From Glomus cerebriforme (Eukaryota > Glomeromycota > Glomeromycetes > Glomerales > Glomeraceae): a DNA stretch of 64,000 nt. Below, in pieces: positions 1 through 64,000 of the stretch. The first letter of the stretch is position 1. Each line of letters starts with the position of its first letter. Under the pieces are notes generated by a model that did no database searches, was not told where the DNA came from, and saw nothing but the letters and a program-made list of their open reading frames with translations. Both the position numbers and the translations under genes were made by a program. The stretch lies in NCBI GenBank assembly GCA_003550305.1, contig QKYT01000103.1:156021-220020 (forward strand), given 5' to 3'.

Positions 1-960
1 TTTTTTTATTTTTCTCTGTTTTTGGAAGTTTTTTTTTATTTTAATACACAAGAATATTATTAATATTCTTTTTTATTCTTTTTTGTAGGAACGAACTCTT
101 CGGCTCAACTACTAGAGGTAAATGGGTAAAAAGGAGGTAGTGAGGTATTTTTTTATTAAACTTTAATACAAGAACGTTACTAACGTTCTTTTTTTTTTTT
201 TTATAGGAATGAACACTTCAGTTCGACTCTTGGAGGTAATTAAAGGGGGGTGATTATTAAACTTTAATATAAGAACATTGCTAACATTCTTTTTTTTTCT
301 TTTTATAAAAACGAATACTTTAGCTCAACTCCTGGAGGTAATTAAAGGGGTGGTTATTAAACTTTAATACAAAAACATTGCTAACGTTCTTTTTTTTCTT
401 TTTATAGGAACAAACACTTCAGTTTGACTCCTGGAAGTAATTGAAGAGGGTGGTTATTAAACTTTAATACAAGAATATTGTTAATGTTCTTTTTTTCTTT
501 TTTATAGGAATGAACACTTTGGCTCGACTCCTGAAGATAATTGAAGGGGATGGTTATTAAACTTTAATATAAGAATGTTGCTAACATTCTTTTTTCTTTT
601 TTATAGGAATGAATACTTTAGCTTAACTTCTGGAGGTAATTGAAGGAAGATGGTTATTAAACTTTAATATAAGAACGTTACTAATATTCTTTTTTTTTTG
701 TAGAAATGAACTCTTCAGTTCAGCTCCTGAGGGTAAATGGGATAAATGGGATAAATAGGGACAGAGGGGGGGTGTTTCTTTATTATTTTATTATACAAGA
801 ATATTTATTAATGTTCATTTTTTTTCTTTTTTGTAGGAATGAACTCTTCGGCTCAACTCCTGAAGGTAAATGTGATAAAGGGAGGTAAGAAAGTATTTTT
901 TTTATTATAATTCAATACAAGAATATTATTAATGTTCTTTTTTTTCTTTTTGTAGGAGTA
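1..960 (+). repeat. Tandem array of about nine intron-like units
   Basis: Direct repeats with a period of roughly 100-125 bp. Within a unit the order is donor-like GTAA, a spacer with TTATTAAACTTTAATA, a palindrome such as GAACGTTACTAACGTTC whose centre reads CTAAC, then T/C tract, TAG and the mini-exon. Units differ mostly by C/T and G/A changes. Open frames across the array (for example 706-888) are repeat artefacts. Confidence 0.85.
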
Positions 961-1172
961 ACTCTTCATCTACCTTCAATTACAGTATATAAAGTTTTAT
1001 AAAAAATCTGGTGAATCTGGTTAATCTGGTGATATAAATAGATCATTGAATTGACCAGATATCTGTTGAATCATCTGGTCAATCCAGTGATACAAATGGA
1101 TCAATCTGAATCTGATCAATTTTTGGATGGATGATCGAATATCTGGATTAACCAGATTTCAGAACATATCTC
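1..1172 (+). mobile_element. Family A TA-flanked element with intron-like tandem array (right part)
   Basis: This is the right part of a non-autonomous element that continues beyond the window edge. About nine tandem units run from 1 to about 960. Each has GGTAA, an AACGTT-type palindrome with a short loop, a T-rich pyrimidine tract, TAG and a mini-exon of about 29 nt beginning GAACGAAC. From 1000 to 1172 follows a subterminal region rich in CTGGT and CAGAT motifs, ending at ACATATCTC next to TA (1173-1174). The same right end closes the complete copies at 43759-44927 and 51602-53127. No transposase is present, so it would need one supplied in trans. The TA target suggests the Tc1/mariner superfamily, but this is an inference. 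Confidence 0.75.
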
Positions 1173-1959
1173 TAATATGAACTTCAATATTCACAGAACA
1201 ACATTACTTAAGCTTATTTCACTTGTTTCTCTTGATTAAAGTGTTTAAAATTCAAATTATAACTTGAAGTAAAAAGCAAAATACATCTTAGTATTATTAA
1301 AAAAATCCATATAACTTCATGAAAATTTTAATACAAATTAATATACAAGCATCTCCATATTTCATAAACAACTTTTTCTGAAGTATTTTTCACCTGTTTA
1401 ATATGACCAAATGCTAAAATTATGCTGTGAACTCTCTATAAAACATGTTTGTTATAAATTTACTTATGAAATATTTATAGCTTTATAATAATATTTTACA
1501 TCTGAAGTTTTGCTACTGATGAAAAATATTTAACTTTATTAAATAACAAAAACTTTTAAAATACTAATATATATTTTTAAAACATAAAAAGGAAAAGAAA
1601 GAGTAAAAAGAAAAGCGTTAATGTAGGGCTGATGATGATAAACCAATCAGATTCCCTTTATTTTGTCTCTGATCATCTGATGGTATGGTCAGGCAGATAA
1701 TTTGACATTTCAGCATGACCTGTCATACATTTCAGATGTGCCATAAGCAATAATTTCTAATATGCTATTCAACTTCATCTTCAAAGAAAATGTCAAACTT
1801 TTTTGAATTACCGTCAGAATATTAGACAACTGAAAAAATTGCTATCCACTACTATTTTGAAGATGATACTCATATTTTTGATCAGATTAAAAAAGATCTT
1901 ATGACATGTTCTAATATGAAAAATGATTCCGCACTGCTAGCAAAACGGCTTGTACACTA
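1173..1959. other. AT-rich interval without a recognisable gene
   Basis: I see no open frame with coding character and no repeat I recognise between the family A element and the pogo-like element. The sequence is AT-rich with scattered homopolymers. Confidence 0.5.
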
Positions 1960-4504
1960 ACATCTTTATAAGTACACGCACCTAGGACTAGCCATGCACA
2001 TGCACTTATAGAAGGTGTGCACTTATAGAATAACTAATAGAAAAACAGATTTTATTACACAAATTAAAATCTAATAAAACTTTAAAACTTTATTTTATTT
2101 AAGCAGTATTTATTTAAACTGATCTAATTGTATATGTATTTAAACTCTGTGTATTTTTATTTAATTTTCTAATAAACAAAAACAACATATTTTATGAAAA
2201 TAGAATTACTTTTTAATGAAAATATATGTTAATGTCAGTTTGTCACATTAAGCCTGTCTTTTTGACCTTAAGAAATTTTTTAATTTTTCTCACTAACTTT
2301 ATATAATCTTCTGCATTGTTCTATTAAAGTAGTAATATACCTACAGTTTCTAAACTAGTAATTGCTACACTAGAATTAATAATGGGAATTTTATTATTAT
2401 CATTCATTTAATCATTTCATCTAAATCCATATTTTTCTTATCAGTATTCTTAAAGAGATACACAAGTTTTTTGATAACTTGATCATCTTTGAGAACTTTA
2501 TAAACAACATTCTCTTCTGGTATATTAAGAAACTCTTCTGCCTGTATTGGATTGAAGAGATTAAAGGCTTGAAATGAATCTGCAAGATCAGTAAGTACCA
2601 AGTTTTCATTTTGATGAATATCTTCTGTAGTATTTCTAAAATCTATAATTGCATCAGAAAGAATTTTTGTATGACGCCAGCAATTACTAATTATTTTGGC
2701 ATTAACCTCATCCCAGACTTGAATAATAAACTGAATTGCCTGTAAGACATTAATGCATAAATCCTCTGCATGGTTACCTGCTTCTACATATTGCAACATC
2801 AAACTTTTAAAAATGAATAGTTAGGTTTAATAATTTGAATACTAAAATACATAACAAATTTAATAATTTTACTTACTGTATATGAGAATGATGATAGTGT
2901 CTTTTGAAAGACATAATTATTCTGGTGTCCATTGGCTGAATTTTTGAAGTTGTATTTGAAAGCAAAAAATGGACATCAGTGTATTGTAAGGTAAGGCCAA
3001 CTAGCTTATGGCTGGAACAGTTATCAAGGAGAAATAACATATGTTCACCTTTATGTTTTAGACCAACTTAATGATTAAATTCCTAAAGTTACTCTTGAAA
3101 GAGCGATGCAATTATCCAGGCTTTAGTATTATTATGATATGTCATTGACATGGTTTGGATTCTTATATTTTTAAAGCAGCGCAATTTTCTAAATTTCCAA
3201 TAATTAAAGGTTTTAATTTGTGTGAACTATCAGCATTTGCACACAATGTAACTGAAAGATGTTCTTTATTCACTTTACGCCTGGCAAGATGTTTTGTTGC
3301 AAGAGTTTGATCAGGTTCTAACCTATAAATTATCAATACTTATGCAAGATAAGTAAGATAAATTTTTGCATCTTTTTTTTATTTCAAGAATTTACCTATA
3401 AAAAAGTCCCGTTTCATTCATATTATAGATTTTTTCAAGAGGATAGTTGAAACAATGTTCTCTTAATAAGGGTAAAGCATCAGCAATAGTGGTTTCATCA
3501 GCAGATAAAGCTTTTCCTTTAAGCTTTTGTTGGCGAATTCCATTGTGATCCTTAAACTTATGAAGCCATCTTAAAGAAAATTGTAATGCATCTTGAAAAA
3601 TATCTAATCCATTGGCAATCATTTTGGCTTTTTCAATAAGTATTGCATTACTTAATACCGTTTGATACTGGTAGTTTAAAATGAATTTCTTGAAAGCAAA
3701 CTCAAGTTCTAAATAGGTAACTGATTTATAGTGCTTTGAATTTGAACTGATAGTTTCTGAATCAAGTTATTCTTCTGCTGTTTGTAGAATACAAGTAATA
3801 GTGCTCTTATTAACTCTAACGTTCCAAATCCAGTTAACATACTGAGCCCGAGTTCTTTTATTATCTCGAGCATAAACACAAAGTTCTCTCTTTTGAATTT
3901 CAGAAAGTGTGGTTCTTTTAAGAGACATTTTTAGGATGTATATTGCTGATTTTATATTATTAAATAATGGTAAATCATCATTTTTCTATCCTTATAAATA
4001 CATAACAGAATCCAATAATCTACTTTTTATTCTATGGGAGTTTGTTTATATATTGACATGCACAATTTCCTTGTAAATATACAAAATATTCCCTGACTAT
4101 ACTAATTTGGGATTATCAATCAAGCAAGATTTTCATACTTTGTGAATATTGTAATTACATGATATAAAATGAATTTATAATTTTATTTTTAAAAAATTTT
4201 ATTTTAAAGTTTCAAAATGAAATAGTCAGAATGAAATTATACAGTATGATACACAAATTTATTTTAATTAAACTAATTTAAAAATTAACCGTGATAAAAC
4301 AGTTGTTAATGATTGGTCAACTATATGTAATTATTATATAAATGCACTTATAGAGAATATTCTAATATATCCAGAACTCAGAATTACTTGCACATGCAGA
4401 ATATAGAGGGAGTGCATTTAGCTCTAAGTTGTAAGCTTAGGACTAAATTATGGTATGCATATAAAGAGGGTGTGCACTTATAGAAGGTGCACTTATAAAG
4501 GTAT
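1960..4504 (-). mobile_element. Pogo/Tigger-like DNA transposon, 2.5 kb, TA flanks
   Basis: A complete but decayed element. The ends form imperfect terminal inverted repeats: the left end carries CTTTATAAGTACAC and the right end, read in reverse, CTTTATAAGTGCAC. TA dinucleotides lie immediately outside (1958-1959 and 4505-4506), as expected for Tc1/mariner/pogo insertion. Both subterminal regions also share a TGTGCACTTATAGAA motif. Inside, on the minus strand, lies a CENP-B/jerky-type transposase pseudogene (2404-3928). The TIR match is short and diverged, so exact ends could be off by a few bases. Confidence 0.8.
2404..3928 (-). pseudogene. Decayed pogo/Tigger (CENP-B-like) transposase with two introns
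   Basis: Reading the minus strand from ATG at 3928, the N-terminus (MSLKRTTLSEIQKRELC) resembles the CENP-B helix-turn-helix. It meets one in-frame TAA, then continues in frame through the second DNA-binding region and the first catalytic block (NMNETGLFYR). A GT..AG intron of about 70 nt follows, then RLEPDQTLAT and LCANADSSHKLKPLIIG, a frameshifted stretch, LLDNCSSHKL (second catalytic Asp) and IQPMD. A second intron at about 2812-2876 joins into the C-terminal VWDEVNAKIISNCWRHTKI segment typical of Tigger proteins. The family uses a DDE/D catalytic triad for cut-and-paste transposition. The stop and frameshift mean this copy is dead, although both introns remain recognisable. Confidence 0.82.
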
Positions 4505-4888
4505 TACTATAATGTCTGGCTGAAAGATATGCTTTCTGAAAAGTACTATTATTAATAGTAACTAAAAAAACTGATATCTAGCTGGAAAACTGCTTGTCAC
4601 TCAGTGATGACTGCTTGTCGATATTCTTTTGGCAACTAGCTGGAAAACTGCTATTCATCTGGTGATGACTGCTTATTGCTGCCAAATTTTTTCAAAATAC
4701 AGGTTAAATCATTTTTATGTCTATTTTTGTGAAAGTACTAATTATTGCTTTTTTTTATAATTACAAGAAACTTGTTGAAAATGTGTTAACTTGTTTAGCT
4801 ATTAATATGATCAGGGTGAGCTTAATGATTTTTCCAGTTGCTAATCTTTTCAACAAATACTTATTTTTTCTGTTATACAATATACAGA
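4505..4888. repeat. Short degenerate tandem repeat after the pogo element
   Basis: At about 4575-4680 a unit of roughly 50 bp (CTAGCTGGAAAACTGCT ... GGTGATGACTGCTT) occurs twice with some changes. Nothing else recognisable is present before the decayed gene that starts near 4889. Confidence 0.5.
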
Positions 4889-6207
4889 GAGAAGCTACTA
4901 TTTCTACTTACATAGATAGAGCAAAATTTATGGCAAAGGTTCGCACAGATATTCTTAATAACATTAACCATATATAATCTTTTAAGTGACCTCTTGATTT
5001 GGAAAATGTTGATGTAAGTATTAAATTCCATTTGCATGCTATCTGAATTCCTTATAATTTTTTTTTACAATCATGGGCTTATCTGATTATATATTATTTT
5101 ATACTATTTTGTAGATCAATCCAAGAAAATGTATGATCCAGAATCCATCCACATCTATTTTATCACCAATTTTAGAAGAAGAAGATAGCTCGTTATCAAA
5201 AGCAGGTGATTCATTATCATCAATTGCAAAGAAATTATCAGATAATAGCATTTCATCTCTTGGACCTGACCTAGTAAAATTTGATAAAGCATACTCAGAA
5301 TTGGATTCCTGTTATATATGGGTACTTAAGAGTAGTTGAAAAGTGAAAGAGGTTATCTATAAGTTTGCAAGAAATTTACCTGGAGAGACATGCTTATATT
5401 CATTTATAATAAATAATATCGATACAGATGCTGAATCATTATTCTTCATGAAAGAATGGAATGAAATTATTAATTTAAAATCTAAAGACTTTCACATTTT
5501 TTTAAAGATTTAATGAAAAAATATACAGTTAACAACATAAAACAATTACAAAAGTTAATTCTTGAACTATTTGTAGATGAATATGATAATGAACTTCATT
5601 TTGATCAAAATTATATAAATTATGCATATCGAAGTATGCACTTTTTATGGCAAAAAGCTCAAAATTTCTTTGTTGATTCAAAGTTAGAATGGTGGTATCA
5701 GATGAACATATGGAGTTATTTGATAAATCCAGCTTTTGATAATCAGAACTTTGAGTTAGTATGTAGTAAAAGTATGAGTTTTGCTTCTAGCAATAGAAAG
5801 AATCTTAAAAAAACAGTTAATGATAAAAAGAAGATTGGCCATAAAGATAATGGAGTTTTCAGACTAAGTGGAGATCATTTAGAATCGACAGAAGCTAAAC
5901 ATAAATGGAAAGGTAAAAGTGAGACTAGCTAAGTACTTGAACAACTCTTTAAAGATAAATAAAATATTAAAGGATATGATAGATCAACTTGCTGTAGAAT
6001 GTGATAAGAGAGAAGACCTTATAAGAAAGTTGTAAGTGATAGGAATTTTATATGGAACTAACAGAATGCAACTATTAATAATAGACTATGGATACATTTC
6101 CCATGTTAAACATAGAAAGATTTATACAGTTGCTAGATATTTGAATAAGTCAGAATCACTTGCATACACTTTAAAAGAAATATTATGCACTAAGACTATT
6201 ATTAATT
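4889..6207 (+). pseudogene. Decayed member of a Rhizophagus multi-copy gene family
   Basis: A discontinuous reading can be followed: DRAKFMAKVRTDILNN, then a GT..AG intron (about 5013-5114), IQNPSTSILSPILEEEDSS, a stop at 5337, NLPGETCLYSFIINNID, MKKYTVNNIKQLQKLI (from 5513), HFLWQKAQNFFVDSKLEWW, a frameshift near 5930, then ILKDMIDQLAVECDKRE and ending about ESLAYTLKEILC. From memory these blocks match a large family of hypothetical proteins in Rhizophagus irregularis. I know no experimentally assigned function. At least two stops and one frameshift make it a pseudogene. Confidence 0.6.
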
Positions 6208-7004
6208 AGATTTTGAATATAATAAATATATGCCAATTAAATTAGATTGATTACAAGGTTACAAGGTAGTTTAGAAGTTTCTGATTACAAATTGATTGCA
6301 CTGATCACAAAAAAATCTGTCTTAACCTCTGTTGCAGTATAACCGATTCCTATGAAATGAAATGTTTAACTGATTTTAATAAATACAAAGAATGATGTTA
6401 ATCTGAAAAATTTTCTTGACAATTCTGATGAAAATGGATATTGTATGTCTCCTTGGATTGTCACCACACCTAAAATTTTCATAATTCCAAAGACAAAGTG
6501 AACTTTAGATGTAATTAATAATGATAGCAAATAGTATTAGTATATTTAGATTAAGAAGAAGTTAAAATATTCTTGTTAATAAATCATCACATTTTTTTTT
6601 TAATAGTTAGCAATATTGAAAAATAATAAAATTTTGCACATATATATGTGTAATATTAAAATATAAATTGTGTATGCTAAACCATAAATGTTCTGGGTAT
6701 GTGGATGTGCTTTGCATAAATTTATATAAACAGTACATGAAAGTGAATCTTAACTTTTCTGCTTTAGATAAAAAATTACTATAAATTGCTAAACACTTAA
6801 ATATTGTAAGAACAGTTAAATAAATTGGAACTCTATCAATAATATTATAAATAGTAAAGTAATATATGCATTAATGCAACTTAGTGCAAATATATAGGTC
6901 TTTGAAGTGATAAATCAAATATATTTTATCCTTCAGTCAATCACAAGAGGGATTATTTTCCAAAAAAACATGACTTTGAGAAAAGTTTGATTGATGTTAA
7001 TGTC
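6208..7004. other. AT-rich interval, nothing recognised
   Basis: No coding-like frame is apparent. It ends at the large foldback element starting at 7005. Confidence 0.45.
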
Positions 7005-7535
7005 ACTGGTCGAAAACTGATCTATCTTACAGATATCTTACAGATATCTTATAAATATCGGATACTCAAAATGCAGAAAATCTGCTATACATCGGGTACC
7101 CAATATGTATACTATAGAATTAAAAAATACAATTTATTAATTATCTCGCTATCCAGTGATCATAAAAAGATGAAATATAGCTCATTCGATTCGTCTCACT
7201 GAGACGTATCGAATGGTACTAATTTCGCATTTCTAGGTATGATAGATGCTGAGATATTTGATAAATCATAAAAAAACAAATAAAAAATGCAATATCTCAA
7301 TATCTATCATATCTAGAAATGCGTGAAATTAGTACCATTTGATACGTCTCAGTGAGGCGAATNGAATGAGCTATATTTCATTTTTTTATGATCACTGGAT
7401 AGCGAGATAATTAATAAATTGTATTTTTTAATTCTATAGTATACATATTGGGTACCCGATGTATAGCAGATTTTCTGCATTTTGGGTACCCAATATTTAT
7501 AAGATATCTGTAAGATAGATCAGTTTTTGACCAGT
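7005..7535. mobile_element. Foldback (long inverted-repeat) element, 531 bp, copy 1
   Basis: Two arms of about 250 bp (7005-7258 and 7291-7535) are near-perfect reverse complements around a spacer of about 32 bp. The termini read ACTGGTCGAAAACTGATC and, in reverse, ACTGGTCAAAAACTGATC. An ATGT stands just outside the arms on both sides (7000-7003 and 7536-7539), a possible but unproven target duplication. A second copy at 51733-52216 sits inside another element, showing that the unit moves. It encodes no protein; the apparent open frame at 6987-7202 is part of the arm. One N lies at 7363. Confidence 0.85.
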
Positions 7536-8530
7536 ATGTGTATTGGGATTCTGTGTAAAAAAAAAATGCAAAAAAAAAAATAGATTTAAATATCTTTAAT
7601 ATTAGTACTATTTATCTTAATTCCAGAGCCATCCATCACAAATAGCACATACAGAGCTAAATAAAGAAGTTAAGAAAAAACTTACAGAAAATGTAAACAA
7701 GCATATGATGTGCAAAAAAACAAGATACAGTCAGAAAAATTTATGACATCTTTAACATGATAGGAGAAGATAAGATTTTTCGTATCAAATCTTTTACTGC
7801 ATATAGTTTTTTGGATCTAAGTCACATACATCATAAAAAATTTTGAAAAATAGTAGTTATTACTGTGCCACAGTCACGTGATACTATCTTAACACTAGAA
7901 CATTCTCAATACTTGTATTTTATATTCTGAATTTTTTAGTATATTAATGCTTATTTTTTTATTCATTTTTTTTATTTAGCCGGCCAGCCCTTTTCTCATA
8001 TATTACTTTACAAAAATATAATAAAGATTTTACTTTAATTTTTTAAATGTATTGTATGTTCCTTGATTTTTGATCTGTGAGATAATAACTTAAATGTAAA
8101 TAAATTAGCATTATATAATTATATTAAGATTACAAAATATAATGATCAATAAAATGATTAATTAAATAATGATAGTGGCTTAGTTACTGCACATACAAAT
8201 CTGATTGGTTAATCTTTATGATTTGAGTTGTGAAAAAGTTACGAGAAAATGCTGAGAACTGACTGGAAGCTAAAGTAATACCTATGATATGATATACATC
8301 ATGCCACAAATTGATGTAAATATAAAATTAGTTTAGTCAAGATATAAATTTCCAATATGCTTATAATTAAATAAAAATAAATATAATATTTTATTATAAT
8401 ATACTTGCTATAAATTGCTATTCATTAAATAGAAAATGTAAAAATATAATATAGGAAAAATTATTGCACTTATAAAGCTAATCAAAATGCAATATATTTC
8501 TAAAAATACTAGCTATATACATTATAGATA
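7536..8530. other. AT-rich interval without a supported gene
   Basis: Fragments such as the stretch near 7626-7750 could be gene relics, but no continuous frame or known motif can be followed. Confidence 0.4.
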
Positions 8531-8760
8531 AAGTTGCCTGCCAAAACTAGAAGGTTTAGGCAAGTTAACGAAATGCTGAAAAGTGAAACTTTGTCAAAAC
8601 TATATTAAAGTCTTATTAAAAAGTTGGTAAAACTCTGCTGAAAAGCAAAATCTGCCAAAATCTATTATGAATGCCAAAACTGCCAAAACTTTACCAAAAC
8701 TATAATAAAGCTATAGTAAAATCTTACTAAAACCAATCATAGGATTTTGAGGAAGTTTAG
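8531..8760 (-). repeat. Dispersed repeat with CCAAAACT-type motifs, copy 1 (inverted)
   Basis: The reverse complement of this segment aligns by eye along its length with 32634-32850. Both run CTAAACTT...GGTTTTA...TAAGATTTTA...GCTAAACC(T/C)TCTAGTTT. It is AT-rich and non-coding with many short CAAAACT or AGTTTTG words. Nature unknown; it may be the end of a transposon or a short interspersed element. Confidence 0.6.
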
Positions 8761-9262
8761 ATAGGCAATTATAATTGTAGATAATAAAGTTTAAACTGAT
8801 AATATCATCTGTAATCATAAAGAAAAGAATAATTACTGGGTCATGAATGAACTTAAAATCTTATCTCAACATCTGCTTAATTATAATAAAAGAACTTTAA
8901 GAAGTTTATGTGAGACATAGAAAAGAAATATAAAGAACAGGTTAATGCAAATAAGAAAATTTGATGCAATTTTAATTACAGCCAGAACTAATATAATTTT
9001 AGTTAAACTTTCATTAAAGTATAATTTAAGAATTTTCTTTATATAAAACAAAATTAAGTAAAGTATTAAGTGTAAAAAATTATAGCAAATTGTAAATTGT
9101 TTTAAAATATATTTTATTAATGACAAAATAATAGTAAAATACAAGAATACAAGAACAAATTTTCTGACTTTTTTTAGATTTTAACCAATTTATAATCTAT
9201 AATCAGTTTATTTTATTTAGTTTTATCATTTTTATCAAAAAAAAAATTTTTTAAAAATCAAA
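8761..9262. other. Intergenic AT-rich sequence at the left edge of the gene core
   Basis: Contains only AT-rich sequence. An 87-codon minus frame at 8881-9144 has the Ile/Leu/Phe/Lys composition expected of chance AT-rich frames. Confidence 0.45.
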
Positions 9263-10260
9263 TTATAAAGTATTAAAGATCTGAGCAAAACTAAGCTGAA
9301 AAAAAAATAATAATAAAATTATTAAATTTACATCACTTTGAACATGAAAAAAACAACAGTTAAAAATATTTGCCTTGTTTAGTTTTCTATTTCGTCTCAT
9401 ATTTTCTCTGTAATGATAAGCATCAACTTCATCAGCCAATTTAAATTTTCGAATTGATTTAATAACTTTATCAATATTCTTCTTAATAGATGAATCTATA
9501 AAAAAATGAGATACTGTATAAATAAATATATATATAATCTTTTTATTAAAATAGAGAAATTCATTTAATTCATTCATACCAAGAATTTTTTCTATATTTC
9601 CTTGAGGATTTATGATTATTACTTTTTTGTGATAATTTGGCGAATTTTTTAAATTCCATACATTAAAATAATTTGCGATATCATTATTTTGGTCAGCCAA
9701 TAATGGAAAATCGATGTTAACTACATTATTAAGATCAGTAGGTTTTTCTTCATAATGTATTAAATGATTGTGCAGTATTAAAGAAGTAAGACTAATTAAA
9801 AATCATTAAGAAGTTGTTAATGTTAAAGAAAAATATTGTTATACAAAATAATCATAATAATAATAAATCTTACGTGAAAACATTGTCATTAGATACTGCT
9901 AATAACACTACATCTAATTCTTTGAATATTTTTCTGTTTTTAGATATCGTAATAATCTAATTTTAATAATAAAACTAATTAGATTATATTCATAATTCCG
10001 GCAAACAAAAAATAATTAATAATCACCTCCTCGGGGGAAATTCCGGGATCATTCTTTATATTATAAAAAAATAAAATTACATCTAATAAAAACACGAATA
10101 ATTAACATACATAATTCATTAAAAAGAACAATTAAAGAAGGTATTAATTCTTACATTTTCCTAGATATTTATCAAAGGTAAAATTGTTAAAGAGACCATT
10201 CTCAACATACAGAATATCAAATTTTGGAAATGGCTTAAATAAAATATCATTAGAGAACAT
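9263..10260 (-). CDS. 1-Cys peroxiredoxin-like protein lacking the peroxidatic cysteine
   Basis: Five exons on the minus strand (10155-10260, 10027-10082, 9874-9956, 9580-9791, 9263-9495) join in frame through GT..AG introns to a 229-aa product, close to the usual Prx6 length. Family blocks seen in order are an N-terminal FPKFDILYVENG...FDKYLG, the YVILFF strand, the active-site loop DPGISPEE, LDVVLLAVSNDN, NIDFPLLADQNNDIANYF and VIIINPQGNIEKIL. Peroxiredoxins normally carry a PxxxTxxC loop (PVCTTE) and reduce peroxides. Here the Cys position reads Ser and there is no cysteine before residue 190. The usual GRN near the C-terminal part of the fold reads KKN, replacing the conserved Arg. Family membership is clear; peroxidase activity is unlikely by this mechanism. 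The last 30 residues (CCFF... onward) are unlike the family and may hide another intron. Confidence 0.75.
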
Positions 10261-11780
10261 CTTTAATAAATTACTTGGTGTATACTTTTATCTTTTCCTT
10301 TGATTATCTCGCAAATTCAATACTACTTAAATGAAAAAATTTTTTGTTATTGACATCATTTTACTTGGTAATTTACCTATTTTAGCGAATAATTAGTAAA
10401 GAGGATGAACTTTAAATAATGATGCATATTTTATTAAAGAAAAAACGGTTATTCGAGTGAAAAGTTTTTTTAAACCATTTCAATTATTTCTTGCAATGAT
10501 CTAGAACCTAATCTATTAGTAGAAATCATATAATTACCTATTATTATATTACGAAAATAGATATTGACAAAATGAAAAATAAAGTTCTCTTGACAATTCC
10601 TTAATATAAATAAAATTTTAACCTTTTTTTGGAAGTTTCTTTGACAACTTTCTTCTAATTGGAGTGACAATTCATGCTTATTTTGCTTATTTATTGATAA
10701 AAAAAAAACAAAAAAATTTATAGAAATTAGGAGAGATTATGATATCATGAATAACTAAAGGCGCGTTTATTCTTGGAAACCTAATTAACATTCGTCAAAA
10801 ATCCTATTCATATAGAAAAACTGAAAAATTTGTTCTATATAAAGAATCTGCATTCTTATGAATTGATCGACGTTTAAAAGTAAAAAAAAAAATGAATGAA
10901 CTATATCCTTTTTATTAATCGATTCATAATCAGAATAATGATTTGATTAGTGAATTTGAAATGAAAACGCGTGCATCGCACATTTAAAATTTTATACACT
11001 AAACATTAATTGATGAAAATAAAAGGTTGTTATTAAACTGATATATTACTGCATTTTTATAATTTCATTGATTGATATATATTATTACATCAAAATGATG
11101 ATCTTACGGGTTTACTTATTAAATAACAAAAATTTTCACATATAAGTAAATTCATTATAAATTCCCTTTTTTTTCCTGGTACTTATTATTTATACTAATT
11201 TGAAAACAGTAATTTTATGAATTAAGAAGTACGTTGACTTTTATGTCATACCATGTGACACTTGACTAGTTTAGATTAAGCCAATTACTTCGCAAGGATT
11301 GTGCACGTTTAACAACCTAAATCTACTTTCAATATAACTCGAGAACTTCCTATACATGATATAGACGAAGACATTCGATGTGAACAATCATTTACCAGAA
11401 CAAGCTGCCACTTAAGCAAGGTCAATTCGAGTACGCGAACTTTGAGCAAATAATTGTAATCGTAACATTCTTTTAAAAAGTTTATCTTGACCATAGTGAA
11501 TCACGAGCCTAGTGTAATGCACGTGTTTTGCAATTGTGCGCTCTAAAAATAATATTATTATGACACGATCATATATATATTTTTAATAATATTCGATCAA
11601 TATTTTAACGCCCCGTTCAATAACATACAATTAATGGATTCTTAACACGAGTTGAATGCACTAATTAATATAATGTAAAAAGCTTGGTCAAATTTATTAA
11701 ATTATAAAGGTCTAAAAAAAAAAAGATTTAAAAGTACAACTAACTATTAATAACTAATCCATCCAATACATTCATAACAA
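10261..11780. other. Intergenic; small unsupported frames only
   Basis: A minus frame at 10470-10670 (LSLQLEESCQRNFQKK...) and another at 11309-11494 lack a convincing ATG, introns or known motifs. No RNA gene is seen. The interval probably holds the promoter of the peroxiredoxin-like gene and the 3' region of the FERRY3 homologue. Confidence 0.4.
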
Positions 11781-14764
11781 TTAGCTAGTTTTAAAAATTC
11801 TAGTTAATAAATTTCTAAAATTATGAAATTGTTTTTCTTTAGCATTTTTACTTAATAGAAATGAGACGGTTTTAGCTTCTTGTTCTTTTTCACCACTATC
11901 ATTTTTTGGTATTCTAGAATTTTGCATCATAAACCCTTTGATGCATTTCAGGACCAATTCGCCTCTTTTATAAAGAATACTCTCATCTAGTGTTACATCC
12001 GTGAATGGATCAACATCGGATGGAAGTAATAGAAATGGTAATGATATACTAGTAATATCAAATCTATCAATTGTTCTTAATATATTTCTTAATCCTTCTA
12101 CTACGGGAGATCTTTGTGTAAGTACTGAACTTGTAATTGCTTTAATATAGAAAACAAATAATATTTAAAATAATTAGATTATAATAATTAAAAAGATTTC
12201 GTAATTTAAAATCTTTACTTACATTCAAATTCAATTACTAAATGAAATACAACATGAACAAGAGGTAAATTCGAATGTTTTGTAATAAAAAAATCACCTA
12301 TAATAAAAGTTATATATTTTAATGACTTAAATATTTCATTTTTTTTTTCATTATTGTTAATAAATATTTATTAAATACACTAACCTTCTTGTACTTCGGA
12401 TTTACTAAAATCTCTTTCAACAGCTTCTAATTGTGATTCAACATCTTTAAAATGAAATTCAGTTGATTCTTTACACCTTGCAAAAAATGCTATATAAAAT
12501 TAAACTTAAAATTAATAATATTCTAAAAAGTTTTATAAACAAAAAAAAAATATATTTTTTTTTTTAGTTAATACCTTTGTTGGCACTTTTGCCTAATTTG
12601 TACTTAGGCCAGTCTCTTGGTTTTAATAGTAAAACGGTAGCTGTCAAATTTTGAGAATATAAATTCGCAGCAGTTTGAGCTTTATAAGCCATATCTCTTG
12701 CAGTATCATTAGATGATTTAAGTAAATCATCCGTATCTGATACCGAAAGTTTAAGGTTATGAGTTGATTTCACTTGATTCCCAAGTGAAATTGTAAAAGA
12801 CTCCATCATTTGTGGATTATCAGCTAGATTCAAATTGGGTCTTACAATAAATGAAAATAAGATTTAATAAAATAATGATCTTATTTTATTTTATTTTATA
12901 TTTTTGTTACTCACCCATTCACATCATCCATTACTTTTCTACTTAACCAACTAAATCTTTTAACTGGTGTGTTTGGTGAAGCTACCATTTGTTGCCTATG
13001 ATTAAAGAATGAAATTGGAGACCAAGAATTCTTCTTTTCTTGTTTAGTTAATACTGTTAATTTAGGCCTACGCTGAGATTTTGATTTTTGTTTGCCATTT
13101 GATGGTTCTTTTAGAGGAGAACTTGCAAATAACATGGATACGCGTCTTGGAGGTAAGACTATATTATTTGCTATTTGCGAATCAATTTTATCTAATTGTT
13201 CACATAACAAATTAGCAGCTTGTTCCTAAATATTAAAATCAATCCGTTATTAAAATTTGTCATAAATTGGTTTGTTTTCTGAAAATTTTACCTTATTCCC
13301 ATTAGTCATCTCTAAAGCAATTTTAGCTTGATCGTGATTAAATCCCATTTCTTGAATATCATTAATCATCTTCATGAAATAATCTTCCTAAATTTAAGAA
13401 ATTAAAATAAAATAAAATAAAACGAAATAAAAGAAAAAGTTAATTTCATGAAAAATTTTCTCTAACGAAAAAATGATAATTTCCCTATACCACAATTATA
13501 ATCCGAAATTTCACACATTAAAGTAGTTATCTTCTCCATTACCACTAAATGATGATGAAACAGGTGAAAACATAGGAGAAGATGGCGCAGTCATTACAGG
13601 AGATAACATCACCTCCGATAATGAACTAATACTACCATGACGGCTTCGTGTATCATGATGTCCTTGATCAAGTTTCAACACTTGTTTGGATAATTCATTA
13701 TTACTTTTTTTTAATAAAGAAATTACTTCAGAAACTATCTCTTTGCCATCTAATCTAAAATTTGGATCCGTTGTTGTCTGATGTTCCGATAGCCATCGTT
13801 GATGTGCTTCATATAGGTTAACTACAAGGTTACAATATTCATTTTTTTGCGTCCGCTTGATTTCCTCAAGTTCACTGGCTAAAGTAGCTTGATTATATTC
13901 TACGTCCTAATAAAAAGGATATAATTAATCCAATACGTTTATTTAATATAAAATAAAATATTATTAATACCTCTCGATATTTTTCAATCAAGTTAGTTGT
14001 AATGTTATTATAACTGGATTCTGTTTCCATTTCTTTATGATGTCTAATCAATATAATAGGAAGGAAGAAATTTAAAATTTTTAAGATCAATACGTAAATT
14101 TGTTATAATGAAACAAGAATGTAAATTTACCTGTCCCGAATACATTCCAATTCACTCTCGCGAGCTGAAACAATATCCTTAATTGCTTGTTTATATCCTT
14201 GTTCCAGCTGTAAAAGCGTATCAAAGATTGAAGGTACAGGAGAATGAACAAGAGTATGATATGCTTTTGGAAAAATATCCTAATATAGTAATAAAAAAAA
14301 AAAGAATTAAATAAGGTTTTATGCTTGAATTAAATTGAAATAATTTAATTTGATGGGGGCATACCTCCACAGGGGCATCATTATATCTAGCGGTGTGTTT
14401 TTTATATTTTGATACAAGATTTTTCCGAATCTTAATTGCTTCCGATTCACTTTTAACTAGAATAAAGAAAAAACAAAATCAATAATTTAATTCAAACAGA
14501 CTAATCAATCGTATTTGCTATCTTACTTTTATTATTCCTCTCAGTATCTATGCGTAAACTTTCTTGTATGAGATGTTCAACGACAGAAAGTAATGAATTT
14601 TCTAAATAACAAGGAATTTTATTATCATCCATAAACTGTCTAATGGCGTCCGACAATAATTGATCCTTTTCCAAATGAATTGTTAACATGATTTGTTTAT
14701 TATTAGGTGGAACTGCAAATTTAAGGTCAACAGAAATATCTTTCAGAATTTTAATAGGGTCCAT
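11781..14764 (-). CDS. FERRY3 / C12orf4 homologue with UBA-like insertion
   Basis: Eleven exons, each with GT..AG borders and compatible phase, give 717 aa: 14527-14764, 14365-14456, 14131-14279, 13971-14043, 13517-13906, 13292-13387, 12915-13225, 12575-12840, 12385-12489, 12223-12297, 11781-12139. Diagnostic blocks shared with human C12orf4 are YHTLVHSP, LEQGYKQAI, ESFTISLGNQVKSTHNL, FHFKDVESQLE, GDFFITKHSNL, VHVVFHLVI, GLRNILRTIDRFDITSISLP and LVLKCIKGFM. The animal protein is a subunit of the FERRY complex, a Rab5 effector linking mRNAs to early endosomes. The human protein is about 550 aa. The extra length here lies in residues about 185-460: a Ser-rich linker and, at about 315-360, a three-helix UBA-like segment (INDIQEMGFNHDQAKIALEM). 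The fungal role is inferred only. Start is the first ATG of the open frame. Confidence 0.88.
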
Positions 14765-15623
14765 CTTTATTCACATTAAAGTGCAGACCTCACAAAAACG
14801 AAGCAAATAAATAAATAAAATAAATTATTCCAAATATAAATTAATAAATAAAGACGAAAGAAAACCAGACTTCGAAATTACTGAGGAAACTATTATTTTA
14901 TGCAATAATCCTGTTGTGAATTAATATTTGTGAAATGTATTACCAAAAAAAGAGGTAAAATTTTAAACTCGGGCCAATTATAGAAATTAACAATTTGTTT
15001 TATGAGTGCCACGTGCGATTTCTCACATCAAAGATTTACGTTTCATAAAAACTTGAATTCCTTTATACAAGTCTTAAAAGATTACAAGAGAGAAATTAAT
15101 TATTATAGATTTTAATTGATTTACTATAATATTATTGGTATTTGGTACTGGTAAATACCTGATTGTATTAATAACAATTTTTTTTCGCTTCCTCTCTCTT
15201 TTGGTGAATTTTTACTTTCATCTCCAAAATAAATCTTTGTATAATGGCATTTCTTAGTTTATCGCTATATATTATGTAATAATTAAATCATTTACGATAA
15301 TTAATTATGTGTTAGTTAGTTTCTTAACGTTAAGCATCTTTCTGGATCGCGAAATTAAATGATTGATCGATCCATCATTAGTAAATTCATATTTATTTTG
15401 CTGTCTAGATTAGTAAATAATTTTACGAAAGTAAATATAAATAAAAAAATATATAACTTTTTTATGAATTTGGTTTATTTAGAGCGCATTGATTAAAATT
15501 GGAATATTAGTTTCTAAAACACAACCAAAGTTAACGATTCATCCAATATAACTTTTTTATACAATAAAAAATAGACCCGCTAACTGATCTAACCTTAAGA
15601 AATTATAACTTTCATATATTATA
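14765..15623. other. Intergenic between FERRY3 homologue and unknown gene
   Basis: AT-rich with no supported gene. It should contain the 5' region of the FERRY3 homologue (its start is at 14764) and the 3' end of the 15624-16712 gene. Confidence 0.5.
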
Positions 15624-16712
15624 TTAATTTTCTATAAGAGATCTTGAGAAGAGAGTAACAGAAATTTCGTCATCATTCCACATCAATAAATAAATAGACC
15701 AAATAGCATCATGAGTAACCACACGAATTTTGTCACTTTTACATAAATAATCTAATAAAAACCAATTAATTTTTTCATTATTAATACCAGATCTAATCAC
15801 AAAATCATCATTTGTATATCGTTTAGTGTGATAAAGCACGATAAAATCATCCGGTATTTCATAATGTAACATTTGTGATATAACACATTTAAATCTATGA
15901 AATGAAATATTTCTAGGTAATTCAATTTGATACTTAATAGGCCAATTTTGGCAATAAATATGAATGTTAAAACAAACTGTTTGTAAAGGTTTTGAAGTGC
16001 GTTCATCTGGTGATAATAGAGGATTTAAATTATGACGTGGTGCATATGATATCGATTGATTTCTTGATATTGCTACAGGATTTATTGGTGATGAAATTGG
16101 ATTACGTCTATTAAACATATCATCATAACAGAAATGAATAGATGGAATTCTCTTTTTTAATATATTTTTAGATTGTTCCTCACGAATTGGTTTTTCACGA
16201 GTAAGTGATGATGTATTTGGAAAATAAGAAGTTTTTTTATGAGTTTTTAAATATTCATTATGATAACTATAATGTTGATTTAAATGATAATCCTCGCAGT
16301 TTTCTTGAGGTGAAGAATTACTCAAAGAAAATTTTCTTTTTAAAATTTCATTAGGATTCATTTTATTCCAAATTTTATTAAAAAACTTTTTAATAGGGTT
16401 TGTTGAAGTAGATAATAAATTTGAACTAAATGTGTTGTCGAATGTTGAATCATTAGATGTTATAATGTAATCATATCTAATTGGTTTTGATGTTGGCCAA
16501 AATTGTTTACCAGACAATAACAGTCGTTGCTGTTGTTGTTGTTGTTGCAAATTATTATTAACAAAAAGAATATTGTTGTTGTTAATTTGTGATGATAATG
16601 GATTTGATGATGTCGTACCAGACGAGGAAATGTTATGGTCATATTTATCAATTATTTTTTCTGGAATAAATTTCTTATCAAATAAAGATACAATAAATTG
16701 ATGTTCAGACAT
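15624..16712 (-). CDS. Uncharacterised 362-aa protein with possible ubiquitin-like C-terminus
   Basis: A single uninterrupted frame from ATG at 16712, apparently without introns. Residues 1-120 are low-complexity, Asn/Ser-rich, with a run of seven Gln near residue 57. Residues 120-240 are basic and Ser/Pro-rich and look disordered. From about residue 245 to 340 the composition becomes globular (VCFNIHIYCQNWPIKYQIELP, FHRFKCVISQMLHYEIPDDF), alternating strand-like and helix-like segments in a way reminiscent of PB1, RA or ubiquitin-like folds. I cannot name the family and this fold guess is weak. It is divergent from the bZIP gene, separated by about 1.15 kb. The shadow frames at 15797-16006 and 16460-16651 are ignored. 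Confidence 0.65.
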   Translation of the reverse strand: MSEHQFIVSLFDKKFIPEKIIDKYDHNISSSGTTSSNPLSSQINNNNILFVNNNLQQQQQQQRLLLSGKQFWPTSKPIRYDYIITSNDSTFDNTFSSNLLSTSTNPIKKFFNKIWNKMNPNEILKRKFSLSNSSPQENCEDYHLNQHYSYHNEYLKTHKKTSYFPNTSSLTREKPIREEQSKNILKKRIPSIHFCYDDMFNRRNPISSPINPVAISRNQSISYAPRHNLNPLLSPDERTSKPLQTVCFNIHIYCQNWPIKYQIELPRNISFHRFKCVISQMLHYEIPDDFIVLYHTKRYTNDDFVIRSGINNEKINWFLLDYLCKSDKIRVVTHDAIWSIYLLMWNDDEISVTLFSRSLIEN

Positions 16713-17868
16713 TTTTCTTTTTTTTCACTTAAAATTACAGACACGAAAAAGAAAAATCTCATATATTTATAGAAAAACTTGATATTAATTTCAAACAAGT
16801 TCCAAACTCATCAAAATATGTCATAAAATGCATAATTTAACCTTCAATTCAACTTTTTCTTGTAGAACACTTATTTAAAAAAAGAAGCGCGACTCCCAAA
16901 GTCCCATCATTTGTAATCGAACAAACATTTATCCATTCATTCATTGTTTTTAATAATGCAAGGATCTAAGGGATAAATTCATGGAATAATCATCTTTGAT
17001 CGTAGGTAAAATTTGATAATTAATTTATTAGTTATTGATCAGGAACTCGGATTCCCGAGTTATGATTCCCTCGAAATTTTTAATGAATTCCTCTAATAAT
17101 TTTCTATTTTTTTTTTAAAAAAATTTCGCGAAAAAATAGTTAAAAAAAAAGTTAACAATCTTGATGTTATAAATATCACTGATTTATTTAACTCTTAAAT
17201 ATATTTATGCTTGCAAACAATCGGATAAAATTGGTTATTTTTGTCGCGGTTCAAGTTTGTTCAATAAAGGATTCAATAAGGGATATTGTATTTATTTTAT
17301 GCGAAGTGTGATTCTTTGATAAAGGATTAAAAATAATTATGCCAAGTACAATGGTCAAATGTGTGAGTATTGCACACAATCAAAAAATGTACAATTTAAA
17401 GGGATTTAAATTTTTTTTTTTCACATCATTTTTTAAAGATTATCATGCTTTTATTCGGATATACCTTAATTAAGGAGGGGTTGCAAAAGGTTACCCGGAT
17501 CAAAGTTAAATATTACTAAGAATATCTTGCTATAAGTTATAATTTCCGACGACATTTGAAACGTTAGCCACATTCCCTTGACGGATTTGTTCTATCAATT
17601 TCGCCTGTATACCTAATAAAGTTACAGCAAAATATGTCCAATCAAATTCAAACACATTTTTAATTAAAATTTTTAAAATTGATTACCAATTAGAGTTAAA
17701 CAACATGCAATATTTCTTATATAAAAACGTTTTTCTTCCAAGTTAATCGTTGTTCGTTTCTCATTCAATAATTTCTTCTATCAACTGCCGAGTTATCGAC
17801 TTACACGTTTATCTAATACACTGGACCAAATTGTATTAATAAGAGAATATATAACTGGGTAGGTCACC
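16713..17868. other. Divergent intergenic region upstream of the bZIP gene
   Basis: About 1.15 kb lies between two divergently transcribed genes and should hold both promoters and the bZIP 5' UTR. There is a small palindromic AACTCGG...CCGAGTT near 17043-17061. No open frame with coding character is visible. I cannot assign specific operators. Confidence 0.45.
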
Positions 17869-17988
17869 ATGTCCTTAATAAAAAGCTCCACAAAAGAATA
17901 TAAAAGTTCAGAAAATGACAAGAAAAACTTAATTACTTCAACCGCAAATAATATTTGGAGTAAAGAGGATATGGTGGCCTCAACCCAA

Positions 17989-18023
<35 letters not shown>

Positions 18024-19173
18024 ATCAAGCAATACTGAATATACTGATCTTTCACAACTTAGTGCATTACTTTATTCTCCAACTCTATCATCTTCTTCAC
18101 AAGATTTAGAAAATAATTTATCACAAGATGAAAGTATTATAGCAATAGCTCAAAATAATGACTTATTTTCTTTACAAGAATATATTAATGTAGAAGAGTT
18201 GCAGAAATATACAAACGATAAAATTTTTTCATGTCCTCCTTCAACTACACCTGCCCCTTTAGTAACTCCCGTTAAGCCAATTAAACCAGCATTACCTCTT
18301 AATTCTACAGTTTCTACACCAAATTCTGAAATTGATAATTCCGATCCTTCTTTTACTGATGAATCTAGTTCTAAAAAGAAAGCAGCGGGAGGTCGCAAGA
18401 GAAAAGCTGAAAGTTTAGAAGAGAAAGAACAAAGACAGCGTGAGAGGTAATGTTTGTTCCTTTTTCATTAGTTTTTTTTTTTTAGTGATTTCTAATAAGA
18501 ATATTTTTATTTATTTGTCTTTTTTTTTTTTTAAAAAAAAAAAAAGAATTTTGAGAAATCGTCACGCTGCTCAAATGTCACGTGACAAGAAAAGAAGACA
18601 AATGGCTGATCTCGAATCTCAAAATCTTATACTCAAGGAAGAAAATGAGCATTTGTCTAAAAGATTAAAAGTAGTTGAAGAAGAAAACATGAATTTATCT
18701 GCCAAGCTTGATGTTATCTCAGCTCAATTAAATGAAATTCAATCGCACCTAGCTGTTTCCGAGATGACCAAAGTCCTACTTGACGGTGTTCGCGGATCTG
18801 CAGTATCCGCGACCTTGGATTATGACTCTATCGCATCGAATAATAATAATGGTAAGAAAGAACAAACGAGCACAAAAATGAACGGCAGTCAGAATGAGAC
18901 TTTACTGGATTCTTCCTATAGGTATTACTTATCCGATAATGATGATGCAAAAGAGTTCAATTTATCCGAGAAGTCCCAGCAGCGGCACGTCAAGATGAGG
19001 AACCTTTACGGGATATTATCACAAATCCATTCTTTACCGACTTGGATGCTTCAACAACCGCAACAAGTACAAATAATGAAGCAACTGTTCTTGATCTTTT
19101 CGATAGTTTTTTGGACTATGACTGGTCAGAGGAAGAACTTTCTTCTATTGGACAATCAAATGGTATTTGTTGA
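17869..19173 (+). CDS. HAC1/XBP1-type bZIP transcription factor, Ire1-spliced form
   Basis: Exon 1 is 17869-18446. A conventional intron (18447-18546, ending in an A-run and AG) joins to RILRNRHAAQMSRDKKRRQ, a bZIP basic region, followed by heptad leucines (residues about 193-255). If the sequence is then cut at 18800 and rejoined at 18980, a 341-aa protein results: 17869-18446, 18547-18800, 18980-19173. Its tail (PLRDIITNPFFTDLD..., VLDLFDSFLDYDWSEEEL) is acidic and hydrophobic like an activation domain. In HAC1/hacA/XBP1 the ER stress sensor Ire1 removes such an intron to switch on the unfolded protein response. The N-terminal part is Asn/Ser-rich with an 11-Asn run. The bZIP assignment is firm; HAC1 orthology and the splice are inference from frame, length and hairpins. 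Confidence 0.8.
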
Positions 19174-19306
19174 TGATATTTTCATCTTGGAACTTGATCG
19201 TCTTTTAAAAGAAAAAAGTCGATCTAAATCCGTAAAGGCTTTACGTGGTAGCACTATTTCAGGTATGAAACGTGTTCCACGTGACTGGCGTAAATATCCA
19301 CCATAA
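18547..19306 (+). CDS. Unspliced reading of the bZIP gene (alternative C-terminus)
   Basis: Without the unconventional splice, exon 2 stays open to TAA at 19304-19306. The product would end in MKQLFLIFSIVFW, a short hydrophobic stretch, followed by a basic tail to PRDWRKYPP. Alternatively, a conventional 70-nt GT..AG intron (18852-18921, donor GGTAAGA, acceptor CCTATAG) lies wholly inside the unconventional intron. Its removal would end the unspliced protein early, at TGA 18996-18998 (319 aa). A truncated, inactive unspliced form is the usual situation in HAC1/XBP1. RNA evidence is needed to choose. Confidence 0.5.
18790..18812 (+). promoter_or_regulatory. Predicted 5' Ire1 cleavage stem-loop
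   Basis: TCGCGGAT (18790-18797) and ATCCGCGA (18805-18812) form a perfect 8-bp stem around the 7-nt loop CTGCAGT. This matches the Ire1 consensus of a 7-nt loop CNG|CAGN with the cut after the third loop base (18800). A GC-rich perfect hairpin is conspicuous in such AT-rich sequence. Confidence 0.75.
18973..18988 (+). promoter_or_regulatory. Predicted 3' Ire1 cleavage stem-loop
   Basis: Loop CAGCAGC (18977-18983) fits CNG|CAGC with the cut after 18979. The stem is weaker: GTCC pairs with GGAC if one C (18986) bulges. Cutting here and at 18800 releases 179 nt, which is 2 modulo 3, giving exactly the frame change needed to reach the acidic C-terminal frame. A neighbouring CAGCGGC would also keep frame but has no stem. 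Confidence 0.6.
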
Positions 19307-19798
19307 CATTTTAGTGAAAAAAATTGGTAATTTCTAATTTTAATTTAATTCGAATTAATTTCAATTTACTGTTACAATTATTATCATAGAATTTTTCTTT
19401 TTCTTTAGTTAAAGAGATTTTACTCTCACATCCAAAAAACATTTAGTAGTGATTTCTTTTTTATTAGTATGACTTTCGTCCCCCAAAATTTTTTTTTAAG
19501 TACTTTAATTGCTTGAATTATTATTGATTGTTTCATATTAAAATTATTATTTTTCAATAAAAAATTGTTTTTAAAGTGAAATTGTTTTATGTATAAAAGT
19601 TGAAGTATATTTTATTAAAGAGAGAGATATATATTTTTAAGAAAAAATTATTAAAATTAATTTGTGTTAATATTAAAAATATCTTCATCTAGCTATTAAA
19701 ATGCCTATAAAAACTAATTAATATGATTTAAGAAAATTGTCCATCCCGTTTAATAATAGCCCTTTAAGTAATATTGATTCACTAAAAACTTATCAACT
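19307..19798. other. Short convergent intergenic region
   Basis: The bZIP gene and the minus-strand ZZ gene converge here. It is AT-rich with several T-runs and AATAAA-like words near 19555, suitable for 3' UTRs. No gene is seen. Confidence 0.5.
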
Positions 19799-21349
19799 TT
19801 ATATATTAGAGGATTTATTAATAATAGAACGAAATTCCGAAGGCAATAAGATTTCATTAGAATCAATTTGTACGGGTCTTTTAATTTTTATAAATACATG
19901 GGTTGGATCATGTAAATTAAACGGATACGCTTCACAATTCGTACATATTTCAAATTTAGTACAATGTCCACACTAGAAGATAGTAAAAGAAAGATATATT
20001 TGTTAATTCAAATAAGAGACATGAAGAAAACCTTAAACGATAAAAATTAATATTACCTTGTATCTAACACCTCGGACATTTTTGTGACAAACATTACAGA
20101 CAACTTTATGATCGATATCTAAAATAAAATAATAATTTTTAAATAATATATACATAAATTTTCCTTAATATATATATAATATATCCTACCTTGTTCATTT
20201 TGTTCAATTAATTGAAATTCAGGTAATAAAGTACTTTTTCCAAATTTATTATTACCAATTGTATCGATTGGACGTTTAATTTTAATAAACATATGATTAC
20301 GATTATGGTTTGAAGTTTCACAATTTGAACATATATCATAATCATCGCAATGTCCACACTATAAATAAAGAAGTGATTTAATTAGTATTCAATAAATTAT
20401 TTAATTAAGACAATTAACAATTACCTTATATCGAACTCCTACAATGTATTTGTTGCATACATTACAATATGCTGGATGTATTCCGTTCTCTGAAATAAAC
20501 AGCATGTCTTTATATTAATTCACCTATCTAATCAAGAAAAAAAAAATAAAAAAATCGATTAATTTTACCTTGCTGATTTTTTTCTCGTAAAATACGATCT
20601 TGTTCAACAATAAGACGTTGTAAATCTTTGATATCATTTTTTAATTTATCATTTAATTTATTCGATTCATCAACTTCATGATATTGTAAGACACATTTTT
20701 CACGAAGTCTTTTAACTTCACAATGTAAATTTTCAATTTCTAATTCAAATTCTGAATTTTTACATTGTAACCTACGATAATCAGAATCTAATTTTTCAAA
20801 AGAAGTTTTTATTTCATCTTTAACATTTTCAATTAAATTTGATTGTTCGTTACATTGTTTCAACTCTGTTTGTAATATAATTTTTTCTTCATCATTTTCT
20901 CTAAATTTTTTATTTAATTGTTGTTTATCTAATTCTAATAAATTATTTAATTGTTGTAATTGAACATTTTGTTGTTGTAATTCATTATATTTTCTTATAT
21001 AATCATTATTATCTTCCCTTAATGAACTTAATTCTTTTCTAATAAGATTTAATTGTAAATCAGAATCATTTATTTTTTGTTTGTATTTTTCCACTTGTTC
21101 TAATAGGATTTCTTTTTCTGATTTTAATTGTTGTGTTAATTGTATTGAACTTTCTTGAACGAAAATTTGTTGTTGTAATGTACGAACTTTTGTTTTTAAT
21201 GATTCTACTAAAGAATTTAATCCTTCTTTTTCTAATTCTGTTTCATAATATTTAGATTTTAATTGTTTTATATCATTTAAATTAATATTTTTTTCATTTT
21301 TGCTGTTATTACTGTTACTATAACTATAGTTAGACGTTGTTTGTTCCAT
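19799..21349 (-). CDS. Coiled-coil protein with two C-terminal ZZ zinc fingers
   Basis: Five exons (20569-21349, 20425-20489, 20190-20358, 20057-20118, 19799-19972) join in phase to 416 aa. Residues about 20-255 are a long Lys/Glu/Gln/Leu coiled coil. Two tandem ZZ-type fingers follow: YCNVC...VGVRYKCGHCDDYDICSNC...HMFIKIKRP at about 262-318 and VCNVC...VRGVRYKCGHCTKFEICTNC...HVFIKIKRP at about 340-395. ZZ fingers bind two zinc ions and act in protein recognition, for example in NBR1/p62-type autophagy receptors and ubiquitin-related adaptors. The frame is open upstream of the chosen ATG, but that stretch reads hydrophobic and unlike the coiled coil, so ATG 21349 is preferred. A smaller paralogue lies at 30182-31377. 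The function is unknown beyond the domains. Confidence 0.85.
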
Positions 21350-21969
21350 GGGTTTCGTTTTTAGAAAAAAAAAAATAGGAAAGAGAACGTATTCCTTTAA
21401 AAACTTACTATTTATATAAATAAAGACCACGCGAGTTGCTGTTACACTAATGTATGTAGTAATTATTTTGATTTTGGGGCATATTGTTGACTTGGGGCAC
21501 AACAATGATCCAATTCTTTCAATTATTACCGCATAAATTAAAGTTACTTTACTCAACGATAAGTTCGATGAACATGATGAATATTCATCTGTTAAAAAAG
21601 AAAAATGATCAGTAACGATATAATATTATAATTTAGAAAAAAAAAATTTCGTTGATCTCAATGTATTTACACGTGAAAATTTTTAAAAAATAAATTACGT
21701 AGTATTTTTGTAATTTATGGGAAAATGGGAAAAATCAAACAATTCGATTGGAACAATAGTTATGGCTTTTTTCTTTTTTTCCTTTTTATCCTTTTTATCC
21801 AAGCAAATGACTTCAAACGTCCTGATATGACATCTAAATACGTCATAACAATAATTTGAACAATTGTCATTTTCGGGTAACGGATGTTAAAAATAATTTT
21901 TATAAAATCGGCCGTTTCTTTTTTGCCCAATTTTTTTTTTTTTTTTTTCCTTTAAACGAAAACAAAAAC
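21350..21969. other. Divergent promoter region
   Basis: About 620 bp separates the ZZ gene (-) from the CsbD-like gene (+). T-runs and CTTTTTATC repeats occur at about 21770-21800 and a long T-run at 21931-21948, just before the CsbD-like start. No gene is seen. Confidence 0.5.
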
Positions 21970-22550
21970 ATGGCGGAACCTCCTAAATTTGAAATGGATG
22001 AAGTACCGGTTGGTTACGTTGGTGCAACTTCCATGCCGGGTAAATTTTCAAGTATCCTGCGGTAGAAGTTTGGCGCAGCAGACTTAATAAAAACATATAC
22101 TGTATATATATATTTTTAGGTCCCATCGTGTCTGCTGATAAAGAACAACCAAAATTAGAACAAGTTAAAGAAAAAACCCCCAATAAAGATAATCAAACTG
22201 AGACTGATACATGCGTTGAATCAGAAAAAGGAATATCTGGTCAGGGTAAAACAAAAGAATATGAAAAACCATCATATCTTCATGGCATTAAAGATACTGT
22301 TGCTGGATCTTTGAAGGTAATTTTTAGACGCGTAGATTATATTATTTTACGCGTTTTATATTTATCATATATTTAATTAATAATTTGAAATTGTTTATAT
22401 GTAAAATTTTATGTAATAAAACAGGAGGCTATTGGTAAAGCTTCAGGAAAGCACGAAACAGAAAAGAAGGGAGAAGAACGAAAAGAGCACGGAAAAAGTG
22501 AGACCAAAAAATCTCATCAAGAGAATAAATACGATGGTAAATTTGAATAA
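21970..22550 (+). CDS. Small hydrophilic CsbD-like protein
   Basis: Three exons (21970-22039, 22120-22316, 22425-22550) with GT..AG borders encode 130 aa. The protein is highly charged and almost without hydrophobic segments. Near residues 78-100 it reads HGIKDTVAGSLKEAIGKASGK, which resembles the CsbD-like helical motif (GxxxxxxGxxKExxGKxxG) of bacterial and fungal stress-associated small proteins. The exon 2/3 junction falls inside this motif. The rest, rich in Lys/Glu/Gly/Ser, looks disordered. A stress-protective or nucleic-acid-associated role is known or proposed for some relatives; for this gene it is only inferred. It is divergent from the ZZ gene. Confidence 0.7.
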
Positions 22551-23816
22551 AGAAAAGTGAAAATATGCTTTAATGCTGCGCCTCACATATTTATTTAGCA
22601 TTGAGATATCCGAAAAAAGTAAATTAAATTTTGTAATCATAAATACATTTATTTGTTTTTAATTGGAGGGGAGGGTTAATAATTTGTAATAAATATATAT
22701 TTTTTTTTTAAAAAAAAAAAAATTGTTTCAGAAGCATTTAATTATAGCATTTACATTACTTTATAAATACCTGTAAATTTTACCCCTATCGCCGATTCTA
22801 TCCAAATTTACAATCAAATGATATCGAAAACATCGAAAGGAACCACGAGACCCCTTTGATATGAATAATGATGTAATTGATTTTCTTAACAAGTAAACAA
22901 CCATTGTTTTATCTAAAATTTAATTTTCTCTAAGAAATAAAAGGGTGTCATTGTCTCATTATAAAAATATAAAATATATATTATGTTATATCAGAAGATC
23001 AGTGTAATTGTAATTAAAGGCAAATTCCTTCTAATAAAAGAATTGTGTGATCATAAAAAAGTACAAATAGAGAAACAAAAGGTTTCGAAAGATCAAAGCG
23101 ATAAAAGATTTAAGTTTAAAAACAATTGATCTTTTTTAGGTCAGAAAAAAGTTTAGATTAGTTTAAATAATCTTTTTTTTCATGTGAACCACTTTTAATA
23201 AGATTTTCCAAATAAAGAAACCAATCCTTTTGAATCACAAAGCCAATTTGTTCAACTTATATTGTTAAAAATATATATTGATATTGTAAATAAATAGATC
23301 AAAAAGAAAATCTTTATTTTCACTAACGATATTGACGGAATTTCACGGAATTTCATTGCTAAAATTATTAGTTTGAATGTAGTTCTTTAAAAGTGCACAA
23401 AAAAAAAAATAATTATGTGTTCAATTTTATCTCATATTAACGGTGTTTGTGTCATAAGAGAACCAATAATTTGATAATGGTCTGCGCCAGTGTAATAAAA
23501 ATATAAATGAACCACGTTTTTTTTTTTTAAAAAAAAAAAATTTTCCCGTTTTTTTTTTATCGATGTATTTTTTCAGCCTTATAATAATTATATTATTATA
23601 GAAGAATTATTTCTTCTTTTATATAATTTATTTATTTATTTATTTTGAGGGCTTTTTGCTCTTTTCGTAAAAAAAAAAAAAAAAAATAAAAAAATTAAAA
23701 TTTTTAAAAAAAAAAAAAAAAATTATTTCTTTAGAAAATACCCCAAAAAAGTTTATAATAGTTTCGAAATAATAATAATAATAATAATAAAATTTACTTT
23801 GTTGAAAAAACTAAAA
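22551..23816. other. Intergenic, homopolymer-rich
   Basis: Contains several long A and T runs (for example 22698-22722, 23519-23560, 23670-23725), with no coding-like frame. Upstream of the myotubularin start are an AATAATAAT repeat (23770-23790) and T-rich sequence probably belonging to its 5' UTR. Confidence 0.5.
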
Positions 23817-26800
23817 ATGGGAATAAGTTTTGACGTAAAACGAAATCTCCCTCCGGGTTTAGAACTTTTACCCGGTGAAACAGTAGAAAAGTTAGAGAAA
23901 TCTAGTTCTATAACATTATTTGAAGCCACGGTTGACGGCGGTTTTACAGAATGTTGTGGGAATATTGGTGGAGATATTTATAATTTAATGGATGTCACTA
24001 ATGAGGTATTATTATTTTTTTTTTTTTTAAAAAATTTTTTTTTTTTTTTGGCATAAAAAATTTTTTTTTCTGATTTCTAAATTTCAAATTCTTTCTTTTT
24101 TTATATATATATATTTTCGAAAATGAATTCTTTAATGAATAAAAGACAGTAGTATTAATTACCAATTATCGAATTTATTATCAACTATTAAAAAGTACTT
24201 CAAAATCTTTATCATCATCTTCATTGTCATCATTAGCTGATACAATCCATCCTCGTGCAATACAAATACCGCATTTATCAATTTCACAAATCGATGAATC
24301 ACAAAATCAAATCACAATAACGCTAAAATTTTCTCCATTAAAATATTTATTTAAATTTTCTAAACCAAAACCAAATTATACTTCAAATCATAATAGATCA
24401 TCAAATTCATTATGTCATGATTTTTCATTTCTTTTAAAAAAACTTGTTAATCCAAATAGTATTGAAAATGTTTTTGCGTTTCGTATGGGCGAAAATGAAA
24501 TTAATAACAAAAGAGGAAAAGAAAAAGAAGAGAATAATGGGAAAAAAAGAAGGGAATTATCTGAAGCTGAAAAAATTTACAGAGAGCTTTATGATACAAA
24601 TACTAGTGAGGAAGATGATGATGATTATGCTATAAGGGGGTTAGATGAAAACAAGTATAAACGAGTTCAAAAATTAGGATGGTCAAAAGGTTACAAAATT
24701 CAAAAAGAATTTGAGAGGATGCAAATGAGTAAAGATTCTTGGTGAGTATAAATAATATATATTATATATATATATATATTTTCTCGTAAACATTTTAGAA
24801 AAAAAAAATAATTGTTTTCTCAAAATTATAGGAGCATCGTATCATATAATGAGGATTTTACTTTATCTCCAACTTATCCAAAAGATTTTATTTTACCTTC
24901 TCGTATTCTTAAAAAAGATGCCACATTTGCATGTGAATCATTTGATACAAGTGATGATTCGTATGAAATTTCAACAGCATTTCAATCAAGTTCGGAATTT
25001 TTTAGAAAACTTGTAAATTTTAGAAAAAATGGACGATTTCCGTTAATTTGTTGGAAAAAAGGTCATCATGTATTATTGAGAAGTGGTCAACCAATGGTAT
25101 CAATATTAGGTTGGAGAGGTGTAGAAGATGAATTATTAATAAAGGATGTTCTTAAAGCAATAAATGAAGAACAACAACAATTAATAAATACTTATAATTA
25201 TCACAAAAATATTAATGGTTATAGTAAAAAAAAAGTTGGATTACAAGAAAAATGTATAAATACAAAAATTTGTATTTTAGATGCAAGAAGTTATTCTGCT
25301 GCATTAGGGAATGGTTTTGCTCGTGGTGGTTATGAAAATTGTGAAAATTACCCTCCTAACACAACATTACATTTTCTTGGATTACCAAACATTCATGCAA
25401 TTTCTTCTTCGCATTCTTCTTTATTAAGTGCTATTGCAACTTATAGTTCATCTCCAAAATGGTTTTCTGTATTGGAATCTACAGGCTGGCTAAGTCATGT
25501 TGCTGATTTATTAAAGGCTGCTGGAGGAAAAGATGGTGTTGTCGGAAAAATTGTCGAAGAAGATGCAAGTGTTTTAGTGGTATGTAAAAAAAGAATTGAT
25601 TTCTTAAATTTAATCATAATAATTAATATATATGTGATATATTTTTTTAGCATTGTACGGATGGATGGGATAGAACAACTCAGTTAGTGTCTTTGGCACA
25701 AATAATGTTGGACCCATTTTATCGTACAATTAAAGGATTTCAGGTATTAATAGAGAAAGAATGGATTGCGTATGGACATCCATTTAGAGCGCGTAGTGAA
25801 CTTCCAAAATATCTTCGAAACAATAATTCTATAATTCCACCTACAGGAGAAGACCATTCATCTTCGAGATCAAATTGTCAACAACCTATTATTGTACCAC
25901 CAGCACCTGCACCAGTCTTTCTTTTATTCCTAACTTGTGTGCATCATTTGCTGCAGCAATTTCCTCATGCATTTGAATATAATGATTTTTTTCTTTTATG
26001 TTTAGCAAGAGCAGCGGCAGGAAATTCACCGTATGGAGATTTTCTTTGTAATTCAGAATGTGAAAGAGAATATGTACAACTGAGAGAAAGGACAAAAAGT
26101 ATTTGGACATGGGTTAGAGAACATAAACCATGGTTTAGGAATACAAGATATCAACAAAAATCTAGAACTTATGATCAGTATAATAATAATGTTTTGTTTG
26201 ATAATAAGTGGAAAAAAGATGTATTGAAACCAAATACAGGAGCAAGATTAATCACTTTATGGACAGAATATTATTTTCCTAAAGATGACTTTTCTGTTAC
26301 ATTATTATCTACACCTCCAGGTTGTGAAATACCCTTTCATACTGGATTAGTTTCTAGTTTTAGATCTGATCATCTTTCTGAATTCGTTTTAATTAAATTG
26401 TTAATGGAAAGAAAAGAAAAAAGAATTGCTGAAAAATTTTGGAAAGCTTGGAGATCTTTTGTATTGGAAAAGAAGAGTAAGTCAACGATCAACAAGAAAT
26501 ATGATGATGACATTATTGTAAAGAATGGAGAAAATGACGAAATAGATATTGAACTTATTGGATCTTCAGTTTTAAAAGATGATAATGATCTATTACAAAA
26601 GAAAACGAATGTAGATAAATGGACTAAAGAAAAGAATAATGTTAAAAATAATTCAGAATCTAAATTCCTTTTAATTATGCCAGAAAATCCAAGCTTAAAT
26701 AATCATCAAAATTATTCAAACTTATCTTCACCAACAAATTCTTCAACAAATTCTTCATCAATATATGTCGCATCAAGTGAATTATTACCAACAAAAGAAG

Positions 26801-27261
26801 ACTATTTTTCTGAAGAAGAACAATTAAAACCTGTTTATCCCGTAAATGAGGATCCATCATCATCATCACAACAACAATGGGTTTATTTACCTAGTCATCA
26901 TCAAAAAATTGACGATGATCCAAAAGATTTATTGGCAGAATTACTTAAAGAAGCACAATCAGATGATCATTACTTGTGTCAAAGTAGATGCCATGATTCA
27001 AATGTTATAGTTGATTTATTAAAAGAAGCACAATTCGATAATAATTCTTTATTATCAACATCAAGAACGCGACAGCGGACAAATGTGTCAACCAATACAA
27101 CACCACAGAGAATTACAAGAACTTCTTCTACTTCACCTTCAAGATCTTGTCGAAGTTCTATCATTTGCACAAATAATTTTACAGATTCTAATCATTGTAA
27201 TTCAAATGAAATTAATTCCATAGAAAATAGTTCACCTGATCTTGATTTTGTATTAGTATAG
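23817..27261 (+). CDS. Myotubularin-family phosphoinositide 3-phosphatase
   Basis: Four exons (23817-24005, 24146-24741, 24832-25579, 25651-27261) give 1047 aa. The start is the ATG at 23817. A PH-GRAM domain occupies residues about 1-200 (LLPGE; VVLITNYRIYY), with an Asn/Ser-rich and an acidic insertion. The catalytic domain follows, with NGRFPLICWKKGHHVLLRSGQP, CILDARSYSAALGN and LESTGWLSHVADLLKAA. The active site HCTDGWDRT has nucleophilic Cys at about 513 and Arg at about 519, so the C-x5-R motif is intact and catalysis is expected. The family removes the 3-phosphate from PI3P and PI(3,5)P2 on endosomes. Beyond about residue 760 the protein is Asn/Ser-rich and low-complexity. A DLLAELLKEAQSDD / VDLLKEAQFDN duplication near residues 945-980 has no known meaning. 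The exon 4 start falls exactly before the active-site His. Confidence 0.92.
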
Positions 27262-30181
27262 AAATTTTCATTTGGGGTTTTTTTACTGAAAATAAAAAAA
27301 AAAGTATTCTTTAAAAGTAGTTTTTAACTTATTTATTGGTATTAATACTATTATTTTAATTATTTTTGTATTTTTGGGTGGATCAAAATTGGATAAATTG
27401 GACGTATAAATAGGCGAATTAGAGAAGAGTTTCAAAAAAAAAAAAAACAAAAAAAAAACAATTAATGATTGGTTTTTCCAAATGTAAATATAATAATTTA
27501 TTTATATACATTGGTTTGCTAATTATTTGTTTTTCATTGGGTATAAATATTATTTTTAATAAAAATGGGTTTCTTCAAAAAAGTATTTTCGGTTACGGCG
27601 CAAAAAGTTTTAATCATTTCGTTTATAATTGGTCTTGAACATTGAAAATCTTGATTTTTTAAAAAACCATTGATGTTGCAATGATGAGGTGATGTAAGGT
27701 AAAAGAATGATCAACAATTTCAAAAAGTTTAGAATTTAGTTATTTATTATTAAAATATTTTCTTAGTAGATTGAAAAGTTAGGTGTGAAAGTATCAGCGA
27801 TTAAAAAATGAAGTTCGCGCGTCTTCAGAACAAAAATTGACTTGCATTCTTTGATCTTCTTTGATAAAAAGTTAGACTACCTTTTATTCTTGTTGAGAAA
27901 TTTCCAAATTGCCATTATAGTAAAAAAAAAAAAACTTTGGTAAGACTCATTTAATAAATTCTAATCTGTGTTTTTGTCCTGGAGCGTCGCTTCGGGGCTC
28001 GTTCAGATCTTGGTCATCCGTGAGAAGTCCGAATTCCCAGTGAGCAGATTACTTAACATTTTCCCTTGTTTATTCCTGGAACTATCTTAAAATTATCTCC
28101 GACCCTCAGAAAAATAAAAGTGGGGACTGGAGCAAAGATTTTGTAGAGAGGGGGATCTTTGGATTTCGCAGATAAAATTAATATTTAACTCGGTTATTTC
28201 AGTTTTTTTCCTTATGATTTGAGCATTAATAATTTTTTTAATCCCTCTTTTTAAAACTTTAGGCTTACCAATATCTTCCAACTTCAATTTCTGTTTCCTT
28301 TATTATAAATGTCGTCTTATCCATAGTTAAGTTTTTAATGAGGTTTGAAAATAATAATAATATAACGAATTTCTTCAGTTTCTTTAGTTCTTTATGATCT
28401 AGAAATTTGTCCTAATCATCGATTTGTGTCTCCCAAGTATTGAGATTTCCCCAGGATAAGTTTCATCTCCAGTGACCTGCATATTACCTAAACAAATAGA
28501 AAGGGGGTTCCATTCATCCCAACACCAATAATATCATGTCTTGATATGATCATTCATTTTTTAATGACATTGGAAAATCGAATCAGTTGATTTTTTGCTT
28601 TTAATAGAGCTAAATTAGGATATTTTTTGTTCTTAAAATCCTTTAATAATGCTCGCTTTATATATATATATATATATCAGATCCATTTTTCTTTAAAATG
28701 TTAGACTTATCTTATACACTACATATATCAATCTTTATCAGCCAATAAAATTAACCGATTCAACGTGACGATCTACCGATAATAAATGTGATTCTAATAC
28801 TTTGAAAGAAGTGGGACGGGAATAAAGATTCATGTGGGAGTAGGGACTAGAAAGGTTATATAATGATAACGATTAGGATAGATTTGAAGTGGATTTTTTG
28901 TATCTCTCCGTTTGCTGGCTGATTTTTGGATGAACGAAGAAGATATATTAGAATTAAGTCATTCAATACGAATTGTACAGTAATATCCGGAAGTCCTTTT
29001 GTTTAAAAAAAATCGAATATTAAAACAAAATACTGTACATGTAAGTTTGTGATGAATTAAGTGAATTTCTTCAGCAATATTTAATTAATCTCTTTATCAA
29101 AACAGTATCAAATCCTTATCAATATTATCAGTATTATTGATCAATTCATTGTAAAATGCTTCCAAAAAGGTATTCAACTTTCAATGATATCTTTATGCTT
29201 GTGATACGTTGATTCTTATCTATGCTCGTATCTATCTTTACTTCATTTCCTTATAAAGTACAGATAGATATTTTACGCAGCTTAGAACTGCATAGCTCTG
29301 TGAAAATTCAAAGAACTAACGTTATTTTTATTTATTTTGAGAAAAGTGGTCACGATGTACTTTGGTACTCTTGATATTTGTAATATTGATTCATATAAGT
29401 ACTTAATTTAACCTAATTTGGGTTGATTGAAACATATATTTGATTAATGAAATGTTTATGATAATGATTTTAATGATTTCGGACAAGTTTTTGATGATGA
29501 TTATTTCTTCTGTTAGATAGACGTTTCAGCCTTATAATTTAAAAAGTTATTTTCATAGTACAAAATATTTTGTACATTTATCACTGTATTAAAAAAAAAA
29601 AATGCATTATGACGGAAGAAATTTCTTAGTAATATTAATGATTTAAAAGATCACGGGTTATTATGATAAGAATTATGGGATAGGGTCCGGATAAAATTCG
29701 TTATTTCTGTATTCCTAGTGTTGTATTCCCAGTGTTGGATTATTCAATGGACTTCTAACCGATTGTGAATTGGACATTGTTTATTATTCTACTGTTGAAT
29801 TTTATTAATAAAAAGACCAAATATTATTTTGAAATTAAATTTGGTTGAAAAACGCGTTGACTGCGCAGCAATTTTTTTTAATATTTTAACAATTTTTTAC
29901 TGTAAAACTTTGAAAAAATCTAAAACTTTTACATAAAAAATTGTTAAAAACATATTTAATTGATGAGACTTGATTATTTAAAATATAATTAAAAATTAAA
30001 AACATTTAAAACATTTTATTATTGATAAAATAATGATAATCATTTGAATTTACCTTAACAGTTTAAAACTTACTATAATGTAAACAATCAATAGATATAT
30101 TTGTATACCGGAAAAACTCAATACAAATTTCTTTTAAATTCTTTATAAATTTTTTGTAATTAAAATTTTATTATTCAAAAA
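27262..30181. other. 2.9 kb intergenic region, nothing recognised
   Basis: Holds the myotubularin 3' region and the promoter of the second ZZ gene. A less AT-rich stretch near 27965-28090 (TCGCTTCGGGGCTCG) stands out but matches no tRNA or other RNA I know. A TA-dinucleotide run lies at about 28658-28678. Minus frame 28093-28287 has no supporting features. Confidence 0.45.
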
Positions 30182-31377
30182 ATGGACCATTTAAGAAATT
30201 TAAGACGGGATGTATGTAAAAAAAAAAAAAATTAATTAAATAAATAAATGAAGCAAGAGTTTTATTAACTTTCTTTTTCCTCCTTTGACGTTGAAATATT
30301 GATTTATAGGAAGAAACTATCCGAGACTTAAAGTTTCAACTGTATAAATATGAACTAGAATTGGAAGGAATTAAATCTTTGAATGAATCATTAACAAAAA
30401 AAGTTACAGCCATGACTAATAATGAAATAGAATTAGCTCACTTAAAAATGGAAAATGATAGATTAAGGAACGAATGCGCAAAAAGTTATCAAGAAAAAGA
30501 AGACGGCATGAGTTTGAATTATACTTTAAGTGAGCAAGTAAAAGATTTACAAGAAGAAGTTAATTCCTTGAAAATGAGAAGAAATGTAGATGATTTTGAA
30601 GGTAAAATATCCCTTCTTTTTAGGGTTAAATTAATTAATTTAAATGATATATATATAATCTTTATTTTCTTTTGTAGAATTGGTTAAACATTCTTGTACA
30701 TGTGATTCATGTGGTGCTACTATAAGCGGAATTCGTTATAAAGTGAGTAATCTGTTAAAACTATACCCCCCCTTTTTTTTTTAATTTATTAATAATTAAT
30801 AAATAATCAATATAAATTTATCTTCTTTTCAGTGTGGACATTGCGCGGATTTCGATCTTTGTGGTTTTTGTATAGGGGCAAACCATGATGATAATCATGC
30901 ATTTTTAAAAATTCGATCTCCTGTACATATTGATTCGAATGTTGTTTTATTATCCCCTTTTAGACATTATCCTTCAAGTAAGTATTTTTATTAAAAGAAA
31001 ATTTGTTTATATTATTTATTTTATGTAATAATAAAAATTATTTCTAGGTTTAATCCATAGTGGAATTTATTGTGATATTTGTGGGAAAAGTCCAATTTGT
31101 GGAATTAGATATAAGGTAAATAAATAATGTTGAATTTTACATTTTATATTTTGTTTATTTCCTTTTTCTGCTTTCTTTTTTTTAAATAAAAATTATATAA
31201 TTTTTTTAGTGTGGAAATTGTCGAGATTTTGATGTTTGTGGTAAATGTGAAGTGAACATAAGCAAATTACACGATAAATCTCATATTTTTATAAAATTAA
31301 ATAGACCAGTTTATCCTGACATTGGATTCGAAAATACACCACTTTTACCAAATTTTACTCTCAGTATTAATTTTTAG
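30182..31377 (+). CDS. Smaller coiled-coil protein with two ZZ zinc fingers
   Basis: Six exons (30182-30211, 30310-30601, 30678-30742, 30833-30977, 31048-31115, 31210-31377), all GT..AG and phase-compatible, encode 255 aa. Residues about 11-105 form a coiled coil (LKFQLYKYELELEGIK...). ZZ finger 1 (CDSCGATISGIRYKCGHCAD...DLCGFC) lies at about 112-165. Finger 2 (CDICGKSPICGIRYKCGNCRDFDVCGKC) is at about 184-235. Each finger is split by an intron after the RYK tripeptide, exactly as in the gene at 19799-21349. The shared intron position supports common descent, with the coiled coil shortened here. Likely an adaptor; partner unknown. Confidence 0.85.
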
Positions 31378-32174
31378 TGTAGAAACAAATTATTTATATT
31401 AAGGGTTGTTACTGTATTTTAGATTTAGAAAGAAGTTTAAATATCAAATATTCGAAATATAAAGATACCAAATGTATTTATTAATTTTTTGTGCTCTCAT
31501 TTTATCATTTTTGTGAAGAAAATATGCTCTCGATTACGATACAATTTTATATTAGTTGTTGTGTAAAATGGGAACTCCGTGAAAGTTAAAAAGAAAAACT
31601 TTACACCATAGAAAAGTTTTTAAAAAAATAATTCCTAAAAGAAAAAAAATGAACTTATAAAAAAAAAATTGCGTAACTATACGTTCCGAACTGCTGCGGA
31701 TATTGATATAATAAACTGATGGCTTAGAATCGATTGGCCAATCAAAATTAGACACGAGTATCAGCTTGTGGCATAATATTCTTTTTTTAAAAAGTAATAT
31801 TTTAAACAATTTTAAATTTGCAATATAAGTATGTAATTTGATTCAATCAAATTTAATTAAAGAAACGTAAAAATTACCTTACTATGTAATAATAATAATA
31901 GGTCATATAATATTAAATTTTTAAATTTATATTAAAAATGTTTAATAATTGTAATAATTGAATAAAAACTAAAGAAATTTTATTAAAATATAAAGATACT
32001 TTTAAATTATATAATAAAAACTAAGATTTCATATTCAAAAAATAAATTTGCATATTTATACTATTACAAAAAATAATAGTAACTTTATAAATATCTGTTT
32101 AATATCTGCTTGCTAGAATGAATAATTTTAAGAAAGTTTGAGATCTATTCTCAAAAAAAAATATTTTTGGTTTG
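31378..32174. other. AT-rich interval after the gene core
   Basis: The 3' region of the second ZZ gene, then AT-rich sequence. A minus frame at 31552-31809 has no recognisable motif. Confidence 0.4.
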
Positions 32175-32583
32175 AATGGACACAGTTCTTTTAATTTTGC
32201 AATTGATTTACATCAAACAGTAAAAACAGTTAGAATCACAAAGGTTAAAAAAGATAATTTTATAAAAGATGTCACATAATGCACAATTCAGCTTGAGTCA
32301 TCTTTATCAAATCATAAGCATAAGGCTAATAAAGTTTTTGGAATAATTACCAATACTAAAAAATTTTATTTTATGGGATGTTCATTAGATAATCAAGATA
32401 GGTCAAGTTTTAAACTATCAGAATCTGTAGTCATTATATATAATGATGAGAATATAGAAAATATGGTTAGAAACGTTTTCAGTCATATTGTTTAATTGTT
32501 AGAAGAGGTACAAAAATCAGATTTAGCTTTTGATATAAATAAGAAGAAAATAATAAAAAAGCATACTAATAGAATAGAAACAT
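32175..32583 (+). pseudogene. Relic of a Rhizophagus multi-copy gene
   Basis: One frame reads VRITKVKKDNFIKDVT, stop, CTIQLESSLSNHKHKANKV, then FGIITNTKKFYFMGCSLDNQ, SVVIIYNDENIENMVRNV, another stop, and LLEEVQKSDLAFDINKK. From memory this corresponds to the middle of a common Rhizophagus irregularis hypothetical family (a segment often followed by a hydrophobic HIVWLLEE). At least two stops. No function can be assigned. Confidence 0.45.
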
Positions 32584-32633
32584 AATAATATAGTAATATA
32601 GTAATTTCATTATGTATCATTAAGATTGCTTGT

Positions 32634-32850
32634 CTAAACTTTTCTAAAATGGTTTTACCAAATTTTACTATAATTTTATTATAATTTTGCAAAGTTTCAT
32701 TAGTTTTGCCATTTATAATAAGTTTTAATAGATTTTACTTTTTGTCAAATTTTGCTAACATTTTAATAAGATTTTAATATAATTTTGCCAAATTATTACA
32801 TTTCATTATTTCACCTATTTGCTAAACCCTCTAGTTTCACTAAGCAATCT
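32634..32850 (+). repeat. Dispersed repeat, copy 2
   Basis: Direct orientation counterpart of 8531-8760: same order of TTTTACCAAA..., TTTTGCCA..., TAATAAGATTTTAATATA... and GCTAAACCCTCTAGTTTC. It lies directly after the decayed gene relic. Non-coding. Confidence 0.6.
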
Positions 32851-33434
32851 TATGTATCACAAATAAAATTCTAATTTTTTGTATTATACTTTCTAGCAAA
32901 ATTAAAAAACTATTATCAAAATATTTTGTCATAGACAAAATCAATTATATTAATCATAATTTTTACTAATAAAATATATAAATTATATTGAATTACATCA
33001 TTATATTATATTGATCATAATTCAAAAAAATCTATTTTATGAGAAAGTATACTTTATATTTATTTTTGCATTTATATATTAATAAAAAATTTTTTTTTGA
33101 CAAAAGTACATGAATTTTTTTCATGCTATCATATAAAATTTTTTCTTGGCAAAAGTGGTAAACTTTATTAATCTAATATATAATTTTTATTTTTTTTGGA
33201 GTAATGCAATTTTATTATTTAAATATAATATAAATATAATAAACTCATTATTAGAATAAATTATATTATATGTATTATATTAAATACTTTTAGAGAATTT
33301 TGGCTAGATATAGATACTTTTGTGTGAGATATTTTAACTAAAGAATTTATGAATTACTTTTATGTTCAGAATATCACAAACCTATTTTTACAAATTCACA
33401 ACAAAAAAATATTACTATTCTTACAGATAAATAT
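32851..33434. other. AT-rich interval without supported features
   Basis: Very AT-rich with repeated ATAAAATTTTTT-like words around 33085-33200. No gene seen. Confidence 0.4.
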
Positions 33435-34700
33435 ATGATTCATAATTTTTATCTTAAATATCCTATTATTAAAGCCAAAGAAAAAAATGATATTTCTCAA
33501 ATCAAAGCTTCACAAAATATTAAACTCTCAAATTATAATGCTGATATGATTGAAGTTCCTATTATAAAAGAACAAAAAGTCTTAGAATCTATTTCTTATC
33601 CAAAAAATAGTACTTTACATAATATTTTACAAAATGGCCTTAAAATTAGTTTAGTTGAAAATGATTTAATATTTGATTCTAAAATCAAATAGCAAATTCA
33701 AGACATTATTAATTTGCAAGATGTATATTCTATTAAAGATATTTCTTTTGAAAAAGTCCTATTGAATGATAGAAAGAAGAATGTTTTCTTGAATAAAAAA
33801 TACAAAAAAAAAGGTAGTAATAATATTAGACAAAGAAATAGAAAAAAAGCTTTGAGATTTAAATTTATCTGATACTTCTGATATTTCTTCAGACAATACT
33901 TTATCAGAATCATCCACAAGTTTACATTCTATCTCTAATAATCCCATCTTATCAGAACAAAATGCTAAAATAAAGTACCTAAAATAAATATACAGCTTTT
34001 GATACAAAAATTACTTATAAATCCTTTAAAATAAAATTGTATTAAGATTGGTAATATGGAAAAGAATTCTGCTATTGATCAATCATCTGCAATTGAATTA
34101 GCCTATTTATTTTAAAAAATGAATTTTGCTAAAATTAAGACTATATGAGCCAAACAAAATAAAATCATAAGCTAGTATTACTATAGAAAGTATTTTGAAA
34201 AAAAATATAGTAAGATTTTATCTGAAATTCTAAAAAATGAACTTATTATGAATAAAAAAGCCTATGATCTTATGAGTGGGCAGATTTATAATGAAATATT
34301 ACAATATTTTTCAGAAGTCTCTCACAAAAAAACCTAACTAACTAAGTCTATATATATATTATTTAGCAAAATTGGAGAAGATACGATTATGCAAATTAAA
34401 TCTTATAATGCAAATAAACTCTATAAAATTAACTGATATGCAATTCAATACTATTAAAAAATATTTTACAATACTATATGAAAAAAATTCACATACTTAT
34501 GTAGCTTCAGAAATGATTATTAGTAATGTAATTGCATTTGTTAAATCTGAGATAAGCATTTCAACTGCATCTATTATTTTAATATATATCTCTAATTCTT
34601 CAAATGAATTCCAAATCAAAGAGAATGCTTATGATAATCTTTATAGAATTCTCTATCTATTCCACCAGTGTCTCAAGTTTTACATGTATTTATTAAGATA
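33435..34700 (+). pseudogene. Relic of a multi-copy hypothetical gene family
   Basis: An 85-codon open segment (33435-33692) is followed by frames broken by several stops. From about 34081 the reading resembles a family I remember from Rhizophagus: SSAIELAYLF, NFAKIKTI, QNKIIS, stop, YYYRKYFEKKYSKIL, KKAYDLMSGQIYNEILQYF, then LFSKIGEDTIMQIKSYNA near 34358-34410. The stops make it non-functional. Whether the two halves belong to one gene is uncertain. Confidence 0.4.
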
Positions 34701-37480
34701 CTGTATTTAAATTTCCTAAAGACTGGAATATCATCTTTAATACTATGTATAAATACTTCTCTTTCTTATCATGAAATAAATCAATTACTAGATATTAAGA
34801 TGTATTTGGCATGTAAGAGTATTTACATGCATTAGGGTATATAAGATAAGATAAAAATAATTTTTATTATCTTGTGTGTTCTTGAAATATTTATCAAAAC
34901 AAAAAAGTCAAAATTGTTAAGATAGAGATTTACTAAATTGATACATAATATAATATCAGGAGCGCAAAGTTAAAGTAAATTCTTGCCAAGATTTTCTTTT
35001 TTTTAAATATCATGCACAATAAGTACATCATCTCTATACTTCTTCACAGTATACCTTATATGTAGTAAAACATTATTGAAATTAGCTGGTAGATTCTACT
35101 TTTATTAGTTGAAAATGTAAAAAGTCTTTACAATTATCATATGATACAGGAGTATGTCCCAAACTTTTGTATTTATTTTTAGTTTAATGTATTGCAAATA
35201 AAAAATGTTTAGAGCACTAAGTGACTTAAGCAATATAGTCAAATATTTTTTTCATGGTGATTAGTAATAATCTTTTAAATCATATATACTAATTTTTTAT
35301 TACTTAAATATATATATGCATATTAATACAAGGTAATTTAGAAAATCTGGATTGGTAAATTATTAGGCAATAAAATTATCAACAAAGATCCAGAAACTTT
35401 TATTCTTCCTTCAGTTAAACTTTCTCACAATTCTCAAAATTATTACATATATTTTTGTAAAAGGACCTCTTGATGATCTTTACATATAAATAGCATTAAA
35501 TTCTTTATTGTTAAATTAAGGAGAGTCCATTGATCAGATTTTTGTGATGCATTCATATTAACATAATTTTTCCTATAAAAGTATATAACAAAATCTATTC
35601 TAGGAATTATATAAAAAGGTAATGTCCCAGAATTAATCCTTTTATCTGCCTTGTACAAAACTACAAGTAAAATGAAAAAATTAAGCAAAATAATCAAACT
35701 TACTATTATTTACATCATCAATATTATCATTTAAACAAATAAGTATATTCCTTATGTTAATTGATTTTTCTGTCTCTATAGATGTTTTAAAATAAAACAG
35801 ACATATTACTCTTCTTGTTATATATCAGTATTTTAATCTTTACTGAGAAAATCTTTGACTATCATCATGTGTATAATAGGCACAGTATCATAAAAATAAT
35901 TCCAAATATTATCTTATCTAATCAACTTCACGTGTACTATTAACATAGTAAAATTTATGATAAGCATCTTTATGTGCAGAATTCTTAATACTTGGTACAA
36001 TATTGTATTGCTAATAAAAAAATTAAGCTTCTTAAAAATGAGGTGAACTGGAATGTTCTAAAAATGAATCATAGTAGTAAGTATGATCAGAAATATTGTT
36101 CAATTGCTAATCTTCTGAATTTATACTATAGGTTCAAAATTATTTTATCTTGGAAAAGTTTTATCTTTTATGTAGTCTATGGGGGATGGTATTATAGATA
36201 GATGAAAATTTTGTAAATATAATTTTATTTCAAAAATCTAATGTAGATAGGGATAAAAATTTCATAATTAGCAATAAAGCAATTAGTTATAGAAATTATT
36301 TGAAAGCAAAGAAATAACTTAATGCTAGAACTTGTATTAAATAGCCTAGGATCCGCATACTCCCTTCCTCTTTGATAGTAGTATATATTTTTCTCACTAT
36401 CTTTACTTTTTTACTGAAAAATTAATAAAACTTTATGGCTTATAAATTTTAATCATATGTGATATGTGCTATTAACAATGTATAATAGATAATTTTTTTT
36501 TTGACATAAAGATAAGAAAGAAGCTGATGACCACCAAGAAATAACTTGGATATCTTCTGACTCATAACTTCACTGCTAAGATCTGAAATAGACATAAAGA
36601 TATGGCATCTCCAAAGTAATATATACTAAGAGAAATATTCATCACCAGGGTCTAAAATAGACATAAGTAATTTCAGCAAAGTCATTGGATCAACTATCAC
36701 TACTAAGGTCTGAAACAGATACGAACAGTTGTTTTCACCTTACCTAAGTCCTATAAGATATAAACGTATAATGATGTGTATATCATATGCTAACTGATAT
36801 TAATCTTGGTTATGTGATTTGTGATTCATGTGATCTGTGTGATATTTAATGACATATTTCACATTTTTATTGCTTATACATCCTGTATAATACTTTTTAT
36901 TATTTTGCAAACTATGTTAACTTTTCTTAGAAGTATTAAATACTCAAATTTTATATTGCCTGAAGAGTATCATACTTATTTTTACTTTAAGAGAATAGAA
37001 GTCAATTTTTGGCAATTGAAATATTACTTAAGTTTTTGACTAAAAAATGATGAAATAATTTTACCATGGAATATCATTTATGATGACTGAAAAAGTTTTC
37101 TGAATCTTATTAAGTAAAGTAGTATTAGAAAAATTCCATTTTCTATAACTTTATTTTGCAAGAAATTGCTTGAAATTAGTGAAACTTTTAAGGGTCATAC
37201 TGTACAACAAAGCTTAATCTAAACAAACAAATCACAGAAAAAATTAGGGTATTTAATACTTCAATATTTTCAGATTGTAAAAGCTCTAAATTATTATGAA
37301 ATGCATCAAATAAAAAATAACTATTGAAAAATAATAAAGCTTCATCTGATAAAAAATATCATCGCAAAGGACCCGAAAAATCAGTTACTAAAACAATAGT
37401 TTAATTATTTTATTTATTTGGTTTTATGGAACTTTTATGAACTAGAATTAATTTAAAAGTTGCATTTTTCCTCCTCAACA
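34701..37480. other. 2.8 kb AT-rich interval, no supported gene
   Basis: Several short frames on both strands (35443-35697, 35992-36201, 36821-37039) have chance-like composition. A repeated motif with ...TCTGAAATAGACATAA... occurs about three times at 36580-36730 (TCTGAAATAGACATA, TCTAAAATAGACATA, TCTGAAACAGATACGA), suggesting a short decayed tandem repeat. Nothing else is recognised. Confidence 0.35.
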
Positions 37481-38201
37481 TTCAGGTTTTGATTCACACA
37501 AAAAATCCAGATGATGATGAAGAAGGTACAGATAATAATAAATCACGAACTTCTATGTTACCTTATAATCAAAAGGTATTTGATATTTTTTTTGATATGC
37601 ATAATAACATAAGGATATCCAAATAGTGTAATATTAATAGATAGGCAAATTTATGAAGTCTGTAATAATAACATTAATACTAATATTTTTTGTTGACTTA
37701 GAGACAAACTAACGAAAATATAATCAGTAATATCAATAATAAGGAGGATAAGAACATCGATATTAAGGATGTAGGTAATAAAAATGAAGAGAAAAAACTT
37801 AATGAGACAAGTAACTGTGTATCAATACATTATAAATAAATATGTGTGTGACATTATTATTTTCTTCTACCGTACAGACAATAACAGATATCTTAAGGAA
37901 TATTATTAAATACTCAAAAATAACAGAAAAAATTTGTTCAATATATACAGAAAAATATCCCAATAGTGATTTGATTGACCTTCATTCATGTTCTTCCTTT
38001 CTCAGAATGCTCCCAAAATTGATAGTCAAATCATATCTAGTAGAAATAGACGTAATAACAGAATCGTTAATTTCTAATAATATGCACCATTTCCTAATAA
38101 TATTCTTTTTACAAACTATTTTAAATATTAAGTGGCAAAACAAAGTTGATGATCTAAGAATTTCAGATGATAACAATCCACTAATGTCTGCAATAATATG
38201 A
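37481..38201 (+). pseudogene. Possible multi-exon gene fragment, unknown family
   Basis: Coding-like pieces are VLIHTKNPDDDEEGTDNNK ending in AAAAG|GTATTT at 37575, a segment starting after ACTTAG at about 37702 (RQTNENIISNINNKEDKN), and an open frame of 119 codons ending at 38201. The last donor/acceptor phases do not join into one frame, so this is either decayed or my boundaries are wrong. No recognised domain. Confidence 0.3.
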
Positions 38202-38481
38202 ATTTTACATCATATATTGTCACAATTGTATGTAGTTATATTGATTTATTTTTTTAGTTTTTGTTTTAACTATTTTTTCTTTTGAATAGTATTAAGACTT
38301 TCTCTCTTGGTCCTCAAAACCCTCTTTTAAACATTATAATGATTGAACAAGTGCACCTTAATGTGTTTATATACCTATATCTCGATAGTGCATTATGGAA
38401 TATATCAAAAATACATTACCAATATGGAAAAATTCCATCCTGAAATCACGTTAATAAAAACTACGCTGATAGTACTGGTTA

Positions 38482-39290
38482 GTATTACGATTTATTAATT
38501 CATTAATTCACGGATTCATCTAATTTAAATTTTATTCAGATTATCCAGATGAGTTTCAGATGAATAATAAATGATTTGACAGATGATCTGGATGATCTAT
38601 TAAATAATTTTTTTTTAATTATTGTTAAGAATTTTTTTATACTGAATATATTGGATACTTTGGGAATAAAAATCAAAATGATGCTTAAAGAAAAGAAAAG
38701 AAAAAACATTAATAAAATAAAAATAAAAAAAATAAATTTCCTTTATTAAAATTACCTTCAAAGTAGTTTCAGAAGGTTCAAGCTGATATCTACAAAAAAA
38801 GAAAAAAGAAGAACGTTAATAAACATTTTTAAAATAAAAATAAAAAAATAAATTTCCCTTTCTATTGAAATTACCTCTAAGATTGTTCCAGAAAATCCAA
38901 GCTGAAATCTATAAGAAAAGAAAAAAAAAGAACATTAATAAATGTTCTTAAAATAAAAATAAAAAAATAAATCTTCTTTTTTCTATTGAAATTACTTTCA
39001 AGACTGTCTAAACTGAAATCTATAAGAAAAAAAAGAGAAGAATTTTAATAAAACATTCTTAAAAATTTTAAGTCTTAATAGTTATTATACAATTATCTTG
39101 AGACTAAAAAGAAAATTTTAAGTAAAAAAAAAGAATTTTTTTTAAAAAAAAAATATGATTCAGATCATTCAAATTATCTGCATCTGACAGATATTTAAAT
39201 CAGTAAAGAATAGATTTGCAGATCTATTTCAGATATTCAGATCATTTCAAATCAGATTAGCAGATCATAGATTCATTTGAATCATAATAC
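38482..39290 (-). mobile_element. Family D TA-flanked element with intron-like array (minus orientation)
   Basis: Ends GTATTACGATT (left) and, in reverse at the right, GTATTATGATT are inverted and bordered by TA (38480-38481, 39291-39292). Subterminal regions are rich in CAGAT/ATCTG words. Read on the minus strand, the centre (about 38640-39075) has roughly four or five units: pyrimidine tract, TAG, mini-exon of about 35 nt such as one starting ATATCAGCTTGAACC, GGTAATTT, then an AACATTTATTAATGTT-type palindrome. The sequence of the mini-exon is unrelated to family A, but the order of signals is the same. Confidence 0.65.
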
Positions 39291-39919
39291 TAGTATTGGT
39301 TTTATAACTAATGCCAATAAATTTCAGTTTGTTTATGTGAAAGATTTAAGATCAATCATGAAGCAAAAAAAAGAGATCTTTAATAACAAAAAAAATAATC
39401 AATAATCTGAAAAGTTTATTTTTAAAAATAGTAAAAAAATTAATCAAAACCTAAAGATGCTTACTGAAGAAGCTTTTATATTTGGTGGGCAGAGTTTTTG
39501 CCTCTGATTTTATATTACCTTGATTTTTGTGGTATATTTTTTTCTGTCAAAAAAGTTAAACTATGAAGAAGTACAATCATTATTAATATTAATTTAGATA
39601 AGTATCGATTAAATGAAGTAGATAACATTAATTTACTTCAGGAATTTTCTGAAATGCAAGATTTCGTATACTTTTACAAATATGTATTGAAATAAGCAGT
39701 AAGTATTAATGAAGGATATTTGTATTATGAACTTTAAATATCTACTAATATTACGTTCTGTTTATATTTTAGTTATTAATTCAGGATAGTGTAATTTACT
39801 TTAATAAAGCAAAAATCACCCTTAAGAATGTTATATACAGAAAGTCTATTTCAATTAGATGAAACAGTTTTGTAAGATTATAGATCTGTATTTGTGCACA
39901 TGATTTTTATTACCTATTA
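39291..39919. other. AT-rich interval, nothing recognised
   Basis: No coding-like frames or known repeats seen between the family D element and the small MITE. Confidence 0.4.
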
Positions 39920-40115
39920 CAGTCAGACCTCCATATAATCACATCCTATATAGTCACATTATATAAAATTTTTCTATATAATCACATCTTTGAAAAAACC
40001 AACTTATATAAAGATTATATAAAAAAACCTTTATATAGTCACAACTCCTATATAGTCACATTTTTGGATTTTTTTACTATGTAACCAACTTGGTGATTAT
40101 AAAGAGATTTCACTG
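39920..40115. mobile_element. Small mariner-type MITE, 196 bp
   Basis: The ends read CAGTCAGACCTCCATATAATCAC and, in reverse, CAGTGAAATCTCTTTATAATCAC. They form inverted repeats beginning CAGT and are bordered by TA on both sides (39918-39919, 40116-40117). Internal TATATAGTCACA words repeat several times. Non-coding. The CAGT terminus and TA target fit Tc1/mariner. Confidence 0.8.
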
Positions 40116-41540
40116 TAATTATGATGATATAGCAATCAATCAGTAACCTACTTCTTATATATATTTAAAGTTAATGAATATAGAAAGATTTTTTATTGTT
40201 ATATCCTAAGCATGAATTAAGTGATAAATCACCCAAAAATGTTATACAGTATATGCAATTTGTATTCTAGTCTTTTTTTCAAAAATTAACCATTATATAA
40301 CTGTAACATATATATCTAGTGTTGTGACTTGTGACTGAGATGAGACATATTTTTGGATGGGATAGTTTAGAACAGTCCAAATTCTTGGACAAAGAACTTG
40401 TAATATCTGGAACATTTAATATATATAAACTATAGTAAAATGTAATTTAATAATATCTTAATAACCAATTATCTGATTTTAATGAATTTTAGTTCATTAG
40501 AACCAACTTATTATGACTAATTGAATGGTAATAATTACATATTTCTAAATTTAATATTGATCAAGATATGGCAATATAAAGGGTTTTTTATTATTTTACT
40601 ATTTATTATATTAGGACAATTATCTTGAACAGGACAGTCTGGAACAGTAAAATAGAACAAATATGGGACATTAAAATTCTGTGGGACACTATCTCACTAC
40701 ATCACTATGTATATTAATAAAAATAATAAAAATAGCACTTTTTTCACAAATTTCAGGGAATAAAATTCAAGAGATTATAAATAATTTCTTCAAGCAGAAA
40801 GATGAATCCCTGAGTCTCCAATTTCTGAAATTTCAGCTAAACACAAAAAAGCACAAAATTGATGAACTTTTCAAAGTAATTAAAATGACAAATAAAAATC
40901 AAGTTATAATCATTATTGAGTTTTCATTTGCTAGAAAAGTTTTTGTAATAAAAGAAGATAATGATTAAATAAAATTGGGTTAAAATTCAATATGAATTTT
41001 AAATAAGTTACTAGAAAGTATACTTAGGAAAAAAGCACATTTATTTAATGCAAAGTATTATGATCAGAAGTTAGGTGATTGAAATCTAAATATTCACATA
41101 TTATGTTTTTTTTATAAATGGTTATATCATTATCAAGTATTTAGTTCATCCTCTACTCTCAATATATATACTTCAACAATTCATAAGATCAAATTACCCA
41201 TGTCTTTTAACAATTTTGAGCAGTTTGCAAAACACATGATTAACTTGATGAGTTGGTAGGTAAGAATCAAAAATGTATGCTTATATAAAAAACCAATAGT
41301 AATTTTACTTTTATTATTGCAGATTGATATCTTATCTACAATTAAGGCAATAAATAAAGTTACAACTATGTCTATATACTCAAGCAGAGGATATACTTGC
41401 AAAGGTAAAAAAAATGGAAAAAGAGAATCAAATTTTACCTTCATCTTCCAAATTTTCATATCCTGGTGGATTACCTTCAAAATTACTACTATTGATTTAG
41501 AATCTTTTTTTATACTATAGTTATATTTTTTCTCCATATA
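40116..41540. other. Interval with one unsupported frame
   Basis: A plus frame of 95 codons at 40681-40968 (GNKIQEIINNFFKQKDESLSL...) could be a remnant exon, but no family is recognised. Other frames near 41181-41618 overlap the start of the next inverted-repeat element. Confidence 0.35.
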
Positions 41541-42450
41541 CAGTAGCTCACAAAAGTAATGCATCACCTGAAAAAAAATAAAAATTATGATATCACATGA
41601 TCTAAAACTCATTGGCATCTGAAATAAAAAAAAATCTAAAAATAGAATACTGGAGTTACCTAAATGTATAAATTTATTTTAAATTGATTAGTTACTTTTT
41701 GAATTACATGAAATTAAGTTACAAACTACTGATACATTTCTTTTGACTGTTTGAAAATTTTAAATTTTTATAAGAATTAGCAATATGATTTATGATAAAT
41801 TAAGTAACAAACTAAGTATTTTATAGCTTAAATTATTATTTAAACTTAAAAAAAATCAGTAATTTTAGTTTCTATATGTAAATCAAAAATTATTGACCAA
41901 CTTTACCACTTAATTCCTCATGATCTACTGGTCTGATTTGCATGAAATTTGGCTTGGATTAATCCTCTTGATTGGAAGAATTTAAATTTATGAGTGATTT
42001 TATTATAGAACCTCTTTCCAAAGCTTTGTATGTAATAAAAAATATACTAATTTACTATGTTACTTAGTAATTTTGAGTATTTTTGCTTAAATAAGTCAAT
42101 TAATAAATTACTAAAATTACTGATTTTTTTTTAAGTTTAAATAATAATTTAAGCTATAAAATGCTTGGTTTATTACTTAATTTGTCATAAATCATATTGC
42201 TAATTCTTATAAAAATTTTAATTTTTTTAAAATTTTCAAACAGTCAAAAGAAACGCATCAGTAGTTTGTAACTTAATTTCATGTAATTCAAAAAGTAACT
42301 AATCAATTTAAAATAAATTTATACATTTAAATAACTCCAGTATTCTATTTTTAGATTTTTTTTATTTTAGGTACCAATGAGTTTTAGATCATGTGATATC
42401 ATAATTTTTATTTTTTTTTTCAGGTGATGCATTACTTTTGTGAGCTACTG
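41541..42450. mobile_element. Mariner-type element with about 330-bp terminal inverted repeats
   Basis: The ends CAGTAGCTCACAAAAGTAAT and its reverse complement are perfect at the tips and bordered by TA (41539-41540, 42451-42452). The inverted arms run about 41541-41870 and 42110-42450 with only scattered differences, enclosing a loop of about 240 bp with no transposase. This makes a 910-bp foldback-like non-autonomous Tc1/mariner derivative. Open frames inside the arms (41181-41618, 41317-41520) are artefacts. Confidence 0.88.
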
Positions 42451-43758
42451 TAATACTGATTAACAGCATTATATTGTAATTGCATCTAAATAAAAATAAT
42501 AATGTATTGCAACATAGTTATCTAGAATAATATGACAAATTGATTTCATCAGTATTGTTGGTAGAATTACAATTTGTATGCACACGAATACATGATTTTC
42601 ATTTATTGATTGGAATTAATATTTCTAGCAGATGTATTATAGTATTGACACATAAATTTATTAATAAATAAAGCTTTTAATATGATATTTTATTATGAAA
42701 ATCATGATGTATTTTTGCTAATCATTATGATTTCATGATGAAAATTGCATGATTTATTATCCAATTAATACAATACATTTAGTATGGTTTATCTTAAATA
42801 GTATTACATATTTTTGCAGTAATTTATTCTCTCAAAATTTTGTTTCTTCAGAAGTAAGACAGAATATTCTTTTTAATAAATATTTTTCAAAATCAATTCA
42901 TCAAATCAGTTAAATAATCATATGTATGAATCCATCCTAAAATCTTTGATTAAGAAGGTAATTTGCGTAATATATAAATATATAATAACATTTAATCAGG
43001 TATATTCTGATTTACTAGTTAAATTACCAGCTTTCTTAAAGGCATAGATATATCTTACATCATGGAAGCATAATCCATTATTTGAAAAAAGACCAGTGAA
43101 ATTAATTCAATTATAGAGATATTTTTAAAATATGAAGTTATTAGATATCAAAAAAGATTAATATACCAGAGATAAATCTAAAATTGATCAGAATACCCAA
43201 TATCATTATTATTCAAAGAAATATTAACCATATATGTAGGTCCCAAATTGATAATATCACTTGTAATTATGAAAAAGAAAACAATTATCATGTTATGAAT
43301 AAACTTAATTTGCAATTCATGAAAAATAGAAAGATCGATATTAGATAGTGATTAGTGAAGTATTTTAACTATAATTTATATATTGCTAAATTAAGCAAAG
43401 CACCTCTAACTTGCATTATGATAATTTTAATTAGTATTACAAATAATTTAACTAACATTAATTGCAAAAAAATGGGCAAAAAAATATAGCATATCTTATT
43501 ACTTTATCATATCCATAATCCCCAGCCAGTGATTTTAATAGTAAAATTTAATAAAAATATCTAATTGCATAATTTCAGTCCTTATTTAGAATTTGCAATT
43601 TTGAAGATATTCTTATAATTTTTTTATGGAAGGTAGCCAGAAAGTCATAAATTAATTTATTATTTTTAAAGATCCAAAATGATTATCAAAATATGTTAAT
43701 ATTTGTCAGAATATAGATACTAATAAATTAAATTATAAAATTGCCTTACTGATCACTA
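42451..43758. other. AT-rich interval without supported gene
   Basis: AT-rich sequence with fragments that could be relics of the Rhizophagus gene families (for example around 43000-43300), but no continuous frame or motif can be followed. Confidence 0.35.
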
Positions 43759-44927
43759 GAGGTATGCTCCGGTAAAATCCGTTCAATCTGTCATCTGTTT
43801 TTGAACGAATTGGATAATCTGGATTAAGAAATGAACAGATTTTGGATAATCCAGATGGATCCGTTGAATAATACCAGATTGATCAGATATTATACAGATA
43901 ATCAGATTGACCAGATTGATCAGATAATCTGGTCAAATCTGGTATTTTTTTTTATTTTTTTTTGTTTTTGTTTTTATTTTAATACACAAGAACATTTATT
44001 AACATTCTTTTTTNTTCTTTTTTGTAGGAACGAACACTTCGGCTCAGCTCCTGGAGGTAAATGGGATAAAAAGGGGGTAGTGAGGTATTTTTTTATTAAA
44101 CTTTAATACAAGAACGTTGCTAACGTTCTTTTTTTTTCTTTTTTTTAGGAACAAATACTTCAGCTCGACTCCTGAAGGTAATTGAAGGGGGTGGTTATTA
44201 AACTTTAATATAAGAACGTTACTAACGTTCTTTTTTTTTCTTTTTTTGTAGGAACGAACTCTTCAGCTCAACTTCTGAAGGTAAATGGGGTAAATGAGGA
44301 GGTGTTTTTTTTTATTTATTATACAAGAACATTTATTAACGTTCATTTTTTTCTTTTTTGTAGGAACGAACTCTTCGGCTCAGCTCCTGAAGGTAAATAG
44401 GATAAATGGGATAAATGGGGAGGTGTTTTTTTTATTTTATTATATAAGAACGTTTATTAATGTTCATTTTTTTTTCTTTTTTATAGGAACGAACTCTTCA
44501 GCTCGGCTCCTGAAGGTAAATTGGGTAAATGAGGGAAGTTTCTTTTTATTTTATTATACAAGAACATTTATTAACATTCATTTTTTTTTCTTTTTTTGTA
44601 GGAACNAACTNTTCGGCTCAGCTCCTGAAGGTAAATAGGGTAAATGGGGTAAATGGGGAGGTGTTTCTTTTTTATTTTATTATATAAAAATGTTACTAAC
44701 GTTCTTTTTTTCTTTTTGTAGGAGTGACTACTTCACCCACCTTCAATTACAGTATAAAAAATCTGGTAAATCTGGTAAATTTGGTGATATAAATGGATCA
44801 TCAGATTGATCAGATATCTGTTGAACCATCCGGTCAATCCGGTGGTACAAATAGATCAATCTGAATCTGATCAATTTTTGAATAGATGACCGGATATCCA
44901 GATTGGCCAGATTTCAGAACATACCTT
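43759..44927 (+). mobile_element. Family A TA-flanked element, complete copy (1169 bp)
   Basis: Left end GAGGTATGCTCCGGTAAAA and right end, in reverse, AAGGTATGTTCTGAAATC are short inverted repeats. TA borders both (43757-43758, 44928-44929). A left subterminal region of about 180 bp and a right one of about 180 bp, both full of CAGATTGATCAGAT/CTGGTCAAT words, enclose about seven intron-like units (about 43960-44720). No protein-coding capacity. Ns at 44014, 44606 and 44611 fall in the array, probably assembly uncertainty. The array frames at 43831-44106 and 44294-44638 are repeat artefacts. Confidence 0.82.
43960..44720 (+). repeat. Tandem array of about seven intron-like units
   Basis: Period roughly 100-125 bp. 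Each unit has a mini-exon close to GAACGAACTCTTCGGCTCAG CTCCTGAAG (29 nt), then GGTAA, a spacer, a palindrome such as GAACGTTGCTAACGTTC, T/C tract and TAG. The loop of the palindrome gives CTAAC or TTAAC, matching a fungal branch site about 25 nt before the TAG. Confidence 0.85.
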
Positions 44928-45495
44928 TACCGATTACTAATATAGATCTTTTCATTTTTTACAAATTGCGAATTAATATTATTCTTTATTTTAGTATTAT
45001 ATTAAAAATTAGTAATTTATAAGAATGTGTAAGTTACTTCAACAATATGAAAAAATCAATTAAGATAAGTATAAAACATATGATACAGANCAATATGAAA
45101 AAATCAATTAAGATAAGTATAAAACATATGATACAGATAAATATAATGCATATATTGCAGATTTTATATTATTTTATTGGTTTAAATTTTAATATTGTTC
45201 TTTATTTTAGTATCATATTAAAAATTAGTAATTTATAAGAACGTGTAAGTTACTTCAACAATACTAAAAATCTAAGTATAAAATATATGATGCAGATAAA
45301 TATAATGCATTTTATTATTTTAAATTTTAATTTTGTTTTCTTTTTTTATGTAAGTAATTTTAATGATATTAAAAATTAATGAAATTAATACAGTTTCTAG
45401 ATTTTTTAAATAAGTATAAAAATATATAAAATAACAATTTTTTATTTTTTAATTTTATATTTTTTTCATTTTATATTTTTTATATTTTTTTAAAA
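44928..45495. repeat. Local tandem duplications next to the family A element
   Basis: A 47-bp segment starting CAATATGAAAAAATCAATTA is present twice in a row (about 45044-45137), separated by one N at 45090. A longer unit (about 44965-45050) containing TTAGTAATTTATAAGAA and GTGTAAGTTACTTCAACAAT recurs at about 45200-45265. The exact copy at the N may be an assembly artefact. Confidence 0.6.
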
Positions 45496-47607
45496 ATGTT
45501 TGCTATTATTATTGACAAAATTATTAACTTTATAACAGAAAATCCAATAGAACATATTACTGCTGCATCAGTAATTTTCAAAATTATGGAAGATATTTTA
45601 GCAATACAAAAAAATGAATTATTAAAAATATTGGATAGTATAATCCAATTAATAAAAAGTAAAATTAAAAAAAATCTCCTCTTTTTAAAAAGCTTAATGA
45701 TATTTCTAAACAGGTAAATTATTAAATATTTAAAATATTTTTTATGCTAAATGATAATGGCGCAGTTATTTGATTAAAATATTTGAGCCTATGGAAAATA
45801 ATGAAGAATGTTTTATGATAATTATAATGTAAAGTTATTATTTACGGAGCGGCCGCTTGAAAATAATAATTTTTACATAAATTTTGATAGCATGCATGCA
45901 TGAATATAAAAATAATAGGTTAAAAAATTTATTATCAGCTGAAACTAATAAAATTTATTTCTGCGCTAGTTTAATTGTGCTTTGGAAAGTATATATAGTT
46001 TATACGATATTAGGGTGTTAAAAATGGTATATTATATTATTAATTTATTATGTTATATTATTTTTTACAAATTATAAATATATTAATTTTATTTATTAAA
46101 AGAATAAAAATACACTTTCTGATAATAATATGATAAAAAAAATATAGATTATATAAAAAAACAGCTTTCATAAGGTAAAAAAAAAATATTAAAATTATTT
46201 GTAATCATATTTATATTTAATAAATATTAATATTTTTTAAAAAATAAAACCTTTATAAAGTTCAAATTTATTTTCAGAAAAACTTTATCAAAATATAAGT
46301 AATATTGATATTAAAAGTTTAATATGGGAAAATCCATTAGCCAATGGAATTATTAGTAATGATAATGAATTAAATATATTAGATAGAGTATATGAAAATT
46401 TTATAAAACCTGCTAATAATATGATTGTTAAACTTCCAGAATTAATTCAAAAACAATGTTAAGATTTTGTATTAAATTATGAAGAAGAAGATATAGGTTT
46501 ACTTAATAAGCATATTCATAATAAAAAATGAAAAGAAAGTGATGAAGAACTTAAAAAAATTACTGTAGATATTCTTAATGTAATGTAAGTATTATAATTT
46601 ATATTTATAAAATTATAATTTTAAAATTAATTAATTAATTTTATTTTAGATCAAATTATTGGACAAATCCAGCATTTATATCAGAATTTAGAAAGAACAA
46701 AGTGAAGGAACATATGTAACAGATATTATAATTCCTTCAATTCAAGCAGTATTAAAAGGACTTCCATTTAAATAATTATTTATTAACATGTATGCATTTT
46801 GTAATATTATTATTTTATTTATAATATTAAATTTACAAATTATTATTATAGTGCAGAATGGCAAAGTGCTGCTAGTGCTGATAGAATAGGTAAAGGAAAT
46901 CAAGGAAAACAACCAGATTTTATGCATTTAATAAAATGGAAAGATAAAATTTTTGAACTTGTATTTGGTGAATATTCACGTATAATATGTAATGATATTA
47001 AAAAAAAAGATAATGGGATAAAACTTTGGAAAGAAATCAATGATGATATGTATTGGATACGAAAATTACATAAACCTGAAAAAAAACAGTTTTCAATTAT
47101 TGGAATTCAAGTTGCTAGTAATGTTTTTATTTATTTAATTTATTAAAATTTTAAACTATTTTAAACTATTATTATAAGTATAATAATAAATATTATTTAT
47201 AGGAAGTAAAATTCAGTTAAATGTACTTATGACTGATAAATTTGATATTAATCAATACTATCATTTGCAAGTAGCAGAAATACCAATACAAAAAACAGAA
47301 AAAAGTTTAGAAAATTTACCAAAATTTGTGAAATTATTATTAAATTTACGTGTATGTATTTTATTTAAATAAATTTTATAATATAATATAATTATATAAT
47401 ACTGTATATTAATTTTTTTATTTAATATAGAATATTGTGCTTGTTAATTTATCATTATTAACAAATGCACCTAAGATTCATACACGTCGTATTAAAACAA
47501 GTTCAACAATAAGTTCACCAAGAAGAAATGAAAGTGAACCAAAAAAAATAAAAAAAAATAAAAAAAAGCGATATGTTAAAACAAATTTAGAAGATAATCA
47601 ACAATAA
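45496..47607 (+). pseudogene. Decayed member of a PD-(D/E)XK-like multi-copy family
   Basis: Exons with GT..AG borders can be traced: MFAIIIDKIINFITENPIEH to a donor at about 45714; SLIWENPLANGIISNDNEL with stops at the C*D and KK*K positions; SNYWTNPAFISEF, a frameshift, then TYVTDIIIPSIQAVL; AEWQSAASADRIGKGNQG and PDFMHLIKWKDKIFELVFGEYSRI; NVLMTDKFDINQYYHLQVAEIP; finally NIVLVNLSLLTNAP and a Lys-rich tail ending at TAA 47607. The Asp in PDFM and Glu in FGEYSR are spaced like a PD-(D/E)XK nuclease core. This assignment is an inference. I remember many similar copies in Rhizophagus. Two stops and one frameshift indicate a pseudogene. Confidence 0.55.
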
Positions 47608-47856
47608 AAAAAATAAAAATATAATTAAGAATTTTATTTTATTTTATTTTTTATTTATATTATTTACTATAAACTATAACATATTTATTTATTAAATAAA
47701 TTTATATATAAAATATTAAAGATTTAAAAATTATTAATTACTAATTATTTTTATAATTTTTTTTCTTTGATATATAATATTTTACTACATTATTTAAAAT
47801 TAAATTTTATTTAATATTTACTGTATATTATTAAAATAATATTTTTTCTAATCTTA
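47608..47856. other. Short AT-rich interval
   Basis: Nothing recognised; ends at the TA target of the family B element. Confidence 0.4.
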
Positions 47857-49893
47857 CATTGGGGAAATTTTAGAAGCGCAGAATTGCGAAAATCTGTAAA
47901 ATTTGCAGATTTCTGCTTTTTTTAATAAATATCTGTGCAGTTCTTCAAATAAAGTTTTTAGAAAAAATCTGCAATAATCTCTAATATTGCAAATTTGTAA
48001 AAAACTTTATGTAAAAAGCTTTGAAGATTTTATTTTATTCTGATAAACTTCAGTTAAACTATTATTTAACTGTTTTAAATTTTAGGTTTTGAAGTTTTGG
48101 ACAAAATTGGTAAGTTCTCCAAACTTCATGTTTAATCTGCGACATGCAGATTTTTTTCTTTTTTTTTTATTAATTTTTGCAGGACTCCGAACAGACTGAA
48201 CTTCTCTCATTATCTCCGGACTTTACTTTCAAAGATAAATAAAGTATATATATATTATTAAATAAATGTTTACTAACATTCTTTTGTATTTTTTTAGGGT
48301 TAGAAGTCAAAATGTAAGTTCTGAACTCCCCATTTCAAAGGTAATAACTTCAAAATTATATTTTTTTTTTTTTATTTTTTTTTATTAAATAAATATTTAC
48401 TAATGTTTTTTTTATTTTTTTAGGTTCCAGAAAACTAAAGTACAGCTCTGGACTTCCATTTCAAAGATAAGACTTCAAAATTTTTGTTTGTTTTTTTTAT
48501 TAAATGAACGTTTACTAACGTTCTTTTTGTTTTTCTTTAGATTCCAGAAAACTGAAGTACAGCTCCGAACTCCCATTTTGAAGGTAATAACTTTAAAATG
48601 AATTTTTTTTTATTTTATTATTTTTTTTATTAAATGAACATTTACTAATGTTCTTTTTATTTCTTTAGGTTTAGGAAGTCAAAGGACTCTATTTTTGAAG
48701 GTAATTTTTTAAAATTCTGTTTTTTTTTGTTTTTTTTTTAATTTAATGAATGTTACTAACATTCTTTCTTTTGTAGGTTTGAATTTTCAGGTATAGAACT
48801 TCAAAATAGATTTGTAGTGAAGGAGGAGGAGTATTAAAAGAAATGTTACTAATGTAACATTCTTTTTTTTCTTATAGATTCAGATTCAACTTGAACTTCG
48901 AAGATTAGGACATCAGCTTCAGAATTTGATTTAGACTTCGAAGGTTTGTATCAGAGGAGATATAATTTTTTTTATTAAAGAAATGTTACTAATGTAACAT
49001 TTCTTTTTTTTTGGAGGACTTCGGCTTCAGATTCAACCTAGACTTTAAAGGTTTGTATCAGAGAGATAGAATTTTTTTTATTAAAGAAACGTTATTAATG
49101 TAATATTTCTTTCTTTTTTGTAGAACTTCAGCTTCAGATTTGACTTCTTGGACTTCAAAATTGAAAGTTTTTTAGAGTTATCTACTTTGTTTTTTTTAAT
49201 GAAATGTTTTACTAATGTTTCTTTTCTTTTTTTTATAGGTTCTTCCGGGCAGTACTTCAAAGGTATATCTTCAAAAAATTTTTTATTTTTTTTTTATTTT
49301 TAATGAAATATTACTAACTAACATTTCGTTATTTTTTTTTGTAGGTTCTTCCGGGTGGATTATAGGATTTTGATAGTATAATATCTTCAAATTATTTTTA
49401 ATTTCTTTTTTAACAAATGTTAATAACTAATGTTTATTATTTCTTTTTTTTTGTAGATTCTTTTGGGTGTGAGTATGTAGGATTTCAATGAAATATCTTA
49501 GTTGTTTGTTGAAATTGAACTAACTGAAACTATGTTCAAAATATTAACAACATGTAAAGAAAAAATCAAAGAATAGGAACTTAGTTTTTTTGTAGTTTAA
49601 TTTGTAAATATATTTGACTGTAATTAATAAAATTAATAAAGCATAAATTACATTATACAACTAAAAAGTGATATATATAAAATGTATAACTAAAATATTT
49701 TGCAGATTTATCTTTTTCTTCAGAAATTTTCGCAGATTTTATCTTAAATTTTTTCGCAGATTTTTTGACTCTTGGAGATCTGTACAAATTTTCTTAACTT
49801 TTTCCTTCAGCGCATGTCGACAGGTTCGCAGAACTGTGCAAATTTTTATACTGCAGAATTGCGCAGTTCTGCACCTTAAAAATTTTGCCAATG
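47857..49893 (+). mobile_element. Family B TA-flanked element with intron-like array, 2.0 kb
   Basis: Left end CATTGGGGAAATTTTAGAAG and right end, in reverse, CATTGGCAAAATTTTTAAGG are inverted and bordered by TA (47855-47856, 49894-49895). Subterminal regions contain many GCAGA/TCTGC words, one long region at each side. The centre (about 48240-49480) has around ten units with palindromes such as GAACGTTTACTAACGTTC, T-rich tracts, TAG/TTAG and mini-exons such as one starting ATTCCAGAAAACTGAAG, ending AAGGTAAT. No transposase. A partial relative of the right end lies at 58066-58250. Confidence 0.75.
48240..49480 (+). repeat. Tandem intron-like array of family B
   Basis: Roughly ten units of about 100-125 bp. 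The palindrome plus CTAAC/CTAAT core, T tract and TAG recur. Mini-exon sequences drift along the array from GTTCCAGAAAACT-type to TTCGGCTTCAGATTC-type to TTCTTCCGGG-type, so adjacent units are most alike, as expected from stepwise tandem duplication. Confidence 0.75.
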
Positions 49894-50296
49894 TAAAATA
49901 TTATTATTAATAAAAAGATAATACTTTTTCTTAATAAATTAAAAAAATATTTATGTAAAAAAAATATTTTAATATATTTATACTTTATATTTTAAATATT
50001 TAATATATAATATATTTAAATTAAAATTACTTTCTTTATTTACTATTTTTATTGTTATTTTTACTAATTACATTTATATTTTATATATACTATATGTATT
50101 ATTCTAAATTTTTGATTCTTGAGCAAGTCTTTTTATCATAGCAGTTTTTACAAGTGCATTTATATCAAAATTTAAATTACCATCTTCTATTTCTTTAGTT
50201 AAAGGTGGAATTACTACAGAAACATCTAATTCTAAAGCATAACAAAATTCAGAATCATTAATATCTATTAATTCTGCAAATTTAATAATCTTTAAA

Positions 50297-51600
50297 TTAA
50301 TTTTTATTATCATCTATTAATTTTTCTTCATCATTGGTTTCTTCTTCTTCTTCTTTTTCTTCATTATTCTCTTCTTCATCATTTATAAAAGATGTTTGAG
50401 TAACTATTTTTTGAATTTCTTATTCTGATAATTTGTAATTAATATTTGATTTATAATAAGAATGCATTCGAGACATATTTTGCAATAATTCATAATTAAG
50501 ACTAAAATTTTAAAATAATTATTTAGTAGTTATTATAATATAATTTAAAATTTGCATTTGCAATAATTAATAAATAAATTAATTAAAAAAACTTACCGTA
50601 ATTGGCGCTTGTTCATATACCAACCTAAAACAGAAAAAATACATTCACAACTGGCATTGTGTAGTATTATTGCATTAATTAATAAAGCAAGTTGTTGGAT
50701 ATGATTTTTTTTTTGTTTACACATTAACTACCAACTTTTAATAGTATAAATTTCAAATACAAATTCAAAATTATATTGATATGGTTCATTTTTAATAGAA
50801 TAATTTGTTAATTACGTAATTAATTTACTGGCAGAGCTGCTTCCTTTTCCTATTCCTTTTCAAATTAATAATGCTTTTTTACAAATTATTCAAAAAGTAT
50901 TTACTTGTAAGCCAGTGTCTAAAAATTAAATAAAATAAATTTATTAAATAAGATAAAATAAAATCAATTATATTATTTTAAAATATTTATACCTTGATAT
51001 TTTGGATGTAAAAAATAAGCAAGTAAATATAGATCAAAATTAAATTCTTGCCATCTTTTATCAAAAATTGCTTGACATTGAAAATAAAAATTAATAGGTC
51101 CAGTTTAAGATAATTCTTTTATAGTTGCAGCCATAATTACGAGACAAATAAAACAATCTGCTAATGTAGTACTTTTATATTCAAATATTACAACAGCTTT
51201 CTTAATTGAAGTCAAAATTAATCAAAGATCTTCTATATTATGAAAAAAATTGCGACGTTGGACAATATACAATATTTTAGTATTGAACAATTGTGGTTGT
51301 TCTTCAATTAACTAAATAAATAAAAAAAAATAAAAAGATATATTAGTTATTATATACAATATAATTTAACAAGTATTTTAATTACAAAATACTTATATTT
51401 TTAATTGATTCTTGATATTGGATAATTGAATTAGTACAATCAAAGGCAGTTATCTATCTTGTTTTAACATGCTTTTTTAAGCCACCTCCTGATATCATAT
51501 TTTTTACAATATTCATTTTTAATAATTCACCAGCTTTATGTGAATTTGTAAATAATTAACAATTTTTTTACATTCACCAATTAGTTTGGATGCCCAATTT
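50297..51600 (-). pseudogene. Decayed hAT-family transposase (C-terminal half)
   Basis: On the minus strand, pieces in order are HKAGELLKMNIVKNMISGGG, TAFDCTNSIIQYQESIKN, LIEEQPQLFNTKIL, KKAVVIFEYKSTTLADCF, ELS, stop, TGPINFYFQCQAIFDKRW, FDLYLLAYFLHPKYQG, ASCECIFSVLGWYMNKRQLR and a Glu-rich tail ending at TAA 50297. LHPKY and the CECIFSxxGW...KRxLR region correspond to the RNase H-like/dimerisation C-terminus of hAT transposases. Many stops and frameshifts. The 5' part is interrupted at 51602 by a family A element; the reading may resume at about 53130-53220 (DYLSDRNITELLHHIM). Confidence 0.7.
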
Positions 51601-51732
51601 AGAGGTATGTTCCAGTAAAATCCGTTCAATCTGTCATCTATTTTTGAACGGATTGGATAATTCAGATTAAGGAATGAACAGATTTTGGATAATCCAGATA
51701 GATCCATTGAATAATACTGGATTGATCAGATT

Positions 51733-52216
51733 ACTGGTCAAAAACTGATCTATCTTACAGATATCTTATAAATATCAGGTACCCAAAATGCAGAAAATCT
51801 GCTATACATCGAGTATTCAATATGTATATTATAGAATTAAAAAATACAATCTATTAATTATCTCGCTATCCAGTAATCATAAAATGATAAAATATAGCTC
51901 ATTCAATTCGCCTCACTGAGACGTATCGAATGGTACTAATTTCGCATTTCTAGGTGTGATAGATGCTGAGATATTTGATAAATCGTAAAAAAACAAACAA
52001 AAAATGCAATATCTCGATATCTATCACACCTAGAAATGCGAAATTAATACCATTTGATACGTTTCAGTGAGACGAATCGAATGAGCTATATTTCATCTTT
52101 TTATGATTACTGGATAGTGAGATAATTAATAGATTGTATTTTTTAATTTTATAGTATATATATTGCGTATCCAATATTTATAAGATATCTGTAAGATAGA
52201 TCAGTTTTTGACCAAT
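51733..52216. mobile_element. Foldback element, copy 2, nested in family A
   Basis: About 480 bp, with arms that are near-perfect reverse complements around an AT spacer near 51985-52010. Termini ACTGGTCAAAAACTGATC and its reverse complement (with ATTGGTC at the right tip) match the element at 7005-7535 over nearly the whole length. It interrupts the left subterminal region of the surrounding family A element. Confidence 0.85.
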
Positions 52217-52309
52217 GGATATTACACGAATGATCAGATTGACTAGATTGATCAGATAATCTGGTCAAATCTGGTATTTTTTTTTTTATTTTTTTTTTTG
52301 GTGATGTTT

Positions 52310-52925
52310 TTTTTTATTTTAATACATAAGAATGTTTATTAACATTCTTTTTTATTCTTTTTTTATAGGAACAAACTCTTTAGCTTAGCTCCTGGAGGTA
52401 ATTGGGAGGATATTAAACTTTAATACAAGAATATTGCTAATGTTCTTTTTTTTTCTTTTTTTTAGGAATGAACACTTTGGCTTGACTTCTGGAGGTAATT
52501 GAAGAGGAATGGTTATTAAACTTTAATATAAAAACGTTGTTAATGTTTTTTTTTTGTAGGAACGAACACTTTGGCTCAGTTCCTAAAGGTAAATAGGATA
52601 AAAGGGGGTGGAGAACGGAGGTGTTTCTTTTTTATTTTATTATACAAGAACATTTATTAACATTCATTTTTTTTCTTTTTTGTAGGAACGAACTCTTCAG
52701 CTCAGATCCTGAAGGTAAATGGAGTAAATGGAAGCGGAGAGAGGTGTTTCTTTTTTATTTTATTATACAAGAACATTTATTAATATTCATTTTTCTTTTA
52801 TTTTTTGTAGGAATGAACTCTTCGGTTCAGCTTCTGGAGGTAATTGAAGGGGGGTGGTTATTAAACTTTAATACAAGAACGTTGCTAATATTTTTTTTTC
52901 TTTTTGTAGGAATAACTCTTTACTC
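52310..52925 (+). repeat. Tandem array of about six intron-like units
   Basis: Same unit design as 1-960 and 43960-44720: GGTAA, palindrome with CTAAC/CTAAT or TTAAC loop, T/C tract, TAG, mini-exon starting GAACGAAC or a C/T-changed version. The 111-codon frame at 52621-52956 simply reads through three units. Confidence 0.82.
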
Positions 52926-53299
52926 ACCTTCAATTACAGTATGTAAAGTTTTATAAAAAAATCCAGTGGATCCAGTGAATCCGGTGATATAAATGGATCA
53001 TCAGATTAATCAGATATCTGTTGAACCATCCGGTCAATCCAGTGGTATAAACGGATTAATCTGAATCTGATTAATTTTTGAATGGATGACTGGATATCTG
53101 GATTAACCAGATTTTGGAGCATACCTTTAGTTCTTACATAATATGATGTAATAATTCTGTTATATTTCGATCAGATAGATAATCTTTTTTTTTAAAAAAA
53201 AATTATCAAATATATTTTTAATTAACTCTAATCCCTACCCTTAACTCTTTCAGAATATCTATTTTTTTTATAAACTTCTAGTAAGTTAAAAATTCTGAA

Positions 53300-54215
53300 A
53301 TGTTTTGAGAAATATTAGTATAACGAGTTAACAACTAATATTTTTTTATTTTTGTAGGAACGCAAATGTCTTGGTTTAGCTTTAAAAGGAACATTAGTAT
53401 AATGATTAACATTACATCTTTTCTTTATTTTGTAGTGAATGTAGAATGGCTTTGGGTGAGTTGAACTTTGGCAAAAAGGTTTAAGAAATGTTAGTATAAT
53501 AACTAACATTTTTTTTTCTTTATTTTGTAATCAATACAAAAGTTAATCAGAATAGCCTTTGAAACTTATCTAATGAGCTGTAATTTGACAAAGAGGGTTT
53601 AAAAAACATTAGTATGATGACTAATATTTCTTATTTCTTTATTTTGTAGTGAACGGAAAGGCCTTACTTAAGGACTCTTAGGTGAGTTGTAATTTGGTGA
53701 AGGTAATTTAAGAAATATTAGTATGATAACTAATGTTTCTTATTTCTTTATTTTGTAATGAATAGAAAGATCTTGCTTAGGAACTCTTGAGTTAGTTGTA
53801 ATTTGGCAAAGGTGATTTAAGAAACGTTAGTATGATGACTAATGTTTCTTATTTTTATATTTTATAGTGAATGGAAAGACTTTGTTTGGAAACTCTTGGA
53901 TAAGTTATAATTTGGTAAAGGTGGTTTAAAAAATGTTACTATGATGACTAATGTTTCTTATTTCTTTATTTTATAGTGAACGGAAAGGCCTTGTTTGGAA
54001 ACTCTTGGCTGAGTTGTAATTTGGTGAAGGTGGTTTAAGAAACGTTAGTATGATGACTAATGTTTCTTATTTCTTTATTTTGTAGTGAATGGAAAGATCT
54101 TATTTGAAAACTTATTTTAGGTAAGTTGTAATTTGGCGAAGAGGGTTTAAGAAATGTTAGTATGATAACTAACATTTCTTATTTTTTTTATTTTGTAATA
54201 AACATAAAAAGACCT
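53300..54215 (+). repeat. Family C tandem intron-like array
   Basis: About nine units with a period near 108 bp. Each has a palindrome such as AAACGTTAGTATGATGACTAATGTTT, a TTATTTCTTTATTTTGTAG acceptor-like tract and a mini-exon of about 53 nt beginning TGAA(T/C)GGAAAG and ending TTTGGTGAAG, followed by GTGG or GTGA. The inner loop contains GACTAAT, a fair branch-site match. I could not find clear terminal inverted repeats. The flank at about 54290-54450 has GCCAATGGCAAAATATTTTG sequences resembling family B ends. Confidence 0.7.
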
Positions 54216-54678
54216 TGAAAACGGTGGGAATAGGATCTGGTATGTTGGATTTTGTCAAAATATGCAGAGCGAGGATGATTTATTGATTATCTGATATGCA
54301 TCTGATTGGCTATAAAGTTTCGCAGCAGTTTTTTCATTTTGCAATTGTTAAAGTTTTGCCAATGGCAAAATATTTTGTCAATAGTTTTAACTTCACTATT
54401 TGAAATTTCACTATTTCGCAAAATTCAAAATAAGTTTTGCCCAGAAACCTTAGCCATGTAGAAGAAATAATCAAGAAAAAATAATCATGTATATTGACTT
54501 AGATATTATGTATCACAAGCTACATTCTGATCCTATGTATTTATTTTTGCATATATTAATAAAAAAATAATGATATTTTTTTTTGGCAAAAGTGATTGAT
54601 ATGAAGAATTTTCTTTCATATATATAAAAGTTTTTTATTATTTTGAATGCTTATGTATAGTATATAGTTTTATAAATC

Positions 54679-55028
54679 ATGCCATCAGAGCTTGAATTAT
54701 TGAGATAATGCATTAGCAAGCTTAAGACCAAAAATGTTAAGTTTGAGGCTAAGAAGATTAAGATTGAACCCAAGAATGCTAAACTTCTAAAGCGGTTTAT
54801 GGAGAAAGATACCAAATATAATACTGAAAATGCTCAACTTAAGTCTAAGATCAGAAAGAACTTGAAAGCAGAATTAAGAAGTTGGAAAAAAGTAGAGCAT
54901 ATACTGCTACTAAGAATGCTAGGTGTAATAATGAGATTTATGAGCTTAAAGCTAAACTAGCAAAATTAAGGCGTAATATCAATGAATTTAAAAAAGAATT
55001 AAAATCTAAGAAAAATTGCAAATTTTAA
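54679..55028 (+). pseudogene. Decayed short coiled-coil gene (MPSEL family)
   Basis: ATG at 54679 starts MPSELELLR, then an in-frame TAA, then CISKLKTKNVKFEAKKIKIE with regular Lys/Leu/Asn heptads, later frameshifted. I remember a large Rhizophagus family starting MPSELELLRQRISELEAEN. Relative to that remembered form, the changes here (Glu to Lys, Gln to stop, Arg to Cys) are the kind produced by G-to-A and C-to-T substitutions. Non-functional. Confidence 0.5.
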
Positions 55029-55489
55029 ACTAGATGCATTCAGATAGCTAAGGGAATTTTTAATGAAGAGCCAAATAATTGAGTATCATTCTCCTTTTTT
55101 AAATGGATTAAAGCTTGATGCTTTCTTCCAAAAATATCAAATTGCATTGGAAGTGCAAAGGGCTCAGCATCAGCTTCATAGCACTAGCTGGTATAAAAAA
55201 CTCAAGGATATTGTTGATCATGATCAGTGAAAATGATGCATATGCCAGGATAATAAAATTTTTCTTATTGAGGTATGGTATGACCAAAATCTGAAAATTG
55301 TTATTCCAGAAAGGATATGAAAAATTAAGAAGTTTGTTTGTCTAGCTTTGATTTCTTATACTGTAAATCTGTAATTAACAACTTATAATACGTAAATTCA
55401 CAAAATTTATCTTTGTATTTATTTTTTACATTATTGCTTATCATTATTTAATATTGTGCTGAAATCCCAAAAATTTCACTGCGCCTATA

Positions 55490-55902
55490 CTAGGGTTGGT
55501 AAAGTAACTATTACTTATAAATTTGGTTAATTAACCGGTTAATTAATGGTTTAATTAACCTATAAGTAACATATATATATTAATTATATATAATTTAAAA
55601 ATACAGTACATAAATAATATATTATAATTTATTGAAAATTTAAAATAAACTTTATTTTATTTATTCTTTATTTAGTAAATTAATTACATTTAATTCAAAT
55701 CCAATTATACTAACATTATCAGAATTATTATCTTTATCAAATTATAAATTATAATTATCAATTTATAGAATTTAATAAATTAAATCACATGACTTAAATT
55801 CTTACATTTTTATTGGTTAATTAAAAGTAACGGTTAATTAACCATTTTAGACTAATTATAAGTAACATAATTAACGGTTAATTAACGCCCGTCCTAGCGC
55901 AG
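55490..55902. mobile_element. Possible AT-rich hAT-like MITE
   Basis: Both ends contain inverted GGTTAATTAACCGTTAATTA-type words and ATTACTTATAA/TTATAAGTAAC pairs. The left tip is CTAGGGTTGG; the right tip in reverse is CTAGGACGGG. Flanking octamers GCGCCTAT and GCGCAGAT match at six of eight positions, but fall slightly off the tips. A hAT-type MITE is the best guess, but boundaries are uncertain. Confidence 0.4.
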
Positions 55903-55991
55903 ATTACGTAACACAGAAACATAGTGTAGTCAACTCAACATATTCACCCAAAACCCCAAAAGCACGTTATTCCGTAACACGATTTATATAA

Positions 55992-57239
55992 ATGGCGACT
56001 TGGAACCCGGAAGAGTAAGTTTTAGTTAGTGTTTGTTTCAGTTTGAGCATTCTAAATTTATACAGTATCTCTTGACGTCAAGTCCGTTCAGTTGGTTAAA
56101 AAATTTGAGAGAAAAATGGCAGAAGAACTTGAACTTGGAATTCGTGGAACCTTTCAGGTAAGGAGAGGGAGTACAAAAAAAAATGTTTGAACAAATTCAA
56201 AAAACGTATTTTATGTAGAACGAACCAAATAATAACTCCTTTCGGTCAGGAGGGAAAAACATTATTCTTACACGCACAACTTCCAGCCGATACCGATTAT
56301 CACTATATGGGACGCCTGGGCGGTTCTATGGGCCTTCACTTTTCGACCATCAAGGAAAATGGATTTAGAAACGCAAATAGATTATTTGGAGGGAAGTCTG
56401 GAACTCTTGGCGGAAAGTTTGATAACAATTCAACCGAATCTGAAATTGCGCCCATCAACCGTGAATGTAACGTTCTCGAAGGATATTTCGAAACGAAAAG
56501 GAAAAGTTGTGAAATTCATGATGGACGCGTCAATTCGTTGCCAAATAAGTATAAGGAGTCAGGTATTAGAATCAAGGATAAAGAACATGCAGATATTAAC
56601 GTGGGCATCGGATATGGAGGATGTTCTAACCCAAGATCAATTGGAATACTGCAGTCATCCTTTGGGAAACTGTGCAGAGTCGGTTCCTTGGCAGGCTATG
56701 AATGGACAACCGAAGTCCCATCAAAAACCTGTCGATTTGTACACGCGTACCCTTACCCTACCCAGGAAGCTTCAGGATCAAATCGAGATCAAGGAAACAT
56801 GTCTCAAATGTCAGTACGTGAGGGACAAAATGATCCTACATCGAGTTGCAACAATACACTCATATTAGTTGATACTTTTGAAAGTAAATCTGATCGACGC
56901 AATATTGCAACTTCTATTGGTTGTGAAGATCTCATTGATAGTGATCCAAAAGATCTAACTTTTTATATAGCAAATGTTGCAGAATATTGCTTTGATCATA
57001 TAATCTTTATTGGGGAGGTTAATTACGGGATGATTTTTTTAGATTGTTATGGTCGTGTTTTTCTGTGGGAAGATATGAGTCAGATGTTGTACCCACTCAG
57101 AGATTCTCTTGAAGAAGCGCCAAAATATTCGAAAGGGCAAGATCGTTTAGCATGGATTGTGGAAAATGGAAAGGTATACGAATATTTTATGAAACCTCAA
57201 CGTATGTATGCAAAAAATGTTATGGCAATATGTGTTTAA
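55992..57239 (+). CDS. Possible three-exon gene, unknown function
   Basis: ATG at 55992 (MATWNPE) runs into a strong donor GTAAGT at 56015. A candidate acceptor before 56092 and an intron 56158-56218 connect in phase to a 340-codon frame ending TAA 57239 (369 aa in all). The last 120 residues (CEDLIDSDPKDLTFYIANV, NYGMIFLDCYGRVFLWEDM, DRLAWIVENGKVYEYFMKP) read like a genuine globular protein. Between 56219 and 56868, however, a second frame (MDLETQIDYLEGSLELL..., 169 codons at 56359-56868) is also open and equally protein-like. An alternative small exon MAEELELGIRGTFQ at 56116-56157 would select a third frame. The true exon structure is therefore unresolved. The stretch is noticeably less AT-rich than its surroundings. 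No family recognised. Confidence 0.45.
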
Positions 57240-58065
57240 TTGCTAGGATTTTTACTTAATCTTTTGTACCATTTCTTCTAGGTAAATATACTGATACAAA
57301 AGGGGGAAAGGCTTTGAAGAAATAAAGGATGTCATTAATATGATTAAAATTAATTATGTACTGCGTTATTTTGCTTTCAAATGTATTGTAGGCTTTATCT
57401 TTAACTAGTGTATTAATTATTAAATCTAAATTTAACTCAAAATTTATTTCAGTTACATGTAAAATTATTGTTATATTTTTTAATTATTAGAGTTTTTCAA
57501 TAATAATTATAATTTTAAGGCAAATTTTATTTAATATAAGTTCGCGATACTATATTAGAATCATATCGTACCAATCGCAATAATCCAAGAGCGACCAATT
57601 TCATAGATTCGACATTATTTCCGAGAAATCTATATGTACAATGTGAATAATAAATTTTCTTAGCAAAAATACGTCTTGTACATGTGTTTGCTATGATCTA
57701 CCCCAGTATCGCCAACACTTTTTTCATCCCACGTGACTTGTTAAATTTGGCCTGAATTATTAAACTATTATTGGCCAAATTAAAAATGGCATTTATCTTA
57801 GAAAAATTTATCATTCACGAAAAAAACTTTATTAACATTTAACACTACAATACAGTACTACAATACAATTTTTTAAAAAAAGATGAAAGACTGATTTATT
57901 TCTACTTTATTAAGCTTTAATAAATAATAATATATAAAAAACTCATACTTTTATTAATATCAAAAAGCATTATATAAACTTATAACAAAAATAAAAACAA
58001 CTTTAACTTTTACACTAAAATACAAAATCTAAAATGTTAAAATATCAAAATTTGAGCATGACTAT
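57240..58065. other. AT-rich interval downstream of unknown gene
   Basis: Likely 3' region, then AT-rich sequence. No gene seen. Confidence 0.4.
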
Positions 58066-58250
58066 TTGACTGTAATTAATAAAATTAATTACATTATACA
58101 ACTGAAAAGTGATATATATAAAAATGCATAACTGAAATATTTCACAGATTAATGATAAAATTTCTGCGCAGATTTTGGCTTTTTGGAGATCTATGCAGAT
58201 CTTTATGGTGATGATCAACGCAGATTTGCACCTTAAAAAATTTGCTGATA
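58066..58250 (+). repeat. Partial copy related to the family B right end
   Basis: GACTGTAATTAATAAAATTAAT, CAACTGAAAAGTGATATATA, TTTTTGGAGATCTATGCAGA and TTTGCACCTTAAAAAATTTGC follow the same order as in 49617-49890 within the family B element. No array is attached. Confidence 0.6.
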
Positions 58251-59087
58251 AATTTTAAGGTAATTTTGATAAATTCTGTAATGTGATAAATAATTAACCA
58301 ATATTTTCATATTATTCCACAACATTTAAATTATTAATTTTGGTTAATTTTAGAGAAACGGCACCATTTAGCTTTTTTTGTGAAAATGTGAAATTCCCCA
58401 TTTTCACTAAATTGAACAAAAAAAACCCACAATTTACCAAAATTTTCCTGGTTAATTGTGGTAAATTGTGCGATAATGACCATCTTTAAACCTGTGTTAT
58501 GAAATATCAATATTATAAAAAGTGATAGTTTAGTTGTCAAGTATAATAAAACTAATATAAATAAATTCTAGCAATTATAATAGTTGTTAATAATATATAG
58601 AGTTTTATAAACAAATATAAAAATATGTAGAATGAAGATTTTCCATTTTATCAAATTTTAACAAAAATCAGAAATCTTATGTAGTTATGTTAAATAATAA
58701 AGTTTTTTTAATTCTATATTATACTGCAATAATAACTTATCCAGTTGAAAATATTCTGAAAAAAATGTGTTAATTACTTATAATTCTACTATTATTTCTT
58801 TATAACTTTTAATCTTTAAAAATAATATATATAACTTTTACCATTGCTAAACTTAACCATAGTTATAATAACCATCTGGTTATTTCACTAACTTTTGTAG
58901 TTTTATAACTATATATATGTGGTTAAAACACCTGTCACATGATACAAAAAATTCACATTATAATTGTAAAAACATTGATGTAAAAAATAATTTATTTGTA
59001 TTAATACATTAATTAATAAAATTTATTTGTTTCCTTATTTGCACTCATTTTTTATAGTAATAAATTTATGCATTACTATTACAATTC
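58251..59087. other. AT-rich interval, nothing recognised
   Basis: A minus frame at 58334-58540 has no recognisable features. Short direct repeats of AATTTACC/GGTAAATTG type occur around 58420-58470. Confidence 0.35.
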
Positions 59088-60300
59088 TTTTGATAGTGAT
59101 CTAATTGTCCACATTTTCTACATTTTTACTGTCTATGATTATGATTTGATCTTGTCTCTACATCTTGGTTATTAGTTTAATTTATATTTGTAAGTTCTTT
59201 AAAAGGCCTATTTTTTTTAGCAATTTCTATTGCACTTTTCAATCTTTTAGGTGAACGTTCACAAATATTATATACAATTGGATTTGGGATATAATTAGAA
59301 TCATTTTGATGTATTTCATTAGTTTGTTATGTATTAAGATAAACATAAGAAGACATAAACCTATTACATAACCCAATTAATTCATCAATAGAATCAGTCC
59401 TAATTGCCAAATTTAATGCTTTTGTTACATGCTCATGCCCTTCAATATATTATTGCTTTTATTTTGATAATTTTTTCTCTTAACATATTTAGAATCTGAC
59501 AATTTGGCATTATTAGATTATTAGTATGAGATTCTTTCTGGATAACTTTAATTGATTATGCTATTGAGATATCTATTGTTGAATCAAAAGCTTTATTATC
59601 ATTAAATTATCTATGATTTATTAAGGCCATTGTAAATTGTGCATTACTGGTAAATCTCATTAAGCAAAAAAAATATTGACAAAGTATACCAAAATTAATA
59701 ATTGTAAAGTATATACATAAGAAGAACTCATCATTTAAAATTAAAATATGATGATTCCAATTTGAAACCATAGATTTAATGATCCATAAAAATGTAATAA
59801 ATTGTTGCTTTACACATTCCAACAATATTTTCAGGTTAATTTGTGATTTTTTGTATATTTTTTTAAGATATTCTTTGGTTGTATCATCAATCTTACCCTA
59901 TAACTAAATATTTTATTATAAATCAGCTATGATACAGTCTAATTATAAAGCAGACAAAAGATTACTAATACTAAAGTTATTTATATTAACATATTTTTCA
60001 AAATTACCATTAAATCGTTAAGCAGTATATAAAAAGCTTTCAGTAATTTGGGCACAGATCTTATTATACATATTAGACAACAAATAACTCTGAATTTTTT
60101 CATCTATTGATTTATATATTATATTATAAATTGTTGGCAGTGAAACATTTGATTATTTTTTCCAAATTGCAATGACCCATCAGAATATTAAATAATTGGC
60201 AAAATCCAGTATTTCGATTTATATCAGATGCAATAATAGAATTTATTGCTTCTATCTGTGAAGTACTTTAGATGCCAGCAGTAAACATTTTACGATTATA
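59088..60300 (-). pseudogene. Decayed MULE/FAR1-type transposase relic with zinc knuckle
   Basis: The minus strand gives, in broken frames, IDELIGLCNRFMSSYVYLN, stop, QTNEIHQNDSNYIPNPIVYN, RSPKRLKSAIEIAKKNRPFKEL and finally CRKCGQLDHYQKNC, a C-x2-C-x4-H-x4-C zinc knuckle at about 59095-59136. This order is typical of Mutator-like/FAR1-related multi-copy genes in Rhizophagus (from memory). Multiple stops; the upstream half (59600-60300) is too decayed to trace with confidence. Confidence 0.5.
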
Positions 60301-60789
60301 ACAAAATGCCCATATAGTCTAATTTTAATCTAATATTCGATTAAGATATAGGACTGCTAATAGATAATTGCTTTTTAATTTTTTCCAATAAAAATTAATA
60401 TTCAAATTATTTTATGCTTAATTGACGATCTGTGATTTAACTAATGAAATTACATATAAAATTTAACACAAATCATATACTAATTTGTCGTAATACACTA
60501 ATTTTGACAGTTTCTAATATAATAAAATTATAAACATATTTTACTAAAAATAGTAACCAATAATAAAGTAAATGTCATATTTTTATTTTTTTAAAGCCAT
60601 CAAGTGTAAAAAAATTTTTTTGGTGAACTTTACCTTAGAAGCACATGACATTTACCATATATTATTAGGTAAAATAAGAATTCAGAAGGTGAAATTTTTT
60701 TAAATTTCACTAAACTTTTATGCATTTTTACTTTATTTTATAAATAAACTAAGTTATAACAACTTCTATTTTGATAAATTCAAGGCATT

Positions 60790-63700
60790 TTCATACTCAT
60801 TAGCCAAATCATGCTCTATAGCTCTTTCTTTAAAACACAGGTATATGTATTTATCCAATTTTGTATGGTATTGACTTTTGGGATGTCCTCTTCTTCAAGT
60901 TTACTAGCTTCAATGTGTTTTAATAGCTCATCATGCATACTTCGAGCATTCATCATATTTTCTGACCTACGATTCCCATTCAGAAAAAAAAGCTCTAATA
61001 GGACTTTTACCTCTTTTTTCATTCTTTTTTCACCTCTTTCACCCAATTTCTGATTACCTTTTAACACCTACTCTTTTGCTAATAGAAACTTTTGAAGTAT
61101 TATTTAAATGAAAGGAATAATGTAAAGTATATAAATATATCTTTATTATGTAATTTTTGTTTATAGTTTGACTTACCAATATCTATTTCCTCTTTACTAT
61201 TAAAAAAATTTGGATCATTAGGTTGTTCATTTGGAAGAATTTCATCTAAAATTTTCAAACATGCATAAAGTTATTTTATAGTAACTAATACACAAAGGTT
61301 TGAGTTATATATTACTGGCATTCTTATCATTTTTTATTAGATCTAGATTATTTGAAAAATAACTATCAATAATTTTATCAATTTAGATATACATATGCCA
61401 ATGTAATAAAATACCTGATTCTACTACAATTAACATAGTCCATTGAGTTTCTGGAATAGTATATTGAGATATTGATGGTTGAGATTGATAAAGAGACGTA
61501 TTCCAAAGTTTGGCTACATATGATGGTGAAAAATTGTTCCACACTCCAAAATGAGATAATGGGCGAATACATATATATCCATTATATTGACCCTGATAAG
61601 GCCATTTTCAATAAAATAGTTTTGAAATTCCTTTGATTATTTTAATCTTTGACTTTTTTCTTTGATTTTTTTCATGACCCTCAGAATCATTATTACAATT
61701 GGGTTCAAGGTTAGCTAATGAAGTTCTAGATAATCCTTTTGCTACTTGAGCAATATCATTATCACTTGATAAATCACATCCAATTCGTAAATATCATTTG
61801 ATTACATAAGTTATCTGGGAATGATGGTATAGTATAATCAGATATTATAGTCAATTGATTTCAATTGGATTAGAACTTACTGATGCATGATATGAATCTA
61901 TCATTATTTTCAGCTCTCTAGATTTAAGAAACAACTAACTCTGAACTTTAATATTATACTAAGTATGCCAATAACTCACAATTGCCATGAGCTCAGAGTT
62001 GTGGTAATGTGAACCATTGTCTGATATTACTTTAATCTATTTGGACTTTTTACTTATTGTTTTAAATACTGCTTCAAATGCCGATGTTGTGAACTAAGCA
62101 TCCTGCTTGATATCCAAAGACCAATGATCATAAGCTCCAATATCTAATTTATTTGAATTTGTTTCTCTTATAAAAATTAAAATAGTATGCAAGGTTCATC
62201 CATGCTTTCCAAAAAAATCTTGCTTTGTTTCACGTACTGATTGTAATAATATTCACATTTTATAATTAGTAATAATAATTGCATCACTTGAATCCAACTC
62301 AGCTAATGTGGTATTAAACTGGGCATTTAGAAACACTTTGCATGTTTGGTGTGAAAGATAGTACAACAGGTGCTCTTTAGCTTCAGCAAGTTGTAATTAA
62401 TAATTTTCAAAAATATTTTTAGTCATGAAATCAAAAAATTCAAAAAGTTGATTATATTTCAAACATTATGTTTTATGTTTATTGTTGCACTCTCCAAACA
62501 CATATAGTAAATAATGAGAAATATAAGGATCATGAATAACTCAACCATCTGGATTAACTGCTAGTTCTTTTTCAAACCCTTACTTTAATTGTCTTTTCAG
62601 CTTATCAAGTTGATCAAGAATTATATTCTAAAATATCTTTAGTAAGTAATTTATATGTTATTGTGAAAGATAAATATGATTTAGTTTCAACTAGCCATAA
62701 TTGTTTTATCCTTGAAATTATCCTGTATTATGTTGGCCAAATTTTCAAATACTTCAAATCTATAATCATTGTAAATTTGACATAAACCTCCAAGATCATC
62801 ACGGTATTTCAGATTGGTAGAATTTTTTAGACGTGTCATAAAAGTTGATCTTTTCATACCATTTGGATAAGTTTTGGTAAACTTATTTCATAGTTCACTT
62901 TTTTGATCTCGAAGATATAAAACTGGCAACCCTGTTTTCGCATCTATATAATAAGAACTCATAGTAACATTTTCACGATTTTGAAAAAAAATAGTAAATT
63001 GTATATTATTTAAATGTTGAACTTTCCTTTTTATTTTATTTATGGGTGGAGCACCTGGGTCATATAATCTTACATGTTTTCATACATTAGTTATAGTACT
63101 AAAAGCCACCTGTTATGCAAAAAAAAAAAATTAAAAATCAAAAAATTAAATATATCTAGAATCATATAATGATTTAGCTACTATTATTTACTCCTAATTC
63201 CTGTATTAAATCTTTATATTTAAACTTTAGTGTAATAATAAATAAAATACAAATTTTGCCATCCTGTCCTTTTTTATTTGAATTTATTGCATCACAAAAA
63301 CTTTTTCAACGTAAATCTTCTTTTTTATTATCAATATTAAGCAATTTAAAATTATATAAATTTTCTAATATTTGTCTATCTGCTTTATTGTTATAAGCTC
63401 TACTTCAAAATTCAATTTGAGATTCTTTATGTGAAAAAGGTATTATATTTGAACATCCACATGTTTTAAACATAGCACACCATGCTCTTAGCTCTTTGTC
63501 TTGCAGTTTGTAATCCTCTGGATATATTTTAACCAATATAGATGAAAATTGAACAATAGAACTTTCTTATTTATACCAATCATAAAATAATTGTGACTAG
63601 TTAATCATTGTATTTGGAAGTTTATGTGATTTAATGTGTCAGTCAAATACTTTTGTAAGTTTTTCATAATTATTCCATTTATCAGACTTATATATAGCTA

Positions 63701-64000
63701 CTTCAAATTGTAATAAATTCTGAGTAGTTTTGTAGGTAATTTTGAAGATATGTGATCCAGAAAATTTTTATGTATACCAACTTTTTTCCAAACATCATCT
63801 GGCGTTAATCCAGTAAATTACTCAATTTTATTAGCATTATGATATATTTCTAAAATACATTAGTCATCTTCTAATTTCAATAAAAATAAGTGCTGTGCAC
63901 TCCGATATCATGTAATAAAGAAAGAAGTAAAACTCTTTTCAGCTCCATAATACCCATCTTTAAATGAATAGCCAAAACCTGAAATTACAACTGATAATTT
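60790..64000 (-). pseudogene. Large decayed DDE-type transposase-like gene (Rhizophagus multi-copy family)
   Basis: From the right window edge leftwards on the minus strand, the blocks are FGYSFKDGYYGAEK, ILEIYHNANKIE, GLTPDDVWKKVGIHKNF, RAWCAMFKTCGCSNIIPF, then (after introns) LYDPGAPPINKIKRKVQHLN, MSSYYIDAKTGLPVLYLRDQ, YPNGMKRSTFMTRLKN, LKYRDDLGGLCQIYNDYRFE, KVISDNGSHYHNSELMAI, and the C-terminal GERGEKRMKKEVKVLLELFF / IPKVNTIQNWINTY (60816-61067). SDNG with the following HYHNSELM resembles the second catalytic block of RNase H-fold transposases or integrases. Many stops and frameshifts are present throughout, so it is inactive. The 5' end lies outside the window. Confidence 0.6.

Follow-up and report, generated by a model that had tools for sequence, protein, structure and literature searches.

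In the hAT superfamily, the short terminal inverted repeats start with TARAG. The non-autonomous (MITE-like) members of this superfamily are non-coding, occur in many copies, and combine such ends with 8-bp target-site duplications and subterminal repeats. All these properties are shared by the transposon described here, which we name element A; unlike that of hAT MITEs, however, its body is an array of intron plus mini-exon units. Tandem repeats inside a DNA transposon are also a property of foldback-type elements like Tetris and Galileo (PMC4079207, PMC4168063, PMC3573991). Tetris comes close to element A in that its target-site duplication comprises 8-9 bp (PMC4079207), compared with 8 bp in element A, and two of our copies (L054 and L075) possess arrays that are inverted at both ends. 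In contrast to foldback-type elements, most copies of element A contain a single array, whose repeats carry splice signals in a fixed order; the word intron is absent from the extract of the Tetris paper. Introner elements (PMC9860276) resemble element A in being derived from DNA transposons and in possessing terminal repeats, duplications, and splice signals. They bring one intron per insertion, whereas each copy of element A brings many introns and mini-exons; the extract of the introner paper mentions neither Glomero, Rhizophagus, nor mini-exon. Finally, the sister stwintrons of Hypoxylaceae (PMC8469720) are likewise sequence-similar introns which multiply in a fungal genome; stwintrons are nested introns, whereas the introns of element A are adjacent units separated by mini-exons. 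Two further papers concern other repeat genes (PMC8786786) and RNA-processing signals in human transposons (PMC10901741). We regard hAT MITEs, foldback-type elements with internal repeats, and introners as the closest known kinds; their combination, a transposon with tandem intron plus mini-exon arrays, is not described in the extracts of the literature that we searched.

The window, i.e. the whole stretch of 64,000 nucleotides of Glomus cerebriforme analysed here (contig C26), is AT-rich, with a G+C content of 17-33% per 2 kb. A myotubularin-like protein encoded in it reaches 75-77% in its best matches and, more weakly, matches named proteins that come mainly from Glomeromycotina and other early fungi, which places the host among arbuscular mycorrhizal fungi or their close kin. 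At positions 43757-44929 of its plus strand, it contains A2, a single copy (1173 bp) of the multi-copy, non-autonomous element A. The terminal pattern delimits a left terminal inverted repeat TAGAGGTATGCTCC (43757-43770, plus strand) and a right one TAAAGGTATGTTCT (44916-44929, minus strand). A comparison of the flanks identified the target-site duplications CTGATCAC (43749-43756) and CCGATTAC (44930-44937), which agree at six of eight positions; both differences are C/T. The sequence-only reading had placed the element at 43759-44927 and assumed insertion at TA. Both points had to be corrected: the bounds are those given above, the terminal inverted repeat itself begins with the TA, and 8 bp of target site are duplicated. 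Just past the element, a 48-bp direct repeat (2.1 copies, 96% matches) occupies positions 45043-45144.

In the core of A2, seven predicted introns of 74-94 nt alternate with six mini-exons of 29 nt, and a terminal exon follows the last intron, all on the plus strand. According to direct reading, the first predicted intron (43942-44027) begins in the subterminal region with the donor CTG/GTATTT. It is followed by the array (44028-44721), in which an intron comes after each of the mini-exons (44028-44056, 44149-44177, 44252-44280, 44364-44392, 44487-44515, 44602-44630). The succession of TAG, 29 nt, and GTAA was read directly six times and re-checked by script, and the motif search also detected the array; the earlier description as an array of intron signal sets plus 29-nt mini-exons is thereby borne out. 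The terminal exon (44722-44769), again read directly, lacks a GGTAA donor, and its end is not defined. Within each intron, GTAA (GTAT in the first one), a palindrome, a T-rich tract, and TAG follow each other. The palindrome of each unit, for example GAACGTTGCTAACGTTC, holds CTAAC or TTAAC/TTAAT; where the palindrome site was the one scored, the distance from the branch A to the AG is 17-27 nt. Donor, branch site, pyrimidine tract, and acceptor are arranged in this order on one strand, as in U2 introns.

In order to assess how far this arrangement exceeds chance, the signals were compared with controls. The window contains seven tandem array blocks with units of at least 97 nt, namely three copies of A (A1 to A3) and the blocks B, C, C', and D. 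Sets of hairpin, branch motif, T tract, and YAG were found 38 times on the plus strand, 31 of them within arrays, whereas six Markov sequences contained 3-7 sets each and the reversed strand contained 5. On the minus strand there are 13 sets, two of which belong to array B; the 11 outside arrays are above the Markov range. Full sets including a donor occur in all seven blocks (A1 7, B 2, A2 3, C 3, C' 1, A3 4, D 3), as counted by a strict scan which undercounts units and misses, for example, three of six in A2. The controls gave a mean of 0.025-0.1 such sets per block with a maximum of 2 (200 Markov sequences each), and the reversed and antisense reads of the seven blocks gave none. The order of donor, palindromic branch motif, T tract, and TAG noted in the sequence-only reading is thus present and above the Markov controls. 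The hairpins of all seven blocks fold better than shuffled sequences (z-values of -2.1 to -5.3). The accompanying idea that the hairpin presents the branch site was not supported: the two branch-motif A residues are paired in the stem in six of the seven folds, beside the loop in five of them and a few pairs inside the stem in D, and are located in the loop in C' alone.

For a genome-wide comparison, 112.5 Mb on 1117 contigs were searched. The terminal pattern TARAGGTATGYTCY, inverted at both ends, matched at 79 + 69 places, versus 1 + 3 for a control pattern. From the loci retrieved, 46 copies were paired. Twenty loci were picked because both ends were among the first 100 pattern matches listed, the remaining ones partly by array likeness; at least three units are present in all 20 loci chosen on their ends alone. 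Two further copies are located on the plus strand of the window: one at 1-1174, cut by the window start (array at 153-699, right end at 1174 with one mismatch), and one at 51600-53129, identified by its ends and the signal scan and lacking a recognisable duplication (2/8). The best duplication length was 8 in 41 of the 46 copies, and the flanking 8-mers agreed at a mean of 6.41 of 8 positions versus 2.24 in a shifted control. The ends, which follow the TARAG rule, and the 8-bp duplication fit the hAT superfamily. Element A fits a non-autonomous hAT-like DNA transposon; ends and duplications were observed directly, and the enzyme would be of the hAT kind. These data support the earlier proposal of a mobile, multi-copy element with inverted-repeat ends and a core made of intron signals.

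Leaving aside L054 and L075, we aligned 283 units from 44 elements, each of which contains 4-15 hairpins. A motif search in the same 44 elements detected 294 mini-exons, 243 of which possess both the AG and the GT border, and 244 introns between neighbouring mini-exons with a median length of 84 nt; because part of the borders was built into the search motif, these border and intron figures are biased upward. In 35 of 45 elements, a donor of the CTG/GTATTT kind stands ahead of the first hairpin.

The array could alternatively act as DNA, its palindromes and repeats being used, as in foldback elements, in recombination or to bind transposase, with the splice signals being incidental. Such a role is suggested by L054 and L075, which contain inward arrays at both ends, and by Tetris, which has terminal repeats, internal tandem repeats of ~220 bp, and duplications of 8-9 bp (PMC4079207). 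However, the array has one orientation only in 44 of the 46 copies, and the signal order is strand-specific in the seven blocks and does not occur in antisense. Units on both strands, with inverted tandem repeats at both ends as in foldback-type elements, were seen in 2 of 46 elements, L054 and L075, of which L075 contains a 5-kb N run. We consider a function at the DNA level quite improbable. At L054:1517-3461, one pair of ends encloses two opposed arrays of 5 and 6 units (strict motif).

Existing annotation provided indirect evidence on splicing. A peptide of 75 residues, obtained by joining the mini-exons of L047 in silico, matched three annotated hypothetical proteins of Glomus cerebriforme (E-values 8e-27, 4e-17, and 2e-5); a second search added a fourth one (2e-13). 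On spliced elements, the four proteins P0001-P0004 scored 75, 86, 58, and 89 bits, respectively; on unspliced ones, the scores were 37, 44, 42, and 43 bits. P0001 aligns without gaps to the in-silico spliced L074 over 52 aa, which comprise five whole mini-exons, and past this alignment it reads into the next intron-like stretch. P0002-P0004 align with spliced elements with gaps, and P0004 ends in residues encoded by the terminal exon. The first 60 residues of P0001 have their best match (87%) elsewhere in the genome, where a different continuation and then stops follow. These models show that an annotation pipeline read the array signals as introns. Signals and gene models together make it likely that the arrays are spliced. 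Because P0002 and P0004 deviate from a simple succession of units, the models may be gene-finder fits. The earlier claim that the elements donate mini-exons to transcripts has gained indirect support, since four G. cerebriforme models string mini-exons together. If the arrays are not spliced, the result is a warning for annotation: the models of G. cerebriforme already include transposon mini-exon proteins.

The same models bear on two alternatives. If the array coded for a protein, with three mini-exons making up each repeat, the stretches that are open over several mini-exons in P0001 and P0004, and the terminal-exon residues at the end of P0004, would be accounted for. However, stops occur in 80 of 257 mini-exons in the frame of the terminal exon versus 87 and 70 in the shifted frames, and terminal exons differ among copies by indels. 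As the frame is not kept, we rejected a protein-coding repeat gene; its probability is very small. Alternatively, element A might behave as a mobile intron in the manner of introners, being spliced out of host transcripts or donating mini-exons to them. P0001, which joins mini-exons to an unrelated N-terminus, is in line with this idea, as are the AG/GTAT at the 5' end of 42 of the 46 copies and the CAG at the 3' end of at least 23 copies (among the 12 commonest 3' ends). Against it, frame-shifting units of 29 nt would break the host frame, and 219 of 294 mini-exons are interrupted by a stop in frame 0. Moreover, after reconstruction of the empty sites of all 46 copies, a frame of at least 60 aa crossed the junction in 19 cases, and those that could be named belong to other mobile elements; no host-gene intron was seen among the 46 empty sites, for which long open frames across the junction were examined. 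We regard the introner-like alternative as unlikely. Regarding the sequence-only reading, which had proposed mobile arrays of potential introns able to be spliced out of a host transcript, the mobility of the copies stands, and the 46 empty-site frames did not yield host-gene introns. One of the cases that could be named is the copy of element A at L006:1499-2671, which sits inside a reverse transcriptase/RNase H frame with an 8-bp duplication (7/8).

Two larger loci allow an estimate of where the array came from. L075, a copy of 8.8 kb, is flanked by a perfect 8-bp duplication. Read from its right end, it contains subterminal repeats, an array, ~700 nt, and an ATG (MASENNQNEDNN..), after which the 5-kb N run begins; at the left end, a second array points inward. 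When the leader of L075 was used as a query, the only other good match was C496 (90% over residues 286-752 of the query, in pieces), and C751 matched weakly (68%). In C496, the array adjoins a degenerate element end. About 2.8 kb past the place corresponding to the ATG of L075, and on the same strand, C496 contains a degenerate hAT dimerisation domain (PF05699, 30.4 bits, E-value 3e-5), which is spread over two frames and has two stops inside. Based on these two loci, the likeliest origin of the array is a multi-intron leader between the element end and the gene. The occurrence of hAT domains near arrays was rejected as a general proof: within 6 kb of arrays, found versus expected numbers were 3 versus 1.7 for A, 1 versus 0.3 for B, 0 versus 0.6 for C, and 3 versus 0.6 for D, which for A is no clear enrichment, and the count for A includes C496, added because it was already known. 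In the gap between array and leader, both larger loci contain a similar, long pyrimidine-rich stretch that is almost devoid of AG (L075:7340-7540, minus strand; L076:1200-1351). This stretch is possibly a promoter or the tract of a far acceptor; if it is a promoter, the array would be outside the transposase transcript.

Our preferred explanation, to which we assign a probability of about 0.5, is that element A is a hAT-like non-autonomous transposon whose tandem, one-orientation array of introns and mini-exons descends from a spliceable, non-coding multi-intron leader. In a larger relative equipped with a transposase, the ancestral leader would have separated the gene from the element end, as L075 and C496 suggest. 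The signals and the Glomus cerebriforme models indicate that splicing of a transcript crossing the array would excise the introns and unite the 29-nt mini-exons. The array may have been amplified by tandem duplication of one exon-intron unit; because each duplicate brings its own splice signals along, splicing would stay intact as the array lengthens. The benefit would most likely be intron-dependent RNA accumulation or an escape from the silencing of intron-poor transcripts: in Cryptococcus, the mRNA level rises cumulatively with intron number (PMC3744415), and HUSH silences intronless mobile DNA, from which introns protect (PMC8770142). In favour of this explanation, we count the 79 + 69 versus 1 + 3 ends, the duplications in 41 of 46 copies, the signal order in seven blocks, the gain in score upon splicing, and the loci L075 and C496. 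Against it, we count that there is no clear conservation of signals and no covariation of hairpin arms, that the pyrimidine-rich stretch may be a promoter, that hAT domains near A arrays are not clearly enriched, that the gene of L075 is hidden by an N run, and that the models may be gene-finder fits.

The pattern of decay in present copies was analysed with regard to selection. Substitutions in element A are mostly C>T and G>A with a peak at CpG, and changes of the C and the G of the same CpG tend not to occur together (odds ratios 0.39 and 0.35), which is the pattern expected of decay by methylation. The donor G is changed in 5.7% of cases, the lowest value of seven sites in CpC context (others 12-25%). 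The acceptor G is changed in 10.3%, which is ordinary for its context (eleven others 3.6-39%), and the A/T positions of the signals are changed in 0-2.1% versus a median of 1.1% for mini-exon A/T. Apart from the low value of the donor G, the present copies offered nothing that speaks for selection on splice sites, and this candidate was dismissed. Compensatory changes were not found in the hairpin arms of A (odds ratios 1.23 and 0.78, p ~0.4). The sequence-only reading had named signal loss faster than neutral sequence as a finding that would speak against its proposal; compared with sites of like context, the loss is neither faster nor clearly slower. The present copies are mostly decaying passengers, and any function would have to be sought in source elements.

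These results are what one would expect if the array were a neutral passenger, i.e. if an exon-intron unit of an ancestral transposon gene had been duplicated like a minisatellite, so that splicing is possible and serves nothing. In addition to the lack of clear extra conservation of splice signals and of covariation, no frame is kept, and the range of 4-15 hairpins in 44 elements is that of a freely changing array. We deem this alternative distinctly possible, if tentative. Its difficulty is that the same arrangement recurs with other ends and other mini-exons, for which one accident is insufficient unless the arrays share descent.

This recurrence is seen in the other blocks of the window. 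Element B (38480-39292, minus strand; ends and signal scan) has the ends TAGTATTA.., an 8-bp duplication GTACTGGT / GTATTGGT (7/8), and mini-exons of 34 nt. Element C (47857-49893, plus strand; ends and signal scan) has the ends CATTGG..CCAATG beside TA and contains the blocks C, with mini-exons of 43 and 32 nt, and C', with mini-exons of 24 nt. Array D (53313-54217, plus strand; tandem repeats and signal scan) has mini-exons of about 20-35 nt; its element ends were looked for and not found. Compared with the 29-nt mini-exons of A, not only the lengths but also the sequences differ. Branch hairpin, T tract, and TAG, as judged by eye, closely resemble each other across A, B, and C (GAACGTT..TAACGTTC); the acceptor part is therefore perhaps common by descent. 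The hairpins of C' and D are longer variants. B, C, and D occur at many further places of the genome, the numbers being lower bounds, as 40 candidates were scored for each; the short C-end pattern was found at 8 + 8 places versus 1 + 3 in the control. At the level of anatomy, it is firm that at least three element families (A, B, and C) share this make of array.

A broader notion is that several transposon families of Glomeromycotina use strings of introns as a splicing disguise: a leader with numerous short introns and frame-shifting mini-exons would give them host-like RNA, a higher RNA level, and a shield against RNA- or chromatin-based silencing, with the array as selected cargo; we consider this doubtful. 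If splicing does take place, the arrays would be a source of introns and mini-exons which moves and multiplies by itself within symbiotic fungi. One could then test directly whether transposons are shielded from silencing by introns, and the arrays would illustrate how tandem duplication of an exon-intron unit can generate many introns at a time.

Two minor observations concern other parts of the window. The stretch after array D (54680-55220) is gene-like, rich in K, E, and N codons, and repetitive in the genome; that it is part of D was ruled out, as its copies sit at other places. The open frame at 3392-3766 on the minus strand encodes a DNA-binding domain of the Tc5 transposase type (PF03221, 24.6 bits).
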